Assembly: GCF_003710805.1 (NCBI RefSeq)
Contig: NZ_RHHB01000011.1
Location: 19,819 to 83,818, forward strand
Reading direction: 5' to 3'
Length of the DNA: 64,000 nucleotides
Source: Agromyces tardus
Lineage (GTDB): Bacteria; Actinomycetota; Actinomycetes; Actinomycetales; Microbacteriaceae
The notes beneath the pieces were generated by a model. The model was not told the origin of the DNA, did not search any database, and saw nothing but the letters and a program-made list of their open reading frames with translations. Below, piece after piece: positions 1-64,000 of the stretch; position 1 is the first letter of the stretch; every line of letters begins with the position of its first letter. A program made the position numbers and the translations under genes.

Positions 1-465
1 CGCCGTCCAGAATCGCCCGCAATGCTCGAGGAACCGGCCGCTCGCCGTGCGGGCGTAGATGTCGCGAAGCGGGTAGTCGAGGGCGTCCGCGGCACGCCGC
101 TCCGCGATGGCCAGATGCCGGAGCAACGTCGCGCCGGATGCAACGACCTCGTCGGTGTCGAGCTGCACCACCCAGTCGGCGCCCTCCGACGCCGCGTCCA
201 GAGCGGCTTGGCGCTGCTCCGTCTCCCCGCGCACGACCGGTCGTTCGGGGTCCGCATACTCCCCGGGCGCCAGGACCGTCTTCCCGTCGGGATCCGCAGC
301 CCGGATCCGCCGGAGCGACTCCTCGACGGAGAGCGGGTGGCCGGCCCAGGATCGATGGTGCCGGTCGAACGAGACCACGATGCGGTCGACCATGCCGTAG
401 TACGACGCGATGCTCTCGCCCGCCCACGCCGGGTCGCCCGCCAGCACATACGCGTGCACCCTCAT
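1..465 (-). CDS. Glycosyltransferase-like protein, C-terminus beyond window
   Basis: The first 155 codons of a gene leaving the window at base 1 are visible. The N-terminus MRVHAYVLAGDPAWAGESI, the stretch VQLDTDEVV with an acidic DxD-type centre, and a charged sugar-transferase-like layout suggest a GT2-like family related to glycosyltransferases that open with a short Rossmann half. Its ATG overlaps the stop of the upstream glycosyltransferase in an ATGA arrangement, so the two are probably translated together. It is the last visible gene of the leftward glycan operon. The missing C-terminus keeps the specific family uncertain. Confidence 0.6.
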   Translation of the reverse strand, partial: MRVHAYVLAGDPAWAGESIASYYGMVDRIVVSFDRHHRSWAGHPLSVEESLRRIRAADPDGKTVLAPGEYADPERPVVRGETEQRQAALDAASEGADWVVQLDTDEVVASGATLLRHLAIAERRAADALDYPLRDIYARTASGRFLEHCGRFWTA

Positions 466-1439
466 CGCAGGATGGGCCCCTTCGTGCGACGGAGCCGCGA
501 TGCCGCTCCCACACTCGCGATGACGCCGGAGGCCGTGCCGACGAGGTCGATGCTCGCCCGGCGGACGCCACCGACGGCTCCGCGTGCCTTCGATCGCAGC
601 CCCTGTCGCTTCGGATCGCGAACGGATCGCAACCCCCTGACCACGTCGCGACCGGCGCGCGTGACCATGCCGCCGAGATAGCGGCGAAGATGCGGATCGT
701 CGAACCCGAGCGTCGTCGCGAGCAGCACCACGTGATTGCGCGCGCCGTAATAGCGGTATCTCGTGTCGAAGCGGCGTCCGCGTGCATAGGTGCCCGCCAC
801 ATGACGGACCACGGCAGTCGGGGTGTACACGATCTTCATGCCGGCCCGACGCATCCGGAGGGCGATGTCCGTCTCCTCGCGGAGGCAGGTGCCGGGATAG
901 AAGTCGCGGATGCCGCCGAGTTCCCGAACAGCGCTCATACGGACCGACATGTTGGCGCCGAGGAGATGGTCGACCTCCACATCCCGGCCCGGGTCGGCCG
1001 CGAAGTACCCGGTGAGACGGCCGTCGGGCAGGAGCAGTCCGATCTCGCCGATCCCCTCGCGCTCCTCCCCCGGCCGGTCGTTGAGGGCTCGCCCGCCGAC
1101 AGCCGCGACGCGCTCGTCCGCGTACGGCAGGAGCAGCCGCTCGAGCCACCGCGGCTCGGCGTACGCGTCATCGTCGATGAACGCGACGACGTCTTCGTGG
1201 ACGTCGGAGACGCCGATCCCGCGCGACGTCGCGGTCGTTCCGATGCCCCGGTCGTTGCGTCGGTATTCGACCCCCGGGAAGGCCGCCACCACCTCCCGAG
1301 TCTGGTCGTCCGGCGAGGCGTCCACGACGATGACGCGCACCGGCGCGACCGTCTGACGCGCGAGGTGCTCGAGGCATTCGCGCACGTGGTCGGGGCGGCG
1401 GTACGTGGCGATCACGACACTCGCAGTCGGCTGCGTCAT
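462..1439 (-). CDS. Family 2 glycosyltransferase
   Basis: This 325-residue protein is a GT-A fold glycosyltransferase. It opens with the GT2 strand SVVIATYRRPDHVRECLEHL, has the nucleotide-sugar/metal motif IDDDAYAEPRW near residue 90, and carries a conserved LREETDIALRMRRAG segment around residue 185 that resembles the ED acceptor-site motif of rhamnosyl and galactofuranosyl transferases. It should transfer a sugar from an NDP-sugar to a lipid-linked or polysaccharide acceptor on the cytoplasmic face. The basic C-terminus (after about residue 245) may bind membrane. It follows the ABC exporter after 88 bp and overlaps the next transferase by 4 bp. Donor and acceptor are unknown. Confidence 0.85.
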   Translation of the reverse strand: MTQPTASVVIATYRRPDHVRECLEHLARQTVAPVRVIVVDASPDDQTREVVAAFPGVEYRRNDRGIGTTATSRGIGVSDVHEDVVAFIDDDAYAEPRWLERLLLPYADERVAAVGGRALNDRPGEEREGIGEIGLLLPDGRLTGYFAADPGRDVEVDHLLGANMSVRMSAVRELGGIRDFYPGTCLREETDIALRMRRAGMKIVYTPTAVVRHVAGTYARGRRFDTRYRYYGARNHVVLLATTLGFDDPHLRRYLGGMVTRAGRDVVRGLRSVRDPKRQGLRSKARGAVGGVRRASIDLVGTASGVIASVGAASRLRRTKGPILR

Positions 1440-1477
1440 CGCTCCCCCTCTCGTGCGGATGCGCCGTTCGACTCCAT
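1436..1477 (-). CDS. Possible 13-codon leader ORF (MESNGASAREGER)
   Basis: An ATG at 1477 lies 7 nt behind an excellent GGGAGG Shine-Dalgarno and opens a 13-residue frame. Its TGA overlaps the glycosyltransferase ATG in an ATGA junction. It may couple translation into the transferase gene or simply be chance. No known precursor-peptide signature is visible. Confidence 0.3.
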   Translation of the reverse strand: MESNGASAREGER

Positions 1478-1527
1478 TGCCCAGCCTCCCAAAGTTCCGG
1501 ATCCGGTGTCCCGATCGGTCACGGCGA

Positions 1528-3339
1528 TCAGTTGAGCTCGCCGAGTTCGACCAGCCGGGCGAACTCCGCGTTCTGCGCCCGCACCTCCTCGAACGTGCCC
1601 TGCGCGTCGATCTGCCCCTCGGAGAGGAAGATGAGCCTGTCGGCGTGCCGGACCGTGGAGAGCCGGTGGGCCACGATCAGGATCGTCAGGCTGCCCTGCA
1701 GCCCGGCGAGCGTCGATGCGATCTCGTGCTCGGTCAGGTTGTCGAGGGCTGAGGTGGCCTCGTCGAGCACGAGCACGCTCGGCCGGCGGTACAGCGCTCG
1801 TGCCAGGCCGATCCGCTGGCGCTGACCGCCGGAGAGCCGGACGCCGCGTTCGCCGACCACGGTGTCGAGTCCCTGGGGAAGGTCGGCGACCAGCGCGTCG
1901 AGCTGCGCCATCGTGATGACCTCGCGCACCCGCGCACGATCGACCCCGTCGGCCGGGACGCCGAACGCGATGTTCGCGGTCAACGTGTCGTTGAGCAGGA
2001 ACACGTCCTGCGGAACGACGCCGAGTTCGCCGTACCACGCCGCCAGGTCGTCCTGGATCGCCCGTCCGCCGACCTCGACGGCGCCGTCGGTCGGGGTGAG
2101 CAGGCCGAGGACGAGGTCGAGGAGGGTGCTCTTGCCGGCGCCGCTCGATCCCACGAAGGCGATCGTCGTGTTGTGCGGGATCCTCAGCGAGACATTCCGC
2201 AGCACCAGCTGCTCGGAGTCGGCGTACCGGAAGCTCACGTCGCGCAGTTCGATGTCGCCCTCGAAACGCACGAGGCTGCGTGGCCGCTCCTCGTGGATGC
2301 CGCCCGCGTCCAGTTCGTCGATCGCATCGGAGACGATGTCGAGTCCTGCTCGGCCGGTGCGGATCGTGGCGAGGCTCCCCGAGATGCGGTTGAGCGTCGG
2401 CAGGGCCCGGAGGGATGCCGCCGCGAACACGCCGAGCACCGTGATGGCCTCCGACGGCGACACCGTCGTGAAGAGGATCGCCGAGATGCCGAGGATCGCG
2501 AAGACGAACCCGATCTCGAGCAGGTACCGGGGCGCATCCGCCAGGATTCCCATCTCACGGGAGGCCCGTGCCCGACGGAGCCGCGCGTCGCGGAACCCGT
2601 CGATGAAGGCATTCGAGCTGCCCGTGAGCCTCGCTTCCCGGAATCCGTCGAGTCCGGGGAGGAGGAACTGCCAGGCCGCGAGGCCCGTGGCCGCGATCTC
2701 CTCGCCGATGCGGTACTGCCGTCGGCGCAGGCCCATCTGCACGCCGAAGACGAGGAGGGAGAACAGCGCCACCGCGAAGATCGTCACCGTGGGCGACGCG
2801 ATCGCGAGCACGATGCTGATGGCGATGAGGACCAGGGCGTCGGAGGCGATGCTGACGAGACCGAGCAGCACGCTCGACGACTGGTTCGTGGCGTCGTTGA
2901 TGTTGCGGTAGATCTCGCTCATCCGCCTGGCCCGATGATCGGCGTACGGCGCGAGTGCGTACCGCCGCGCGAGCTCCGCCGACGAGAGCGCCGAGACTCG
3001 CGTGGTGCGGCCCAGCAGCCACCACCGGAACGCGAGCGCGCCGAGGCTCTTGACGATGAACACGAGCGCGACGAAGGCCGCCACCACGGGGATCAGGACG
3101 GATCGATCGGTCGTGCCGACCACGTCGGAGACCCAGGCGAGCACCCCGCTGTCGGTGTTGCCGCCGGTCGCCAGCTGCGTGAGCGGTACCATCGCTGCGA
3201 CGCCGAGCGTGTCGAGTGCCGCGAGCACCACGGATGCCGCGACGGTGCCGGCGATCCATCGCTTCGGGTCGACGTGGGCCATCCGCAGCATGAGCCGCAA
3301 CTGAGGGATCAGGCGCCTGCCATCCCCAGCTCGTGCCAT
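1528..3339 (-). CDS. ABC transporter, fused membrane and ATPase domains (flippase/exporter)
   Basis: This 603-residue half-transporter resembles MsbA/PglK-type exporters. A six-helix membrane domain covers roughly residues 20-330. The nucleotide-binding domain has Walker A GSSGAGKSTLLDLV, signature LSGGQRQRIGLARAL and Walker B VLVLDEATSALD. It should work as a homodimer exporting lipid-linked sugars or a peptide. I chose ATG 3339 because GGAGG lies 7 nt upstream; an in-frame ATG 20 codons further up has no better ribosome site and sits inside a promoter-like TATGAT. Its neighbours are glycosyltransferases on one side and PqqD plus nucleotidyltransferase_5 on the other, so glycan flippase is the first guess and RiPP-type peptide exporter the alternative. 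Confidence 0.87.
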   Translation of the reverse strand: MARAGDGRRLIPQLRLMLRMAHVDPKRWIAGTVAASVVLAALDTLGVAAMVPLTQLATGGNTDSGVLAWVSDVVGTTDRSVLIPVVAAFVALVFIVKSLGALAFRWWLLGRTTRVSALSSAELARRYALAPYADHRARRMSEIYRNINDATNQSSSVLLGLVSIASDALVLIAISIVLAIASPTVTIFAVALFSLLVFGVQMGLRRRQYRIGEEIAATGLAAWQFLLPGLDGFREARLTGSSNAFIDGFRDARLRRARASREMGILADAPRYLLEIGFVFAILGISAILFTTVSPSEAITVLGVFAAASLRALPTLNRISGSLATIRTGRAGLDIVSDAIDELDAGGIHEERPRSLVRFEGDIELRDVSFRYADSEQLVLRNVSLRIPHNTTIAFVGSSGAGKSTLLDLVLGLLTPTDGAVEVGGRAIQDDLAAWYGELGVVPQDVFLLNDTLTANIAFGVPADGVDRARVREVITMAQLDALVADLPQGLDTVVGERGVRLSGGQRQRIGLARALYRRPSVLVLDEATSALDNLTEHEIASTLAGLQGSLTILIVAHRLSTVRHADRLIFLSEGQIDAQGTFEEVRAQNAEFARLVELGELN

Positions 3340-3391
3340 CGTGGTCCTCCACCCAGTCCGCCCGGTGCCTCGAGTGGGCGGGCCTCCCGGA

Positions 3392-3397
3392 ATCATA
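3392..3397 (-). promoter_or_regulatory. Candidate -10 hexamer TATGAT before the ABC gene
   Basis: The minus strand reads TATGAT, five of six matches to the consensus, inside the 104-bp gap between the PqqD-like gene and the ABC gene. No good -35 hexamer is visible, so an internal promoter is only a possibility. Confidence 0.3.
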
Positions 3398-3443
3398 ACT
3401 GCGGGACGGGGAGCGCCGACGCCGAGGCGGCAGGGCGGTGGCG

Positions 3444-3710
3444 TCAGCCCTCGCCGGCGACGAGCAGCCGCCGCCGCACGAGGTCGTCGACGAACGACTC
3501 GACGTGGGCGCGGATCGACTGCGGCTCCGCACCGGTCGCGGTCGCGATGCGCTCCACGAGCGTGCCGGCCGGGCCTTCGCAGGCTTCGATCCAGATCAGC
3601 CCCGCGATGCCGTCGAGGATCGCGATGGGCCCGTCGGGAAGGATCGCCGCATACAGCACGTCCTCGTGCTCGAGGACGCCGACCCACTCCCCCGGCCGAT
3701 ACCCACCCAT
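3444..3710 (-). CDS. PqqD-family small protein
   Basis: This 88-residue protein has the PqqD fold pattern: an N-terminal beta segment (VLYAAILPDGPIAILDGIAG), the IWIEACEG turn typical of the family, then two helices ending DDLVRRRLLV. PqqD proteins are peptide-binding chaperones (RiPP recognition elements). A subset occurs beside nucleotidyltransferase_5 proteins and HPr-kinase-like proteins in polysaccharide and lasso-peptide loci. Its ATG shares one base with the TGA of the upstream nucleotidyltransferase (TGATG), so the two are coupled. No precursor peptide, leader peptidase or cyclase is visible inside the window, so the client is unknown. Confidence 0.75.
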   Translation of the reverse strand: MGGYRPGEWVGVLEHEDVLYAAILPDGPIAILDGIAGLIWIEACEGPAGTLVERIATATGAEPQSIRAHVESFVDDLVRRRLLVAGEG

Positions 3711-4591
3711 CAGCGCACCACTCTCCGGGGGCCCACCCGCCGGATCGCCGAGCGAACCGCCTCGACGACCGCGAAGACGGGTCGGCGCAGGAACTCGACC
3801 ACGATGTCGCCGCGCGTCGGCGTGCGCCCGAGACGATGCGCGAGGTGATCGACGTTCACGAGCGGGGCGCGCATCACGATGCGGAGCGCGGCCCGTGTGT
3901 CCGGCGCGGCGCGAATACGCGCCCACCACTCCGCCGCGCGCGAACCGCCCCCGGAGACGACCTTCCAGAGCCGGTACTCCCGATCGTTCCGGTATCGCTC
4001 CAATCCGCCCGCGGCGGCTGCGAAGGCCACGTCGGCGTGGAGCCGGCCGACCAGCTGGAGCATCTCGTCCCGTCGAGCGTCGTCGGCGTCGTGCCACACG
4101 GTCACGACGTCGACGCGGGCGCCTTTCGCCGAGCGTGCCGCGTTGAGCACGAGCAGCACCGCCTGTGCGGTGACGCTCGGGACGTCGCATCCGACCCCCG
4201 CGATCTCGATGCGGTGCCGATCGGCCCAGAACACGTCGAACGCGCCGTCGGGATCGAGCCGGATTCCCGGGAAGTACCGGTGGATGTCGATGTAGCCCCA
4301 TGCCGGGTGCAGGTACGTCTGCGCGTGGCCGAACGGCGATCCGTGCTCGAACGTGCTGTAGAGCTGCCAGCCGTGCGCGCGGAGCGCGCGGTCGAGCACG
4401 ACGACACCCGACGGTCGCACCAGCACGTCGACATCGCTTCCCGAGTAGGCGCCGGGGCGGAGCGACGGATCGACCGACGCGCCCTTGATGTGCAGGAGGT
4501 CGACGCCGACCTGGTCGGCCACGCGCTGCACCGCCGCGTGCCCGAATCGCAGGCGCACCGGAAGCGGCACGCTCACCTGGGATTCGTCCAC
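3710..4591 (-). CDS. Nucleotidyltransferase family 5 protein
   Basis: The motif LLHIKGASVDPSLRPG followed by SGSDVDVLV matches the GS/DxD core of the uncharacterised nucleotidyltransferase_5 family, and YIDIHRYFPG matches its downstream IDxH strand. The length (293 residues) is normal for the family. I prefer GTG 4591, which has GGGGGA 7 nt upstream, over GTG 4618, which has no ribosome site and lies against a TACAGT -10-like hexamer. Members occur with PqqD and ABC exporters in capsule/EPS loci and in lasso clusters of the paeninodin/pseudomycoidin kind, where one is reported to modify the peptide tail (from memory). The substrate here is not known. Confidence 0.75.
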   Translation of the reverse strand: MDESQVSVPLPVRLRFGHAAVQRVADQVGVDLLHIKGASVDPSLRPGAYSGSDVDVLVRPSGVVVLDRALRAHGWQLYSTFEHGSPFGHAQTYLHPAWGYIDIHRYFPGIRLDPDGAFDVFWADRHRIEIAGVGCDVPSVTAQAVLLVLNAARSAKGARVDVVTVWHDADDARRDEMLQLVGRLHADVAFAAAAGGLERYRNDREYRLWKVVSGGGSRAAEWWARIRAAPDTRAALRIVMRAPLVNVDHLAHRLGRTPTRGDIVVEFLRRPVFAVVEAVRSAIRRVGPRRVVR

Positions 4592-4654
4592 GCCTGCTTC
4601 CCCCACCTCACCTGACACTGTAGCGACGCCGGAGGTGCGTGAGGACGTGCCCCG

Positions 4655-5809
4655 TCAGAGGTTCGCCGTGAGGTACGCCAGGGCCCGCGAGCGCTCGGCA
4701 TCCAGCACCCGGTTCACCGAGGCCCAATCCGGAGCGAAGACCCGCTCATCGACGGCGGTGGAGGACGCCGAGGTGAGGTGGTGCTCGAGCCCGAAGATCC
4801 CGAGGAGCGTGTCGAAGCGGCTCGCGCCACGGCTCGCGTTGGCGTAGACGACGAACGGGCGGTTGAAGAGGATCGAGAACACGCAGCCGTGGAAGGAGTC
4901 GGTCGCGACGAAGTCCGCCGACGCGAAGCACGCGAGCCACTGCTCGATCGACGGCAGGTCGTAGGCGGACCGGTTCTGCGCGTACTCGCGATACGACGGC
5001 GACGGCCCACCCGTCGGAAGCAGTTCGAGCGACGGCACCCCCAGGCGCTCGGCGAGCTCGCGCTCGGTTCGTTCGAGGTGGTCGTTCGCGTCGAGTCGGT
5101 AGACGAGGAGGCGCCCGGTGGCGGGGGCCGGCGCAACCCCGGCGCGCGCGGCGAGCTGCCGGTAGTGATCGGCCGGCAGCAGCATCGTGGGGTCGACATG
5201 CTGCTCGGCATGGACGCCGAACTCGTCGCGGCAGATGCGCACTCCCGCGGCCTCCCGGACCGAGACGGCGTCGAACTTCCGGATGAGTTCGGCGACCCGC
5301 GCCCGGTCGCCGTCACGGTACTCCGCGATGTCGTCGACGCCGAACGATGCGGCGAACGACATCCGACGAGGCCGGTCTCCGTCGAGGTCGTCGACCACGT
5401 CGAGGAACTGCGCCGGGAGATCCGCATAGGACGCTCGCCACACCTGGTCGCTGCCGACCACGAACGTGCGGAACCGACGCGCCAGCAGGGCCCTGCCGCG
5501 GCGAGTGTACGCGCGCTCGACGAACGACCCACCCGTGATGTGCCGTGCGATGAAGGCGCGCTGGGACGCGGTCGCCTCCCGCGCAGAGCGCCAGCGCCAG
5601 TCGAACCGAGCCGGCAGCGACATCCGGATGCCCCTGCGGACGTCCCACAGGCGCCGCCGCAGCCGCCGCTGGAGGGGGAGCGGCTTCGAGGTGTCCGTCA
5701 CCGGCAGGCAACCTAGGTCGCGCACGACCCGCTGCAGGGCGTACGCCTGCAGGATGCCGCCGTAGTTCGAGTGGAGCGGCAGCGTCTTGATCAGTACCCG
5801 GCGTGACAC
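4655..5809 (-). CDS. Polysaccharide pyruvyl transferase family protein
   Basis: This 384-residue protein opens with IKTLPLHSNYGGILQAYALQ, the hallmark of the CsaB/WcaK-type pyruvyl transferase family, and later has VVGSDQVWR and the C-terminal TDSFHGCVFSILFNRPFVVY motif. The family transfers pyruvate from phosphoenolpyruvate to sugars, forming ketals on extracellular polysaccharide. The GTG start has no Shine-Dalgarno and lies just downstream of TAGCGT, so the mRNA may be leaderless. It is divergent from the F420-hydrogenase-beta-like gene with only 52 bp between them, a pairing that is common in actinobacterial exopolysaccharide clusters. Confidence 0.88.
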   Translation of the reverse strand: MSRRVLIKTLPLHSNYGGILQAYALQRVVRDLGCLPVTDTSKPLPLQRRLRRRLWDVRRGIRMSLPARFDWRWRSAREATASQRAFIARHITGGSFVERAYTRRGRALLARRFRTFVVGSDQVWRASYADLPAQFLDVVDDLDGDRPRRMSFAASFGVDDIAEYRDGDRARVAELIRKFDAVSVREAAGVRICRDEFGVHAEQHVDPTMLLPADHYRQLAARAGVAPAPATGRLLVYRLDANDHLERTERELAERLGVPSLELLPTGGPSPSYREYAQNRSAYDLPSIEQWLACFASADFVATDSFHGCVFSILFNRPFVVYANASRGASRFDTLLGIFGLEHHLTSASSTAVDERVFAPDWASVNRVLDAERSRALAYLTANL

Positions 5810-5861
5810 GGGATGACGCTATCAGGGGTGTGGACCGCCCGGAGATGCGACGGAGGACGGC

Positions 5862-7259
5862 ATGACGCACGGAATCGAGCAGGTCGTGCAACGCGGGATG
5901 TGCGTCGGCTGCGGCGCGTGCGCGGTCCGCACCTCGGGGGCCATTCCGGTGACCATCGGGCGCTTCGGCGTCTACGAGGCTCGCCTCGACGGCGTCGATC
6001 CGGCGGTCGTGCGCGACGCCAGCCGGGTCTGCCCCTTCTCCGACGACGCACGCAACGAGGACGACCTCGCACGGGAACTGTTCCCGGGCCTGCCGACCGA
6101 CGACCGGATCGGCGCCCACCTCGATGTCTTCGCCGGACGGCGGACATCGGAGAACGAGCTCGTCGCCAGCAGTTCCGGCGGGCTGACGTCCCTCATGCTG
6201 ACCGAACTGCTCCGCGGGGGCGTCGTGGACGGCGTGCTCCATGTCGGACGTTCGGCGTCGGGAGACCAGCTCTTCACGTACGAGATCTCCACGACGAGCG
6301 AGGACGTCGAACGGTCGCGGAAGTCGATGTACTCGGCCACGACGCTGGCCGACGTCGTCGCCGAGATCCGGGGTGACGGAAGGACGTACGCGGTCGTCGG
6401 CCTGCCGTGCTTCATCAAGGCGCTCCGGCTCCTCGCCCACGAGATGCCCGGACTGGGCGAGCAGCTGCGCGTGTACGTCGGCCTGGTGTGCGGCCACCTG
6501 AAGAGCTCCTTCTTCGCCGAGTCGCTCGCGTGGCAGGCAGGCGTGCCGCCGCACGAACTCGGGCGCATCGACTTCCGGGTGAAGAACCCGGAACGCTCGT
6601 CGGGCGATTACGACTACGAGGTCGCAGCACGCGATGGAGCCGAGCCGCGCGTTCGACGCACGAGTTCGACCATCGACGGCCCGTGGGAGTACGGCGCGTT
6701 CCAGCCCGAGGCCTGCAACTTCTGCGACGACGTCTTCGCCGAGAGCGCCGACGTGGTGTTCGCGGACGCGTGGTTGCCGCAGTACAAGGCCGACTGGCGC
6801 GGCATGAACGCGGTGGTCGTGCGAGACGAGCGCCTGCGTGAACTGTTGCTCGCGGCCCGACGACGCGGTGAGATCCACCTCGAGGCGCTCTCGGTCGATG
6901 AAGCGGCCCGTTCCCAGGCCGGTGGCCTCCGTCACCGGCGCACGGGGCTGGCAGTGCGACTCGCCGACGACATGCGGCGGGGTCTCAGCGTGCCGACGAA
7001 GCGCGTGGCCCCCGACCTGCGCGTCGTGACGAGGCGACGCGCCGCGGTCATCCGGCAGCGTCGCAGGATGTCGCAGCTCTCCCTCGAGACGTTCGCGATC
7101 GCGAGGCAAGCGGGAGACTTCGAGCTCTATGCGGCGCCGATGCGGCGCGCCATCCAGCGGTACCGGCTGTTCGAGGCGGCATCGCTCGGACTGCGCCCGT
7201 TCGCGCGTGCGCTGCGTCGGCGGATCCTTCCCGCCCGGCGCCGGCCGGCGGACCAGTGA
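5862..7259 (+). CDS. Coenzyme F420 hydrogenase/dehydrogenase beta-subunit family protein
   Basis: This 465-residue protein has the FrhB-family pattern: an N-terminal cysteine group (GMCVGCGACAV), the SSSGGLTSLMLTELL segment, VVGLPCFIKALRLL, GLVCGHLKS, and EACNFCDDVFAESADVVFADAW. These are FAD- and iron-sulfur-binding signatures of the FrhB N- and C-terminal domains. In polysaccharide clusters such proteins accompany pyruvyl transferases, and the redox reaction is unproven. GGAGG lies 5 nt before the ATG. The last ~80 residues are very basic and may contact membrane or nucleic acid. It is divergent from the pyruvyl transferase. Confidence 0.85.
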   Translation: MTHGIEQVVQRGMCVGCGACAVRTSGAIPVTIGRFGVYEARLDGVDPAVVRDASRVCPFSDDARNEDDLARELFPGLPTDDRIGAHLDVFAGRRTSENELVASSSGGLTSLMLTELLRGGVVDGVLHVGRSASGDQLFTYEISTTSEDVERSRKSMYSATTLADVVAEIRGDGRTYAVVGLPCFIKALRLLAHEMPGLGEQLRVYVGLVCGHLKSSFFAESLAWQAGVPPHELGRIDFRVKNPERSSGDYDYEVAARDGAEPRVRRTSSTIDGPWEYGAFQPEACNFCDDVFAESADVVFADAWLPQYKADWRGMNAVVVRDERLRELLLAARRRGEIHLEALSVDEAARSQAGGLRHRRTGLAVRLADDMRRGLSVPTKRVAPDLRVVTRRRAAVIRQRRRMSQLSLETFAIARQAGDFELYAAPMRRAIQRYRLFEAASLGLRPFARALRRRILPARRRPADQ

Positions 7260-7299
7260 CGCGCTCCGCGGCACGCCCCCTCCGGAGCGATGAGAACGC

Positions 7300-7401
7300 C
7301 TAGGCCGGTCGCCCCGACGACCGCCACAGCGCGGCCGCCGCGAGCGACGTCCACCCGATGAAGACCGCGACGCCAGGGACCGACCCGCTCGGCTGCGGCA
7401 T
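7300..7401 (-). pseudogene. Possible C-terminal remnant of a membrane protein
   Basis: A 33-codon frame ends GVAVFIGWTSLAAAALWRSS, a single hydrophobic helix. It resembles the last helix of the membrane protein at 8063-8629 (DVAVGIGWAVAGATEALRHH). It could be the stub of a former paralogue cut off near dcd, or a very small membrane peptide. The evidence is only this short similarity. Confidence 0.25.
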
Positions 7402-7409
7402 CCGCTCGC

Positions 7410-8015
7410 TCAACGCCCGGCGGAGCCGGCCTCGGTCACACCGACGTCGGTGCGGTGGAAGTTCTGGAAGGAACGCGACGCCGTGGGGCCGCGCTGGCCC
7501 TGGTAGCGGTTCGCGTACTCGGCGGAGCCGTAGGGGCGCTCGCTCGGCGACGACAGGCGGAAGAAGCACATCTGCCCGATCTTCATGCCGGGCCAGAGCT
7601 TGATCGGCAGGGTCGCGACGTTGCTCAGCTCGAGGGTCACGTGGCCCGTGAAGCCGGGGTCGATGAAGCCCGCGGTCGAGTGGGTGAGCAGGCCGAGCCG
7701 CCCGAGCGAGCTCTTGCCCTCGAGCCGCGCGGCGATGTCGTCGGGCAGCGTGACGGCCTCGTAGGTCGACGCGAGCACGAACTCGCCCGGGTGCAGGATG
7801 AACGCCTCGTCGGGCCGCACCTCGATGAGGTGGGTGAGCTCGGGCTGGTCCTCGGCGGGATCGATGAAGGGGTACTTGTGGTTGTCGAACAGCCGGAAGT
7901 AGCGGTCGAGGCGCACGTCGATCGACGACGGCTGGATCATCGCCGGATCGTAGGGCTCCAGCCCGATGCGCTGCTGGTCGAGTTCGGCCCTGATGTCGCG
8001 ATCCGAGAGAAGCAC
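7410..8015 (-). CDS. dcd: dCTP deaminase (probably dUMP-forming)
   Basis: The 201-residue sequence carries the family signatures [35 protein letters not shown] and [15 protein letters not shown], with the catalytic glutamate in LELSN. The HSTAG and [15 protein letters not shown] segments match the mycobacterial-type enzyme, which deaminates dCTP and hydrolyses the product to dUMP in one active site. It supplies dUMP for thymidylate synthesis in the cytosol. The start is GTG. Neighbouring genes give no operon context. Confidence 0.95.
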
Positions 8016-8062
8016 GGTGCCAGCTTAGTGACGGCGCCGGGAGCGTGAAGGGGCCCGCGGGG

Positions 8063-8629
8063 TCAGCGGTGGTGCCGCAGCGCCTCCGTCGCCCCGGCCA
8101 CCGCCCACCCGATGCCGACCGCGACATCCGCCACCAGGCCGTAGATTCGGTAGCCGTCGATCGCGTCGAACTGCTCCATGGAGAGCAGGAGCTGCAGCAT
8201 CGTCGCTGCAAGCAGTACCGCCATGACGCCGAACACGACGCGGGTGAGCGGATGCAGCCGCCTGCCGGCGATCGCGATGAGGGCCAGCCCGGCCGCTTCG
8301 AGCGGGTTGAGCAGCGGGGGCACGGTCGCGAGGATCACGAGGTCGAACACCCCCGGCACGACGAGTGAGACGAGCAGGAGCACGTAGCCGAGCCGGGCGG
8401 CCCGGCCGAACGCCCTCCAGATGCCCGGCAGCAGCGCGAGGAGGCCGGCCGCGATGAGGACGCTCGACAGTCCCTCCATCATGGCGCCCCAGAACAACGG
8501 GTCGCGGCCGAGGAATCGCCGATCCAGGTTGAACGACGTGGGCCCGTGCAGCGACGTGAACAGCGGCCACAGCGCCGCCATGACGACCCCGCCCGCCACC
8601 ACGAGCCACCACGGCCACCGCCTCGTCAT
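8063..8629 (-). CDS. Conserved membrane protein (DUF998-like)
   Basis: The 188-residue sequence has five to six hydrophobic helices, for example WPWWLVVAGGVVMAALWPLF, GLSSVLIAAGLLALLPGI, YVLLLVSLVVPGVFDLVIL and VVFGVMAVLLAATMLQLLL. The overall layout resembles DUF998-type membrane proteins, but I cannot confirm the family. I chose ATG 8629 because the upstream part of the open frame is arginine-rich, not membrane-like, and GGGGGAG precedes this ATG. Function unknown. Confidence 0.7.
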   Translation of the reverse strand: MTRRWPWWLVVAGGVVMAALWPLFTSLHGPTSFNLDRRFLGRDPLFWGAMMEGLSSVLIAAGLLALLPGIWRAFGRAARLGYVLLLVSLVVPGVFDLVILATVPPLLNPLEAAGLALIAIAGRRLHPLTRVVFGVMAVLLAATMLQLLLSMEQFDAIDGYRIYGLVADVAVGIGWAVAGATEALRHHR

Positions 8630-8739
8630 GGCTCCCCCAACGCTCGGCCGGGTCGCCCGGCGCGGGTGTCGAGCACCGCAGCCCGCCTTGCTAAGCTGGG
8701 CTGGTCGCACCCGGGTTCTCAGGGCTCCGGATGCCGCAC

Positions 8740-8810
8740 GCGGATGTAGTTCAATGGTAGAACTTCAGCTTCCCAAGCTGATAGCGCGGGTTCGATTCCC
8801 GTCATCCGCT
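8740..8810 (+). tRNA. tRNA-Gly (anticodon CCC)
   Basis: A complete cloverleaf is visible. The acceptor arm GCGGATG pairs with CATCCGC, the discriminator base is T8810, the D-loop contains AATGGTAGA, and the T-arm is GCGGGTTCGATTCCCGT. The anticodon stem TCAGC/GCTGA encloses the loop TTCCCAA, giving anticodon CCC at 8772-8774, which reads GGG glycine codons. CCA is not encoded. TAAGCT at 8692-8697 could be the -10 of its promoter. The 3' half is duplicated at 16593, marking this gene as an integration site. Confidence 0.95.
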
Positions 8811-8815
8811 CTTCG
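8761..8815 (+). repeat. Left attachment-site repeat (att, within tRNA-Gly)
   Basis: This 55-bp block, from the anticodon arm of the tRNA to 5 bp past its end, recurs at 16593-16647 in the same orientation with 54 of 55 bases identical. The one difference is base 8772, the wobble position (C here, T in the right copy). The tRNA stays intact on this side, as expected when an element integrates into a tRNA 3' end. Confidence 0.9.
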
Positions 8816-9026
8816 GAAATACCCTGACCAAGTGCATTTTCTACGGTCCCCAAGACGCCGCCACTCAGCCGTGAGTTCGGATTTCCTGAGGAACCCATTC
8901 AGGGCACCCCCGACAGACCACGTTCGGCCTTGTGATCAGGGATTCATCGCCGCCCGTGGCCGCGGTTTCGACTGCTAACCGCTCTCGTAGTCACAAATTC
9001 GGCCGTGGCCTCACCTCCGGGCGGCA
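8816..9026. other. Left end of the island, no gene seen
   Basis: The 211 bp just inside the left repeat, where an integrase or excisionase often lies, contain no convincing reading frame on either strand and no recombinase motif. The base composition is somewhat less GC-rich than the flanking chromosome. Confidence 0.5.
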
Positions 9027-9212
9027 TCATGAGACACGAGCGTTGCTCCAGAAAGCGTCGAGGCGTGCCTTCCGCAGTTGCTCGACCTGCTCGGGCAAGC
9101 AGAACTCACGCACGAGAAGCGCAACAACGCCATCCGGGCGATCTGATCGGACACGGGGCAGAGCCGGGATCTCGGTGTCGACGTCATCGTCGTGACGGCG
9201 CCTGTTCGTCAT
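9027..9212 (-). CDS. Hypothetical protein, 61 residues
   Basis: An ATG at 9212 opens a short frame rich in charged residues, ending EFCLPEQVEQLRKARLDAFWSNARVS. No domain is recognised. The amphipathic C-terminal helix and the lack of strong GC-shadow character make it a plausible small gene, but the ribosome site is weak (AGAG). It lies between the island's left repeat and the permease pseudogene. Confidence 0.35.
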   Translation of the reverse strand: MTNRRRHDDDVDTEIPALPRVRSDRPDGVVALLVREFCLPEQVEQLRKARLDAFWSNARVS

Positions 9213-9246
9213 ACGGTCTCTGCCACGCACGAACTCTTGGTGGAGG

Positions 9247-10077
9247 TCAAAGCGACTCGACTGGGTGCGGTCCGCACTGAACGGTGCGAAACACGAATGT
9301 GAACAGGGCGAGCATGAACGCGGAGGAGCTCGGCAGCGCCCTAGAAGTATCCCGAGCCGTGTCCTTGTACTCGGGGGCAAAGGAAGCGCAGATCTCGGTC
9401 CCATAGGTGACCCAGGACGTGAAGTAGTAGACGACCACGACAGTCATCCAGCCGCCCTCGACATGCCGTATCAGGCGCGAGGCATTCTAGAGGCCGCCGT
9501 TCAGCACGTAGGGACCGAAGGCGGCGACGATGAGTCCGCCGACCACGATCACGCCGAGCCACTTGTTGACGGTGGCGCCGAGCTTGGCGCCCCGTCGGTT
9601 GAGCATCCACGCCAGGATGATCGCTGCGATCGCGATCAGGTGCGCAACGCCGAGGTCGTTGTTCAGCACGTGAACTGTGGATGTGGCATCGGGAAGGAAC
9701 GAGGTCTGAAGGAGGAAGCCGAGTCCGACGGCAGTCACTGAAAGTGAGAGCGACCATCCCATCCAGTAGCCGAATGACGCGATCGCGCCAGCCGGAATGA
9801 AGTACTTGCGCCAGCCTTCGATGGCGTACCGGGCAACGCCGCCGGACTTTCTCGGGAACATCGCTGCGAGTTCCCCGAAGATGACGTTCTGCAGTACCGA
9901 CACGATCGTCGCGACGACCCAGATCGCAATGGCGGTCCAAGCTCCGACTGCACCGATCAGGTACCCGTACGTCACGAAGACGCCGTTCGGGATCACCAGG
10001 GCGAGGGCGAAGCCGTCTTTCCAAGCCAGCGTCTTTCGAAGTGCTGGCCACCGTCTGTGGGCGGGTCGGCGTGAAGT
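9247..10077 (-). pseudogene. Amino-acid permease (APC superfamily), decayed
   Basis: One continuous frame encodes recognisable permease sequence: TLAWKDGFALALVIPNGVF, then TYGYLIGAVGAWTAIAIW, then membrane helices down to FGPYVLNGGL. Here an in-frame TAG (9487-9489) interrupts it, after which HVEGGWMTVVVVYYFTSW and FAPEYKDTARDTSRAL continue in the same frame. The 5' end lacks a start codon (a TGA lies at 10078-10080) and the 3' end loses similarity after FMLALFTF, about halfway through a normal permease. It is therefore truncated at both ends with one nonsense codon. The intact APC permease at 12539 may have made it dispensable. Confidence 0.8.
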
Positions 10078-10157
10078 TCAGTGGCGGACGACATATGAGT
10101 TCTCAGACAAGCCTGCGGTGAGGCGACCTCGACCAGCGCTCGCGCTGCCGTTAGCGC

Positions 10158-10736
10158 TCAGGCCGCGCTGGTCCCGAGAACTGGCCGGAGGCTTGTCCAG
10201 ACCTGGACGAGCGCCGCGCGTAGCTCTTCGGGGTCGACTCCCGCCATGTACTGCAGGACCAGCCCATCGAGCGCGGCGAACGTCGAGCGGGCGAGCGCGT
10301 CGACGTCGCCGTCGACGCCGTAGTGGCGGAGGCTCTCGATGACGACCTCGTGGTACCGGGTGTACAGCTTGGCGACCGGCGCACGGAAGAGCTCGTTGCG
10401 CCGTGCCTCCAGGATCATCTCGTACTGGAATGCCTGCAGCTGAGGGCGACGTGAGACCGCGTCGAGCAGCGTGTCGGCGAAGACCTGTTCGGAGGCGAGG
10501 TCGAGCAGCCCGCTGCTCTCGATGGACTGCTCCACTGCCCACTCCAAGGCGGCCGCGAGCAGCGCCTCGCGGGTACCGAAATGGTGTGCGATCAGCGAGT
10601 TGTTGACGCCGGCACGGTCGGCGATGGCGCGGAAGGTCAGCCCGCGGAGACCACGCTCGGCGACCACGTCGACGGTCGTCGAGATCAGCAGGTCCCGCCC
10701 CTCGCCGTATGCCACCCTGCGCGCCACGGTGACCAT
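10158..10736 (-). CDS. TetR family regulator of the amine cassette
   Basis: The 192-residue protein has the TetR N-terminal helix-turn-helix (AERGLRGLTFRAIADRAGVN, then NSLIAHHFGTREALLAAAL) and a ligand-binding C-terminal domain with FAALDGLVLQYMAGVDPEEL. It is divergent from the cupin-amine oxidase-permease genes, with a strong palindrome between them, so it most likely represses that cassette and itself until an amine or its product binds. It is an island gene. Confidence 0.88.
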   Translation of the reverse strand: MVTVARRVAYGEGRDLLISTTVDVVAERGLRGLTFRAIADRAGVNNSLIAHHFGTREALLAAALEWAVEQSIESSGLLDLASEQVFADTLLDAVSRRPQLQAFQYEMILEARRNELFRAPVAKLYTRYHEVVIESLRHYGVDGDVDALARSTFAALDGLVLQYMAGVDPEELRAALVQVWTSLRPVLGTSAA

Positions 10737-10762
10737 GATACCCGCGCGAAATCGACTCTTGC

Positions 10763-10793
10763 GGAATAACTAAGCATTTGCTTAGATTACTCC
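10763..10793. promoter_or_regulatory. TetR operator palindrome in divergent promoter
   Basis: The core CTAAGC-ATTT-GCTTAG at 10770-10785 is a perfect inverted repeat. Its flanks (GGAATAAC and ATTACTCC) continue the symmetry with two mismatches. It lies 26 bp before the TetR start and 42 bp before the cupin start, where it can control both promoters. Confidence 0.7.
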
Positions 10794-10835
10794 GCGACGC
10801 AGTCCATGCGCCGCGATCTGTCAAGGAGGACACCG

Positions 10836-11177
10836 ATGGCGACCGATCACTTCACGATTGCCGGCACGCTCGACCGCGCTGCCGCCGAGCCCTTCGAGGT
10901 CGGGACGGTCCAATGGATCCGTCGCCCAGGCGAAGGTGGCCGCGACGACCTGTCGGCGGGGTACTGGTTCATCTCGCCCGACGAGACGCCCGGGCCGCTG
11001 GAGGTGACGGGCCACGCCGACGAGACCGTCCACATCCTGGAGGGCCGCGTACGGATCGAACCCCGGAACGGCGATGCGCTCGAGCTGCGAGCCGGCGACT
11101 CCGCGTCGATCAACAAGGGCGTCACCGCCACCTGGACGGTGCTCGAGCCGACCGTCGAGTTCTTCGTCTACTCCTGA
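10836..11177 (+). CDS. Cupin-domain protein
   Basis: This single-domain beta-barrel of 113 residues has the two cupin motifs: GHADETVHILEGRVRIEPRN, then RAGDSASINKGVTATWTVLE. It resembles the DUF861 ((S)-ureidoglycine aminohydrolase-like) cupins. An ideal AAGGAGG lies 6 nt before the ATG; an upstream in-frame ATG at 10806 would read through this ribosome site and is rejected. It is the first gene of the amine cassette and is followed after 15 bp by the amine oxidase, so it may act on the aldehyde or amide product. Its substrate is unknown. Confidence 0.82.
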   Translation: MATDHFTIAGTLDRAAAEPFEVGTVQWIRRPGEGGRDDLSAGYWFISPDETPGPLEVTGHADETVHILEGRVRIEPRNGDALELRAGDSASINKGVTATWTVLEPTVEFFVYS

Positions 11178-11192
11178 GCCGCGGTGATCGAC

Positions 11193-12497
11193 ATGAGCAA
11201 CGACTTCGACGTCATCGTCATCGGCGCCGGCTTCGCCGGACTGACCGCAGCCCGCGAGCTCGCACACGCCGGCCGCCGGGTCGCCGTCCTGGAGGCGCGC
11301 GACCGCATCGGCGGACGCACCTGGCTCGCGGCCCGGATGGGCCTCGAACTCGAGCTCGGCGGGACCTGGGTGCACTGGACTCAACCGCATGTCTGGGCTG
11401 AACTCCACCGTTACGGCATCGGGCTGGCACCGAGCCCGGTGCCGCAGCATGCGTATTGGTGGGATGGCACCCGGGCGATGGCCGGCAACCCCGACGAGCT
11501 CCTGGAACGGCTCGACCGACCGAACGAGCTGCTCACCGCTCGCTCACGTGAGGTGTTCCCACAGCCCTTCGCGCCACTCGACTCCGAGCTGCTCTCGAGA
11601 TTCGACGGCGTCTCGCTGCTGGACGAGATCAGCGTCCTCCCGATCTCCGCAGAGGAGCGTTCGCTCCTCGAGTCCTTCTGGACGCTCAACTTCAACGGAC
11701 GGCTGGACGACGCCGCATTCACACAGGCACTGCGCTGGGTCGCCCTCACCAATGGAGACTGGAAGGTCAACTTCGAGGCCTGCGCGACCTACAAGGTTCA
11801 GGGGGGCACCCGACGACTCGCCGAGGCGATCCTCAACGACACCGACGCCGAGTTCCGTTTCAGCGCCGACGTCCGAGCCATCGCGCAGACGGGCGACCAT
11901 GTTCAGGTCACCACTGCGGACGGTCGCCGGCTCACCGCCTCCGACGTCGTCCTCGCGATCCCCCTGCAAACGCTGCCCCGCATCGACTTCACGCCGGAGC
12001 TCCCCGAGGCTGCGAGCAAGGCCGCCGACCGAGGTCAGCTCGGACTCGGCACGAAGGTGTGGTTCACGATCGAGGGCGAGTACCCCGCGTTCGTCGCACT
12101 CGGCGCCGCCGACTGGCCACTCAACTTCTTCCAGTCCGAGTACGTGAAGGACGGGCGTACCTTCGTCATCGGGTTCGGGCCCGACGCGAACGCCATCGAC
12201 CCGAACGATGCCGGAGCCGTCCAGGAGGTCCTCAACCGACTCGTCCCCGACGCGACCGTCGTCGACACCGCCGCGCACGACTGGGTCGGCGACGAGTTCG
12301 CCCAGGAGACGTGGCCGATGCACCGCACCGGCTATCTCACCGAATCCCTGCCCACCCTGCAGCGGCCGTTCGGCCGCGTGCTCCTCGCCGGATCCGACAT
12401 CGCGAACGGCTGGGGCGGCTTCATCGACGGCGCGATCGAGAGCGGTATGACCGCCGCCCGCGTCATCCTGACCAGTCCCCAGGCCGTCGCGGCCTGA
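11193..12497 (+). CDS. Flavin monoamine oxidase family protein
   Basis: The 434-residue FAD enzyme opens with DVIVIGAGFAGLTAARELAH (dinucleotide-binding GxGxxG) and DRIGGRTW, and ends with the FAD-binding GSDIANGWGGFIDGAIESG segment. The family oxidises primary amines or polyamines to aldehyde, ammonia and hydrogen peroxide. Between cupin and permease, it likely degrades an imported amine. ATG 11193 is preferred to GTG 11184, which has no ribosome site. It is the core enzyme of the island cassette. Confidence 0.9.
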   Translation: MSNDFDVIVIGAGFAGLTAARELAHAGRRVAVLEARDRIGGRTWLAARMGLELELGGTWVHWTQPHVWAELHRYGIGLAPSPVPQHAYWWDGTRAMAGNPDELLERLDRPNELLTARSREVFPQPFAPLDSELLSRFDGVSLLDEISVLPISAEERSLLESFWTLNFNGRLDDAAFTQALRWVALTNGDWKVNFEACATYKVQGGTRRLAEAILNDTDAEFRFSADVRAIAQTGDHVQVTTADGRRLTASDVVLAIPLQTLPRIDFTPELPEAASKAADRGQLGLGTKVWFTIEGEYPAFVALGAADWPLNFFQSEYVKDGRTFVIGFGPDANAIDPNDAGAVQEVLNRLVPDATVVDTAAHDWVGDEFAQETWPMHRTGYLTESLPTLQRPFGRVLLAGSDIANGWGGFIDGAIESGMTAARVILTSPQAVAA

Positions 12498-12538
12498 CCC
12501 GCAGCACCACCCACCCCACGAGATCAAGGACGATCCCC

Positions 12539-14011
12539 ATGTCTGTCAACGAAGCGACCCCGCTGCCCGCCGTCGCGGCGGAATCCCGCCCAGGGCACTC
12601 CACCGCACTGCGCGAAGGCGCCGTCGGCGTCCTCGGCATCCTCTTCTTCGTGCTGTCCGCGCAAGCGCCCCTTACCGGCATCGCCGGCGCACTCCCGCTC
12701 ACGATCTTCCTCGGCAACGGTGCAGGCGCCCCCGGCGCGTACCTCGTCATCGGGGTCATCATCGTGATCTTCGCGATCGGCTTCATCGCGATGAGTCGCC
12801 GCGTCGACGCCAAGGGCGCGTTCTACGCCTACGTCACCGCCGGTCTCGGCCGTCGGACCGGCACCGGGTCCGCATGGCTGGCACTCGTCGCCTACGCCAC
12901 GGTGCAAGCCGCCATGTACGGCCTCTACGGCGCCAGCGTGAGCGGCCTGTTCGCCGCGATCGGCCTCACGATACCGTGGTGGATCCCCGTGGTCGTCACG
13001 ATCGCCGTCGTGCAACTGCTCGGCTCGCTGAACATCGAGCTCGGCGCGCGCGTCCTCGCCATACTGGTCGGCCTGGAGGTCGCGATCCTGCTCGCGTTCG
13101 CGTTCGGCACGCTCTTCACCGGCGGCGGCCCGAGCGGAAGCATCGACTTTGCGGCGAGCTTCTCGCCGGCCGCGATCATGTCCGGTGCGCCCGGTGTCGC
13201 CCTGATGTTCGCGGTGGCGTCCATGTTCGGCTTCGAGTCGACGGCGATCTACTCCGGCGAGGCAAAGGATCCCAAGCGCACGGTCGCCCGGGCCACCTAC
13301 CTCTCCGTGGCGGTGATCTCGATCTTCTTCTCGTTCGTGTCCTGGATGTTCATCTCCTTCTACGGCGCGGATGACGCGGTGGCCGCCGCGGAAGAGGCCG
13401 TCACGTCGGGCGACTCGACCGGGTTCGTGTTCCAGGCACTCGAGGGCATCCTCGGCGGCTGGTCTGGTCTCGTGGCGAGCATCCTCCTCGTGACGTCGCT
13501 CTTCGCCGGCATCCTCGCCTTCCACAACGGCATCAACCGCTACCTCCACGCGCTCGGCAGCCAGCGCTCGCTGCCCACCCAGCTCGCGCGCACCAACCGC
13601 CACAAGGCTCCGCACGCAGCGGCCTGGGTTCAGTCGATCATCGCGCTGCTGCTCGTCGCACCGTTCGCCATCTTCAATCTCGACCCCATCCTCACGCTGT
13701 TCTCGTGGTTCAGCGGACTCGCCGTCGCCGCCCTGGTGGCCCTGTACGTGCTCTGCTCCGTCGCGGTCGTCGTCTACGCGATCCGTGAACGCGCGTCGGG
13801 CTTCTGGCAGATGAGGATCGCACCCGCCCTGGCCGCCGTGCTGCTGCTCGGCGTGCTCGCCCTGGTGATCTCGAACTTCACCTCGCTCATCGGCGGCGAC
13901 ATCGTGACCGCCGTGATCCTCCTGACCATCGTCCCGATCGCCTTCCTGATCGGGTTCATCACCGAACGACGCCCCGGAGAGCTGCTCGCCGCCGACTCTG
14001 GTCGCGAGTGA
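12539..14011 (+). CDS. APC superfamily amine/amino-acid permease
   Basis: This 490-residue integral membrane protein has about twelve hydrophobic helices. It begins with the APC pattern GAVGVLGILFFVLSAQAPLT and includes FAVASMFGFESTAIYSGEAK-DPKRTVARAT, the typical helix 6-7 loop of amino-acid/polyamine permeases. AAGGA precedes the ATG by 8 nt. It follows the amine oxidase after 41 bp and presumably imports the oxidase substrate. A decayed relative lies at 9247-10077. Confidence 0.92.
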   Translation: MSVNEATPLPAVAAESRPGHSTALREGAVGVLGILFFVLSAQAPLTGIAGALPLTIFLGNGAGAPGAYLVIGVIIVIFAIGFIAMSRRVDAKGAFYAYVTAGLGRRTGTGSAWLALVAYATVQAAMYGLYGASVSGLFAAIGLTIPWWIPVVVTIAVVQLLGSLNIELGARVLAILVGLEVAILLAFAFGTLFTGGGPSGSIDFAASFSPAAIMSGAPGVALMFAVASMFGFESTAIYSGEAKDPKRTVARATYLSVAVISIFFSFVSWMFISFYGADDAVAAAEEAVTSGDSTGFVFQALEGILGGWSGLVASILLVTSLFAGILAFHNGINRYLHALGSQRSLPTQLARTNRHKAPHAAAWVQSIIALLLVAPFAIFNLDPILTLFSWFSGLAVAALVALYVLCSVAVVVYAIRERASGFWQMRIAPALAAVLLLGVLALVISNFTSLIGGDIVTAVILLTIVPIAFLIGFITERRPGELLAADSGRE

Positions 14012-14370
14012 CGTATGTGCTGCTTGTGGTCGCACCAGTGAGCGTGTTGGTGGCAGCGCCCATCTACCTGATGGCAAGTCATCGAATGCCGCGATGGGCG
14101 ATACTTCTCCTCTTCCTCGTTCCAGCAGGCGTGACATACCGCTTGGGGGGACTTGCAGAGGCGACCCTGCCGAGGAACATCCAGGTCCCGGTCGTCATTT
14201 CCTGGTCCGCCCTATCGATCGCACTCTTCGCCGGTGCTCTCACGGTTCTGTACGACCGGCCTGGATCGCGATCGTTGCTTCTCGTGGCACTCCTCGTCTG
14301 CCTAGGTGCTGCGGGGTGGCTGTTGATGTTCTGGATGAGCGCGTCAGCACATCAGCCCTCGCCCTCGTAG
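14008..14370 (+). CDS. Small membrane protein, 120 residues
   Basis: The GTG start overlaps the permease stop by 4 bp (GTGA). Four hydrophobic segments are seen (YVLLVVAPVSVLVAAPIYLM, WAILLLFLVPAGVTYRLGG, VVISWSALSIALFAGALTVL and SLLLVALLVCLGAAGWLLMF). No family is recognised. The overlap suggests co-translation with the permease, though the lower GC than the permease hints at a different origin. Confidence 0.55.
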   Translation: MTYVLLVVAPVSVLVAAPIYLMASHRMPRWAILLLFLVPAGVTYRLGGLAEATLPRNIQVPVVISWSALSIALFAGALTVLYDRPGSRSLLLVALLVCLGAAGWLLMFWMSASAHQPSPS

Positions 14371-14485
14371 GCACACTGGCCCCGTGGGCGACTGCTTCAT
14401 GAGCAACGGTCTTGCAGATGAGCCACTCGCTAGCCTGCCAGCACGACGACCGAGTCCGGCCCCGCAGTCGTTTACTCGTTGACGT

Positions 14486-14540
14486 GATCGCGCCCGCTCG
14501 GGGATCCCTCAGCGACGATCGGTCAAGTGAGGGCGCGATC
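14486..14540. other. 10-bp inverted repeat in gene-poor gap
   Basis: GATCGCGCCC at 14486-14495 is mirrored exactly by GGGCGCGATC at 14531-14540. It is the only structure I see in the 255-bp gap 14371-14625. The 35-nt loop and lack of a T-run make a terminator uncertain. Confidence 0.4.
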
Positions 14541-14625
14541 CGGTCGGTTCAACGGGCGGTACGCTGCCATCCACAGCTCCTCGCGTGCCCGATACGAGCT
14601 GACTGAGCGAGAGGGACTGAACGGC

Positions 14626-14862
14626 ATGCCGACGACCGCCATGTTCTTCCTTGCGTTCTCGTGGTCGATGGCCGGGATGGGATCGCTCGCCATCCGCGCT
14701 TGGCTGGTCGAGCGTCTCAGGATCATCAACGGCGGCGTCGAATCCTCGCGCCTCCGGGTCGGCAAGCGCATCGCCGGTGTCCTCATCCTCTTCATGCTCG
14801 GTACTGCAGCGTTCTGGCTGATCATGGCGCTCGTCGGTCTCGCGACGAATGGTCCTTCATGA
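14626..14862 (+). CDS. Small membrane protein, 78 residues
   Basis: Two hydrophobic helices flank a basic stretch: MFFLAFSWSMAGMGSLAIRAW, then ERLRIINGGVESSRLRVGKR, then VLILFMLGTAAFWLIMALVG. ATG 14626 has GAGGGA about 9 nt upstream; the longer frame from 14527 adds non-membrane basic residues and is not favoured. Its TGA overlaps the next gene's ATG. No family recognised; island gene. Confidence 0.5.
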   Translation: MPTTAMFFLAFSWSMAGMGSLAIRAWLVERLRIINGGVESSRLRVGKRIAGVLILFMLGTAAFWLIMALVGLATNGPS

Positions 14863-15113
14863 TCGGTCTGATGCGCCGCTGGCTCGACTGGTCCGACACG
14901 TGGAACCCCTGGGGTCCGACCGGTGCCGTTGGCGCAACGTTCAATGTCTTCGCGGCTGGAGCACTGATCCTGATGTCCCTCGGGAACAGTCTGATGCCGT
15001 GGCCCGTCCACCTGGTCTTCTGGCTCGCGTTCGTCGGGCTTGCTGTCCGTGCGTGGTGGAACCTGATTCACTCGTGGCGGTATCCGACCTTTCCGGAGGA
15101 GTCGGAGGGCTGA
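14859..15113 (+). CDS. Small membrane protein, 84 residues
   Basis: It starts in an ATGA overlap with the 78-residue membrane protein. The sequence begins with tryptophan-rich RRWLDWSDTWNPWGPTGAV and has two helices (VFAAGALILMSLGNSLM, VHLVFWLAFVGLAVRAWW). The tight coupling suggests the two small proteins form a complex. No homologue comes to mind; island gene. Confidence 0.5.
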   Translation: MIGLMRRWLDWSDTWNPWGPTGAVGATFNVFAAGALILMSLGNSLMPWPVHLVFWLAFVGLAVRAWWNLIHSWRYPTFPEESEG

Positions 15114-15293
15114 GGCCAGCCGTAGTCCTCTGGCATCGCCAATCGGTTCTGGACGTCCGATAGCCGGTCCGCGTTCGCGTTGGAGATCGCCCCGCCCGCC
15201 GCGCTCTATCCGGCCGGTGGATGAATGTCCGGACAGCCCGTCCGATCAAGTGCCCGGTGAGCGGACCTCATCTGCGACTTCGGCCCGACCTGC

Positions 15294-15327
15294 CCCGAGT
15301 TCCTCGGGTAGCCAATTGATGTAATAT
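15294..15327 (+). promoter_or_regulatory. Hairpin and -10 element ahead of the toxin-antitoxin pair
   Basis: CCCGAG-TTC-CTCGGG at 15294-15308 can end transcription from upstream. TAATAT at 15322-15327 is a good -10 hexamer, placing a start about 30 nt before the GTG at 15365. TTGATG occurs on both sides of it (15315-15320 and 15335-15340) and may be an operator for the regulator-like N-terminus of the antitoxin. The remaining 15114-15293 stretch holds no convincing gene. Confidence 0.45.
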
Positions 15328-15364
15328 GTAGTCACTTGATGCGGATGCGAGTCAGGGGGCGACC

Positions 15365-16036
15365 GTGGATCTGAGCCATCCCGAGTATGTGGTCCTCGGC
15401 GAGAACCGCGCCAGAATCCTGCATCGCCTTGCCGTGCTCGCTGAGCCTGCGTCGGGGCGGCGCATCCACGAACTCAGCGGGGTGCGAGCGCTTCGCAGCA
15501 CGCAACGGATACTTGACGAGTTGGTCGCCTTGGGTCTGGTCGACATGCAGAAGGTCGGCCCTTCGAATGCATACACGCTGAACCGTGGCCACGTCCTCTG
15601 GGGTCCGATCGAGGAGATCCTGGCCACTCGCGCCGTTGTGCAATCCGCTGTCGAGGAGGCCGTCAGGGAGGTGACGGCCGGCGTCGTCGTCAGCGCCGCG
15701 ATCTACGGGTCCATGGCACGCGGTGAGGCCGGGCCGGAATCTGACGTCGATGTCCTCGTCGTCTGGGAGGAGGCGACCGCCGTGGACCAGCGTGATGCGG
15801 TGCTCGAGGCGCTTGATGAACGGGTTCGTCGGCTGACCGGCAATCGAGTCCAGGTCTTGGCCGTCACGGGCGCGGAGCTCGCCCGCCTCGTCGAACACGA
15901 GGATCCACTCGTCGCCTCTATCCGAAGGGATGGTCAGATCGTGACCGGAGTCGAGATCCGAACCCTCCTCGCTGCGAACACGACGGTTCCTGGGCGCCCG
16001 GAGAGGGCGGCGGACGGACACGGGGAGGGGACCTGA
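15365..16036 (+). CDS. HTH-nucleotidyltransferase (MNT) antitoxin
   Basis: The 223-residue protein combines an N-terminal winged-helix domain (residues ~10-75, RILHRLAVLAEPASGRRIHE) with a minimal nucleotidyltransferase domain. The active-site signature is complete: GS at 115-116, ten residues, then DVD at 127-129. MNT antitoxins neutralise HEPN RNases by adding AMP to them, and the fused HTH may autoregulate. AGGGGGC lies 4 nt before the GTG start. Its stop shares a base with the HEPN start (TGATG), matching the usual MNT-HEPN operon. Confidence 0.8.
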   Translation: MDLSHPEYVVLGENRARILHRLAVLAEPASGRRIHELSGVRALRSTQRILDELVALGLVDMQKVGPSNAYTLNRGHVLWGPIEEILATRAVVQSAVEEAVREVTAGVVVSAAIYGSMARGEAGPESDVDVLVVWEEATAVDQRDAVLEALDERVRRLTGNRVQVLAVTGAELARLVEHEDPLVASIRRDGQIVTGVEIRTLLAANTTVPGRPERAADGHGEGT

Positions 16037-16455
16037 TGCCCCCGCGCACACGGAAGATGATCCGCACCGAGGTCCGCACCCGTGCCCAGCACGCCCACGC
16101 GTTCCTGACCGCTGCCGACCTCGTCATCGATCTTGGCCACGACGCCGGCATCGACGACCTCGGCAACACCATCGGCTCACTCGCGGTCCTCGCCGGGATC
16201 GCCGCTGGCGACGCGATCTGTGGCGCTGTCCTCGGTGAACGCGCCGCCGGACAGGATCACGGCGATGCAGTCGCGATGCTGCGCCGCACCGAACCGGGTA
16301 AGCGTCTTGCCCCGCACCTCGCGCGGCTGATCGACTCGAAGACCGAGACGCAGTACTCCCCGCTGCTACTCACCGAAGCACGCGCAGCAGACCTGCTCAA
16401 GGCCGCACGGCGACTCGTAGACGGGATGGACGACGTTCTCCGCACACTCAGCTGA
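16036..16455 (+). CDS. HEPN-like toxin
   Basis: This 139-residue all-helical protein has the segment IGSLAVLAGIAAGDAICGAVLGERAAGQDH, split here as in the sequence around residues 47-75, with R69 and H75 forming the R-x5-H RNase motif of HEPN domains. Directly downstream of and coupled to the MNT gene, it should be an RNA-cleaving toxin held in check by the MNT protein. It is the last gene before the right att repeat, where addiction modules commonly stabilise islands. Confidence 0.72.
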   Translation: MPPRTRKMIRTEVRTRAQHAHAFLTAADLVIDLGHDAGIDDLGNTIGSLAVLAGIAAGDAICGAVLGERAAGQDHGDAVAMLRRTEPGKRLAPHLARLIDSKTETQYSPLLLTEARAADLLKAARRLVDGMDDVLRTLS

Positions 16456-16592
16456 CCGAGACCACCGCTCTCGGATCTTGTGGTCACCTAATGGTCACAA
16501 AATCGAGATCACCTCGGCTCACTCGAGTTCACACTCCCCGTTGTTTCCGGGGCTGGTGAGCCCGAGTGAAGGCGAGTGAATCACTACTGGAC
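16456..16592. other. Right end of island with repeated CGAGTGA motifs
   Basis: No gene is visible. GGTCAC occurs twice (16490s), and CACTCG/CGAGTGA occurs in several orientations close to the repeat, with a CCCCG...CGGGG hairpin at 16536-16552. Such clustered short repeats next to an att core could be recombinase arm sites, but this is inference. Confidence 0.3.
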
Positions 16593-16647
16593 AACTTCAG
16601 CTTTCCAAGCTGATAGCGCGGGTTCGATTCCCGTCATCCGCTCTTCG
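16593..16647 (+). repeat. Right attachment-site repeat (tRNA-Gly 3' fragment)
   Basis: This is a 55-bp copy of 8761-8815: anticodon arm, T-arm, acceptor 3' strand and the CTTCG beyond. It lacks a 5' tRNA half, so it is not a tRNA gene. Base 16604 is T instead of C, so its anticodon triplet would read TCC. Before integration this fragment was probably the native 3' end of the gene. Confidence 0.9.
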
Positions 16648-16904
16648 ATAAAGCCCCGGTCAGGTTGCCTTGGCGCCACTGCTCCGACCCGCGCCGCGCC
16701 CGTCGGCGAGCCCCTGATCGAACGACTTGTCACCGCGCTCGACTGCAGCGCTGAGGCACGACCCCGGCGGGTCGACGTCGCCGTCGAGCGGCCGCCGTCG
16801 CGGGGCCCGAGGTCGCTCTTGTGCGCCCCCCGAACGGGGGTGAAACGTGAGGTTTGTACAGCATTCGCCGGGTGGGGGTCGGGTCTGCTAGTAAGGGGAG
16901 CCAA
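16648..16904. other. Gap after the island, hairpin before globin operon
   Basis: This 257-bp stretch has no gene that I can support. CCCCC-GAAC-GGGGG at 16827-16840 is a compact hairpin about 65 nt before the globin start and could terminate incoming transcripts or be part of the leader. Confidence 0.4.
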
Positions 16905-17339
16905 GTGTCCCAAAGCGATTGGATGAACCTGATGAGTCCCAGCGGCGACCAGCAGTCGGATGTGCTCGAGCAGAGCGACTACCAGGCCGTGGGGGGCGCG
17001 CCGGCGATCACCGCGGTGGTCGGCAGGTTCTACGAGCTGGTGGTGGCCGACGACCGGCTCGCGGGCTACTTCGAGGGCGTCGAGATGGTTCGGCTCAAGC
17101 GTCACCAGGTGGCGCTGGTCTCGCAGGTCATGGGCGGCCCGGTCGAGTACTCGGGGCGCGACCTGCGCGCGGCGCACGAGGGCATGGGCATCTCGGCCGA
17201 CGATTTCGCCGTCGTCGTGGATCACCTGGTGACGGCGCTGACCGAGGCCGGCGTGCCGTCCGAGATCATCGGCCGGGTGGGCGCCGCGCTCGGCGGCACC
17301 GAGGCCGACATCGTCGAGGTGCCCTCGACGGGAGCCTGA
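16905..17339 (+). CDS. Group 1 truncated haemoglobin
   Basis: The 144-residue 2-on-2 globin has YQAVGGAPAITAVVGRFYEL with the B10-type Tyr 43, and AAHEGMGIS with the proximal His 91. Such proteins bind oxygen or nitric oxide and typically oxidise NO to nitrate. GTG 16905 is chosen because GGGGAG lies 4 nt upstream; the internal ATG at 16923 has no ribosome site. It is followed after 4 bp by a flavohaemoglobin-like gene that could reduce it or share the NO-detoxifying role. Confidence 0.88.
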   Translation: MSQSDWMNLMSPSGDQQSDVLEQSDYQAVGGAPAITAVVGRFYELVVADDRLAGYFEGVEMVRLKRHQVALVSQVMGGPVEYSGRDLRAAHEGMGISADDFAVVVDHLVTALTEAGVPSEIIGRVGAALGGTEADIVEVPSTGA

Positions 17340-17343
17340 CTCG

Positions 17344-18552
17344 GTGAACACCACCGCTCTCAAGGAGACCTGGGCCGCGGCCGAATCCCTCGGCGACGAG
17401 GTTCCGCTCTACTTCTACTCGCACCTCTTCCTCACCCACCCCGAGCTGCGGAGCATGTTCCCGGTCTCGATGGCGACCCAGCGCGACCGACTCGTCGGCG
17501 CGCTGGGCCGCATCGTGTCGAGAGTCGATCAGCTCGACGAGGTCACCGCGTTCATCCAGCAGCTCGGCAGGGACCACCGGCGCTTCGAGGTGATCGCAGA
17601 GCACTACGACGCGGTCGGTGTCTCACTGCTCGCCACGCTGAAGCACTTCCTCGGCGAGGGCTGGACCGAGGAGCTCGCGGCCGATTGGGCTGCGGCGTAC
17701 GGAGTGATCGCCACCGTCATGGTGCAGGCCGCCGAGGAGTCCGAGCGGACGAGCCCGGCGTCGTGGGCGGGGCAGGTGCTCGCGATCGAACGGCGAAGCC
17801 TCGACATCGCGGTCATCCAGGTCCGGCCCGACCCGGCGCTGCCCTTCGAGCCGGGCCAGGCGATGGCGGTCGAGTCTCCGTTGCGGCCGCGTCTCTGGCG
17901 CTACCTCAGCCCGGCGAACGCGCCGCGTTCCGACGGCACGCTCGAGTTCCACGTGCAGCTGGTCCCCGGCGGGCTCTGGAGCGGCGCGATGGTGCGTCTG
18001 CTCTCCGTCGGAGAGACGCTCCGTCTGGGCGCCCCGATCGGGCAGGAACTCACCCTCGGCCAGCACGAGCGCGAACGCGACCTGCTCATGGTCGCGGGCG
18101 GCGCCGGCCTGGCACCGCTCCGCGCGCATCTGGAGCGCATCGACCAGCACTGGCAGTCGACCGGCACCGCCCCCACGGTGCATCTGTTCCACGGGGCACG
18201 CGTGCCCTGGAACCTCTACGAGGGCAAGCTGCTCCGCGACCTCGCCTCGCGCCCGTGGTTCACCTACACCCCGGTGATCTCCGGGGACCCGAGCTTCCCG
18301 GGTCGCAAGGGCCTCGTCGGTGACGTCGCCGCCGCCGACGCCGCCCGGCCCGGTCTGCTCGCGCTCGTGTGCGGTTCGCCCGACATGGTGCGGCACACGG
18401 TGTCGCGTCTGCGCGACGCCGGCATGCCGTCGACCGACATCCGCTTCGAGCAGTTCGCCACGCTCGACGAAGACAGCCACGCACAGCATCACCACACACA
18501 GAACCCGCAGCCGGCCCCGGCTGCCGTAGAGCGAGTGGGGACCCGCGTATGA
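17344..18552 (+). CDS. Flavohaemoglobin-like protein (globin + FAD/NAD reductase)
   Basis: The 402-residue fusion has a globin domain (residues 1-130) with the proximal His 78 in GRDHRRFEVIAEHY. A FAD-binding barrel (RLWRYLSPANAP) and an NAD-binding domain (MVAGGAGLAPLRAHLERI, CGSPDMVRHTV, FEQF end) follow. It should use NAD(P)H to oxidise NO or reduce another globin. RYLS deviates from the usual RxYS flavin motif, so cofactor handling may differ from Hmp. The tail is His-rich (HAQHHHTQNP). Its TGA overlaps the DivIVA-domain ATG. Confidence 0.85.
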   Translation: MNTTALKETWAAAESLGDEVPLYFYSHLFLTHPELRSMFPVSMATQRDRLVGALGRIVSRVDQLDEVTAFIQQLGRDHRRFEVIAEHYDAVGVSLLATLKHFLGEGWTEELAADWAAAYGVIATVMVQAAEESERTSPASWAGQVLAIERRSLDIAVIQVRPDPALPFEPGQAMAVESPLRPRLWRYLSPANAPRSDGTLEFHVQLVPGGLWSGAMVRLLSVGETLRLGAPIGQELTLGQHERERDLLMVAGGAGLAPLRAHLERIDQHWQSTGTAPTVHLFHGARVPWNLYEGKLLRDLASRPWFTYTPVISGDPSFPGRKGLVGDVAAADAARPGLLALVCGSPDMVRHTVSRLRDAGMPSTDIRFEQFATLDEDSHAQHHHTQNPQPAPAAVERVGTRV

Positions 18553-19373
18553 CGACCGTTCGGCCCGACGACGACAGCCTGCCCGTAGCTCCGCCCGCGG
18601 TGGAGCATGAGGGGGCCCTTGCCGGCGCGGTGAGCCGCCTCCCCGAGGTGAGCGACGTGACCTTCGCCATCAGGCACATCGGCGGCGGGTACGACCGGGC
18701 CGAAGTCGATGCGTTCCTGGATGAGCTGTCCGCGACCGTGAGCGAGGTACGTGCCGCCCTCGACAGCGGCCGCCAGGAGCTGGCGAGCCTGCGCGCCGAG
18801 AACGCCAGGCTCCGCGCGGCCAGCGGCGCGGACCTCGAGCAGGAGATCGCCGCCGGAGCCGTCGGCTTGCTCTCGCAGGCGCAGCTGATCGCCGACCGGG
18901 CGGTGGCCGACGCCGAGCAGTACGCACGCGAGATGGTGCTGGCCGCGCGAGAGCAGTACCGCGAGGTGCTCGAGCGCGCCGAGCGCAGCGCAGGACACGT
19001 GGCAGCGGCGCTGGCGACCACGCCCGAGGCTCCGAGCCTTCCCGAGATCGAGTACGTGCGCACGTACGCCAAGGTGGCCCAGATCCAGCTGCGGTCGGTG
19101 CTCGACGCCCTGACCGAGCAGGTCGATCGGCTCGGCAACCTGCCCCAGCAGGACGCTGAACCCGCCGAGTCCCCGGCTCCGCCCGAGCCCGTCGAGGAGC
19201 CGGTCGGCGAGCCTGACTGGGCACGGCCGACCGCCGCGCGCAGGTCCTACGTCGAGCCCGACACGTTCACGATGCCGGCATCGTTCTCCGACTCGGATTC
19301 GACCTCCGAGCCGGATTCGACCGCGACGGGCGCTGACGCGTTCCCCGAGTCGCGAGCGGCAACTCGCCACTGA
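18549..19373 (+). CDS. DivIVA-domain coiled-coil protein
   Basis: The 274-residue protein has a DivIVA-type N-terminal segment (VTFAIRHIGGGYDRAEVDAF, LDELSATVSEV, residues ~37-70). Coiled-coil sequence follows to about residue 195, then a Pro/Glu/Ser-rich tail. DivIVA proteins bind curved membrane at poles and septa. It starts in an ATGA overlap with the flavohaemoglobin gene, so a growth-pole-like scaffold is co-translated with NO/oxygen-handling enzymes. Its exact partner is unknown; it is a paralogue type, not the classical Wag31 gene of the division cluster. Confidence 0.82.
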   Translation: MTTVRPDDDSLPVAPPAVEHEGALAGAVSRLPEVSDVTFAIRHIGGGYDRAEVDAFLDELSATVSEVRAALDSGRQELASLRAENARLRAASGADLEQEIAAGAVGLLSQAQLIADRAVADAEQYAREMVLAAREQYREVLERAERSAGHVAAALATTPEAPSLPEIEYVRTYAKVAQIQLRSVLDALTEQVDRLGNLPQQDAEPAESPAPPEPVEEPVGEPDWARPTAARRSYVEPDTFTMPASFSDSDSTSEPDSTATGADAFPESRAATRH

Positions 19374-19375
19374 GT

Positions 19376-19402
19376 CGTCGGCGGGTCATCGAGACGCCGA
19401 CG
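19376..19402. terminator. Bidirectional terminator hairpin
   Basis: CGTCGGCG (19376-19383) pairs with CGCCGACG (19395-19402) across an 11-nt loop, between the convergent DivIVA-domain and phosphotransferase genes. There is no T-run, as is common in high-GC actinobacteria. Confidence 0.6.
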
Positions 19403-19407
19403 GCCCG

Positions 19408-22077
19408 TCATCCCTCCTGGGGCATCTCGGACGCTTCCGATCCCCCACGGGCATCCCCCGGTGAGGGAAGCGTCACCACGCCGGCAGCCCCGTCGACAGT
19501 GACCTCGGCGCCCGTCGCGACGACCTCGGTCGCGCGCGGCACCCCCACGACTGCCGGGATGCCGTACTCGCGCGCGACGACGGCCCCGTGGCTGTTGGCA
19601 CCGCCCATCTCCATCACGAGACCGCCGGCGGTGAGGAACAGCGGAGTCCATCCCGGGTCGGTGGACGGTGCCACCAGGATCTCGCCCGGCTCCAGGCGGG
19701 CGCCGACCGGGTCGAGGACGACGCGCGCCGGTGCCGTGACGGTCCCGGCCGACGCGGGCGTCCCTCGAAGCGCTCCCGGCTGGATCGTCGCCGACACCGA
19801 GCCGACGGCCTCGGGTTCCGTGCCGTCGGACAGCAGGAGCCTCGGCACGTGCCGACGGCGCAGCTCGGCGTCGTACCGGTCCCGTCGTTCGTCGATCGCG
19901 GTGCGCAGGTCGTCTCCCGCGGCGGCACGCTTCGTCTCGTCGAAGTCGAGGAAGAAGACGTCCTCGGGCTCCGCGATCCGGCCGGATGCCGCCAGCTCGC
20001 GCCCGATCTGGAGCATCACCACGCGCGCCCGGCCCATCGCGGTCACGATGAGGAACTTCGGCATCTCGCGCATCCCGACCAGCGCCCGAGCCCGGCGCAG
20101 GCAGAACCGAACGGCGGCGGCACGAAGGAGCCCTCGGCGGCGGGCGCGGCGGACCAGCGTGCGCACCATGGCCGTGGCGTCGCGCGCGCCGTCCGCGAAG
20201 TGCCGATCGGGCGTTTCCGCGTCCGCCTCCAGGCGGAGGTACCCGGAGAGCACGCCGAACAGGTGCGCGGGGTCTTCGGCCCACCGCGGCATCCCGAGAT
20301 CGATCTCGGCGACGGCGCGGTGACCGTATCGGCTCAGGAATTCGGCCACGCCGAGTTGCAGCACCTCGGGCAGGGTGCCGGCGCGGTAGCCGTCCGCGAG
20401 GTCGCGCGCGGTCTCCGTGCCCAGCGCCGACACGGAGGCGGCGTCGCCCCGCGCGCGCACGGCGAAGCGCCACAATTCGAGGTTCATCTCGGTGGTCACG
20501 TTGTCGGGCGCGCTGCGGAGCACGGTCTGCAGGTCGCCCGGCCGGGTCGAGCCGCGCAGCAGGCGCCCGGCGAGCCCGAGCATGGCGAAGCCGACCGCCG
20601 CGCCCGGGATGCTGCGTGGTGCGAGCGGCATCGCGCGGAAGAGCAGCTCGACGACGGCGTCGACCCGGCTCGGGATGTCGCCGCCCGCCCGAAAGTCGCC
20701 CCTGCGGACCTCATCCGCGAGCCGCCGCACCCGGCGCTGCGCGGCTGCCGGGCTGACGAGCGCCTGCCCGACGAGGAACGGCAACCGGACCCGGGCGGCG
20801 AGGTGCAGCGCGGGCCGGACGAAGCGGCGCCGTGACCCCGGCCGCACGGAGAACCGCGAGTCGGTGAACAGTCCGCGGAGCACGACGGCGGAGCGCGCCT
20901 CCATCACGTCGAGGACCCTCGGCATGATCTCGCGGCCCACGGCCGATCGCACGATCGGCGTCGCGTCCAGGAAGATCCGGCCGCCGGCGAACGCGAACCC
21001 GTCGGGCCCGCCGGGGATGCGCTTCGGTCGACGGCCGATGAGGTCCAGGAATCCCGAGCCGATCACCCGGAAGACCGCGATGCCCATCGGCGTGATCGGA
21101 CGGTGCAGGCCCTGGGCGAGGGTGATGCAGAAGTAGACGCGCGTGTCGTCGGCGGGCAGCGGCGCGCTGCGCGCCGGGACCGGATACAGCGTGGTGATCG
21201 GCCGGGTCTGCGTCAGCCACAGGCGCCCGTCGGGGTCGATGGCCCATTCGATGTCCTGCGGACTGCCGAACGCGCGCTCCACTCGGTCGCCGAGCGACGC
21301 CAGCGCTCGCACCTGCGCGTCCGTCACACTGGGAGCCCGATCGCCGGCCGGGCCGCCCTGCCGCCGGTCGAGGATCCGCCCCGTCACGGTGTCCACGACG
21401 AAGTGGTCGGGATCCACGGCGCCGGACACCACCGCCTCGCCGAGGCCCCGCGCGGCGTCGAGCACGGCCTGGCGGCGCCGGCCCGTCACCGGATCGGCCG
21501 TGAACAGCACGCCGGCCGACGCGGCATCCACCATGCGCTGCACGACCACGGCCAGCGCGAGCCCGGAACCGTCGATGCCCTGCGCGGCGCGATAGGCGAC
21601 CGCCCGGTCGGTCCAGAGCGACGCCCAGCAGCGATGCACCGCGTCGAGCACCGCGTCGATGCCGGCGACGTCGAGGTAGGTGTCCTGCTGGCCCGCGAAG
21701 CTCGCGCCGGGCAGGTCCTCCGCGGTGGCCGACGACCGCACCGCGACCAGCCCCTCGGCACCGGAATCCAGACGAGCGTAGGCGTCTCGCACCGCGTCGG
21801 CCACCGCTTCCGGGAACGGAGCACCGAGCACGGTCGCGCGCGCGGCCGACGCATCCATGCCCGTTCCCGACTCGACGGCAGTACCGCGCACGGCCCGTCG
21901 GTACGCCTCCGTGGTGACGCAGAAGCCGGGTGGCACGTCGAAGCCAGCACGGATCAGCTCGCCGAGATTCGCGGCCTTGCCGCCGACCGCAGCGACCCGG
22001 TCGGCCGACACGTCCGCGAGATCGAGGACGAGGGCGTCGTCGCCGTCGCCAGGGGTTGCTCGACTGGGTGCGACCAT
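19408..22077 (-). CDS. Rifampicin phosphotransferase-like PEP-utilising enzyme
   Basis: The 889-residue protein has an N-terminal ATP-grasp domain of the PEP synthase family (VGGKAANLGELIRAGFDVPP, GFCVTTEAY, VRSSATAEDLPGASFAGQQD), a large middle domain, and a C-terminal swivelling domain with the catalytic His 830 in MGGANSHGAVVAREYGIP. This order and length match rifampicin phosphotransferases (Rph) more closely than true PEP synthase, which has a further barrel domain. Rph uses ATP to phosphorylate rifamycins and inactivate them. AAGGA lies 6 nt before the ATG. A palindrome resembling the rifamycin-associated element lies 56 bp upstream. The actual substrate is inferred. Confidence 0.8.
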   Translation of the reverse strand: MVAPSRATPGDGDDALVLDLADVSADRVAAVGGKAANLGELIRAGFDVPPGFCVTTEAYRRAVRGTAVESGTGMDASAARATVLGAPFPEAVADAVRDAYARLDSGAEGLVAVRSSATAEDLPGASFAGQQDTYLDVAGIDAVLDAVHRCWASLWTDRAVAYRAAQGIDGSGLALAVVVQRMVDAASAGVLFTADPVTGRRRQAVLDAARGLGEAVVSGAVDPDHFVVDTVTGRILDRRQGGPAGDRAPSVTDAQVRALASLGDRVERAFGSPQDIEWAIDPDGRLWLTQTRPITTLYPVPARSAPLPADDTRVYFCITLAQGLHRPITPMGIAVFRVIGSGFLDLIGRRPKRIPGGPDGFAFAGGRIFLDATPIVRSAVGREIMPRVLDVMEARSAVVLRGLFTDSRFSVRPGSRRRFVRPALHLAARVRLPFLVGQALVSPAAAQRRVRRLADEVRRGDFRAGGDIPSRVDAVVELLFRAMPLAPRSIPGAAVGFAMLGLAGRLLRGSTRPGDLQTVLRSAPDNVTTEMNLELWRFAVRARGDAASVSALGTETARDLADGYRAGTLPEVLQLGVAEFLSRYGHRAVAEIDLGMPRWAEDPAHLFGVLSGYLRLEADAETPDRHFADGARDATAMVRTLVRRARRRGLLRAAAVRFCLRRARALVGMREMPKFLIVTAMGRARVVMLQIGRELAASGRIAEPEDVFFLDFDETKRAAAGDDLRTAIDERRDRYDAELRRRHVPRLLLSDGTEPEAVGSVSATIQPGALRGTPASAGTVTAPARVVLDPVGARLEPGEILVAPSTDPGWTPLFLTAGGLVMEMGGANSHGAVVAREYGIPAVVGVPRATEVVATGAEVTVDGAAGVVTLPSPGDARGGSEASEMPQEG

Positions 22078-22133
22078 CTGCCGTCCTTCACACCAGGCAC
22101 GTGCACAGCTGTGGTTTCACGGTCCCACCCCGC

Positions 22134-22152
22134 GGAGCCGGCCGCAAGGCCC
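22134..22152 (-). promoter_or_regulatory. Possible rifamycin-associated element (RAE)-like palindrome
   Basis: The minus strand reads GGGCCTTGCGGCCGGCTCC. The RAE consensus as I remember it is a 19-bp palindrome containing CTTGCGGCAAG, and the core CTTGCGGC is present here with degenerate symmetry. It is 56 bp ahead of the phosphotransferase start. The consensus is from memory. Confidence 0.4.
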
Positions 22153-22374
22153 GCACGCGACGCCGCCGATCCGCCCGAGGGCCGGCTCGAGGTGCACAGC
22201 CCGGGGGCCGGCCCGAGGGGCCGGCACCGCTGACCGTCGCTGGCACCTCCATGCGATTGCTGCCACACTGTCGTCCGCCACCATGTGCGCTGAGCGATGC
22301 CCGGCTGTGCGTCCGGATGCGCAGCGGGGGTCACCGGAAGGGCTGGACCACATGTCGAGAATCGGTTGCGGATC

Positions 22375-24099
22375 ATGAGCCGGCGGTACGGCGCCGGACT
22401 GGTCCCGATCCTGGGGTGGATCCGTTCGTACGACCGACGCTGGCTGCGCGGCGACCTCATCGCCGGCGTGACGGTCGCGGCGCTGATCGTGCCGAAGAAC
22501 CTGGGGTATGCCGGCATCGCCGGAGTCCCGCTGCAGAACGGACTCTATGCCGCCGCGGCGGGCGCCATCCTCTACGGGATCTTCGGTACCAGCCGTCAGA
22601 TCTCGATGGGACCGAGCTCGGGTCTGGCCGCCGTGGCCGCCAGCGCGGTGCTCGTCACAGGCCTCACCGACCAAGGGGACGTCGCGTCGTTCGTGGCGGG
22701 CATCACCCTGGCCTCGGGGGTCCTCTTCCTGATCCTCTTCGTGCTCAGGATGGGCTGGATCGCGCGGTTCCTCTCTCGTGCCGTCGTCACCGGGTTCCTG
22801 TTCGGGGCGGCCATCGACGTCGTCATCTCCGAGCTCCCGAAGCTCACCGGCACCACGGCCGAGGGCACCAATTCGTTCCAGGAGCTGTGGTCGTGGTTCG
22901 GGACGCTCGGGGAGCGGCACCAGGCGACCGTGATCGTCGGCGTCGTGTCGCTCGTCGTCGTCTTCGGGGTCCGGCGCATCGCGCCTCGGGTGCCCGGCGC
23001 GCTGGTGCTGGTCGTCGGCGGGCTGCTCGCCTCCTGGCTGCTGGATCTCGGTGAGCGCGGCGTGGCTCTCGTCGGGGACGTGCCGCGGGGCCTGCCGTCG
23101 TTCGTGGTTCCCGACGTCGGCCTGATGTGGGAGAACGCCGGGACCGTGGCGATCGCGGCGATCGCGCTGGTCCTGATCGGCTTCTCGCAGACCGCGGGCG
23201 ACGCCCGGACCTTCGCGGCCAGGCACCGCTACCAGGTCGACATCGATCAGGAGTCAGTCGCCCAGGGGCTGGCGAACGCCGGCGCCGGGTTGTTCCAGGG
23301 CATGCCGGTCTCGACCAGCCTGTCGGCGAGCTCGCTCAACGACCACTCCGGCGCCCGCACCGGACTGGCGTCGCTCACGTCCGGAGCCACGGTGCTGCTG
23401 ACCCTCTTGGTCCTGGCCCCGCTGTTCTCCTCCCTGCCCAAGCCGGTGCTGGCTGCCCTCATCATCGAGGCCGTGGTCATGGGCATGATCGACATTCCCG
23501 AGATGCGTCGCCTCGCCCGCGTTCAGCCGTTCGACTTCTGGGTGGCGATCGCCGCGATCGTCGGCACCCTGGCCTTCGGAGTACTGGCGGGCGTCGTGAT
23601 CGGCATCGGCCTGTCACTCCTCTGGCTCATCGGAGTCGCCACCCATCCCTACATCGCGACGCTCGCGCGAAAGCCCGGCACGCAGGTCTTCCGGGACGTG
23701 AGCGAGTATCCGGGTGATGAACGGATCCCCGGCGTCGTCGTGATCCGAATGGACGGGGGCCTGTTCTTCGCCACCTCCGATGCACTCGAAGACCGGCTCC
23801 GCGGGATCATCCATTCGACCCCGGACCTGACCGGTGTCGTGTTGGACTGTGCGGGCATCAACTTCATCGATTCCCAGGGCTCGGCGAAGATGAACGACGT
23901 CGTCAGCCTCGCACGGGACTCCGGGGTCACCCTTCGCCTCGCCCGGTTGAAGGCGGCCGTCAGGGCCACGCTCGCGCGAGACGGCGTCCTCGAGCGCATC
24001 GGCGCCGGCAATATCCACGGCAACGTCGACACAGCGGTGCAGGCGCAACTCGAGACGTCGGCTCCGCCCTCGAGCGGCAGTCGATCCGAGGACGACTGA
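22375..24099 (+). CDS. SulP family anion transporter with STAS domain
   Basis: The 574-residue protein has the SulP signature (DLIAGVTVAALIVPKNLGYA near the N-terminus), about twelve membrane segments, and a cytoplasmic STAS domain at the end (VVIRMDGGLFFATSDALEDR, DCAGINFIDSQGSAKM). SulP proteins move sulfate, bicarbonate or other anions; the substrate cannot be read here. The chosen ATG is the one that leads directly into the family N-terminus. An out-of-frame ATG at 22352 with a better ribosome site is not used. Confidence 0.9.
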   Translation: MSRRYGAGLVPILGWIRSYDRRWLRGDLIAGVTVAALIVPKNLGYAGIAGVPLQNGLYAAAAGAILYGIFGTSRQISMGPSSGLAAVAASAVLVTGLTDQGDVASFVAGITLASGVLFLILFVLRMGWIARFLSRAVVTGFLFGAAIDVVISELPKLTGTTAEGTNSFQELWSWFGTLGERHQATVIVGVVSLVVVFGVRRIAPRVPGALVLVVGGLLASWLLDLGERGVALVGDVPRGLPSFVVPDVGLMWENAGTVAIAAIALVLIGFSQTAGDARTFAARHRYQVDIDQESVAQGLANAGAGLFQGMPVSTSLSASSLNDHSGARTGLASLTSGATVLLTLLVLAPLFSSLPKPVLAALIIEAVVMGMIDIPEMRRLARVQPFDFWVAIAAIVGTLAFGVLAGVVIGIGLSLLWLIGVATHPYIATLARKPGTQVFRDVSEYPGDERIPGVVVIRMDGGLFFATSDALEDRLRGIIHSTPDLTGVVLDCAGINFIDSQGSAKMNDVVSLARDSGVTLRLARLKAAVRATLARDGVLERIGAGNIHGNVDTAVQAQLETSAPPSSGSRSEDD

Positions 24100-24119
24100 G
24101 CCCACCGCCGACCGCCCGC

Positions 24120-24137
24120 CGAATCGCCGGCGGTTCG
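24120..24137. terminator. Terminator hairpin between convergent genes
   Basis: The 18-nt sequence CGAATCGCCGGCGGTTCG folds into an almost perfect hairpin with one G-T pair. It lies between the SulP gene and the convergent secreted-protein gene. Confidence 0.45.
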
Positions 24138-24160
24138 ACGAGCGGGGACCGCCCGAACGG

Positions 24161-24901
24161 TCAATGCATGTTGTCGTTGCCGGTGACGTGGGTGGCGTAG
24201 CCCGAGCATCCCGCGTCCTGCCAGCGGTAGGCGGCACCGGTGCCCGCGTCGCCGTACATGGCGAGCCACCAGCCCTCCCGGCCGTCGTCGACCACGGCGA
24301 AGCCCTTCTCGGCCATGCACGACGCGATCGCCTCGTCGAACGAGGCCCGCTCCTCGGCCTCGGTCGGCGCGTTCGGGTCGGGCTCGGGCAGGGGCGCGGA
24401 GAGGGGGGTGCCGGCCGCACGGGCAACCGCCATCGCGTGCTCGCCCGCCCCGAGGCATCCGCGCCGCTGCCAATCGGAGTCCGGCACGGACCAGTCCTCG
24501 CGCGCCTCGCCGTAGAAGGCGTTCAGCCACATCAGGGACTGCTCGAAGCTCAGCCCTCGCGGCTGCGCGTCCTGGTTGAGCCACGGCGCGGCAGGGAGGT
24601 ACTCGACGCCCTGTTGGGCCATGCAGTCGGCGATGACCTGCTCCCGGCCCATGTACTCCGTGCGCTCCTCCGTCGTCACGAGCTGGGAGCCGGACGCCTC
24701 GAGCGTCAGGGACTCGACGGTCGAGGCCGCTTCAGCATCGCCGGCGACGGTCTCGCCGGCGGCCCCGGCGGCCGTGACCTCGGCGCGCGGCGGCTCGAAG
24801 AGCGAGATCCCGAACGTGCCCGCGACGGTGAGCGCGACCGCGGCGGCGCACACCGCGATGCCGCCCATCGCGAGCGGAGCAGCCAGCCGCCTGACGTTCA
24901 T
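24161..24901 (-). CDS. Membrane-anchored extracytoplasmic protein
   Basis: The 246-residue protein begins with a hydrophobic signal/anchor (PLAMGGIAVCAAAVALTVAG), followed by an exported domain with two matching cysteine motifs, VIADCMAQQGVEYLP and AIASCMAEKGFAVVDD. Paired CMxxxG motifs are known from uncharacterised actinobacterial lipoprotein-like families. It is the last gene of the PadR operon, coupled by ATGA to the membrane protein before it. Function unknown. Confidence 0.65.
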   Translation of the reverse strand: MNVRRLAAPLAMGGIAVCAAAVALTVAGTFGISLFEPPRAEVTAAGAAGETVAGDAEAASTVESLTLEASGSQLVTTEERTEYMGREQVIADCMAQQGVEYLPAAPWLNQDAQPRGLSFEQSLMWLNAFYGEAREDWSVPDSDWQRRGCLGAGEHAMAVARAAGTPLSAPLPEPDPNAPTEAEERASFDEAIASCMAEKGFAVVDDGREGWWLAMYGDAGTGAAYRWQDAGCSGYATHVTGNDNMH

Positions 24902-25638
24902 GACGACGCCTCATCCGACTCGGCAGCGGTCTTCGGTGCGGCCCACCACACGGCGATCGAGAGGAAGAAGAGCACGGCGGCGCCCGTCGCGACGCGGTTC
25001 AGCACCACCATCTGCGCGGTCGAGGTCGAGAAGAACGCCGTGAAGGTCACGCTCGTCTCCATGAGCGCGTAGGTGCCGAAGCGCACGAGCAGGTACGCCG
25101 CGACCGCGAGCACCAGCCCGGCGAATGCGCGCCGGCGTGCGACGACGAGCAGCCACGACCCCACGAGCGCCAGCACGAGGCCCACGATCGAGAGCTCCGC
25201 GACATCCGCCGCACCGTGCCAGTCGCCGATGAGCACGCTGCGCGCGATGCGCCAGACGATGAATCCGCCCCAGGCGACGAGCGCGAGCGCCGCGAGGTGG
25301 GCGAGCGCCGGCATCGCGAGCGGGAACGTTCCTCTCGGCGCGCCGAGCCCGACGCGACGCAACCGCGCGCCACGCCAGGCGAGGTCGGCCGGGATGCCGC
25401 GGATCGCCCTCCCGAGGATCGATGCCGTCGCTCCGGCGCCCGAATGCTCGCGTTCCTCGAAGAGGTCGGAGGCGAGTTCGGCGCGGCGTTCGGCGGCGAC
25501 GTCCTCGGGAAGGTCGGCGGTGTACCACCGGCACCAGGCGAGTACTGCGCCGTCCACCCGCCCGGCCGCCCGGTGTCGAAGGCGAGCGGATGCCTCGAGC
25601 TCAGCCGCGCCGTCGGGGCCGAGCGTGACCGCACTCAT
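24898..25638 (-). CDS. Membrane protein coupled to PadR regulator
   Basis: The 246-residue protein has a soluble N-terminus (WCRWYTADLPEDVAAERRAE, LASDLFEERE), then four to five membrane helices (LAALALVAWGGFIVWRIA, SIVGLVLALVGSWLLVVARR, FAGLVLAVAAYLLVRFG, GAAVLFFLSIAVWW). The N-terminal pattern is that of membrane proteins found directly behind PadR regulators in actinobacteria. It overlaps PadR (ATGA) and the following gene (ATGA), so three proteins are made from one coupled message. Its role is unknown, possibly envelope stress related. Confidence 0.65.
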   Translation of the reverse strand: MSAVTLGPDGAAELEASARLRHRAAGRVDGAVLAWCRWYTADLPEDVAAERRAELASDLFEEREHSGAGATASILGRAIRGIPADLAWRGARLRRVGLGAPRGTFPLAMPALAHLAALALVAWGGFIVWRIARSVLIGDWHGAADVAELSIVGLVLALVGSWLLVVARRRAFAGLVLAVAAYLLVRFGTYALMETSVTFTAFFSTSTAQMVVLNRVATGAAVLFFLSIAVWWAAPKTAAESDEASS

Positions 25639-25988
25639 GCGAACGCCGTTCTCGGGTTCGGTGCGAGCGCGGTGCGCTGCTCGGTCTCCGCCCGATAGGC
25701 GACCACCCCCGCCCCGGTCACCCGGTAGAGCCGCCGCCGAGGACGCCCCTCTTCCGCAGCGATGCCCGGGTCCTCCCATTCGGATTCGACGAGGCCGCGT
25801 TCGGCGAGGCGGCCGAGCGCCTTGTAGAGGGTGCCATGCGCGGTCAGCGCGGTGGCTCCGGCGCGGTCGGCGAGGCGCTTCGCGAGCGCGAAGCCGTAGA
25901 AGTCGCCGTCGTCGGCCTGGAGCTCGATGCCGGCGCCGAGGATGTCGACCTCGAGGCCGACCAGCCGGCCTTCACGTCTCCGTGGCAT
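25635..25988 (-). CDS. PadR family transcriptional regulator
   Basis: The 117-residue winged-helix protein has the PadR pattern FYGFALAKRLADRAGATAL, HGTLYKALGRLAERGLVE and GRPRRRLYRVTGAG. I start it at ATG 25988, where the PadR domain begins; the longer frame runs through the repeat region upstream. It most likely represses its own operon and perhaps the divergent DUF4232 gene through the three repeats beside it. Confidence 0.9.
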   Translation of the reverse strand: MPRRREGRLVGLEVDILGAGIELQADDGDFYGFALAKRLADRAGATALTAHGTLYKALGRLAERGLVESEWEDPGIAAEEGRPRRRLYRVTGAGVVAYRAETEQRTALAPNPRTAFA

Positions 25989-25997
25989 GCACCCAGC

Positions 25998-26055
25998 ATA
26001 GGAAGATATGGCGCAGAAGTATAGGAAGATATCCGAGCGGGCTATAGGAAGATAC
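25998..26055. promoter_or_regulatory. Three 12-bp operator repeats at exact 23-bp spacing
   Basis: ATAGGAAGATAT occurs at 25998-26009 and 26021-26032, and ATAGGAAGATAC at 26044-26055. Start-to-start distances are 23 and 23 bp. On the minus strand the unit reads ATATCTTCCTAT and overlaps -10-like hexamers (TATACT at the middle copy). They lie between PadR and the divergent DUF4232 gene and are its probable binding sites. Confidence 0.75.
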
Positions 26056-26116
26056 CTGCCCATATGCTAGCGTCCACCTCGAGTCGCCCCATCGGGCGGC
26101 TCGGAAGGGGAACGAC

Positions 26117-27322
26117 ATGCACACCAAGAGGGTGGTGTTCCGAGCGATCGCCGGGGTGGCGTTGACGGCGACGCTCGCAGGGGGATCGGCGATGGCGGCG
26201 GGGGCCGCCGACGCGGGCGGAGGGAACCGGGTCGCCGAGCGGTCCGTGGCGGCGGCAGACGACGGCGCACCGGGCCGCGGCGCCGGACCGGAGGCATCCG
26301 CGGCAGCCGGTGGAGTCGGCGTCGGCGAGGCGAACGCGACGCCCGCTGCCACGGCGGGCGAGCCGGGAGCCGGCCCGGGGGCCGGCCCGGCGACCTCCCA
26401 GGCGCACAAGGACGACCACGCCTGGCAGGCGGGCCCGGTGCACTGCGAGGACTGGCAGCTCACCATGGAGTACCGCGAGCGGCCCGACCGATCGACATCC
26501 GACACCCTCGGGTTCGACGTGGTCTTCACGAACGCGTGGTCGCAGCCGTGCTCGTTCGCCGGGTGGCCGGGTCTGGTCGCGGAGGGCGCCGACGACGAGA
26601 CGCTCGCCTGGACGCTCGCGTCCGGATCGACGAGCACGCTCGTGGTCCTGCCGCCGAACGGCGGGCAGGCCGTCGCCGAAGGCACGGCCGAGCTCCCGTC
26701 GGTGTCGGGTTGCCCCGCGGCGACATCCGACCACCTGCGGGCCTACATCTCCTCCGACGGAGCCGGCGGCGGAATCGTCGACGATGCGCAGCTCCCCGTC
26801 TGCACGGACGGAACGTGGACGCTCTGGCTCGGACCCCTGATGGCCGTGCACGGCGCACCGGGCGACGTCGAGGGCGAGGTCACCCCTCCCGAGGAACCGG
26901 AGCCGCTGCCTGCGAAATGCCAGGACGAGCAGCTGACGCTCGAGTTCGTCGACCGGCCGGACCTGTCGGTCGACGGGGCATCCGGATTCGAGCTCGTGTT
27001 CACCAACGCGTCGGACACCGCGTGCTCGATCTGGGGATGGCCCGGCCTCATCGTGGAGTCGGCCGACGGCACGCGGATCGGCTCGTCGTGGACCGTCGGC
27101 GACATGGGCGACCCGTTCGTGCTCGCGAACGGCGACACCGCCATCGTGCTTGGCACGGCGCCCGACCCTGCAGCCTGGGGCTGCGAGGCGGTGACGGCGG
27201 ACCACCTGCGGGCGTACGTCACGTCGGACGGCGCGGGCCCGGGAGTGGTCGGCGCCGCGCCGATCCCGGTCTGCGTCGACGGGTCGACGGTGCTCGAGAT
27301 CGGGCCGTTCACCGCCGCCTGA
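26117..27322 (+). CDS. Secreted protein with two DUF4232 domains
   Basis: The 401-residue protein has a signal peptide (RAIAGVALTATLAGGSAMAA), a low-complexity Gly/Ala linker to about residue 105, then two DUF4232-like domains. Each carries a C...W(P/G) pattern: CEDWQLTMEYRERPD with CSFAGWPGLV, and CQDEQLTLEFVDRPD with CSIWGWPGLI; each ends DHLRAY(I/V)(S/T)SDGAG and a final Cys. The Cys pairs suggest disulfides. The domain's function is unknown. AAGGGGAACGAC precedes the ATG. It is divergent from PadR and shares its operator region. Confidence 0.85.
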   Translation: MHTKRVVFRAIAGVALTATLAGGSAMAAGAADAGGGNRVAERSVAAADDGAPGRGAGPEASAAAGGVGVGEANATPAATAGEPGAGPGAGPATSQAHKDDHAWQAGPVHCEDWQLTMEYRERPDRSTSDTLGFDVVFTNAWSQPCSFAGWPGLVAEGADDETLAWTLASGSTSTLVVLPPNGGQAVAEGTAELPSVSGCPAATSDHLRAYISSDGAGGGIVDDAQLPVCTDGTWTLWLGPLMAVHGAPGDVEGEVTPPEEPEPLPAKCQDEQLTLEFVDRPDLSVDGASGFELVFTNASDTACSIWGWPGLIVESADGTRIGSSWTVGDMGDPFVLANGDTAIVLGTAPDPAAWGCEAVTADHLRAYVTSDGAGPGVVGAAPIPVCVDGSTVLEIGPFTAA

Positions 27323-27340
27323 GGTTCAGTGGCCCAGCGT

Positions 27341-27379
27341 GGAGACGGCGGCGTCGAGTTCGCTCGCGGCGCCGTCTCC
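27341..27379. terminator. Terminator hairpin with 10-bp arms
   Basis: GGAGACGGCG (27341-27350) pairs perfectly with CGCCGTCTCC (27370-27379). It lies between the DUF4232 gene and the convergent SDR gene. Confidence 0.6.
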
Positions 27380-27432
27380 GCGTTCCGACCACGACACGCG
27401 CAGGGTCGGGAGCGCACACCGGAGTTCCGGGC

Positions 27433-28401
27433 TCACGGCAGCTGGGCGGCCCGCTGGGCGACGCGCTCCGGATGCCGTTCCTCGATCCAGCCGAAGAGCT
27501 CCTCCTGGTGGTCGAGATCGAAGGTGGGCTCGGCAGCGAGCGTCGGCCGCCCGAGCTCGACGTAGCCGCCGTGCAGGGTGGGGTGACGGTCGCCCAGGAG
27601 CAGGTCGATCGCGTGCCGGGCCGAGGTGCGCGGCGTCGCCGCCCTCGGCAGCACGGCCATGGCCGGCATGACGTGCTCCCACGTCCAGTGCATGTACCCG
27701 GGCAGGGTTCGGCCGAGGCCGGTTCCCGGCACGAGGCCGGGGTCGTAGGTGTTGAGCCGGCGACCGGATGCCGCGGCGCGGCGCGCCCACGCGTGCGCGA
27801 GCGTGACGAGCGCCAGCTTGCTGTCGGCATAGGCGCGCCCGCCGGCGTGGCGGGTGGCGCCGGAGTCCGTGCGATCGACGCTCGCGAGCGTCTCTGGCGG
27901 TGCGTACCGAGGCGACGGGATGAGCCCGAAGGACTGAGCTCGTCCTCGGTGCGTGCTCGACCCCATGAGCACCAGGTGGGCGCGCCGGGCGAGGATGGGG
28001 AGCAGCCCGCGTACGAGCACGTGCTGGGCCACGACGTTCACGGCGAAGGTCTGCTCGATGCCGTTCGCGCTCGTACCGCGGCGGTCGGCGAACTGGGCGC
28101 CGGCGTTGAGCATCGCCGCCGACGGTGCGGCGATCGCGCCGTCGGCGATCCGGACCCGGAGCTCCTCGATCGCCGCATCCACCGACCCGAGGTCGGCGAG
28201 ATCGATCGGGATGCCGATCGCCTCCCGGCCGGCCCCGCGCGCCCGGCGCACCGCCGCATCGAGCGCGTGCGGATCGCGGGCGAGCAGCACCAGCCGGGGG
28301 CTCGCGGGATGGGCGATCAGGTGGTCGAGCATCGCCGCCCCGATGCCCCTCGTCGGACCGGTCAGGATGACGGTGGGAGGAATGATGTCATGATCTGTCA
28401 T
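27433..28401 (-). CDS. Short-chain dehydrogenase/reductase
   Basis: The 322-residue Rossmann protein has the cofactor motif VILTGPTRGIGAAMLDHL, NAGAQ, the catalytic serine region LMGSSTH, and YADSK carrying the Tyr-Lys pair. The layout resembles the retinol-dehydrogenase/WW-domain oxidoreductase-like SDRs. ATG 28401 is chosen from the start of the Rossmann strand. It is divergent from the TetR gene at 28458 across a palindrome and is probably its target. Substrate unknown. Confidence 0.88.
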   Translation of the reverse strand: MTDHDIIPPTVILTGPTRGIGAAMLDHLIAHPASPRLVLLARDPHALDAAVRRARGAGREAIGIPIDLADLGSVDAAIEELRVRIADGAIAAPSAAMLNAGAQFADRRGTSANGIEQTFAVNVVAQHVLVRGLLPILARRAHLVLMGSSTHRGRAQSFGLIPSPRYAPPETLASVDRTDSGATRHAGGRAYADSKLALVTLAHAWARRAAASGRRLNTYDPGLVPGTGLGRTLPGYMHWTWEHVMPAMAVLPRAATPRTSARHAIDLLLGDRHPTLHGGYVELGRPTLAAEPTFDLDHQEELFGWIEERHPERVAQRAAQLP

Positions 28402-28420
28402 AGCGGTCAGTATGCGTGAT

Positions 28421-28433
28421 GTCAGTTTCTGAC
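28421..28433. promoter_or_regulatory. Palindrome in SDR/TetR promoter
   Basis: GTCAG-TTT-CTGAC is a perfect inverted repeat in the 56-bp gap between the divergent genes, a likely site for the TetR protein. Confidence 0.5.
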
Positions 28434-28457
28434 GCAAGGGTTCGCTACGCTGGTGCC

Positions 28458-29039
28458 ATGCCCCGATGGCCGGCCGATTCCCGCGCGCGACTCGCGAGCG
28501 CGGCGCTGGAGCTGTTCACGGAGCGCGGCTACTCGGCCGTGACCGTCGACGACATCGCCGAGCGAGCGGGCGTGACCGCGCGCACCTTCTTCCGGCAGTT
28601 CCGCGACAAGGAGGAGGTGCTGTTCTCCGACGACGACCTGCTCCTCCCCACGCTGCTGCTGGCCATCGCCGAGCCGACGGGCCCGGTCGACGCCGGCACG
28701 CTCATGGAGCGCGCCCTCGGTGCGCTCGCCGAACGCATGGAGCCGGCCCGGGACTCCTTGCGACGGCGCCAGGAGATCATCGATTCGGATGTCGCCCTCA
28801 CGGGCCGCGAACTGGCGAAGCAGGCGCGTTGGCAGCAGGAGATCAGCGTCGGCCTCGTCGAGCGCGGCTTCGACCCGGGCGACGCGGGATTGCTCGCGGC
28901 GATCGGCTTCGCGCTGTTCCGCCGCGAACTGCACGCCTGGCTCGCCGACCCGTCAGCCGATGCGCCGTCGCTGTCGGAGCGGCTCCGCACCGCGCTCCCG
29001 GCGGTGCGGACCGTGCTCGACTCCTCGACGGACCGCTGA
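28458..29039 (+). CDS. TetR family regulator
   Basis: The 193-residue protein has the TetR HTH (ALELFTERGYSAVTVDDIAE, RAGVTARTFFRQFRDKEEV) and a short ligand domain. ATG 28458 is favoured because it directly precedes the first HTH helix; the longer frame from 28416 would run through the operator. It is divergent from the SDR gene, with a perfect palindrome in between, so it probably controls that enzyme. Confidence 0.88.
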   Translation: MPRWPADSRARLASAALELFTERGYSAVTVDDIAERAGVTARTFFRQFRDKEEVLFSDDDLLLPTLLLAIAEPTGPVDAGTLMERALGALAERMEPARDSLRRRQEIIDSDVALTGRELAKQARWQQEISVGLVERGFDPGDAGLLAAIGFALFRRELHAWLADPSADAPSLSERLRTALPAVRTVLDSSTDR

Positions 29040-29060
29040 CCTCCCGATGCGGGCGACCCG

Positions 29061-30827
29061 TCAGCCCGCGGCGCGCAGCGACGGGTCGCACAGCGCGGTG
29101 AGGCGTTCGACTCCGACGGGTTCCTCGGCGAGCATCGGCACGATCGCGACGCGCGCGGCGAGCTCGCGCACCCGATCGATCTGCTCGACCTCGTTGCGGG
29201 CGCGCCGGCGCAGGAACGGCGACTCGGGCCCCGCGGCCGCGACCGAGCTGTTGACCACCCACGCCCACGGCTCGATGCCGGCGCGCCGGAGATCGGCGGC
29301 GAGTTCCTCGGCCTCGAGCACCGGGGTCGCCTCGGCGAGCGTGACGAGCACCACCTTGGTGTGAGCGGCATCCTGCAGTCGCATGAGCGGGGTCACCAAC
29401 CCGATGCCGTCGCCCATCTGACGCCGGATCTCGCGGTGGTAGGAGCCGGCCGCGTCGAGCAGCAGGAGCGTATGTCCGGTCGGTGCGGTGTCGATCACGA
29501 CGAAGGAGCGGCGGGCTTCGTGGATCGCGCGCGAGAACTCGTGGAACACGGCCACCTCGTCGTTGCAGGGCGACATGAGGTCCTCGGCGAGCGCGGCCCG
29601 CGCTTCGTCGTCGAGGCCCGGGCCCTTGGTCGCCATCACACGGTCGCGGTAGGCCCGCACCGCGGCGTCGGGATCGATGCGCGAGACCGTCAGGCGCGCG
29701 ACGGTGCCGCCATCGAGTGCCTGCGTGAGATGCGCCGCAGGGTCGGTCGTGGTGAGCAGCACCCGATGACCGCGTTCGGCCAGGCGCAGCGCCACCGCCG
29801 CCGCGATGGTGGTCTTGCCGACGCCGCCCTTGCCCATGCACAGCACGAGTCCGCGCCCGTCGCGTTCGATCGCATCGACCAGAGCCGACAGCGGGGCGGG
29901 CACGAGGGCGACCTCGGGCGCAGCGGCATCCGGCGGCGACACGGCGGTCGCGGGAGCGAAGAGTCGTCGCAGCGCGTCGACGCCGACGATGTCGTCGGGC
30001 TCGAGGTCGATGAGGTCGCGAGGCAGCGCGGCGATGCGCGACGGCATGGCGGCGATCGCGGCCGCCTCGCGTGCGCGCACCGCGGCGGCGAGCGGCTCGT
30101 CGCCGGCCGCGGCGGGGAGCACCCCGTTGACCACGACGCATCCGCCCGACATGCCGATCTCGCTCAACTCGGCGTAGGTGCGCTCGAGCTCGACGAGCGA
30201 CGAGCGCTGGGCCCGGGTGACGAGCACGAGCCTCGTGCGGGCGGGGTCGGTGAGCGCCTGCACGGCGTTCGCGTAGACGGCCTTGTGCCGTTCGAGCCCT
30301 GAGAGGGGGCCGAGGCAGGATGCGTCGCCGCCGGCCGTGAGGAACTCGCTCCACGAGCCGGGCAGCTGCAGCAGCCGGATGGTGTGCCCGGTCGGTGCGG
30401 TGTCGAACAGGACGTGGTCGTATTCGCCGTACGTCGCGTCATCCGTCAGCAGCTCGGTGAACTCGTCGAACGACGCGATCTCGGTGGTGCACGAGCCCGA
30501 GAGGCTCTCGCGCACCCCGTCGAGCTCGGCGGCCGGCAGCGTCCCGCGGAGCGGCCCGATGATGCGTTCGCGGTACGCGTCGGCCGCGGCCTCGGGGTCG
30601 ATCTCCAGGGCCGACAGTCCCGGGACGGACGGGATCGGGGTGACGGCGTTGCCGATCGTGAGGCCGAAGACCTGGCCGAGGTTGGAGGCGGGGTCCGTGC
30701 TCACGAGCAGCACGCGCTCGCCTGCCTCGACGAGCCGCACCGCGCTCGCGCACGCCACCGACGTCTTGCCGACCCCGCCCTTGCCCGTGAAGAAGAGGAA
30801 CCGCGGCAGTTCGTCGAGGAACTTCAT
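29061..30827 (-). CDS. arsA: Arsenite-stimulated pump ATPase ArsA
   Basis: The 588-residue protein has two tandem ATPase halves with Walker A loops TGKGGVGKTS (residue 14) and MGKGGVGKTT (331), and two DTAPTGHT switch-type motifs. The three metalloid-binding cysteines of E. coli ArsA (113, 172, 422) are matched by C113 in GSCTTEIASF, C171 in DASCLGPLSGL and C421 in SPCNDEVAVF. ArsA hydrolyses ATP to energise arsenite efflux through ArsB or Acr3. No such pump and no arsD is visible here. It lies behind the flavin monooxygenase gene after 152 bp, divergent from arsR overall. Confidence 0.93.
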   Translation of the reverse strand: MKFLDELPRFLFFTGKGGVGKTSVACASAVRLVEAGERVLLVSTDPASNLGQVFGLTIGNAVTPIPSVPGLSALEIDPEAAADAYRERIIGPLRGTLPAAELDGVRESLSGSCTTEIASFDEFTELLTDDATYGEYDHVLFDTAPTGHTIRLLQLPGSWSEFLTAGGDASCLGPLSGLERHKAVYANAVQALTDPARTRLVLVTRAQRSSLVELERTYAELSEIGMSGGCVVVNGVLPAAAGDEPLAAAVRAREAAAIAAMPSRIAALPRDLIDLEPDDIVGVDALRRLFAPATAVSPPDAAAPEVALVPAPLSALVDAIERDGRGLVLCMGKGGVGKTTIAAAVALRLAERGHRVLLTTTDPAAHLTQALDGGTVARLTVSRIDPDAAVRAYRDRVMATKGPGLDDEARAALAEDLMSPCNDEVAVFHEFSRAIHEARRSFVVIDTAPTGHTLLLLDAAGSYHREIRRQMGDGIGLVTPLMRLQDAAHTKVVLVTLAEATPVLEAEELAADLRRAGIEPWAWVVNSSVAAAGPESPFLRRRARNEVEQIDRVRELAARVAIVPMLAEEPVGVERLTALCDPSLRAAG

Positions 30828-30979
30828 GGAGGGTCTCCGTCATCGAATCGGGTGCACGCGCACGGGCGCACGGGCGCAGGACGATCATCGCGCCGACGCG
30901 CGCGGTGCGCCGGTCCTTTGGTCATCCCGGTCTGCGTCGGTGATCCCGCTCCGTGTCGCTCGGTTCGACGCCCGCGCGC

Positions 30980-32341
30980 TCAGCCGCAGCAGCCGGAACG
31001 GGATGCCGCAGCCGGTTCGGTCGCGCAGGATGCCGCGGCGGCACCGTCCGCCGGCAGGCTCGACGAGCACACCCCGGTCGCCGGGAGCACGAGCTCGACG
31101 TTGCGAGCGGCCGCCTCGTCGCCGGCGATCCACGCGGTGATCGATCGGACCTGCTCGTAGCCGGTGGCCAGGAGGAACGTCGGCGCACGGCCATAGCTCT
31201 TCATTCCGGCGAGGAAGAAGCCCGGCTCGGGGTGCTCGAGCTGGGCGAAGCCGTGCGGCTCGACCGTGCCGCACGTGTGCACGTTCGGGTCGATGAGCGG
31301 CGCGAGGCGCTTGGGCGCCTCGACGATCTCGTCGAGCTCGAGGCGGATCTCGCGGAGCATGTCGAGGTTCGGGCGGAACCCCGTCGCGTTCACGACGAGG
31401 TCGGTCTCGTGCTCGACGAGGTCGTCGCCTCGGAGTCCGTAGAGGCGCACGCCGGCGTCGGTGCGGCCGAGCCGCACGGTCTCGAACCGGTCGACGACCT
31501 CGATCCGGCCGGCGCGCACGAGGGCGTCGACGCGGCGGCCGATGTCCGCGCGGGCGGCGAGCGCGTCGTCGTCGGAGGTGGTGACCCGCACGGCGCTCGC
31601 GTTGCGGATCAGCCACGTGATGCGCGTGCCCGGCTCCTGCTCGGCGAGCTGGGCGAGGGCGAGCAGGGTGTTCGCGGCGGAGTGCCCGGCACCGACCACG
31701 GTCGTGTGGCGGCCGGCGAATCGGAAGCGCTCGCGACCGAGCACGTCGGGCAGGGCGTGGCTGACCCGGTCGGCGACCTCGGCGAGCCCGAGCGGGTCGA
31801 GGCCCGAGGAGGCGAGGCTGTTCGGCTGCTCGTACGTTCCCGATGCGTCGATCACGGCGCGCGCCGTGGACTCCGCGACGCCGTCGTCGGAGCGGGTGCG
31901 GAGCAGGAACGGCGTCGAGGCCCGGTTCGCGGTGCGCGTGCGATCCATGCCCTGGCGCGTGATCGCCTCGACGGTCACGCCCGTGCGGATGCGCGCGGCG
32001 ATCGGCTCGAGCGCTGCGAGCGGCTCGAGGTACTGCTCGACGAGCTGGGTGCCGGTCGGCAGCGCGTCGGGCGACGGGAGCTCCCACCCCGTCGCTTCGA
32101 GCAGTCGACGCGAGGCCGGGTCGACGACGTGCTTCCACGGCGAGAAGAGCCGGGTATGACCCCATCGGCGGATGCTGCTCGCCACCTCGTCGCCCGCCTC
32201 GTAGATCACGAAGTCGATCCCCCGCTCGACGAGGTTCGCGGCTGCGGCGAGCCCGATCGGGCCGGCGCCGATGATCGCCACGGGCAGGGTGTCGAGCCGG
32301 CGGTCGCGCAGGCTCCGGACGGTCAGGTCGATCAGGGTCAT
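30980..32341 (-). CDS. Flavin-dependent monooxygenase, arsenic-locus type (ArsO-like)
   Basis: The 453-residue protein has a FAD motif (VAIIGAGPIGLAAAANLVE), an NADPH motif (VVGAGHSAANTLLALAQL) and a final GMKSYGRAPTFLLATGYEQV. It resembles the flavoproteins found in actinobacterial ars operons (ArsO-like). The C-terminal tail is cysteine-bearing and ends SGCCG, suggesting metalloid contact. It starts at ATG 32341, divergent from arsR over two operator palindromes. The oxidation substrate is unproven; arsenite or an organoarsenical are guesses. Confidence 0.8.
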   Translation of the reverse strand: MTLIDLTVRSLRDRRLDTLPVAIIGAGPIGLAAAANLVERGIDFVIYEAGDEVASSIRRWGHTRLFSPWKHVVDPASRRLLEATGWELPSPDALPTGTQLVEQYLEPLAALEPIAARIRTGVTVEAITRQGMDRTRTANRASTPFLLRTRSDDGVAESTARAVIDASGTYEQPNSLASSGLDPLGLAEVADRVSHALPDVLGRERFRFAGRHTTVVGAGHSAANTLLALAQLAEQEPGTRITWLIRNASAVRVTTSDDDALAARADIGRRVDALVRAGRIEVVDRFETVRLGRTDAGVRLYGLRGDDLVEHETDLVVNATGFRPNLDMLREIRLELDEIVEAPKRLAPLIDPNVHTCGTVEPHGFAQLEHPEPGFFLAGMKSYGRAPTFLLATGYEQVRSITAWIAGDEAAARNVELVLPATGVCSSSLPADGAAAASCATEPAAASRSGCCG

Positions 32342-32359
32342 GGTCGCCGCACTCCTCGG

Positions 32360-32379
32360 ATATCGATGAACTTCGATAT
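32360..32379. promoter_or_regulatory. ArsR operator, left site
   Basis: ATATCGA-TGAACT-TCGATAT is a perfect inverted repeat 18 bp in front of the monooxygenase start, a typical ArsR/SmtB operator geometry. Confidence 0.7.
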
Positions 32380-32395
32380 AGAGTGTGCGCACTCC

Positions 32396-32425
32396 ATCGA
32401 CGTTTGTCAATATACGGGGTAGGAT
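32396..32425 (+). promoter_or_regulatory. ArsR operator, right site, and arsR promoter
   Basis: ATCGAC-GTTT-GTCAAT (32396-32411) is an imperfect inverted repeat. A TCGACG -35 (32397-32402) and TAGGAT -10 (32420-32425) are 17 bp apart, with the -35 inside the operator. The -10 ends 6 nt before the arsR ATG and no ribosome site is seen, so the arsR mRNA may be leaderless. Confidence 0.55.
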
Positions 32426-32431
32426 GGGCTC

Positions 32432-32794
32432 ATGACCGTGACCCTCCTGCCGATGGCCGACCCGCAGGATGCGGCATGCTGCACGCCGCTGACCCGCGAG
32501 ACGATCGACGCCGATCGCGCCGAGGAGCTGTCGCGCAAGCTCAAGGCGCTGGCCGACCCGACGCGGCTCCGGCTCGTGTCGATCGTGGCGGCATCCGATG
32601 GCGAAGAGGCGTGCGTGTGCGACCTCATCGAGCCCGTCGGCCTCAGCCAGCCGACCGTCTCCCACCACCTCAAGATCCTCATGGAGGCCGGTTTCCTCAC
32701 CCGCAGCAAGCGCGGAACGTGGGCCTACTACAAGCTCGTCCCCGGCGCGCTCGGCCAGCTCTCGCAGCTGCTCGACGTCACCGCATCGCGGTGA
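32432..32794 (+). CDS. arsR: Arsenic-responsive ArsR/SmtB family repressor
   Basis: The 120-residue winged-helix protein has the HTH segment GLSQPTVSHHLKILMEAGFL. It carries cysteines at 16-17 (AACCTPL) and 61/63 (ACVCDL). The N-terminal Cys pair plus a helix-3 Cys is the arsenite-binding arrangement known from Corynebacterium glutamicum ArsR1, rather than the E. coli type. Arsenite binding releases DNA. It is divergent from the monooxygenase-arsA genes with two operator palindromes between. Confidence 0.92.
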   Translation: MTVTLLPMADPQDAACCTPLTRETIDADRAEELSRKLKALADPTRLRLVSIVAASDGEEACVCDLIEPVGLSQPTVSHHLKILMEAGFLTRSKRGTWAYYKLVPGALGQLSQLLDVTASR

Positions 32795-32849
32795 CCTCGC
32801 GGTCGCCTCGTTCGTCGGCCTGCCCCACCACCGCGAGGGAGTGCCACGA

Positions 32850-33236
32850 GTGATCACCGAAGCCGCCCGGCAATTCCTGGCCGAACGCCACCTCGCGACG
32901 CTCTCGACGCTCGACCGGTCGGGCCGGATCCACTCGGTTCCCGTCGGGATCACCTACCTCGACGGCATCGTGCGCATCATCGGGAGCCGCGGGTCGCAGA
33001 AGTTCCTGAACGCCGCGCGGAGCGGGCGCGCGAGCGTGAACACGGTCGACGGCGCGCGGTGGATCAGCTTCGAGGGTCCGGTTCGCCTGCTCACCGACCC
33101 CGAGTCCGTCGCGCTCGCCGTCGAGCTCTACGCCGCCCGGTACCGGCAACCGCGCCCCAATCCGCAGCGAGCCGTGCTCGAACTGACCATCGAGCGGGTG
33201 CTGGGCTCGGCGGGCATGCGACCGGATCCCAGCTGA
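32850..33236 (+). CDS. PPOX-class flavin/F420-binding oxidoreductase-like protein
   Basis: The 128-residue split-barrel protein has [40 protein letters not shown] and [18 protein letters not shown], the pattern of PPOX-class (Rv1155-like) proteins that bind F420 or FMN. GTG 32850 is chosen with AGGGAG 8 nt upstream; an open frame extends further but overlaps arsR out of frame. Substrate unknown; placement behind arsR may be accidental. Confidence 0.8.
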
Positions 33237-33321
33237 TCGCTCGGAAGCTGCGCGGTTCATCCGAGATGAGTGCGGCTCACGTACCCTCGAGGGGAAGGTC
33301 ATCGAGAGACGAAGGAGTCCG

Positions 33322-33678
33322 ATGTCGACGGAGCAGCGCATCTTCGGCATGAGCTTCGCGAGGATCCATCCCCTCTACGTGCAGAAGGCGGAGCGGAAGG
33401 GACGGAGCGAGGACGAGGTGGACGAGGTCATCCGCTGGCTCACCGGATACGACGAGGCCGGCCTGGAGCGCGCCATCGACACCGGAGTCGATCTGCGGAC
33501 CTTCTTCGCGCAGGCCCCGGCGATGAACCCCAACGCCTCGTCGATCACGGGCGTGATCTGCGGCGTACGGGTGGAGGAGATCGAGGATCCGCTCATGCAG
33601 CAGATCCGCTACATGGACAAGCTCGTCGACGAGCTGGCGCGCGGGAAGCAGATGTCCGCGATCCTGCGGGGATCCTGA
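33322..33678 (+). CDS. DUF2200 family protein
   Basis: The 118-residue protein matches DUF2200 closely: [52 protein letters not shown] and [20 protein letters not shown]. The family is small, cytosolic, widespread in bacteria and without an assigned function. The ATG follows an AAGGAG ribosome site. It stands alone between the PPOX gene and the convergent RpiR gene. Confidence 0.93.
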
Positions 33679-33702
33679 GCGGCGGCCCCCGCGCGGCCGC
33701 GG

Positions 33703-34575
33703 TCAGTACAGGTCGAGCTCGTGCCCGGCCCGCTCGACCTCGCGCATCCGGGCGGATGCCGCCTCGCCGAGCCGCTCGGAGCACTCCGCGATCACCGCTT
33801 CCACGAGCGCGAGCACCGGGGTCATCGCGTCGAACGCCGACGGCGAGTCGGTCTCGCTCGGAAGCACGACGTCGGCGTCGCTCGAGATGGGCGAGAGCCA
33901 GGCATCCGTGAAGAGCACCAGTGAAGCGCGCCGAGCCTTCGCCGTCGCGGCCAGCCGTCGCGTGGTCTCCTCGTAGCGCCGGTAGTCGAACACGACGACG
34001 ACATCGCCCCGGTGCAGGCCGGCGACTGCCTCGGCCCGCCCGGCATCGTTGTCGGGCAGCGAAGACACCCCGGGCCGGAGCAGCTGCAGGTGCTGCGCCA
34101 GGAACCGCGCGAGCAGCCCGCTGAATCGTCCGCCCGCGACGAGCACTCGGCTGCGCTGCGTGCACAGCAGCTCGACGGCGCGGTCGAACTCCCCCGGGGC
34201 CAGGCCCGCGAAGGTGCGGTCGAGGGTGTCCCTCGTGATCGAGGCGGCGCGCGCCAGCCCGGATGCCGCGTCGGCGTCGGGCTCCGCGTGACGACGGTCG
34301 TACAGCTCGATCGGCGAGGCCGACCGCTCGTCGAGATCGTCGCGGAGCGCCTGCTGGAAGTCGGGGAACCCGCGGTAGCCCAGCCGGTTGGCGAACCGGA
34401 GCACCGTGGGTCCGCTCACCCCGGCACGGGCCGCGAGCTTGGCCACGGTCTCGAAGCCCGCGGACGGATACGACGACAGGAGCACGCGGGCGACCTTGCG
34501 CTCGGCTGGACTGCAGTCCGCCATGCCGCGCCGGATCGCCTCCGCCATCGGCATGGCTGCCTCACGCTCGCCCAT
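33703..34575 (-). CDS. MurR/RpiR family regulator
   Basis: The 290-residue protein has an N-terminal RpiR HTH domain (CSPAERKVARVLLSSYPSAG, VAKLAARAGVSGPTVLRFAN) and a C-terminal SIS domain (RVLVAGGRFSGLLARFLAQH) of the sugar-phosphate-binding type. GGAGG lies 5 nt before the ATG. It is the last gene of the leftward importer operon and probably controls it through the palindrome at 38706. SIS domains usually sense phospho-sugars, yet the operon looks amino-acid/peptide related, so the ligand is unclear. Confidence 0.88.
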   Translation of the reverse strand: MGEREAAMPMAEAIRRGMADCSPAERKVARVLLSSYPSAGFETVAKLAARAGVSGPTVLRFANRLGYRGFPDFQQALRDDLDERSASPIELYDRRHAEPDADAASGLARAASITRDTLDRTFAGLAPGEFDRAVELLCTQRSRVLVAGGRFSGLLARFLAQHLQLLRPGVSSLPDNDAGRAEAVAGLHRGDVVVVFDYRRYEETTRRLAATAKARRASLVLFTDAWLSPISSDADVVLPSETDSPSAFDAMTPVLALVEAVIAECSERLGEAASARMREVERAGHELDLY

Positions 34576-34595
34576 CAGCGCCTCCTTCGCACTGC

Positions 34596-35828
34596 TCACC
34601 GTACCGACTCGCCCTCCGCCACCGCGACGACGAGGCCGGCGAGCAGCGCGATCCGCTCCGGCACGCTCGCGAGGTCGAGCCATTCGTCGACCCCGTGGTC
34701 GCCGCCGCCGACCGGTCCGAGCCCGTCGAGGGTGGGCACCCCGAGCGCCGCCACGAAGTTCGCGTCGGACGCGCCGCCGGTCGCCGCGACGTCGAACGAG
34801 AGCGCGAGCCGCGAGCCGACCCGCCGGGCGAGCGCCGCGAGGCCGTCGGTCGCGGCGCGCTCGAGCGGCGGGCACACGTCGAGCCGGGTGACCGCGATGC
34901 GGGCCCCGTCGACGAACGGATGCCGCGCACGCTCGTCGATCGCGTCGAGCGCGCCGACCAGCTCGGCCAGGCCGGCCGCGCGCACCTCGACGTGCAGCTC
35001 CGCCGACTCGGGCACGATGTTGGCCCGCGAGCCGGATGCCACGCGGCCGACGTTCACCGTGAGCCCCGGCGCGCTGCCCGACAGGGCCTGCACGTCGAGC
35101 AGCAGCCGCGCCGCCTCGACCGCGGCGTTGATGCCGCGCTCGGGTTCGACTCCGGAGTGGGCCGCGCGGCCGCGGATCGCGACGAGCACGTCGGCCACGC
35201 CCTTGCGGGCGCCGACGAGGTCGCCGTTCTCCCGCGCGCACTCGAGGCACAGCGCAGCATCCGCCCCTCGTGCCACGTCGGCGAGGATCTCGCGGCTCGC
35301 GGGCGAACCCACCTCCTCGTCGGGCGTGAGCACGAGCACGAGTTCGCCGTAGCCGGTGTAGCCGACCTCGCCGAGCACCCTCGCGGCGGCGATCCCCGAG
35401 GCGATGCCCGCCACGTCGTCGCACACGCCGGGCCCGTAGGCGACGCCGTCGGCGATGCGGAACGGGCGCTCGGACGCGGTGCCCGGCGCGAACACGGTGT
35501 CCATGTGCGCGAACATCACCACGCGGGCCGTGCCGGCGCCCCGTCGGCGGGCGACGACCACGGGGCCGTACCGCCGGCCGTCCCGATCGGGGGTCGGCAC
35601 CGTCTGGACCTCGAAGCCGTCCTCTGCGAGCGCGGCGACCGCCCACGCGGCCACGCGCTCGACGCCGTCGGGGTCGTGCGATCCGGAGTCGATGCCGACG
35701 AGGTGCGCGAGGTCGTCGCGGTACCGGGCGTCGACGGCGTGCGCGGCGCGGCGCAGCTCGTCGGCGGTCGGGGCGACACCGGGTGGCGCGGATGCGGCGG
35801 GCTGGGGTTCGACGAACGTCGCCCCCAC
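34596..35828 (-). CDS. M20 family metallopeptidase (carboxypeptidase G2-like)
   Basis: The 410-residue protein has the metal-binding and catalytic motifs MFAHMDTVFAPGTA, AYGPGVCDDVAGIA, LTPDEEVGSPASRE, and a dimerisation domain with AAHSGVEPERGINA. The motif order resembles carboxypeptidase G2 (glutamate carboxypeptidase). It probably releases an amino acid such as glutamate from an imported conjugate. It follows the transporter ATPase by 1 bp and precedes rpiR by 20 bp, suggesting uptake and hydrolysis of one substrate. Confidence 0.88.
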   Translation of the reverse strand: MGATFVEPQPAASAPPGVAPTADELRRAAHAVDARYRDDLAHLVGIDSGSHDPDGVERVAAWAVAALAEDGFEVQTVPTPDRDGRRYGPVVVARRRGAGTARVVMFAHMDTVFAPGTASERPFRIADGVAYGPGVCDDVAGIASGIAAARVLGEVGYTGYGELVLVLTPDEEVGSPASREILADVARGADAALCLECARENGDLVGARKGVADVLVAIRGRAAHSGVEPERGINAAVEAARLLLDVQALSGSAPGLTVNVGRVASGSRANIVPESAELHVEVRAAGLAELVGALDAIDERARHPFVDGARIAVTRLDVCPPLERAATDGLAALARRVGSRLALSFDVAATGGASDANFVAALGVPTLDGLGPVGGGDHGVDEWLDLASVPERIALLAGLVVAVAEGESVR

Positions 35829-35829
35829 G

Positions 35830-36636
35830 TCAGAGCACCTTCGAGAGGAACGAGCGCGTGCGTTCCTCGCGCGGGTCCCCGAGCACCTGGGCGGGGTCGC
35901 CCGCCTCGACGACGACGCCCCCGTCCATGAACACGGCCACGTCGCCGACCTCGCGCGCGAAGCCGATCTCGTGCGTCACGACGATCATGGTCATGCCCGA
36001 TTCGGCGAGCCGGCGCATGACGTCGAGCACGTCGCCGACGAGTTCGGGGTCGAGGGCCGAGGTGGGCTCGTCGAAGAGCATCACCTCGGGCTCCATCGCG
36101 AGGGCCCGCGCGATCGCGACGCGCTGCTGCTGGCCGCCCGAGAGCTGCGCCGGGTACGTGGCCGCCTTCTCGGCGAGGCCCACCTGCCCGAGGAGGGCCA
36201 TCGCCTGCTCCCTCGTCTGCGACCGCGAGCGGCCGGCCACCTGCACCGGCGCCTCCATGACGTTCTCGAGCGCCGTCATGTGCGGGAACAGGTTGAAGCG
36301 CTGGAACACCATGCCCACCTTGCGGCGCTGCGCGGCGACCTCCTTCTCGCGAAGCTCGTAGAGCTTGCCGTCCTTCTCGCGATAGCCCACGGTCTCGCCG
36401 GCGACGCGGATCATGCCCGCGTCGATCTGCTCGAGGTGGTTGATGCAGCGCAGGAACGTGGACTTGCCCGATCCCGACGGGCCGAGCAGGCAGACGACCT
36501 GGCCTCGCTCGACCGACATCGTGATGCCCTTCAGCACCTCGAGACTGCCGAAGCGCTTGTGCACCTCGACGGCCTCGACCATCGGGCGGTCGGAGGTCGC
36601 GGCGAGCGGCGTCACCTGGGGGATGGTGGCGGTCAT
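35830..36636 (-). CDS. Amino-acid ABC importer, ATP-binding protein
   Basis: The 268-residue ATPase has Walker [20 protein letters not shown], signature [17 protein letters not shown] and Walker [16 protein letters not shown], and belongs to the polar-amino-acid (GlnQ/HisP) class. Its ATG overlaps the permease stop by 4 bp. The protein powers uptake through the permease next to it. Confidence 0.93.
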
Positions 36637-37646
36637 GACGCCGACTCCTTCTTCGAGGCGCGCTCGGTGCGCGTGGGGCGCGTGGCGCGGGAGGGCAGCG
36701 CGATGCTCTGCGTGAACGTGGACACCCGCGATCCGAGCGTGGGTCGGATCGCGCTGAAGCCGCGGCCGTACCGGCGCTCGAGCCACATCTGGGGGATCGA
36801 GAGGATCGACGTGAGGGCGAGGTACCAGATCGCGGCGACGATGAGCAAAGGGATGATCTTGTAGTTCTGCGTGTACGCCTCGCGGATGTTCGACATGAGG
36901 TCGTCACCGGCGACGATCGCCACGAGCGAGGTGCTCTTCAGCATCGTGATCGTCTCGTTGCCCATCGGTGGGATGATCACCCGCATGGCCTGGGGCAGCA
37001 CGATGCGGCGCAGCGTCTTCGCGGGCGACATCCCGAGCGAGTGGGCCGCCTCGGTCTGGCCGGGGTCGACCGACTGGATGCCGGCGCGCACGATCTCGGC
37101 GGCGTAGGCCATCTCGTTGAGGCCGAGCGCGAGCAGCGCGGCCACGGTCGCGGGGATCAGGTCGCTCGTCGTGAACGACCAGAACTCGATCGAGGTGAAC
37201 GGGATGCCGACCACGATCTTCGGGATGAATGCGCCGATGAAGCCCCAGAAGATGAGCTGCAGCAGGAGCGGCGTGCCGCGGAACACCCAGATGAACAGCA
37301 TCGCGGCGACGGAGAGCACCGGGTTCGGCGAGAGGCGCATGACCGCGACGAGGATGCCGCCGAAGACGCCCATGATCATCGACGCGACCGTGAGCCAGAT
37401 CGTGATGAGCACGCCGTTGAGGGTGAGCGGCTTGAAGAGGTACTCGCCGACGGTCTCGAGGTCGAGGTTGGGGTTCTGCAGGATCGAGGACAGCGATCCG
37501 ATCCCGATCACCAGGACGACGATGGCGGCGATCCAGCGGCCGGGGTGGCGCACGGGAACGGCCTCGATGGGGCCGGGGCGGGCGGCGCCCGAGGAGCCCT
37601 GGGGTCCCTCGGACGCCGCCGTGGCTGACGGCTGCGTTGCGGTCAT
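36633..37646 (-). CDS. Amino-acid ABC importer, permease
   Basis: The 337-residue membrane protein has the HisMQ-type permease domain: [37 protein letters not shown], and the EAA loop [20 protein letters not shown]. The N- and C-terminal tails are longer than usual for the family (about 40 and 35 residues, basic at the end). GGAAG precedes the ATG. It works with the binding protein at 37691 and the ATPase at 35830. Confidence 0.92.
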
Positions 37647-37690
37647 GGGTGGTGCTTCCGTTTCGGTGTTGCGTTCGGTGCCGGTGACGG

Positions 37691-38656
37691 TCACTCGGCG
37701 GCGGCGCCGTTGATGGTGGCCTCGTCGATGCCGATGCCGGTGACGCCGTACTGGTCGAGGATCGCCTCGTAGGTGCCGTCGTCGATGAGGGACTGCAGCG
37801 CGGCCTGGATGGCCTTGGCGAACTCCTCGTTCTCCTTGAGCACGCCGATGCCGTTGAGGGTGGCGTCGTAGCCGTTCGGAGCCTCGGGGTCCTCGACGAC
37901 CTCGAAGGTGCCGCCGTCGTTCGTGGTCTTCGCGACGTAGCCGGCGCTCGGCTTGGTGAGCAGCGACGCCACGGCCTTGCCGCTCGTGATGGCCAGCTGC
38001 GCGTCGGCGTCGGACGGGAACTCCGACAGCTTGATCGCGCCGAGGCCCTCGGCCTCGCACTCGCCCTGCCAGACGTCGTTCACGAGGTCGACCTGGCTGG
38101 TCGCGGCCTGCACCGCGACATCCTTGCCGCAGAGGTCGAGGTAGCTCTCGATGCCCTCGGGGTTGCCTGCCGAGGTGAGGATGCCGGTGCCCGACGCCGA
38201 GTAGTCGACGAACGTGAGCACCTCCATGCGCTCGACGCTCGAGGTCATCGCGGTGATGGTGGCGTCGAAGTTGCCGGCCTGCAGCGCCGGGATGATGCCG
38301 TCGAACGCCTGCTGCTCGAACTCGAAGTCGATGCCGAGCTTCGCGCCGATGGCGTGGCCGAGGTCGACGTCGACGCCGGTGAGCTCGTCGGAGCCCTCCT
38401 CCTTGAACATCTCGAACGGCGCGTAGGGGGCGTCGGTGGCGACCTTGACCGAGCCGGCCTCGGCGAGGTCGGCGGGCAGCAGCTCGGCGGCGGCCTCGTC
38501 GACGGTGATCTCGATGCCGGCGATGGTCACCGGCTCGGATGCCGCGGCGGCGTCGCCGCCCGCCGAGCCGGCGGTGCTGCAGCCGGCGAGGAGGACGACG
38601 CTCGACAGCCCTGCGGCGAGGAGCGTGATTCGGTGGAGCGGAGTGGGAGCAGTCAT
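37691..38656 (-). CDS. Amino-acid ABC importer, substrate-binding lipoprotein
   Basis: The 321-residue protein has a lipoprotein signal with lipobox LLAGC (Cys 26) and a family 3 binding domain (KVATDAPYAPFEMFKEEG, DLGHAIGAKLGIDFEF, GNFDATITAMTSSVERME). AAGGA lies 8 nt before the ATG. It is the first gene of the operon, so its own promoter region (38657-38878) drives the whole unit. The ligand is a polar amino acid or dipeptide; sequence alone cannot say which. Confidence 0.92.
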   Translation of the reverse strand: MTAPTPLHRITLLAAGLSSVVLLAGCSTAGSAGGDAAAASEPVTIAGIEITVDEAAAELLPADLAEAGSVKVATDAPYAPFEMFKEEGSDELTGVDVDLGHAIGAKLGIDFEFEQQAFDGIIPALQAGNFDATITAMTSSVERMEVLTFVDYSASGTGILTSAGNPEGIESYLDLCGKDVAVQAATSQVDLVNDVWQGECEAEGLGAIKLSEFPSDADAQLAITSGKAVASLLTKPSAGYVAKTTNDGGTFEVVEDPEAPNGYDATLNGIGVLKENEEFAKAIQAALQSLIDDGTYEAILDQYGVTGIGIDEATINGAAAE

Positions 38657-38705
38657 GGTGAGGGTCCTTCGGATCGCTGCGGTGGGATCGGGGTGGAACC
38701 GAGTA

Positions 38706-38721
38706 TGTAACATTTGTTCCA
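38706..38721. promoter_or_regulatory. Candidate RpiR operator
   Basis: TGTAAC-ATTT-GTTCCA is a dyad with one mismatch, 50 bp before the binding-protein start, in an unusually AT-rich stretch of the 222-bp gap 38657-38878. It is a likely site for the RpiR protein of the same operon. I see no gene in the rest of the gap. Confidence 0.5.
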
Positions 38722-38878
38722 GAATTGCCAGCATTTAATCAATCCGTAACGCATGCGACGTGTTCGGCACGGGCACGGGGAGCATCCTCGCACGGGTGGG
38801 CCAAGCCGCCCGCATCCCCGAACCCGGGCGGCACCCTCGCGCGACGGGCGGCGCCGGCGCCCCCGGCGCCGCGCCGGA

Positions 38879-39967
38879 TCACCCCGCGAGCGGGGGCAGG
38901 TAGCCCGCCTCGACCGTTCGGAGGAAGTCCCAGGTGTCGAGTTCGGGTGCGTCGACGTGCATGCGCCAGCTCCAGTACGTCCACGCGACGGCCGGCTCGA
39001 AGGCCGCCAGGTGGGCGGTCGCGATGGTGCGGTTGTAGGTCCGGCGCTCGTCGTCCGGCATCCCCGCGAGGGCCGCCTGCTTCGTGTCGAGGCACCACTC
39101 GCCCACGAGCACGGGGAAGTGCTGCGACGCCTCGGCGAGGGTGTCGCCGAAGGTCCGGGCGATGTACTCGAGGTAGCCGTCGAGGTCGCGCTGGCCGGCC
39201 ATCATGACGTACATGTGGGTGTCGACGGCGAAGTTCTCGAACTCCCCCGAATCGAGCATGCCGAACCACTCCCGCATGCGGAACCCGTCGTGGAACACGA
39301 CGCGCGCCCCGGGGGCGACGGCGCGGATGCGGCGGTAGGCGTCGCGGTAGAAGCCCGCCAGGAACTCGGTCGGAACACCCTCGGAGCCCGCTGCCCGCGC
39401 CGGATCGACCGCCGGGTAGCGCTTCGGCACGTCGAGCAGCGCCCAGAGGTCCGGGGAGATCGGCTCGTTCAGCACCTCGATGCCCCACAGCTCCGGCCGT
39501 GCGCCGTATCGCGCGGCGAGGCGCTCGAGCACGGTGAGGGCGAACTCGACGTGCTCGGGCTCCTGATGGAATCGGCACACCCCGCACACGCCGCCGTTGT
39601 CGAACCCGTTCTGGCTCTCAGGCACCGTGTGGAGGTCGAGCAGGATCCGCATGCCGTACCGGGCCGCCCAGCCGAACGCGCGGTCGAGGTAGTCCACGCA
39701 GCCGAGGAACGGCGGCACGTCGCCGAACACGAAGTAGGGGACGGGCAACCGGAGCAGCCGCACGCCGCGGGCGGCGAGGTACGCGAAGTCGCGGCCGGTC
39801 ACCCAGCTGTCGCGGTGCACCGTGAAGCGCTCCCGGCGGCTGACGTCGTCGAGCCCGTGCGTGAGGTACCACTCGTCCTCCGCGTCGGTGCCGGTGAAGA
39901 GCTCGGGCGCCATCCACTTCTCGAGGACGAGCCAGTTGCCGAGGTTCACGCCGATCATCTGGGTCAT
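38879..39967 (-). CDS. Glycoside hydrolase family 5-like protein
   Basis: The 362-residue TIM-barrel enzyme has the GH5 acid/base Glu 168 in WGIEVLNEPIS, the nucleophile Glu 290 in FPVLVGEWCLD, and HTVPESQNGFDNGG. The opening GVNLGNWLVLEKWM resembles exo-beta-1,3-glucanases of GH5 subfamily 9. No signal peptide is visible, so it is probably cytosolic. Its ATG overlaps the mscS stop by 4 bp, placing it in the LuxR-regulated operon. Substrate uncertain. Confidence 0.85.
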   Translation of the reverse strand: MTQMIGVNLGNWLVLEKWMAPELFTGTDAEDEWYLTHGLDDVSRRERFTVHRDSWVTGRDFAYLAARGVRLLRLPVPYFVFGDVPPFLGCVDYLDRAFGWAARYGMRILLDLHTVPESQNGFDNGGVCGVCRFHQEPEHVEFALTVLERLAARYGARPELWGIEVLNEPISPDLWALLDVPKRYPAVDPARAAGSEGVPTEFLAGFYRDAYRRIRAVAPGARVVFHDGFRMREWFGMLDSGEFENFAVDTHMYVMMAGQRDLDGYLEYIARTFGDTLAEASQHFPVLVGEWCLDTKQAALAGMPDDERRTYNRTIATAHLAAFEPAVAWTYWSWRMHVDAPELDTWDFLRTVEAGYLPPLAG

Positions 39968-41025
39968 GTCGGTCCCTTCTGCGACATCGGATGGGGCTGG
40001 GCCTGCTCGAGGCGGGCGCGCGGCAGCACGTCCTCCTGCTGCGCGGTGAGGAACGCGGCCAGCGCCTCGCGCACCTCGAACTTGAGCTCCTCCACCGCGT
40101 CGCTCGCGGCGCTGAACTGCGCGAGCAGCACGATGCCGTCGGGCACGGTGTCGCCCACGCGGAGCTCGACCACCCGCCCGTCCCACAGCGGCGACGCCGA
40201 CAGCACCCGCGTGAGCTCGTCGCGCACCGCGGCGACCGGCACGCGCCACGCTGCGGTGATGCGCACCTCGCCGATCGCGGTGTTGCCCGAGTGCGACCAG
40301 TTCTCGAACGGCGTCGTGGTGAAGTAGGTGCACGGCAGGATCAGCCGGGTCTCGTTCCAGATCTGCACGACGATGTACGTCAGGGTGATCTCCTCGATCC
40401 GCCCCTGGCGCCCCTCGACCACGACGATGTCCCCGACGCGGATGCCGTCGGTGAACGCGATCTGGATGCCGGCGAAGATGTTGGCGAGGCTCGTCTGGGC
40501 GGCGAGGCCCGCGATGATCGAGAGGATGCCGGCGGAGGCGAGCACCGTCACGCCGACGGCCCGCACGCTCGGGAAGGTCCACAGCGTCGCCCCCACCGCG
40601 AGCGTCGCCACGGCCGCGATCGCCACGCGCTGGATGAGCGCGATCTTCGTGCGCAGGTGCCGCGAACGCTCGTCGCGCAGGCCGGTGTCGGGATGCTTCG
40701 CGAGTGCCGCCTTCGCGGCCGTGCGGATCAGCACGATGGCGAGCCATGCGACGGCCCAGATCTGCGCGATGGACAGGAGGTGCGCGAGTCCCGATGCCCA
40801 CCGCCGGTCGATCTCCGCGACCCACGGCTCGATCGCCGACAGCACGATCACGGCAACGACGGGCGATTGCCAGAGCCGCCCCGAGAGCACCGTCACGTTC
40901 CAGCGGCGGGCGACGCGGCGCAGCACCATGACGACGACGACGCCGGCGGCGAACGCGGCCGCGACCACGACGAGGGCCGCCACGAACAATTCGGATGCCG
41001 TGGCCCCGCTCAGGTCGATCGTCAT
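39964..41025 (-). CDS. MscS-family mechanosensitive channel
   Basis: The 353-residue membrane protein has about four to five N-terminal helices, the pore-lining TM3-like segment AGLAAQTSLANIFAGIQIAF, then GIRVGDIVVVEGRQGRIEEI and the soluble beta domain. Gly/Ala packing in TM3 is conserved. These channels release solutes in hypo-osmotic shock. It is the first gene of the mscS-GH5 pair. A 20-bp site 68 bp upstream of its ATG matches the site before the hydrolase operon at 43957. Confidence 0.88.
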   Translation of the reverse strand: MTIDLSGATASELFVAALVVVAAAFAAGVVVVMVLRRVARRWNVTVLSGRLWQSPVVAVIVLSAIEPWVAEIDRRWASGLAHLLSIAQIWAVAWLAIVLIRTAAKAALAKHPDTGLRDERSRHLRTKIALIQRVAIAAVATLAVGATLWTFPSVRAVGVTVLASAGILSIIAGLAAQTSLANIFAGIQIAFTDGIRVGDIVVVEGRQGRIEEITLTYIVVQIWNETRLILPCTYFTTTPFENWSHSGNTAIGEVRITAAWRVPVAAVRDELTRVLSASPLWDGRVVELRVGDTVPDGIVLLAQFSAASDAVEELKFEVREALAAFLTAQQEDVLPRARLEQAQPHPMSQKGPT

Positions 41026-41093
41026 CGTGATCCGTCGCTTCCGGTCAGCACGAGGGCTCGTCCTCGACGGTAGGCACGTCGATCGCCCGCGTG

Positions 41094-41113
41094 AATCACG
41101 CGAACGCGTAGTC
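41094..41113 (-). promoter_or_regulatory. LuxR-regulon operator before mscS
   Basis: The minus strand reads GACTACGCGTTCGCGTGATT, identical except for one base to the site at 43957-43976. It lies 68 bp ahead of the mscS start, and a TACCGT -10-like hexamer follows 22 nt later. It overlaps the end of the LuxR-type gene. Confidence 0.7.
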
Positions 41114-41114
41114 C

Positions 41115-43898
41115 TCAGTTCTGGTCGGACGCCGCCTGCAGGCCGAGATCGCGATGGGGATGCCGCTCGGCCTCGCGTTCGGCGAGGGCGAGGTGGAGGC
41201 GACTGCGCGAGGCGATCCCGAGCTTCCGGAACGCCTTGCGCAGGTGGTAGTCGACGGTGCTCGCGCTGAGGTGCAGCCGCGTGGCGATGTCGGCGTTCGA
41301 GAGGCCCTCGCTCGCGAGACGCGCGACCGCGGCCTCCTGCGACGACAGTTCGTCGTGGCGCCTGTCGACGGCGGCGTGGCCACGTCCGAGGGCGGCGATC
41401 TCGGCTCGCGCGCGCTCCGCGAATCCGCGCGCACCCATCGCGGTGAATGCCGCGAGCGACTCCTCCAGCACCACCCGGGCCTCGGCGCGTCGGCGCTGGC
41501 GGCGGAGCCATTCGCCGTGCAGGAGCTGCGCCCGGGCCACCTCGGCGCCGAGGCCGGTCCGGCGCAGGTGCTCGACGGACTCCCGGTGCAGCCGCTCGGC
41601 GTCGGTCGGATCCGTCGCGAGCAGCGCGGCGGCCCGCGCCTCGACACCGCGTGCCCAGTCGGTGCCGGCGGCCCGGGTCGACACGGCGAGCCGCTCGAAC
41701 GCGTCCGCTGCGGTGCGTCGCTCGCCGGTGCGCACCGCGGCCTCGACCAGTTCGACCAGCCCCCACGTCGCGTACACGATCGCCACAGGATAACGGGCGG
41801 CGGAGTCGGCATGCCGCACCGCCTCGTCGTAGCGTGCGTTCGCGACGGCGTGGAGCGCGCGTGCCCAGTGGACGAGCGGGAAGCCCATCCCCTCGCCGCG
41901 GGCGGCGCAGTCGGCGAGCGCCCGGGCGAACAACTGCTCGCCGTCGGGTGCCCCCGCCCATGCCGCCACCGCCACGATCCCGTACGGCGCGGGAGGGATG
42001 GCGATGCTGTTCCAGATCTCGACGGCCTCGTCCGCGAGGTCGCGCGCTCCGGCCCCGTCGCCGCGGAGCAGCACGAGGGCGACCTCCGTCGTCAGTGACG
42101 CTGCGAGCGCCGTGAGCGCGCCCGCCGCTCGCGCGATGGTGGCGCCCTCGGCGACGAACTCGCCCCATCGACGTTCGTCCCAGGCGATCGCGGCCAGGCG
42201 CCCGGCGACCCACAGCCATCGGGCGCGATCGCCGGGGTCGTCGGAATCCGAGAGCCGCCGGAGATGCCCCGTGAGCAGGGGGAGGCTCGATCGGGGACGC
42301 TCGAGGGCCATCGCGAGGATCACCTCGAACAGCTGGTCGATGACCCGGTCCGCCCCCTCCGGTGCACCGGGGGCGGATGCGGCCCGCACCGCGACCTCGC
42401 GGATGCCGTCGCCGTGCTCGCCCGGTGCGGCGACCGTCGCCGCGGACAGCGCCTCGAGGTAGGCCTCGCGCGACGCCGGAGGATCCGTGTCCGCAAGCAC
42501 CTCCGCCGCGGCGAGGAAGAACGCGACGGACCGCTCACTGCGCTCGAGGGTGAGCAGGAGCCGACCGCGGACCAGGTCGATCCGGGCTCGGGTGTCGGGG
42601 TCGGCCGCGTGGTCGTGGGCCGCCTCCAGGACCCGCAGGGCCCGCGGCTGGTCGCCGGCGAGCTCGAGCGCACCGGCCGCCGCCAACGCGCAGCGGGCGC
42701 GCGTCTCGGGGGCTTCCGCGAGCTCGGCGGCGCGCTCGTAGAACGCTGCCGCCGCGAGGAAGCCGCCCCGCGCCCCCGCTCGGCTCGCGGCATGCTCGAG
42801 CGACGCGGCCACCGCTTCCGACGGCCCGAAGGTGCCGAGCGCCCGGTGCCAGGCCCTGCGATCGGGGTCGCGCTGGCGGTCGGTCGCCTCGGCGAGCGCC
42901 GCGTGCACCCGCCGACGCAGCTCGGGGTCCGCATCCTGGTAGACGCCCGAGCGCACGAGCGGATGCTCGAACGTGATCCGACCGCCCACCCGCACCAGTC
43001 CGGCCGCCTCGGCCGGGACGAGGTCGTCGAGCGCGACGCCGAGCCGCGACGCTGCGCGCGCGACCAGTCTCGGATCGCCGGTGGGGTCGGCCGCGGCGAG
43101 CAGCAGGAGCAACGACGTGCGCTCGGGCAGGTGGGCGCTGCGGCTCGCGAACGCGCCCTCCAGGCGGTTGAGGACGGGCAGCGAGGGGTCGGCGACGCGC
43201 GTCGGGACGCCCGCTTCGATCTGCGCACTCGCCCTCGCGGACTCGCGGATCAGCAGCGGGTTGCCGTGGGCTTCCTCGAGGACGCGAGCCGCGATCGCGC
43301 CGTCGAGCGGGCGCGGCACGACGGAGCGCAGGAACGCCTCCGCGGCGGCGTCGTCGAGCCCCGAGACGAGGAGCAGCGGCGTGGCATCGAGGTGGGCGAC
43401 GTCGACCCCGAGTCGCTTGGCGAAGAGCATGGCCACCGGCAGGTGCTCCACGCGGCGGGCGACGAACCCCAGTGCCTGCACGGTCGACCCGTCGAGCCAG
43501 TGCACGTCGTCGACGGCGCAGAGCAGCGGCTGGTCGCGCGAGGCCTCGGCGAACAGGCCGAGCAGCGCGAGCCCCACGAGGTACGGCCGCGGCGGCGGGT
43601 CGTCGGCGAGGCCGAGGGCCACGCGAAGGGCACGCGCCTGGGGCTCAGGAAGCCGATCGGAGTGGTCGGGCAGTGCGCCGAACAGCTGTTGGAGGCCCGC
43701 GAAGGGCAGCTCCCGCTCGGCCTGGACGCCGATTCCGGTCACCGTGCGGAACCCGTCGGCCGAGCGGATCGCGTGGTCGAGCAATGCCGTCTTGCCGATG
43801 CCGGGCTCGCCCTCGATCACGAGGGCCGTTCCGCGGCCGGCGCGGGCGACGTCGAGCACCCTGTCGAGCGCTGCCAGCTCGCGTGCCCGACCGAACAT
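41115..43898 (-). CDS. LuxR family regulator, LAL type (AAA ATPase + HTH)
   Basis: This 927-residue protein begins with an ATPase domain (FGRARELAALDRVLDVARAG, Walker A EGEPGIGKTALLDHAI, Walker B-like LLCAVDDVHWLDGSTVQ). A long helical middle follows, then a C-terminal LuxR HTH (SSQEAAVARLASEGLSNADI, STVDYHLRKAFRKLGI). LAL regulators bind an inducer and ATP and activate promoters. I chose ATG 43898, where the ATPase domain starts; a TTG at 43955 would add 19 residues. It is flanked by two matching promoter sites that point away from it. Confidence 0.9.
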   Translation of the reverse strand: MFGRARELAALDRVLDVARAGRGTALVIEGEPGIGKTALLDHAIRSADGFRTVTGIGVQAERELPFAGLQQLFGALPDHSDRLPEPQARALRVALGLADDPPPRPYLVGLALLGLFAEASRDQPLLCAVDDVHWLDGSTVQALGFVARRVEHLPVAMLFAKRLGVDVAHLDATPLLLVSGLDDAAAEAFLRSVVPRPLDGAIAARVLEEAHGNPLLIRESARASAQIEAGVPTRVADPSLPVLNRLEGAFASRSAHLPERTSLLLLLAAADPTGDPRLVARAASRLGVALDDLVPAEAAGLVRVGGRITFEHPLVRSGVYQDADPELRRRVHAALAEATDRQRDPDRRAWHRALGTFGPSEAVAASLEHAASRAGARGGFLAAAAFYERAAELAEAPETRARCALAAAGALELAGDQPRALRVLEAAHDHAADPDTRARIDLVRGRLLLTLERSERSVAFFLAAAEVLADTDPPASREAYLEALSAATVAAPGEHGDGIREVAVRAASAPGAPEGADRVIDQLFEVILAMALERPRSSLPLLTGHLRRLSDSDDPGDRARWLWVAGRLAAIAWDERRWGEFVAEGATIARAAGALTALAASLTTEVALVLLRGDGAGARDLADEAVEIWNSIAIPPAPYGIVAVAAWAGAPDGEQLFARALADCAARGEGMGFPLVHWARALHAVANARYDEAVRHADSAARYPVAIVYATWGLVELVEAAVRTGERRTAADAFERLAVSTRAAGTDWARGVEARAAALLATDPTDAERLHRESVEHLRRTGLGAEVARAQLLHGEWLRRQRRRAEARVVLEESLAAFTAMGARGFAERARAEIAALGRGHAAVDRRHDELSSQEAAVARLASEGLSNADIATRLHLSASTVDYHLRKAFRKLGIASRSRLHLALAEREAERHPHRDLGLQAASDQN

Positions 43899-43956
43899 GC
43901 GCGACACCCCCCGGAGCCGAGAGACCGAGTCCCACGCGCGCGGCCCCTCGGGCAAA

Positions 43957-43976
43957 GACTACGCGTTCTCGTGATT
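43957..43976 (+). promoter_or_regulatory. LuxR-regulon operator before the hydrolase operon
   Basis: GACTACGCGTTCTCGTGATT lies 67 bp ahead of the hydrolase ATG and 58 bp before the regulator's ATG. It shares 19 of 20 bases with the site at 41094. A TAGCGT -10-like hexamer follows 20 nt later, so an activator bound here would touch RNA polymerase. Confidence 0.7.
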
Positions 43977-44043
43977 TGCCGGTGTGATCCGGCACCTAGC
44001 GTGGGCCCCGACATGACCGAGTCGCCCGGGAGGTGATCGCCCG

Positions 44044-45060
44044 ATGCCGATGTGGCTGCCTGACATCCTCGGCTCTCCGTTCGAACGGCTGGAACTGGAG
44101 CTCGCGCCCGATGTCGAGGGCCCGGTGAGCGCGACGCTCGTCAGGCGCACGAGGGACGAGGTCATCGACGGACCGGGTGTGTTCGACGTGCTCTACGTGC
44201 ACGGCTGGTCCGACTACTTCTTCCAGCGCGAGCTCGCCGAGTACTGGATCAGCCGCGGCGCGCGGTTCCACGCCCTCGACCTGCGCAAGTACGGGCGGAG
44301 CCTGCGGCCCCACCAGACTCCGGGCTACGTCGAGGATCTCGCCGTCTACGACGAGGACATCCGCGCCGCCCTCGACGTCGTGCGAGCCCGGTCGACCGTG
44401 CCGCTCGTGCTGATGGGCCACTCGACGGGAGGCCTCACGCTCAGCCTGTGGGTGTCGCGTCATCCGGATGCGGCCGACGGGCTCGTGCTCAACTCGCCGT
44501 GGCTCGAGCTGCAGACCCGAGCGGTCGGGCGCGCCCTGCTCGAACCGGTGGTCGGATTCGGTGCCGTCATGCATCCGCACTCCGAGTTCCCCGAGGTCGA
44601 CCTCGGCTTCTACAGCCGCACGGTGTCCGCCCGGCTCGACGGCGAGTGGGAGTACGACGACGCGTGGCGTCCCGAGCACGGCTTCCGTGCGAATCGCGGT
44701 TGGCTCAACGCCATCCTGCGGGGCCAGGCGGCGGTGGCGAAGGGCCTCGGCATCCGGATCCCGGCCCTCGTGCTGCTGTCGGCACGGAGCATGCTCCAGC
44801 CCATGTGGTCGGAGCAGATGCGATACGCGGACACCGCGATCGAGGTCGGCGGAGTCGCCCGTCGCGCCGCCGATCTCGGGCTGGACGTGTCGATCCGCAG
44901 GATCGACGGCGCCCTCCACGACGTGGCGCTGTCAGCCGCGCCGGTGCGCGCAATGGTGTGGGAGGCCATCGACCGATGGCTCCCGTCGGTCGTCGAGGCG
45001 GCCCCGCGTGCCGCGGCGCGGGATCGCGCCGCGGTGCTCGGCCTGCCGGGAACGGGGTGA
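44044..45060 (+). CDS. Alpha/beta hydrolase
   Basis: The 338-residue cytosolic hydrolase has VLYVHGWSDYFFQRELAE (oxyanion-hole loop), the nucleophile elbow GHSTGG with Ser 127, and a late histidine in GALHDVALS. It belongs to the lysophospholipase/monoacylglycerol lipase-like group. GGGAGG lies upstream of the ATG. It is first in an operon with a BASS transporter and a membrane lipase, so esters or lipids are probable substrates. Confidence 0.86.
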   Translation: MPMWLPDILGSPFERLELELAPDVEGPVSATLVRRTRDEVIDGPGVFDVLYVHGWSDYFFQRELAEYWISRGARFHALDLRKYGRSLRPHQTPGYVEDLAVYDEDIRAALDVVRARSTVPLVLMGHSTGGLTLSLWVSRHPDAADGLVLNSPWLELQTRAVGRALLEPVVGFGAVMHPHSEFPEVDLGFYSRTVSARLDGEWEYDDAWRPEHGFRANRGWLNAILRGQAAVAKGLGIRIPALVLLSARSMLQPMWSEQMRYADTAIEVGGVARRAADLGLDVSIRRIDGALHDVALSAAPVRAMVWEAIDRWLPSVVEAAPRAAARDRAAVLGLPGTG

Positions 45061-45063
45061 GCA

Positions 45064-45981
45064 GTGGACATCGTCACCGTGCTGTCGACGGTCCTGAAGG
45101 TGGCCGTCGCCCTGACGGTCTTCGGCTACGGCCTGTCGGCGAGGGCCGACGACATCCTCTTCGTGCTGCGACGGCCGCGCCTGCTGTTCGTCTCCGTCGT
45201 CGCGATGTTCGTCGTCATGCCGGTGATCGCGCTGGGGGCCCACGCGTACCTCGACTTCCCGCACGCGGCCGAGGTCGCCCTCGTCGTGATCGCCCTCACC
45301 CCGATCCCGGCTCTCCTGCCGCGCACCGAGATCGGCTCGGGCGGCCGGGCCCGCTACGCGTACGGGTTGGCGTTCGCGGTGGCCCTCCTCTCCCCCGTCG
45401 TCGTACCGGTGCTCTCCGACCTCATCGGCCGGCTCATGGACCGCCCGTTCGGCCTGTCGCCGTTCACGATCGCCGAGGCGATGCTGACGCAGATCCTCCT
45501 CCCGCTCGGCCTCGGCTGGCTCGTCGGCCGCATCTGGCCGGCGGCGGCGCAGCGCATCGGCGGCACGCTCGTGAACATCGCGAACATCGCGACGCTCGCG
45601 GCGCTCGTCGTGCTGCTCGTGCTCGTCTTCCCGGCGGTGCTCACCGCCCTGTCGCTCGTCACCCTGGCCGTGCTGCTCGCGTACACCGGCATCGGGCTCG
45701 CCGTCGGCCACGCGCTCGGCGGCCCCGACCGGGCGGACTCCGTGGTGCTCGCGATCGCCTGCGCGAACCGGAATCCCGGCCTCGCGATCGGCCTCGCGGC
45801 CGCCATCTTCCCCGCCGAGAGCTTCGCGGGGACCGTCATCCTCTACGCGCTCGTCTCGAACGTCGCGGTCACGCTCTACACGCGCTGGCAGCGACGCCAC
45901 GCAGTCGACCGAGGGGACGACGTCGTCCCGCGAACCGCATCGACGACGACGCCGATGCGGCCCACTGAGGAGGAGACATGA
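45064..45981 (+). CDS. BASS family (bile acid/anion:Na+ symporter-like) transporter
   Basis: The 305-residue membrane protein has nine to ten helices and the BASS-type ACANRNPGLAIGLAAAIFP segment near the end. Start is GTG, 3 bp after the hydrolase stop, and its TGA overlaps the lipase ATG. The family moves organic anions with sodium; here it could move an acid freed by one of the neighbouring hydrolases. Confidence 0.78.
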   Translation: MDIVTVLSTVLKVAVALTVFGYGLSARADDILFVLRRPRLLFVSVVAMFVVMPVIALGAHAYLDFPHAAEVALVVIALTPIPALLPRTEIGSGGRARYAYGLAFAVALLSPVVVPVLSDLIGRLMDRPFGLSPFTIAEAMLTQILLPLGLGWLVGRIWPAAAQRIGGTLVNIANIATLAALVVLLVLVFPAVLTALSLVTLAVLLAYTGIGLAVGHALGGPDRADSVVLAIACANRNPGLAIGLAAAIFPAESFAGTVILYALVSNVAVTLYTRWQRRHAVDRGDDVVPRTASTTTPMRPTEEET

Positions 45982-47765
45982 CGGAGCGCACGACGATCGG
46001 CTCATGGTTCGCACGGCTGCCACGGTGGCTTCGGGCGGTGATCGGGCTGGCGTCGGTGGCGCTCGGCATCGCGATCGTGTTCCGTCCGACGACGTCGCTG
46101 GGGCTGCTCGCCATCCTCATCGGCCTCGGCCTCATCCTGAGCGGCGTGCTCGAGCTCGTGGGCGGGGGCGATGGCGACGACGACGAACGGACACCGCCGT
46201 GGCGCATCGTCACCGCCGTGCTGTGGATCGTCGGCGGTGCGTTCGTGCTCTTCTTCCCCGGGCTCACCGTGCGGATGGTCGCCCTCGTCGTCGCGATCGC
46301 GCTGATCGTCAACGGCGTGCTCTCGGTGATCTCCGCGTTCCGCCGGGGCCGGACCCTCGACGCACGCGTCGCGGCCGCCCTGCTCGGCGTCGCCGGCGTG
46401 GCGTTCGGGCTCCTCGCGCTCCTCTGGCCCGACATCACCCTGCTCGTGGTCGCCGTGGTGTTCGGCGCGCGGCTGATCGTCGTCGGCCTGCTCGAGCTCT
46501 GGCGGGCCATCCGCGGAACCACCCGGACACGAGAGCGCGGTGCTCCGTCGACGCTCGGCCGCTGGGCGAAGACGATCGCGGCCGTCGTGGCCCTGCTGCT
46601 CGCGATCGCGGCGGGTTCGGTCAGCGCGTCGCTGCGCGGCGGAACCCCGGTCGTCGACGACTTCTACGCGGCGCCGCGCGACGTGCCCGACGAGCCCGGG
46701 AAGCTGATCCGGGCGGAGTCCTTCACGCGTGGCGTGCCCGACAACGCGACAGCCTGGCGCATCCTGTACACGACGACCGGCGAGGACGGCGAGCCGGCGG
46801 TCGCGAGCGGGCTCGTCGTCGTGCCGAAGTCCGGCGACGGCGACTACCCCGTGATCGACTGGACGCACGGCACCACGGGCTTCGCGCAGCCGTGCGCGCC
46901 GTCGCTGCTCGAGGAGCCGTTCGAGTCGGGCGCCCTGTTCCTGCTGCCGGAGATCATCGACAACGGCTGGGCGCTCGTCGCGACCGACTACATCGGCCTC
47001 GGCACCGAGGGCCCGCACCCGTACCTGATCGGCGCGTCCACCGCGTACGCCGCCCTCGACGCCCGCCGCGCGGCATCCGATCTCGACGACGCCCGGCTCG
47101 GCGACCAGACCGTCGTGTGGGGGCATTCGCAGGGCGGCGGCGCGGCGCTGTGGACGGGCGCCCTCGCCGACTCGTACGCCCCCGACGTCGAGCTCGCCGG
47201 GGTGGCGGCGCTCGCGCCCGCCTCGAACCTCCCCGGCCTCATGGAGAACCTGCCCGAGGTGACCGGCGGGTCGCTCTTCGCCTCGTTCGTCGTCGGCGCG
47301 TACACCGCGATCTACCCGGATGTCACGTACCGCGAGTACGTGCGCCCGGGCGCCGAGGTCACGGTGCGCGAGATGGCCGACCGATGCCTCGCCGAACCCG
47401 GTGCGGCGGTGTCGGTGCTGAGCCTCCTCGGCCTGTCCCGCGACCCGGAGATCTTCTCGGAGGATCCCACGACCGGGCCGTTCGGCGACCGCCTCACCGA
47501 GAACATCCCGCCCGCGACCATCAGCGCACCGCTGCTGCTCGGGCAGGGCGCCGCCGACCAGCTCGTCGTGCCGCCGGCGCAGGACGCCTTCGTGGCGGAC
47601 TACTGCGACGCGGGGCAGCAGGTCGACTACCGCCTGTACGCCGGGCGCGACCACGTGCCGCTGGTCGAGCCCGACTCGCCCCTCGTGCCCGACCTCGTCG
47701 AGTGGACCACGGCGCGGCTCGCCGGCGAACCCGTCGAGCCGGGCTGCACCAGGACGGAGCGCTGA
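45978..47765 (+). CDS. HdeD-like membrane domain fused to secretory-type lipase
   Basis: The 595-residue protein has an N-terminal HdeD/DUF308-like membrane domain (residues 15-175, helices such as AVIGLASVALGIAIVF and VALVVAIALIVNGVLSVISA) and a further helix at 198-215. A secretory-lipase alpha/beta hydrolase follows from about residue 225 with WTHGTTGFAQPC, nucleophile Ser 384 in VVWGHSQGGGAAL and DHVPLVEP near the end. The lipase part is presumably outside the membrane. Such a fusion is uncommon. It ends the LuxR-regulated operon and is followed by a strong hairpin. Confidence 0.8.
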   Translation: MTERTTIGSWFARLPRWLRAVIGLASVALGIAIVFRPTTSLGLLAILIGLGLILSGVLELVGGGDGDDDERTPPWRIVTAVLWIVGGAFVLFFPGLTVRMVALVVAIALIVNGVLSVISAFRRGRTLDARVAAALLGVAGVAFGLLALLWPDITLLVVAVVFGARLIVVGLLELWRAIRGTTRTRERGAPSTLGRWAKTIAAVVALLLAIAAGSVSASLRGGTPVVDDFYAAPRDVPDEPGKLIRAESFTRGVPDNATAWRILYTTTGEDGEPAVASGLVVVPKSGDGDYPVIDWTHGTTGFAQPCAPSLLEEPFESGALFLLPEIIDNGWALVATDYIGLGTEGPHPYLIGASTAYAALDARRAASDLDDARLGDQTVVWGHSQGGGAALWTGALADSYAPDVELAGVAALAPASNLPGLMENLPEVTGGSLFASFVVGAYTAIYPDVTYREYVRPGAEVTVREMADRCLAEPGAAVSVLSLLGLSRDPEIFSEDPTTGPFGDRLTENIPPATISAPLLLGQGAADQLVVPPAQDAFVADYCDAGQQVDYRLYAGRDHVPLVEPDSPLVPDLVEWTTARLAGEPVEPGCTRTER

Positions 47766-47775
47766 GGCCGGAGTC

Positions 47776-47818
47776 GACTGCGTCGCAGCGCCGAGCTCCC
47801 GTGCGCTGCGTCGCAGTC
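47776..47818. terminator. Strong terminator hairpin
   Basis: GACTGCGTCGCAGCGC (47776-47791) and GCGCTGCGTCGCAGTC (47803-47818) form a 16-bp stem with one mismatch and an 11-nt loop, just after the lipase stop. Confidence 0.7.
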
Positions 47819-47841
47819 GGTCGTCGGCCGGCGCCCTCCCG

Positions 47842-47968
47842 TAGACTGGGCCCGTCCAGGCGCCTCGATGCGCCGGTGCTCGGAAAAGGGGCACGAAGCG
47901 ACCAGCCCGCTCGAGGCCCGCGAGACACATACGGAACCCGCATCCGTCCCGTCTCGAAAGGCTTCGCC
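47842..47968 (+). promoter_or_regulatory. Promoter and long leader of the ThDP enzyme
   Basis: TAGACT at 47842-47847 is a -10-like hexamer, giving about 115 nt of leader before the ATG. GGCGC-CTCGAT-GCGCC and a GTGCTC...GGGCAC arm pair are visible, but no known riboswitch consensus. Confidence 0.35.
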
Positions 47969-49621
47969 ATGCCCACCGTCTCCGCGCACGTCGCCCGCAC
48001 CCTCACCGCCCACGTCGACCACGTCTTCGGCGTGATGGGCAACGGAAACGCCTGGTTCCTCGACGCCCTCGAGCGCGAGACGGATGCCGCGTTCGTCGCC
48101 GTCCGGCACGAGGTGGGCGGGGTCGTGGCGGCCGACGCCCACTTCCGCGCGTCGGGGCGGATCGCCGCCGCGACGGCCACGTACGGGGCCGGGTTCACGA
48201 ACACGCTCACGGGCCTCGCCGAGGCCGTGCAGGCGCGGGTGCCGCTCGTGCTCGTCGTCGGCGACGAGCCCACGTCGGGCCCGCGCCCGTGGGGCGTCGA
48301 CCAGGTCGCGCTCGCCTCGGCGGTGGGCGCCCGCACGTACACGGTCGGGCGAACGGATGCCGCGGCCACGACCGTCCTCGCGATCGAGCACGCCCTCGCG
48401 TACCGGGTGCCGACCGTGCTCGCGATCCCCTACGACGTGGCGTCGCACGAGGCGGGCGAGGTGCCCGAGCCCGTCGCGCTGCGGCTTCCCGCGCCGCTCG
48501 TGCCGGCCGGGGCGTTCGCCTCGCAGGTGGTCGCCGACCTCGCGCGGCGGCTCGCCGACGCGCAGCGACCGCTCCTGCTCGCCGGACGCGGCGCCTGGCT
48601 CGCGGGCGCCGGCGCCGCCCTCGGCGAGCTGGCCGAGCTGACGGGCGCGCTCACCGCGACGACCGCGCTCGGGCGCGGGATCTTCCCCGACCCCCGGTTC
48701 GACCTCGGCGTCGCGGGCGGCTTCGGCGCCGAGGCCGCCATGGAGCTCGTGCGGCAGGCCGACGTCGCCGTCGTCTTCGGCGCGTCGCTCAACCAGTTCA
48801 CGATGCGGTTCGGCGAGCTCTTCGCCCCGGGCGCGCACGTCGCGCAGGTCGACACGGCCGCGACCGCGACGCATCCGCACGTCGGCGGCTTCGTGCGCGG
48901 CGACGCGGCCGTGGTGGCACGCGACCTCGTGGGCCGGATCGGCGCCCTCGGCACTCGCGCATCGGGCTGGCGCGACCGGGTCGACGTCACGTCGTCGCTC
49001 CGGCACGACCCGGGCACGGACGTCGCCGACGACGGCCGCCTGGATCCGCGGTCGGTCGCCGCGCGGCTCGCCGAGCTGCTGCCCGGCGACCGCGTCGTCG
49101 TCTCCGACGGCGGGCACTTCATCGGCTGGGCGAACATGTACTGGCCCGTGGCCTCCCCCGATCGCATGGTCATGGTCGGCACCGCGTTCCAGTCGATCGG
49201 CCTCGGCTTCCCGAGCGTCGTCGGCGCGGCCGCGGCCCGGCCCGACGCCACCGTCGTGCTCACGACCGGCGACGGCGGGGGCCTCATGGCGCTGGCCGAC
49301 CTCGAGTCCGCCGTGCGCGTCGCCGGCGGACGCGGGATCGCGGTCGTCTGGAACGACGCCGCATACGGGGCCGAGGTGCACGTCTACGGCGAGCTCGGCC
49401 TCGCCCGCGAGCCGATGCGGATCCCGCAGGTGGGCTTCGCCGGCCTCGCGACGGCCGTCGGGGCCGAGGCCGTCGTCGTACGACGGCTCGCCGACCTCGA
49501 CCGCCTGGGCGCGTGGGCCGCCGAGCCCGCAGCCGAGCGGCGGTTCCTGCTGCTGGACTGCCGTGTCTCCGATCGCGTGGTGGCGCCGTTCCAGCGGGAG
49601 ATCCTGGCCGCGAACCGCTGA
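47969..49621 (+). CDS. Thiamine-diphosphate-dependent enzyme (acetolactate synthase-like)
   Basis: The 550-residue protein has the three-domain ThDP layout. Its N-terminal domain carries the catalytic Glu in AVRHEVGGVVAADAHFRASG, and its C-terminal cofactor domain carries TTGDGGGLMALADLE, about 25 residues, then WNDAAYGAEV. AAAGG is 7 nt before the ATG. The family includes acetolactate synthase, benzoylformate decarboxylase and indolepyruvate decarboxylase; I cannot choose among them. It has its own promoter and no obvious partner genes. Confidence 0.85.
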   Translation: MPTVSAHVARTLTAHVDHVFGVMGNGNAWFLDALERETDAAFVAVRHEVGGVVAADAHFRASGRIAAATATYGAGFTNTLTGLAEAVQARVPLVLVVGDEPTSGPRPWGVDQVALASAVGARTYTVGRTDAAATTVLAIEHALAYRVPTVLAIPYDVASHEAGEVPEPVALRLPAPLVPAGAFASQVVADLARRLADAQRPLLLAGRGAWLAGAGAALGELAELTGALTATTALGRGIFPDPRFDLGVAGGFGAEAAMELVRQADVAVVFGASLNQFTMRFGELFAPGAHVAQVDTAATATHPHVGGFVRGDAAVVARDLVGRIGALGTRASGWRDRVDVTSSLRHDPGTDVADDGRLDPRSVAARLAELLPGDRVVVSDGGHFIGWANMYWPVASPDRMVMVGTAFQSIGLGFPSVVGAAAARPDATVVLTTGDGGGLMALADLESAVRVAGGRGIAVVWNDAAYGAEVHVYGELGLAREPMRIPQVGFAGLATAVGAEAVVVRRLADLDRLGAWAAEPAAERRFLLLDCRVSDRVVAPFQREILAANR

Positions 49622-49647
49622 CCGTCGGCACCCCTCGACCGCCGCCG

Positions 49648-50376
49648 TCAGTCGGCGGCGCGACTCGCGCCGCCGACCCGCCTCCGCTCGCCGGCCGTCG
49701 AGCGGGGCAGACGGAGCGCCACCACCACCGCGGCGACGGCAGCGACCGCGGCGGCGACCGGCTGCAGCACCGGCATCGCGAATCCGGCCACCGCCGCGAC
49801 CGGCACCGCGATCGCGTACGTGGTGCCCGGGATGCGCAACGCGGGCGTCGCCGCGATGCCCGCCCCCAGCAGGGCGGCACCCGACATGAACAGGATGAGC
49901 CCGGCGATCGCCGTGCCGATGAGGGGGAGACCGTAGACGTCGTCGTTCACCGCCCGCGCGACGCTCTCATGCCCGGCGAGCCAGGCCCGTCCGATGGCCG
50001 GCTGGGCGAACGCCGCCGCGGCGAAGATCGACGTCAGCAGCACGTTGCCGACCGTGAAGAGGGCCGTGCCCGAGACGGCCCGGCGCCGGCCCCTGCCGCC
50101 GACGAGGTGGGCGAGAGCGGCGTCGGCACCGAGAATGCCGAGGGCCGCGCCGACGATGCTCGCCACCAGATGGCCGGCCAGGAAGAGGGGCGAGGTGACG
50201 TAGTCCGCGTAGCCGCCGAAGTCCGACGCCGGGTCGGGCTGATGGGTGATCGTGGACACCGCCAGAAGGCCCGCGTGCAGCGGGAGGAGCCAGAGGGCCG
50301 CTCGCGCCCACGGGCCCGGGCCGATCCGTTCGGGGATGCCGGTTCCGCCCCTGCGGTCGATGCGGTCGCGGTTCAT
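49648..50376 (-). CDS. Conserved membrane protein, 242 residues
   Basis: Six hydrophobic helices can be drawn (WARAALWLLPLHAGLLAVST, LFLAGHLVASIVGAALGILG, VSGTALFTVGNVLLTSIFAA, GTAIAGLILFMSGAALLGAG, YAIAVPVAAVAGFAMPVLQP, AAAVAAVAAVVVALRL). No family is recognised. Its ATG overlaps the MFS stop (ATGA), so it is coexpressed with the efflux pump and controlled by the same TetR. Confidence 0.65.
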   Translation of the reverse strand: MNRDRIDRRGGTGIPERIGPGPWARAALWLLPLHAGLLAVSTITHQPDPASDFGGYADYVTSPLFLAGHLVASIVGAALGILGADAALAHLVGGRGRRRAVSGTALFTVGNVLLTSIFAAAAFAQPAIGRAWLAGHESVARAVNDDVYGLPLIGTAIAGLILFMSGAALLGAGIAATPALRIPGTTYAIAVPVAAVAGFAMPVLQPVAAAVAAVAAVVVALRLPRSTAGERRRVGGASRAAD

Positions 50377-51824
50377 GCCGGCTCCCCTGCTGACGCGGCG
50401 TCGAGCGCCGCTGCGCGCGGGCTGCCCGCAGGGCGGATCGCGCGGGGCAGGAGCAACCAGGCGGCGACGGCTGCGGCCGCCGCGAACCCCGCCGCGACGC
50501 GGAACGCCTGCCCCAGGTCCGAGGTCAGCGCGCCGGTGTCGACGACGCCCGTCCCTGCCGCCACCGCGGCGAGCACCGCGAGGCCGATCGCGCCGCCGAC
50601 CTGCTGGGAGGTGTTGTAGAAGCCCGCGGCGACACCCGACCGCTCGAGCGGCACGTTGCTCGTGGCCGACACGGTGCCGGCGACGAAGGCGAGTCCGAAG
50701 CCGATGCCGGTGACCAGCTGCGGCAGGAGCAGGTCGGCGACGAAGGACGACTGCGGGGCGAGGTCGGAGGTCCACGCCAACCCGGCGGCCGCGACGAGGA
50801 GGCCGGCGGCCAGCGGCATCCGCACGCCGAACTTCGCGATGATGCGGTGCGACAGGCCGTTGAAGACCACGAGCATGGCCACCGTGGGGATGACCGCGAG
50901 ACCCGCGCCCACCGGGCCGTACCCGCGCACGGCCTGGAGGTAGACGGTGAGCAGGAACCACATGGGCATCATCGCCATGGCGCTGAGCAGCACCGTGAGG
51001 TTGGCGCCGCGAAGGCCGCGAACGCGGAACAGCGACGGAGGGAGGAGCGGGTCGGCGGCGCGTCGCTCGATCGTCGCGAACAGGCCGAGCAGGGCCGCTG
51101 CGGCCGCCAGCGGAAGGAGGGCGCGGGCCGACAGCCATCCGCTCTCCGAGACGCCGATGAGCCCGTACACGAGGGCCAGCACGGCGCCGGTCGCCGTGGC
51201 CGCTCCGCCGAGGTCGAGCGAGAGCCGCCCGGCGCGCGCCGCCGCGGCGGGGAGTCGTCGGAGCGCGCCGGCGACGATGAGGATCCCCATCGGCACGTTG
51301 ATCCAGAGGATCGCGGGCCAGCCCCAGGCTTCGGTGAGGAGTCCGCCGAGGATGGACCCCGACGCACCCCCGAGACCGGCCGCCGCGCCCATCGTGCCCA
51401 GCGCGCGGTTCCGCCCGGGCCCGGGGGCGAAGATCGCCATCACGAGGGCCATGGCGGCCGGCGCCGTGAGCGCGGCTCCGACGCCCTGGACGGCCCGGGC
51501 TGCGACCAGGGCCTCGGGGGCCTGGGCGAGGGCGCCGGCCACGGAGGCCGCCGCGAACACGGCGACCCCGGCGACGAACACCCGCCGCGCACCGGCCACG
51601 TCGGCCAGCCGGCCGCCGAAGAGCAGGAGACCGCCGAACAGCAGGGCGTAGGCGTTGACCACCCAGGTGATCCCCTGCGGGCTGAAGCCGAGGTCGGCCT
51701 GCATCGAGGGAAGGGCGACGTTGACGATCGCGGAGTCCAGCACCAGCAGGAACTGGGTGGCCGCGAGCAGGACGAGGGCCAGGCGGGTCGGTCGGGCCGG
51801 CCCCGAGACGGGTGGACGGTTCAT
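50373..51824 (-). CDS. MFS efflux transporter, DHA2 (14-helix) type
   Basis: The 483-residue protein has about fourteen helices and the DHA2 motifs LVLDSAIVNVALPSMQADLG, GGRLADVAGARRVF (loop 2-3 motif), and GSILGGLLTEAWGWPAILW. Such proteins expel drugs and toxic compounds with protons. It is divergent from the TetR gene, with a 27-bp palindrome overlapping its promoter, so it is probably induced by its substrate. Confidence 0.92.
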   Translation of the reverse strand: MNRPPVSGPARPTRLALVLLAATQFLLVLDSAIVNVALPSMQADLGFSPQGITWVVNAYALLFGGLLLFGGRLADVAGARRVFVAGVAVFAAASVAGALAQAPEALVAARAVQGVGAALTAPAAMALVMAIFAPGPGRNRALGTMGAAAGLGGASGSILGGLLTEAWGWPAILWINVPMGILIVAGALRRLPAAAARAGRLSLDLGGAATATGAVLALVYGLIGVSESGWLSARALLPLAAAAALLGLFATIERRAADPLLPPSLFRVRGLRGANLTVLLSAMAMMPMWFLLTVYLQAVRGYGPVGAGLAVIPTVAMLVVFNGLSHRIIAKFGVRMPLAAGLLVAAAGLAWTSDLAPQSSFVADLLLPQLVTGIGFGLAFVAGTVSATSNVPLERSGVAAGFYNTSQQVGGAIGLAVLAAVAAGTGVVDTGALTSDLGQAFRVAAGFAAAAAVAAWLLLPRAIRPAGSPRAAALDAASAGEPA

Positions 51825-51843
51825 GGTGCGCTCCGGTTGATCT

Positions 51844-51870
51844 GATAAATACACGGACTGTGTAGTTATC
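51844..51870. promoter_or_regulatory. TetR operator between MFS and regulator
   Basis: GATAAATACAC (51844-51854) and GTGTAGTTATC (51860-51870) form 11-bp arms with one mismatch around a 5-bp centre, 20 bp from the MFS start and 43 bp from the regulator's GTG. Confidence 0.8.
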
Positions 51871-51913
51871 GAACGACACACCCTGATAAGTTATTCCGGG
51901 AAGGAGGCCACGA

Positions 51914-52510
51914 GTGGAGCCCCAGAACGCTCGGAGCCGACGCACGTACGCGGCGATCCTCGAGGCCGCGCGCGCGATCGTCGAGGAGCGCGGTGTGTCC
52001 GACCTGACGATGGGCGCCGTGGCCGAGCGAGCCGGCGTCACCCGGCGGTCGGTCTACCTCCGCTTCGACTCGCGCACCCGTCTGCTCACCGCCCTGTTCG
52101 ACCACGTCAACGAGCAGGAGGGCCTCGCCGCGTCGCTCCGGCCCGTGCACGAGGCACCCGATGCCGCCGCCGCCCTCACCGCCTGGGCTGCGCACGTCGC
52201 CCGCTTCCACCCGCGCATCGCCCGCGTCGCCCGAGCCGTGCACGCCGTGACGGAGCACGACGCGGATGCCGCCGAGCACTGGCGGCTCGTGCAGGCCGAC
52301 TGGCGCCGGCTGTGCCGGGAACTGGCCGAGCGGACTCGTGGCGAAGGGCGGCTCGCCGCGGGCTGGACGGTGGAGACGATGGCCGACATGCTCCAGGCGC
52401 TGATGTCGTTCGACGTGCTCGAGACGCTCGTCGGCCTGCACGGCTGGACCGGCGATGCCTCCGCGTCGCACCTCGCGCGGTTGGCGCACTCGACCTTTCT
52501 GCGGCCGTGA
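51914..52510 (+). CDS. TetR family repressor of the MFS pump
   Basis: The 198-residue protein has the TetR HTH (ARAIVEERGVSDLTMGAVAE, RAGVTRRSVYLRFDSRTRLL). An ideal AAGGAGG stands 6 nt before the GTG start. Divergent orientation and the operator support control of the MFS transporter. Confidence 0.9.
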   Translation: MEPQNARSRRTYAAILEAARAIVEERGVSDLTMGAVAERAGVTRRSVYLRFDSRTRLLTALFDHVNEQEGLAASLRPVHEAPDAAAALTAWAAHVARFHPRIARVARAVHAVTEHDADAAEHWRLVQADWRRLCRELAERTRGEGRLAAGWTVETMADMLQALMSFDVLETLVGLHGWTGDASASHLARLAHSTFLRP

Positions 52511-52594
52511 CGGCCCGCTTCGACCATCACGGCACGCTCGGGCGCGTCATCCGCGTCGCGCGACGGCACGCTCCTCGGCGAGCTGCCCCACGAC

Positions 52595-53263
52595 TCACGC
52601 GTGAGGAAGGACCGGGCGCTTCCGGTAGCTCCGGACCAGCAGGTAGGCACTGACGAGGAACGCCCAGCCCGGGAAGATCAACGTGGCCCACAGGCTGAGC
52701 GACACCACCACGAGGAGCACGGCGGCCAGGGCGTAGGTGACCAGCGACATCCACTTCGGCAGCGCCCCGGTACGCAGCCACAGCGTGCCGAGGGAGATCA
52801 TGAACACGCCGGCCATGCGCAGCGCGTACACGTTGCTGATCTGCAGCATCACGGCGCGCGCGAAGGCGAAGGCGGTGGTCTCCGGCTCGCCGCCCACGTC
52901 GACCGTCGCGAGGAGCGCCCCGGCGATGGCGGCCGCGACGAAGACCATGGCCAGGAAGAGGATGCCGCTGCCGAGGAACACCGAGGAGAAGAGCTTGTCC
53001 TCGCCCTCGCCGAACGTGTCGCGGAGCACCCCGAGGAACCACAGGAACGCGATCCCTGCGAACGGCATGATGCTGACCGCGAGCGTGATCCTCGTCGCCC
53101 CGTCGCCGCGCCAGTCCGCCTCCGCGGCGAGCGACCCCGGGAGCGCGGAGCGCAGCAGCACCAGGCTCGTCGCGAACAGCACCGCGAACAGCACGCCGGC
53201 GACGGCCGCCGCGCGCGGCGAGGCCAGGCGCCTTATGGCGGGCCGCTCCATCGCGTCGCTCAT
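52595..53263 (-). CDS. Conserved membrane protein, 222 residues
   Basis: Six helices are evident, for example [56 protein letters not shown] and [20 protein letters not shown]. The [16 protein letters not shown] loop and a soluble tail are conserved-looking, but I do not recognise the family. It stands alone between the TetR gene and the P-type ATPase. Confidence 0.7.
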
Positions 53264-53300
53264 GCCGGAAGGCTAGCGAGCGATCGCCGCGGCGATAGGG

Positions 53301-55871
53301 TCATCCGGCCCGACGGGCGGCGACGGCCTTGGCCACCTCGAACCACGCGACCCCGGCGAATCCGGCGATCATCGCGACGACCCAGTCGAGCGGCTCGAGC
53401 GGACCGAGGCCGAACGCGTCGCGGAACGCGGGCACGAGCAGGAGCGCGGCGAGGAGCCCGGTCGCGCCGAGGAGGATCCACTTGAGGGTGCGGTTGCGAC
53501 GTTCGCGGAAGGTGCGCCAGATGGGCAGACGCCACGATCGGTTCACGAGGATGAGGGCGAGGTTGCCGATCACGAGCGTTGCGAACGTGACCGACCGCAC
53601 GACCTCGTCGGGCCGGCCGTCGAACACGGCCCAGAGGTAGACCGCGAGCACCGCGGCGAGCGCCGACAGTCCCTGCACCACCGCGATGGTGAGGACGCGC
53701 GCGCCGAACAGCGGTTCGCCGAGGCCGCGCGGCGATTGCTCCATGATGTCGGGGTCGGCCTGCTCGGCCTCGAACACGATGGAGCACGCGGGATCGATGA
53801 TGAGCTCGATGAACGCGATGAGCGCGGGCAGCAGCACGAGCGGCCACTCGACGACGAACACCGGGATGAGCGACATGCCCACGATCGGCACGTGCACGGC
53901 GATGATGTACGCCATCGCCTTGCGCAGGTTGTCGAAGATGCCGCGACCCTGCCGGATGCCGCCCGCGATCGACGCGAAGTCGTCGTCGGTGATGACGAGC
54001 GCCGCCGATTCGCGGGCGACATCCGTGCCCCGTGCGCCCATCGCGATGCCGATGTCGGCCGCGCGCAGGGCGGGAGCGTCGTTGACGCCGTCGCCCGTCA
54101 TGCCCACGACCTCGTCGTCGGCCTGCAGCGCGCGCACGAGTCGCAGCTTCTGGTCGGGCACCATGCGCGCGAACACGCTCACGGTGCGGATGCGGCGGGC
54201 CAGCTCCTCGTCGCCCAGCTCCGCCAGCTCGGGGCCCGTGATCACCCCGCCGGCGCTGTCGAGGCCGATCTCCCGGGCGATCGCGAGCGCCGTGCCGGGG
54301 TAGTCGCCCGTGATCATGACCGTGCGCACGCCCGCGCGCGCGAGCTCGGCGACGGCCTCGCCGACCCCCGCCCGCACGGGGTCGTGGAGGCCCGCGAGCC
54401 CCACGAACTCGAAGTCGAAGTCGTGCTGCCCGGGCGGCAGCGCCTCGCCCCCGGCGAAGGTCGCCCGCGCGACGCCGAGCACGCGCAGTCCGGCGGATGT
54501 CGCGGCGTCGACCTGCCGGCGCAGGGACGCCATCGCGTCGGCGTCGAAATGGCACAGATCGGCGATCGCCTCCGGCGCCCCCTTCGCCGCGACGACGTAG
54601 TCGGCGCCGTCGGGCGATCGCCACACGTGCGCGAGCGCCAGCAGCTGCTCGGAGAGCGGGTACTCGCGCACGAGCTCCCAGCCCGGATGCAGGTGCTCCG
54701 TGCCCGCGAGCGCGCGGCCGCCGAGCGCCGTGAACGCCGTGTCCATGGGGTCGAAGGGGTCGACCGGGGAGGCGAGCACGGCGTACTCCGCGACCTCGTG
54801 GAACTCCTCGGGCAGCGGCGCCCCGGGCTCGACGACGTGGGTGCGCCCGCCGACCGTGAACTCGCGCACGGTCATCCGGTTCATCGTGAGCGTGCCGGTC
54901 TTGTCGACGCAGACGACCGTCGCCGAGCCGAGCGTCTCGATGACGGGCGGGCGGCGCGTGAGCACGTGGCGCTGCGACATCCGCCACGCCCCGAGTGCGA
55001 GGAAGACCGTGAGCACCACCGGGAACTCCTCGGGGAGCATGGCCATCGCCGTGGCGATGCCGGCGAGCACGCCCTCGAGCCACACCCCTCGAGTCAGGCC
55101 GTAGATCACGGCCACGGCCACGGCGGCGAGCACCCCCAGCACGGCGATGACGCGCACGAGGCGGTCGATCTCGCGCTGGAGCGGCGTCGGCCCCTCCTCG
55201 ATGGTGCGCAGCGCCGTGCCGATGCGACCGAGCTCGGTGTTCGACCCGGTGCCCTTCGCCAGGGCGATGGCGCGGCCCTTGACCACCAAGGTGCCCGAGT
55301 AGACCCACGGCGTGGCGTCGCCGCCGGGCGGCCCCATCGTCGCGGCGTCGGGCGGGCCGTCGACGCGCGTCTTGCGCACCGGCACCGACTCGCCCGTGAG
55401 TGCCGACTCGTCGACCGAGAGGTTGGCCGCCTCGGCGAGCGCGGCGTCGGCGGGCACGCGGTCGCCCTCGACGAGCACGATGACGTCGCCGCGCACGACC
55501 TCGCGGCCAGGGATGCGCAGCTGCCGCCCGTCGCGCACGACGAGCGCTCGTGGGGACGACAGGTCGCGCAGCGCCGAGAGGGCGTTCTCGGTCTTGTGCT
55601 CCTGGTAGATCGAGATGGTGATCACCACCACGACGAACGACATCAGGATGGCGCCGTCGAGCGGTTCGGCCAGTGCGAAGTTCACGGTGCCCGCGATCAG
55701 GAGCAGCAGGATCATCGGCTGGCGCACCACCGCCCACGCCTGCTGCAGGAGGTTGCGCGGCTTCGCCGTCGCCAGCTCATTGGGCCCGTCGGTCGCCAGC
55801 CGGCGCTCCGCCTCCGCGCTGGACAGGCCGCGCAGCTCGAGGAGCGGGGTGGTGTCGGGGGTCGGGCTCAT
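53301..55871 (-). CDS. P-type cation-transporting ATPase
   Basis: The 856-residue pump has an N-terminal cation-ATPase domain, actuator motif TGES (159-162), membrane motif PEEFPVVL (280-287), the phosphorylation site DKTGTLT with Asp 323, and MTGDGVNDAPALRAADIGIA in the hinge. It moves cations out of the cytosol at the cost of ATP. The M4 motif is PEEFP where calcium pumps usually have PEGLP, so the ion is uncertain (Ca, Mg or Mn). The length is slightly shorter than SERCA-type homologues. Single gene. Confidence 0.9.
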   Translation of the reverse strand: MSPTPDTTPLLELRGLSSAEAERRLATDGPNELATAKPRNLLQQAWAVVRQPMILLLLIAGTVNFALAEPLDGAILMSFVVVVITISIYQEHKTENALSALRDLSSPRALVVRDGRQLRIPGREVVRGDVIVLVEGDRVPADAALAEAANLSVDESALTGESVPVRKTRVDGPPDAATMGPPGGDATPWVYSGTLVVKGRAIALAKGTGSNTELGRIGTALRTIEEGPTPLQREIDRLVRVIAVLGVLAAVAVAVIYGLTRGVWLEGVLAGIATAMAMLPEEFPVVLTVFLALGAWRMSQRHVLTRRPPVIETLGSATVVCVDKTGTLTMNRMTVREFTVGGRTHVVEPGAPLPEEFHEVAEYAVLASPVDPFDPMDTAFTALGGRALAGTEHLHPGWELVREYPLSEQLLALAHVWRSPDGADYVVAAKGAPEAIADLCHFDADAMASLRRQVDAATSAGLRVLGVARATFAGGEALPPGQHDFDFEFVGLAGLHDPVRAGVGEAVAELARAGVRTVMITGDYPGTALAIAREIGLDSAGGVITGPELAELGDEELARRIRTVSVFARMVPDQKLRLVRALQADDEVVGMTGDGVNDAPALRAADIGIAMGARGTDVARESAALVITDDDFASIAGGIRQGRGIFDNLRKAMAYIIAVHVPIVGMSLIPVFVVEWPLVLLPALIAFIELIIDPACSIVFEAEQADPDIMEQSPRGLGEPLFGARVLTIAVVQGLSALAAVLAVYLWAVFDGRPDEVVRSVTFATLVIGNLALILVNRSWRLPIWRTFRERRNRTLKWILLGATGLLAALLLVPAFRDAFGLGPLEPLDWVVAMIAGFAGVAWFEVAKAVAARRAG

Positions 55872-55913
55872 GGGACCTTCCTGGTTCGAGCGGTCGGGGT
55901 GACGGGCAGCCGC

Positions 55914-56933
55914 CTACAGGTCCATCCGGATGCCGCGCCGGTGCGCCCACCACGCGACCGCCGACAGCACCGCGAGGATGACCGCGAGTTGCGCGGCCGC
56001 GAGCCAGTACGGCGCCCCGACGTACCACCACGCCACCGGCGGCACCACGACGATCGCGAGGATCACGAGATGGAGCACGTAGAGCGCGAGGGCGTTCTCG
56101 CCCCACCAGCAGAAGAACCCCGGGCGCTGCGCGACGACGCGAGACGCGAGGTCGAAGGCGAGAAAGACCAGGGCGCTGATCGCCAGGGTGACGAGCACGT
56201 AGCTGAGCGAGACGCGCACCTTGCTCACCGGCACGAGCACGGCCGCGATCGTCGCCGCGACCACCAGCAGCGCGCAGCAGATGCCGTACGGGCGAAGTCC
56301 CGACCGCCACACGTCGGCCACCGCGGTCGACATGAGCAGCAGCGCACCCCACGAGAGCGCGCCGAACAACCCGCCCTGCACCGAATGCAGCACGGACGGG
56401 AGCATGAACGCGTCGAGCGCCACCTGGTAGCCCCACAGGACCAGCAGTCCCACGCCGAAGCGGGCCCAGGCGGGCAGCCGGATGGCGGGCAGGCAGATCA
56501 GTCCGGCGACCCCGATGGCCTGCAGCACGCCCCAGTCGGTCGGCTGGGCGGCGAACGTCGTCGCGCCCGCCGCGATGATCGCGCCGATGCCGATGAGTGC
56601 CAGGTACCGCACCACGAAGTGGCGGACCGCGGGGGCGGTGCCCCGCCGCATCCGTCGCGCGAATGACGGCCCGTAGTTCAGGCCGATCACGAAGACGAAC
56701 GCCGGGGCGACGGTGTCGGCGATCGTGAGGCCGATGTCGGGGGCGTGCTTGAGGAACGCCGGCACCACCTCGACGCCGGCGAGGTGGTCCCCGCCGACCA
56801 TGAGGATGACGAGCACGCCGCGCAGGCGGTCGATGGAGAGGATCCGAGGCTCGGCCGCGGTGTTCCCGGGCGCTCGGGCGGCCTCGGGCGGTCGCGCATC
56901 CGCACCCGGCTCGTCTCGCGTCCCGGGTCGCAT
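55914..56933 (-). CDS. Acyltransferase-like membrane protein (DUF1624/HGSNAT-like)
   Basis: The 339-residue protein starts with a hydrophilic tail, then the acyltransferase-like RILSIDRLRGVLVILMVGGD-HL segment and about ten helices. The R-x-RG...H pattern at the first helix resembles heparan-alpha-glucosaminide acetyltransferase-like and acyltransferase_3 proteins, which acylate surface sugars. ATG 56933 and GTG 56942 are both possible; GGGGG stands 4 nt before the GTG. Acceptor unknown. Confidence 0.65.
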   Translation of the reverse strand: MRPGTRDEPGADARPPEAARAPGNTAAEPRILSIDRLRGVLVILMVGGDHLAGVEVVPAFLKHAPDIGLTIADTVAPAFVFVIGLNYGPSFARRMRRGTAPAVRHFVVRYLALIGIGAIIAAGATTFAAQPTDWGVLQAIGVAGLICLPAIRLPAWARFGVGLLVLWGYQVALDAFMLPSVLHSVQGGLFGALSWGALLLMSTAVADVWRSGLRPYGICCALLVVAATIAAVLVPVSKVRVSLSYVLVTLAISALVFLAFDLASRVVAQRPGFFCWWGENALALYVLHLVILAIVVVPPVAWWYVGAPYWLAAAQLAVILAVLSAVAWWAHRRGIRMDL

Positions 56934-56942
56934 GCCGCTCAC

Positions 56943-57148
56943 GGTACCCCCGCCCCACCGGGCCCGGCAGGTCGAAAGGCCGGTGTCAAGGGCCTTCTCA
57001 CGCGGTGGTCGAGCGCATAGCTTGGGCCACTGCGCCGCCGACACCCCGAGCGCGGACGCACGCGGGCAGGACCGCCCGCGCACCCGATGTTGTTGCCCCG
57101 ATCCCGCCGTCACGCCACCACTGCGACGCGGATCGGGGTGGAGGAATC
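56943..57148. other. Divergent promoter gap
   Basis: This 206-bp gap lies between the acyltransferase-like gene and the divergent membrane protein. A perfect TTGACA -35 is present on the minus strand (near 56984), but no clear -10 is at the right distance. I see no small gene. Confidence 0.35.
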
Positions 57149-57925
57149 GTGAGCCCATCCCACCCCCGTCCCCCGGTCGTCACCCGGACGATGCGCGCAC
57201 TCGCCCGCACACCGCGCGCGACCTACGCCGCGGTCGTCGCACCGGTCGCGCTCCTGCTCGTCGCTGTCGCCCTGCAGCCGTGGCTGCCGCCGAGCCACCT
57301 CCTGCGCGACAGCCAGGTGGTCGCCATCGCCCACGGCAGCCCGCACGCCGCCTACGGGCTCGTCTCCAACCTGGGCATCCTCGTCATGGCCCTCACGAGC
57401 GGTGCCGCACTCCTCGGCTGGATCGCCCTGCGGGCGACCCCGGGGCGGATGCGGTCGCTGCTGGGAGGCGCCGGCCTGCTCAGCCTGGCCGTCGTCCTCG
57501 ACGACCTGCTGCTCCTGCACGAGACGTTCACGTTCGCGACGTGGGCGCGACTCGCGTTCATCGTCGCGTACGCCGGCGCGTTCGCGTGGTTCCTCGTGCG
57601 GTTCCGCGCCCTGATCGAGCAGCGGCTCGACCTCGGGCTGCTCGTCCTCGCCGGTGCCGCACTCGGCTCGTCGCTGCTCGTCGACGCGGCACTGGAGGCC
57701 ACGCAGCTCTCCGTGCTCGTCGAGGACGGCGCCAAGCTCCTGGGCTTCGTGGCGTGGTCGGCGTTCGTGGTGCGTGCGGCGCTGGTCGCGCCGGGTGCGC
57801 GAGCGGATGCCGCCGGCGGCGCGCCGCCCACCGGTCTCGACGCTCCCACGACCGCCGCCACGCGGCATCCGTCGACGCACCCCTCCGCTCGGGCGGCGCC
57901 GGACGCGCTCCACGCACGCACCTGA
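57149..57925 (+). CDS. Hypothetical membrane protein, 258 residues
   Basis: Six hydrophobic segments are seen (AVVAPVALLLVAVALQPWLP, NLGILVMALTSGAALLGWIA, SLAVVLDDLLLLHETFTFA, LAFIVAYAGAFAWFLVRF, LGLLVLAGAALGSSLLVDAA, LLGFVAWSAFVVRAALV), then a Pro/Ala-rich tail. GTG 57149 has GGAGG 4 nt upstream; an ATG at 57191 is an alternative. The DDLLLLHE motif in a helix may bind something polar. Family not recognised. Confidence 0.55.
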   Translation: MSPSHPRPPVVTRTMRALARTPRATYAAVVAPVALLLVAVALQPWLPPSHLLRDSQVVAIAHGSPHAAYGLVSNLGILVMALTSGAALLGWIALRATPGRMRSLLGGAGLLSLAVVLDDLLLLHETFTFATWARLAFIVAYAGAFAWFLVRFRALIEQRLDLGLLVLAGAALGSSLLVDAALEATQLSVLVEDGAKLLGFVAWSAFVVRAALVAPGARADAAGGAPPTGLDAPTTAATRHPSTHPSARAAPDALHART

Positions 57926-57966
57926 GCGGCGCGCGTCAACGGCGCGACGAGGAGGCGCAACGAGTC

Positions 57967-59277
57967 TCAGGACGGCGTTCCGCCGTCGGCGGGCGCGACC
58001 GGCTCGGGCGCGCGTTCGGCGAAGTGCCGTCGCCGGCGCGACATCGTGGCGGGCGCCGACTCCGCCGCGGCGGGGTGCTCGGCCGCATGCCCCTCGTACC
58101 AGCGGTGGTAGAGCGCGACGAACGGCACCGACGTGAGCCCGTGCAGCACGACGCTCAGGGCGACGGTGACGAGCACGGTCGTGAGCACCACCTCGCTGTC
58201 GGGGATGCCGCGCTCCACCGCGAGCAGGACGAACACGAGCGAGGCGAGGCCGCGGGGACCGAACCATCCCAGGAACGCGACCGTCGGACGACCCACCCGC
58301 TCCCCGGCGAACGCGATCGCGACCGGGAGCATGCGCACGACGGTGAGGCTCAGCGCGGCGTAGAGCACGACCTGCCAGGTGAGGTACGGGATCGCGAGGG
58401 TCAGCATCAGCGCGCCGAAGCCGATCCACGTCACCGCCGCGAGGAAGCCGCCCGTCTCCTCGGTGAGGAGGGTGACGATCGAGCCGCGGGCGCCCGAGAC
58501 GCTGCCGAACGCGAGTCCGCCGACGAAGGCGGCGATGAAGCCGCTGCCCCCCAGCGCGAGCGCGATCGTGTACGCCGCGAGCGCCACCGCGAGCGGCACG
58601 ATCTGCCGCCACTCGTGGCCGATCCAACCGCGACGTTCGGCGGCGCGGAAGAGGAGGCCGCCCGCGATGCCCGCGACGAGGCCGCCCGTGAGCCCCCAGC
58701 CGATCTGCGCCGCCATGTTCCCGACGACGGCAGCGGCCGGCTGCGTCTCGAGGTCGGCGTTCGCGATCTCGAGCGCGACGAGGAAGAACGGAACCGCGAG
58801 GCCGTCGTTGAGGCCGCTCTCGACGTCGAGCGCCTGCCGCACGCGGGCCGGCACCGCCGGGTCGGTGACGACCTTCTGGCCGAGCGCGGCATCCGTCGAT
58901 GCGAGCATCGTCGCGAGGAGCACGACGGAGGCCAGGGGCATGCCGGGGAACGCGAGCGCGCCGGCGCCCACCCCGGCGATCATCGTGAGGGGCAGGCCGA
59001 TGAACAGCAGGCGGCTCGGCCACCCGAAGCCCTGTCGGAGCGATCGCAGGTCGAGCCGGCTGGCGTCGCTGAACAGGAGGAGCACGAGCGCGATCTCCGC
59101 CACCCGCTCGGCCGTCGCCGACTCGACCGAGATGTCGAGCCAGCCGAGCGCCGACCCGCCCACCACGAGTCCCGCGGCGGAGAGGAACAACGCCGACGTG
59201 ATGCCCCGCCGGTCGAGCGGCGCGGAGCACACGCTCCATACGATGATGATCGCCAGGATCGTCGTCGCTGCGACCAT
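57967..59277 (-). CDS. Cation:proton antiporter, CPA1 type
   Basis: The 436-residue transporter has twelve to thirteen helices. ASTDAALGQKVVTDPAVPAR and DVESGLNDGLAVPFFLVAL (conserved ND in the ion-binding helix) identify a sodium/proton exchanger domain. It likely exports Na+ or K+ in exchange for protons. The hydrophilic tail is short. ATG 59277 is favoured because it begins directly at the first helix. Confidence 0.9.
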   Translation of the reverse strand: MVAATTILAIIIVWSVCSAPLDRRGITSALFLSAAGLVVGGSALGWLDISVESATAERVAEIALVLLLFSDASRLDLRSLRQGFGWPSRLLFIGLPLTMIAGVGAGALAFPGMPLASVVLLATMLASTDAALGQKVVTDPAVPARVRQALDVESGLNDGLAVPFFLVALEIANADLETQPAAAVVGNMAAQIGWGLTGGLVAGIAGGLLFRAAERRGWIGHEWRQIVPLAVALAAYTIALALGGSGFIAAFVGGLAFGSVSGARGSIVTLLTEETGGFLAAVTWIGFGALMLTLAIPYLTWQVVLYAALSLTVVRMLPVAIAFAGERVGRPTVAFLGWFGPRGLASLVFVLLAVERGIPDSEVVLTTVLVTVALSVVLHGLTSVPFVALYHRWYEGHAAEHPAAAESAPATMSRRRRHFAERAPEPVAPADGGTPS

Positions 59278-59383
59278 GAGGCCCCCGCTCTCGATCGTGC
59301 GTCCCGCCTCGGGCGGGCCCACCGCAATCGTAGGGAGCGCACGGGTCGAGCTCAGGGACCTCCGACCCGAGCGGGCGGGAACG

Positions 59384-61075
59384 TCAGCGCGGCCCGCGGC
59401 GGCGGTGGCGGCCCGCCGTCCACGCGAGGTAGGCGCCGAGCGTTCCGATGACGCCGAGGCCCGTGCCGAGCATCGCCCCCTCCCACGAGCGCCACCTCCG
59501 CTCGCGCGTGACCACGTTGCCGACGCCCGTGATGAGCGCGGCGCTGATCATGCCGGCCACGAGGCGATTGCCGATGCGCTCGGCGCGGCCCATGAGCGGC
59601 TCGAGCTCGGCGGCGCGCAGGTGCACCTGGATGCCGGAGGTGTCGGCGACGTCGACGACCCGGCGCAGGACGCCGGGGAACTCGAGTGCGAGCTCGCCGA
59701 GGTCGCTGGAGGCGCGGGCGATGCGTCGCGCCAGCACCGACGCGCTGAGCCGCTCGCGCGCGAGCCGCTGGGCGTACGGCTCGAGCGCCTCGCCGAGCCG
59801 GAAGTCGGGATCGAGCCGCACCGCGAGCCCCTCGATCATGACGAGGGACTTGAAGATGAGCGCCATCTCCCTCGGCAGGCGCAGGCGGTTGTCGCGCAGG
59901 ATCACGAACAGCTCGGCGATCATGCGCGCGAAGGGCGTCTCGCGCAGCGAGTGGAGGCGGTACCGGGCGAGGAACGCCGTGAGGTCCGCACGCAGGGCGT
60001 CGCGGTCGACGGGCACCGAGCCGACCGAGATGCCCATGAGCGCCTTCGCGACCAGGTCGGCGTTGCCCCGCACGATCCCGATGAAGACGTTGCTGAGGTG
60101 CCCCCGCAGCTCCTCGCCGACCTCGCCCACCATCCCGAAGTCGATGAGCGCGATCGAGCCGTCGTCGTGGATGAACAGGTTGCCGGGGTGCAGGTCGGCG
60201 TGGAAGAAGCGGTCCTCGAAGGTCATCTTGAGCACGATGTCCGCGCCGCGCCGGGCGAGGGCCTTCCGGTCGACGCCGGCGGCGTCGAGGGCGGCGGCGT
60301 CGCCCACGTTGGCGCCGCTCATGCGCTCGAGCGTGAGCACGCGCGAGGTCGTGAAGTCCCAGAACACGCGGGGGATCTGCACGTCGGGCTCGAACTCGAA
60401 GTCCTCGGCGAACCGCTCGGCGTTGCGTCCCTCCTGCAGGTAGTCGAGCTCGGCCCGGATGGTCTGCGCGAACTCGTCGGCGAGCCCGGGCGCGTCGTAG
60501 TCGCGGGCGAGGTCCCACACCCGGCTCGCGCGGATCGCGAGGTTCTGCAGGATCTCGAGGTCCTGCTGCACCTGGGCGACGGCGCCGGGGCGGCGCACCT
60601 TGACCACCACCTCGGTGCCGTCGTGGAGCGTGGCGGTGTGGGCCTGGCCGATCGACGCGGATGCCAGGGGGCGGTCTTCGAACGACCGGAACAGCTCCTC
60701 GGGCTCGGCGCCGAGTTCCTGCCGGATCACCTCGCGGATCTGCTCGATCGCGACGGGCGGAGCCGCGTCCTGGAGCTTGGCGAGCTCGTCGACGTACGCC
60801 TGCGGAAGCAGGTCGGAACGGGTGGAGAGCACCTGGCCGAGCTTGATGAAGGTCGGTCCGAGCTCCTCGAGCGCGAGGCGGACGTGCTCGGGCGGCGCGA
60901 CGGCATCGGCGGCCGGCCCGGAATCCTGCCCCGCTCCGGACTGCCCCCGACGGAACGGGTTGAGGCGCCCGGCGCCGATGAGGCCCGCGAAGAAGCCGAG
61001 GCTGTGGCGGCGCAGGGTCGCGGAGATCTGGCGGTAGCGCGCGGCGTGACCGGAGTCGGCACGGCCTGGGCTCAT
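59384..61075 (-). CDS. AarF/UbiB family ABC1 kinase-like protein
   Basis: The 563-residue protein has the ABC1 KxGQ motif (PTFIKLGQVLSTRSDLLP), SASIGQAHTATLHDGTEV in the A-rich loop, catalytic-type HADLHPGNLFI and LIDFGMVGEV, and two C-terminal membrane helices. The UbiB/COQ8 family has atypical kinase folds and supports quinone or lipid homeostasis at membranes. Its ATG overlaps the hydrolase stop by 4 bp (ATGA), so the two are coexpressed. Confidence 0.92.
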   Translation of the reverse strand: MSPGRADSGHAARYRQISATLRRHSLGFFAGLIGAGRLNPFRRGQSGAGQDSGPAADAVAPPEHVRLALEELGPTFIKLGQVLSTRSDLLPQAYVDELAKLQDAAPPVAIEQIREVIRQELGAEPEELFRSFEDRPLASASIGQAHTATLHDGTEVVVKVRRPGAVAQVQQDLEILQNLAIRASRVWDLARDYDAPGLADEFAQTIRAELDYLQEGRNAERFAEDFEFEPDVQIPRVFWDFTTSRVLTLERMSGANVGDAAALDAAGVDRKALARRGADIVLKMTFEDRFFHADLHPGNLFIHDDGSIALIDFGMVGEVGEELRGHLSNVFIGIVRGNADLVAKALMGISVGSVPVDRDALRADLTAFLARYRLHSLRETPFARMIAELFVILRDNRLRLPREMALIFKSLVMIEGLAVRLDPDFRLGEALEPYAQRLARERLSASVLARRIARASSDLGELALEFPGVLRRVVDVADTSGIQVHLRAAELEPLMGRAERIGNRLVAGMISAALITGVGNVVTRERRWRSWEGAMLGTGLGVIGTLGAYLAWTAGRHRRRGPR

Positions 61076-62097
61076 GTGTGCTCCCTCACTCGGTCGACCA
61101 CCCGCAAGATCGCGTCCGCGACGAGCACGGGCTGCTCCTGGTGGACATTGTGCCCGCTGTTCGTGTGCGTGAGGTGCTCGGCACCCGGTGCGAGCCGTGC
61201 GAGCCCCGCCTGGCTCTCGGCCTGCGCGGCATCCACCACGGAACCGAAGTCCGCGGGCACCTCGGGCGGGAACGCGCCCGACGCGACGAGCTCGGCGACG
61301 ACGGGCGCCAGCGACCGGCCGGCGGAAATGACCGACAGGGGGAGCGCGGGCAGGGGTGGCGCGGCACGGACCTGGGCGAAGCTCCCCGTCACATCCACCT
61401 GCTCGAGGTCGGGGTACTCGATGAGGCTCTCCGCGATGTCGCCCGCGAGCAGCTGGAGCTGGATCGTCCACTGCTCGGGGGTCTCGGCGTCCTGCAGCCC
61501 GGGCGACAGCGCATCGACGAGCACCAGCCCCGAGACTTCCGCGGGGTGATCCGCGGCGTACAGCCGCGCCGCGAGGCCGCCCGCCGAGTGACCGACGAGG
61601 ACGAATGGTCCCGTCTCCCCCGCCGACCGCAGCAGCGCACGGAGATCGTCGACCATGGCGCCCGCCGTCGTGGGCTGCGGTGCGGGATCGCTGCGGCTGA
61701 AGCTGTCGCCCACGGGCGTTCCGGGCCGATCGTAGGCGCACACGCGGGTCTGCTCGGCCAGCTGGGCGAACACGGGCACGGGTTCGTCGTCGTTCACGGT
61801 GATGGACCAGTCCGCGGCCGAGCCCCGCTGACCCGAGATGAGGATCACGGTCGGCGCGCCGCTGCCGCGGCACTCGAGGTACATCCGCCGGCCGTCGCCG
61901 ATGTCGAACGTGCCGGCGATGTCGGCCCGCGGGGTCGCGGCGGCGGATGCCGTTTCGTCGGGCGGGTTCGGATCCGGCGCGCCGGCGCACGCGGCGAGCA
62001 CGAGCGCCATGACGACCGCCGGGAGCGCACCGACCCGGGGCGAGCGGATGCCGCGCCGCCGGCCCGGCCGTCGCTCGGGCAGGGGAGGCTGCTGCAT
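61072..62097 (-). CDS. Alpha/beta hydrolase lipoprotein
   Basis: The 341-residue protein has a basic start and lipoprotein signal ALPAVVMALVLAACAGAPD (lipobox LAAC), then an alpha/beta hydrolase with VILISGQRGSAADW, nucleophile FVLVGHSAGGLAARLYA, and the late His in GHNVHQEQP. It is anchored outside the cell. GGGGAG lies 7 nt before the ATG. Its coupling to the UbiB-like gene suggests a lipid-related role. Confidence 0.85.
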   Translation of the reverse strand: MQQPPLPERRPGRRRGIRSPRVGALPAVVMALVLAACAGAPDPNPPDETASAAATPRADIAGTFDIGDGRRMYLECRGSGAPTVILISGQRGSAADWSITVNDDEPVPVFAQLAEQTRVCAYDRPGTPVGDSFSRSDPAPQPTTAGAMVDDLRALLRSAGETGPFVLVGHSAGGLAARLYAADHPAEVSGLVLVDALSPGLQDAETPEQWTIQLQLLAGDIAESLIEYPDLEQVDVTGSFAQVRAAPPLPALPLSVISAGRSLAPVVAELVASGAFPPEVPADFGSVVDAAQAESQAGLARLAPGAEHLTHTNSGHNVHQEQPVLVADAILRVVDRVREHT

Positions 62098-62215
62098 GGC
62101 CGTGCTCCCCTCCGGATCCCGGGGGGCGGACCGGGCCCGTCGGGTGCACCGACCCCGGATCCACTCTCAACGTACACCCGGGCCGCGGCGCGTCATCCGC
62201 CCGCAGCAGCCGTCG

Positions 62216-62686
62216 TCAGCGCGCGTTCTCGCGCACGGCCACGGGCTCGGAGCCCGGCGCGCGTCGGCCGAACACCCACGACCGGTAGGCGACGAAGCGG
62301 AAGGCAGAGCCGGCGAGCAGGCCGATCACGTTCGCCGAGACGTTGTCGGCGAGCCGCGAGGTGAGCCCGAGCGCGTAGTGGCTGAATCCGAGGCACGCGA
62401 GCGAGATCGCGCTGCCCGCGAGGCTCACGAGCGCGAACTCGACGGCCTCCCGCGCCGCGTCGGGGCGCCGTTCGTCGCGGAACGTGAGCGTGCGGTTCCC
62501 GATCCAGTTCGCCGCGATCGCCACGGTCGTCGAGATCGCCTTGGCGACCATCGGCCCGCCTGCCACGTGCGACGAGAGCACCGACGCCGTGAGCAGGTTG
62601 AAGATGCCGACGTCGAGCACGAACCCGACGCCGCCGATCGCCGCGAAGGTCACGAGCTGGCGCCCCAGGCGCAACCGCTCACGCAT
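62216..62686 (-). CDS. GtrA family membrane protein
   Basis: The 156-residue protein has four helices of the GtrA fold (TFAAIGGVGFVLDVGIFNLL, KAISTTVAIAANWIGNRTL with the NW motif, SLAGSAISLACLGFSHYALG, NVIGLLAGSAFRFVAYRSWV). GtrA proteins are thought to flip polyprenyl-phosphate sugars. Its start overlaps the mannose synthase stop by 8 bp, consistent with a partner for the polyprenyl-phosphomannose made by that enzyme. Confidence 0.92.
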   Translation of the reverse strand: MRERLRLGRQLVTFAAIGGVGFVLDVGIFNLLTASVLSSHVAGGPMVAKAISTTVAIAANWIGNRTLTFRDERRPDAAREAVEFALVSLAGSAISLACLGFSHYALGLTSRLADNVSANVIGLLAGSAFRFVAYRSWVFGRRAPGSEPVAVRENAR

Positions 62687-63467
62687 GCGCGCGCTCCTGG
62701 GCTGCGGATGCCGCGGGGCGGGCGCCGGATGCCGCGGGGCGGGCGCCGCGCGACATCCGCGCCGGAAGCGAAGCGAGCCCCCACCGGCCCACCCGCAGCA
62801 TCGCCTCGAGCACGATGGCCCCGCTCATCTTGGAGCGCCCGAGCGCCCGCTCGACGAACGTGATCGGCACCTCGACGATGCGCAGGCCCGCCTCCTCGGC
62901 CTGCCAGAGCAGCTCGACCTGGAAGCTGTACCCCTGGCTGCGGAGCTCGGCCGGCCGTAACCGCTCGAGGGCCCCGGCCCGGAACGCGCGATATCCACCG
63001 GTCACGTCCCGCTGCGGGAGCCCGAGCGCGAGCCGCGCGTAGGCGCTGCCGCCGAGCGAGATCAGGCGTCGGTGCAGGGGCCAGCCGACCACCTCGCCGC
63101 CGTCGACCCAGCGCGACCCCACCACGACATCGGCACGATCGAGCCCGGCGAGCAGGCGCGGGAGCTGCTCGGGGAGGTGCGACCCGTCGGCGTCCATCTC
63201 GACGAGCACGTCGTAGCCGCGCTCGAGCGCCCACGCGAAGCCGGCGCGATACGCCGCGCCGAGGCCGTCCTTCGAGTGCCGGTGCAGCACGTGCACGAGC
63301 GGATCGGCGGTGGCGAGCTCGTCGGCGAGCAGGCCCGTGCCGTCGGGCGAGTCGTCGTCGACGACGAGGAGCTCCACCTCCGGCGCCGCCTCGCGGAGTC
63401 GCGCTGCCACGCCGCCGAGGTTGGCGCGCTCGTCGTACGTGGGCATGATCACGATCGTGCGGGTCAT
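62679..63467 (-). CDS. Polyprenyl-phosphate mannose/glycosyl synthase (DPM1-like)
   Basis: The 262-residue GT2 enzyme has IVIMPTYDERANLGGVAARL, VVDDDSPDGTGLLADEL, VEMDADGSHLPEQLP and RSKMSGAIVLEA, the signatures of polyprenol monophosphomannose synthase. It makes the lipid-linked mannose donor used by membrane mannosyltransferases. GGAGG lies 4 nt before the ATG. The end carries a duplicated 7-residue unit. It overlaps the upstream mannosyltransferase-like gene by 4 bp. Confidence 0.92.
   Translation of the reverse strand: MTRTIVIMPTYDERANLGGVAARLREAAPEVELLVVDDDSPDGTGLLADELATADPLVHVLHRHSKDGLGAAYRAGFAWALERGYDVLVEMDADGSHLPEQLPRLLAGLDRADVVVGSRWVDGGEVVGWPLHRRLISLGGSAYARLALGLPQRDVTGGYRAFRAGALERLRPAELRSQGYSFQVELLWQAEEAGLRIVEVPITFVERALGRSKMSGAIVLEAMLRVGRWGLASLPARMSRGARPAASGARPAASAAQERAHA
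62706..62747 (-). repeat. 21-bp tandem repeat (2 copies) in DPM1-like gene
   Basis: Two exact 21-bp copies (62706-62726 and 62727-62747) encode the repeated residues GARPAAS at the enzyme's C-terminus. They are probably harmless slippage products. Confidence 0.8.
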
Positions 63468-64000
63468 GATCCCTCCTTCACCAGCTCGTAGACGACGGTG
63501 CGATGCACGGGGATGGCCTGCTCGACCGTGTAGCCGAGCGAGCGGAGCACCGCGACATCCGTCGAGTCGGAGCCGCTCTCGACGGCCCAGACGCGCGCAT
63601 GCGCCTCGACCCGGTCGGCCACGGCCGGCAGCGGGGCGACGGCGTCCCACAGCACGGTGCGCGATGCCAGCGGGCGCCGCAGGGCCACGTCGTCGAGACC
63701 CGCGAACTGCCCCGGGTAGAGGTCGAGGGAGAGGCGCGGCCGGCGCGACGGCTTCGTCGACTGGTCGAACACGATGGCGTCGCCCGGCGAGGCGTTCGCC
63801 GCGACGACCGCAGCCGCCTGCCGGAAATCGGCGCCGTGGTCCTTCGCGTAGGGCCCCCGCTGCGCGAGGTAGCCGGGCGTCGCTGCGCCGAGGATGACGG
63901 CCAGGCCGAGCAGCGGCACGAGCGTCGCCGGCGGCACCGCCCGGCGCCCTCCGACGGCGCCGGGGCGGGACGCGACGGGCGCGGCGGACGCGGCGAGCGC
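63464..64000 (-). CDS. Membrane glycosyltransferase, C-terminal part only
   Basis: The last 178 residues of a gene that enters from the right edge are visible. A hydrophobic helix (ATLVPLLGLAVILGAATPGY) precedes a soluble C-terminal domain (DFRQAAAVVAANASPGDAIV, GQFAGLDDVALRR). This layout fits GT39-like mannosyltransferases that use polyprenyl-phosphomannose. It overlaps the DPM1-like gene by 4 bp (ATGA), so donor synthesis and use appear linked. The catalytic N-terminus lies outside the window. Confidence 0.65.
   Translation of the reverse strand, partial: ALAASAAPVASRPGAVGGRRAVPPATLVPLLGLAVILGAATPGYLAQRGPYAKDHGADFRQAAAVVAANASPGDAIVFDQSTKPSRRPRLSLDLYPGQFAGLDDVALRRPLASRTVLWDAVAPLPAVADRVEAHARVWAVESGSDSTDVAVLRSLGYTVEQAIPVHRTVVYELVKEGS

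Follow-up and report, generated by a model that had tools for sequence, protein, structure and literature searches.

The window analysed here, 64,000 nucleotides of the Agromyces tardus genome, contains a gene for a LuxR-type regulator (luxR) set between two nearly identical 20-nt elements. This arrangement raises the question of whether the elements are operators, which protein would bind them, and what binding would do to the two gene units that lead away on either side. The first-pass annotation had described a pair differing by one base, pointing outward from the regulator gene, standing at almost equal distances from the next start codons and followed by similar -10-like hexamers. Each part of this description held: the single-base difference, positions, orientation and spacing were reproduced, and a TAnnnT hexamer was found downstream of both elements (Table 1). 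The same arrangement occurs in Agromyces aurantiacus (G002) and Agromyces sp. NDB4Y10 (G042), and our DNA-level comparison covers these three species, which are related to one another. Across their six sites the consensus is GACTACGC[AG][AT]TC[CGT]CG[GT]GAT[GT]. Five of the six fit the dyad AYYACG-N6-CGTRRT, the hydrolase-side site of NDB4Y10 being off by one base, and a TASSGT hexamer (TAGCGT, TACCGT or TACGGT) lies 20-21 nt from the element at all six. In each of the three species, site 1 starts 1 nt past the stop codon of luxR.

Table 1. Features of the regulator locus, in window coordinates.
Feature	Position	Strand	Remarks
GH5 glycosidase, exo-beta-1,3-glucanase-like	38879..39967	-	362 aa; no TM-like segment
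MscS-type channel (mscS)	39964..41025	-	PF00924, 52.3 bits, cut-off 20.2
-10-like hexamer TACCGT	41067..41072	-	21 nt past site 1
Candidate operator site 1, GACTACGCGTTCGCGTGATT	41094..41113	-	68 nt upstream of mscS ATG (41025)
LAL (MalT-like) regulator, luxR-type	41115..43898	-	927 aa; AAA_16 ATPase and C-terminal LuxR HTH
TAGTCT, putative luxR -10 (hypothesis)	43956..43961	-	overlaps site 2; formed in 3/3 species
Candidate operator site 2, GACTACGCGTTCTCGTGATT	43957..43976	+	67 nt upstream of hydrolase ATG (44044)
-10-like hexamer TAGCGT	43997..44002	+	20 nt past site 2
Alpha/beta hydrolase	44044..45060	+	GHSTG
BASS/SBF-type transporter	45064..45981	+	SBF 53.7 bits, cut-off 24.3
Membrane DUF308 fused to secretory-lipase (LIP) domain	45978..47765	+	GHSQG at 382
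Strong hairpin directly 3' of lipase gene	47766..47830	+	-50.8 kcal/mol, z -6.9

Allowing up to three mismatches, the motif matched the window twice against 0.04 matches expected, and none of 100 shuffles contained two. The whole 4.06-Mb genome, searched in the same way, returned the two sites and nothing else, with no match for the reversed pattern. At up to two mismatches, the window's motif matched in six of 150 genomes, its own included. In A. tardus, A. aurantiacus and NDB4Y10 the matches form an oppositely oriented pair, 2.85-2.86 kb apart, that flanks the regulator gene; a single match, not accompanied by the hexamer, occurs in each of G006, G048 and G129. These lone matches look like chance, since the reversed control also gave one match each in three genomes (G060, G076, G110). 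The combined pattern ACTACGNNNTNNCGNGAT-N20..22-TANNGT had exactly six matches among the 60 Agromyces genomes of our genus sample, two in each carrier of a regulator ortholog and none in the 57 congeners lacking one, and its reversed control had none. Within a class sample of 394 genomes, drawn without G002 and G042, the A. tardus genome alone matched (0 of the 393 others). Because this pattern was derived from the six sites, it recovers those six by construction and the result lies in the absence of others; the search that started from the window's motif alone, with no more than two mismatches, is the less circular test of conservation. Shuffles and the counts in genome, genus and class rule out a chance repeat. 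Two ways in which the first-pass annotation thought that its proposal might fail, a motif scattered at random over the genome and a motif not kept at the promoters of relatives, are thus both contradicted, the same pair being present in both other carriers. In the three-species alignments, 17 and 18 of the 20 site columns are invariant, and outside the sites the two intergenic regions have 49 of 121 and 30 of 75 invariant columns (ungapped), that is, 40%. No other stretch of 20 columns is more conserved than the sites, although stretches displaced by a few columns equal them.

The gene set behind the sites is conserved along with them. A. aurantiacus keeps the full GH5-mscS-luxR-hydrolase-BASS-lipase set at 75-86% identity. 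In NDB4Y10 (65-83% identity) mscS is absent from the locus and the GH5 gene directly follows the site, and mscS was accordingly dropped as an obligatory member. The division into two units that had been proposed from the window is retained, with hydrolase, BASS and lipase genes together in all three carriers and GH5 behind the other site even where mscS is missing. None of the window neighbours tested (substrate-binding protein, TPP enzyme, MFS, TetR) was found in the corresponding stretch of either species. Homologs of the GH5 protein (E 1e-60) occur in the same three of 60 genomes as the regulator ortholog. Lipase homologs are found in seven of the 60, four of them without the regulator ortholog (G047, G004, G046, G036). 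The 14-19 kb of sequence examined at each of these four lipase loci contain no hydrolase or BASS homolog; near the G047 and G036 lipase homologs there is no site within three mismatches, and the G004 and G046 loci have one 3-mismatch match each, without the hexamer. In contrast, 129 of the 398 family genomes searched contain relatives of the hydrolase, and A. tardus itself has a 56%-identical paralog.

Two side observations concern these enzymes. The hydrolase paralog lies at G000:C45:48666-49697 (L104), close to a further, partial match that covers residues 4-74, and such relatives are widespread in the family. In G047, a congener without the regulator ortholog, two DUF308-lipase homologs stand close together (L099, 8007-14405), and in the first the reading frame appears to shift from one part to the other.

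What kind of protein does luxR encode? The AAA_16 domain scores 66.5 bits (cut-off 32.6), with a Walker A motif, GEPGIGKT, from residue 30, and the GerE HTH scores 49 bits (cut-off 23.5) at residues 850-901. Against the MalT equivalog model the protein reaches 30.3 bits, under the cut-off of 537. Its reading frame can be extended back to a TTG at 43955; the ATG at 43898 is the likelier start, with GGGGGTG ahead of it in three species. An ortholog was found in three of the 60 Agromyces genomes (E 1e-200). The reach of the regulator outside the genus was judged from a protein search, of which we considered the best 120 of 5343 homologs, together with the class-wide motif pattern. Among those best 120, 16 proteins (P0121-P0136) share at least 54% identity, and the next, P0137 from Marmoricola, has 49%. 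An organism name is attached to five of the 16, in each case Agromyces, and all 16 have the HTH string STVDYHLRK...KLGI.SR.RLH.AL. In four cases homologs of the regulator and of the lipase were found on contigs of the same size (3884057, 288896, 109987 and 10277 bases), a hint, though no proof, that the regulator-lipase linkage extends to these four contigs. A plasmid-borne regulator was considered and rejected, the plasmid collection giving no match at E 1e-80.

We think it probable that the two elements are operators by which the LAL regulator activates the mscS-GH5 and hydrolase-BASS-lipase promoters, as a local regulon. Linkage, co-occurrence, dyad symmetry and spacing all point to the LAL protein as the presumptive binder and activator. 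That it binds the sites but mainly represses, with a ligand releasing it, is unlikely. A regulator that covers a -35 region can stand in the way of polymerase, the putative luxR -10 shares bases with site 2, and a repressor-like effect of a LAL protein has been reported for SCO6993 in the available part of PMC9628970. However, the geometry of the elements is that of the Actinoplanes MalT operators, at which binding activates, and a MalT-like activator on two promoters is therefore the best reading. No consensus -35 was found either: a scan of 40980-44060 for sigma-70-like consensus promoters returned none, and since shuffles also yield none, the scan says little and weighs only slightly against repression.

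A second alternative, that another regulator encoded elsewhere binds the sites and the LAL gene is a mere neighbour or target, appears quite unlikely. The motif pair co-occurs with the LAL ortholog in all three carriers, no site with hexamer exists in the 57 non-carriers, there is no second regulator gene between the sites or within the two units, and the genome holds no further target site. In its favour, binding by the LAL protein is itself our deduction, and LAL paralogs lack the motif. The latter point comes from 31 loci around LAL genes encoding 36-43% identical proteins (L011-L014 and L020-L046, the second group spanning 1.5 kb per side), in which the full motif was absent at up to three mismatches, the best match having four (in L027). 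Enumeration of gapped dyads over the LAL upstream regions, with L041 and L042 excluded for incomplete alignment, gave nothing above five shuffles. A motif common to LAL regulators in general is thereby rejected, and the link between HTH and motif has no support from outside the locus. With a looser 14-base pattern, eight of the 31 loci (L012, L021, L025, L027, L034, L036, L038, L043) each had a single match at three mismatches, a raw count uncalibrated against chance.

The survey of LAL genes yielded some observations in their own right. A. tardus has a 43%-identical LAL paralog at G000:C56:44609-47329 (L048). Several congeners have two to five LAL paralogs each, and the motif is absent at up to three mismatches from those loci that were scanned. 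Three related LAL genes (L039, L040, L046) have the block GTGAAAACGCTCTCTGGACG in common, some 60-70 nt upstream of the start, perhaps the operator of another regulator. At L035 a perfect palindrome, GACTACGTAGTC, stands upstream of a LAL gene of another family and resembles the left half-site only.

Block and hexamer, both conserved at a nearly fixed distance, could, instead of serving an activator, form the promoter of an alternative sigma factor. We regard this as very unlikely: a spacing of 20-21 nt is long for -35 and -10 elements, the block is dyad-symmetric, a two-promoter sigma regulon placed around a LAL gene in carriers only would be odd, and the cassette has no sigma factor gene. 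That the inverted pair is a recombination site flipping or moving the regulator gene is scarcely credible, for although near-identical inverted copies flank a single gene and the tested flanking genes vary between species, the direction of luxR with respect to the two units does not change among the three carriers, conservation of the sites extends to their hexamers, and none of the cassette's six genes encodes a recombinase.

With the LAL protein taken as the probable activator, we considered what its targets do. In the left unit, the mscS and GH5 genes overlap by 4 nt. The GH5 domain (PF00150) scores 40.6 bits against a cut-off of 23.5. The closest solved structure to the protein is the exo-beta-1,3-glucanase 6zb9, which we take to be from moose rumen; the similarity covers residues 4-358 of 362 (E 1.3e-97), and the protein has Glu at both positions mutated in the E167Q/E295Q variant of 6zb9/6zb8, so that the catalytic glutamates are aligned. 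A hairpin 3' of this unit is no better than shuffles (z 0.15). luxR points toward mscS and no terminator-like site was found separating them, so that transcription started at luxR could also extend through mscS-GH5. In the right unit, the transporter misses the NCBIfam bass model (51.1 vs 326.3), and the stretch aligned with EVGMQN of 3zux, which we take to be the sodium-site sequence of that structure, reads ACANRN; sodium coupling is therefore doubtful. The LIP domain (PF03583) of the lipase scores 85.4 bits, cut-off 23, and the protein resembles esterase 3h2g and lipase A 2veo. Its fusion to DUF308 is common, both domains being present in all of the best 120 of 1830 homologs. A literature lead on DUF308 was discarded, as it concerned DUF3089 instead. 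The hairpin directly behind the lipase gene is likely the end of the right-hand operon. Just outside the cassette, at 47969-49621, is a TPP enzyme of the acetolactate synthase/sulfoacetaldehyde acetyltransferase type, which scores below every curated cut-off shown.

A mechanism may be sketched from these parts. The regulator would oligomerise, as MalT does, once a small ligand and ATP are bound. If the hexamers start at -12, the 3' ends of the sites fall at about -33 to -34 and their centres near -43; the HTH domains would occupy the inverted repeat there and recruit RNA polymerase. The membrane-anchored lipase and the esterase, both predicted alpha/beta hydrolases, may cleave esters, the GH5 enzyme a beta-glucoside, and the BASS carrier may move an organic anion. 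The cassette would then dismantle a beta-glucosylated ester or glycolipid, our best guess at the substrate, with one of the products as inducer. The weakest step is negative autoregulation, in which site 2 would cover the -10 of luxR itself. The base preceding GACTACG at site 2 is A in all three species, so that the luxR strand reads TAGTCT; the corresponding base at site 1 is G in two species and C in the third, and TAGTCT is formed in none of the three. On this thin evidence, the overlap suggests that binding might limit luxR expression. As one picture, a MalT-like STAND regulator, so far recorded in Agromyces alone, would sense a product of a beta-glucosylated lipid or ester, drive a glycolipid-dismantling cassette from two promoters and turn down its own gene. 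The cassette, previously undescribed, would consist of a membrane-anchored DUF308-lipase, an esterase, a BASS carrier, an intracellular exo-beta-glucosidase and a relief channel. In this full form the picture is rather doubtful.

LAL regulators are common in actinobacteria and few of their operators are known; PMC3282765, in the part available, describes them as poorly studied. Our literature searches found no Microbacteriaceae LuxR regulon with a binding motif, and no Agromyces regulon was treated among the matches listed for LAL regulators. At this locus the operator, the promoter geometry and a complete, small set of targets can be deduced from sequence with a specificity close to unique, which makes it a clean minimal system for finding the ligand of a LAL protein. 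Five enzymes and transporters lacking a known joint purpose are tied into one testable unit.

Several known systems are comparable with the regulator. Like E. coli MalT, a typical STAND/LAL activator, it has an N-terminal NTPase with Walker A, a C-terminal LuxR HTH and a similar size; unlike E. coli MalT, which binds repeated GGA(T/G)GA boxes (as the box is given in the available text of PMC7567727), it has no such box in either 20-bp site. TpdR of Rhodococcus jostii TMP1, which activates a small catabolic operon, is another LAL protein of an actinobacterium, but the site proposed for it, in what is available of PMC6099782, is a 15-nt direct repeat, whereas the elements here are inverted repeats. 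The window's GH5 differs from 6zb9/6zb8 in that its predicted activity sits in a lipase/esterase regulon. The nearest parallel is MalT of Actinoplanes sp. SE50/110. According to the accessible part of PMC7567727, activation by this LuxR-family, MalT-like protein was shown by mutants, and its palindrome, TCATCC-N5-GGATGA, overlaps the -35, with 34.4 +/- 1.0 nt between its 3' end and the start site. The palindromic element here would likewise lie over the -35, at about 33-34 nt if the hexamer is at -12. In both cases the regulator gene is inside the controlled region, the region has no obvious pathway, and region and motif are conserved in relatives. The differences are the operator sequence, the extent (a large maltose-regulated region there, comprising about 40 genes and 17 start sites, against two sites and five genes here) and the ligand, which in Actinoplanes is known to depend on maltose. 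Judged from sequence, the locus looks like a real yet fairly ordinary small control circuit. Its novelty is the operator sequence and the combination of genes; the local LAL regulon itself is of a known kind.
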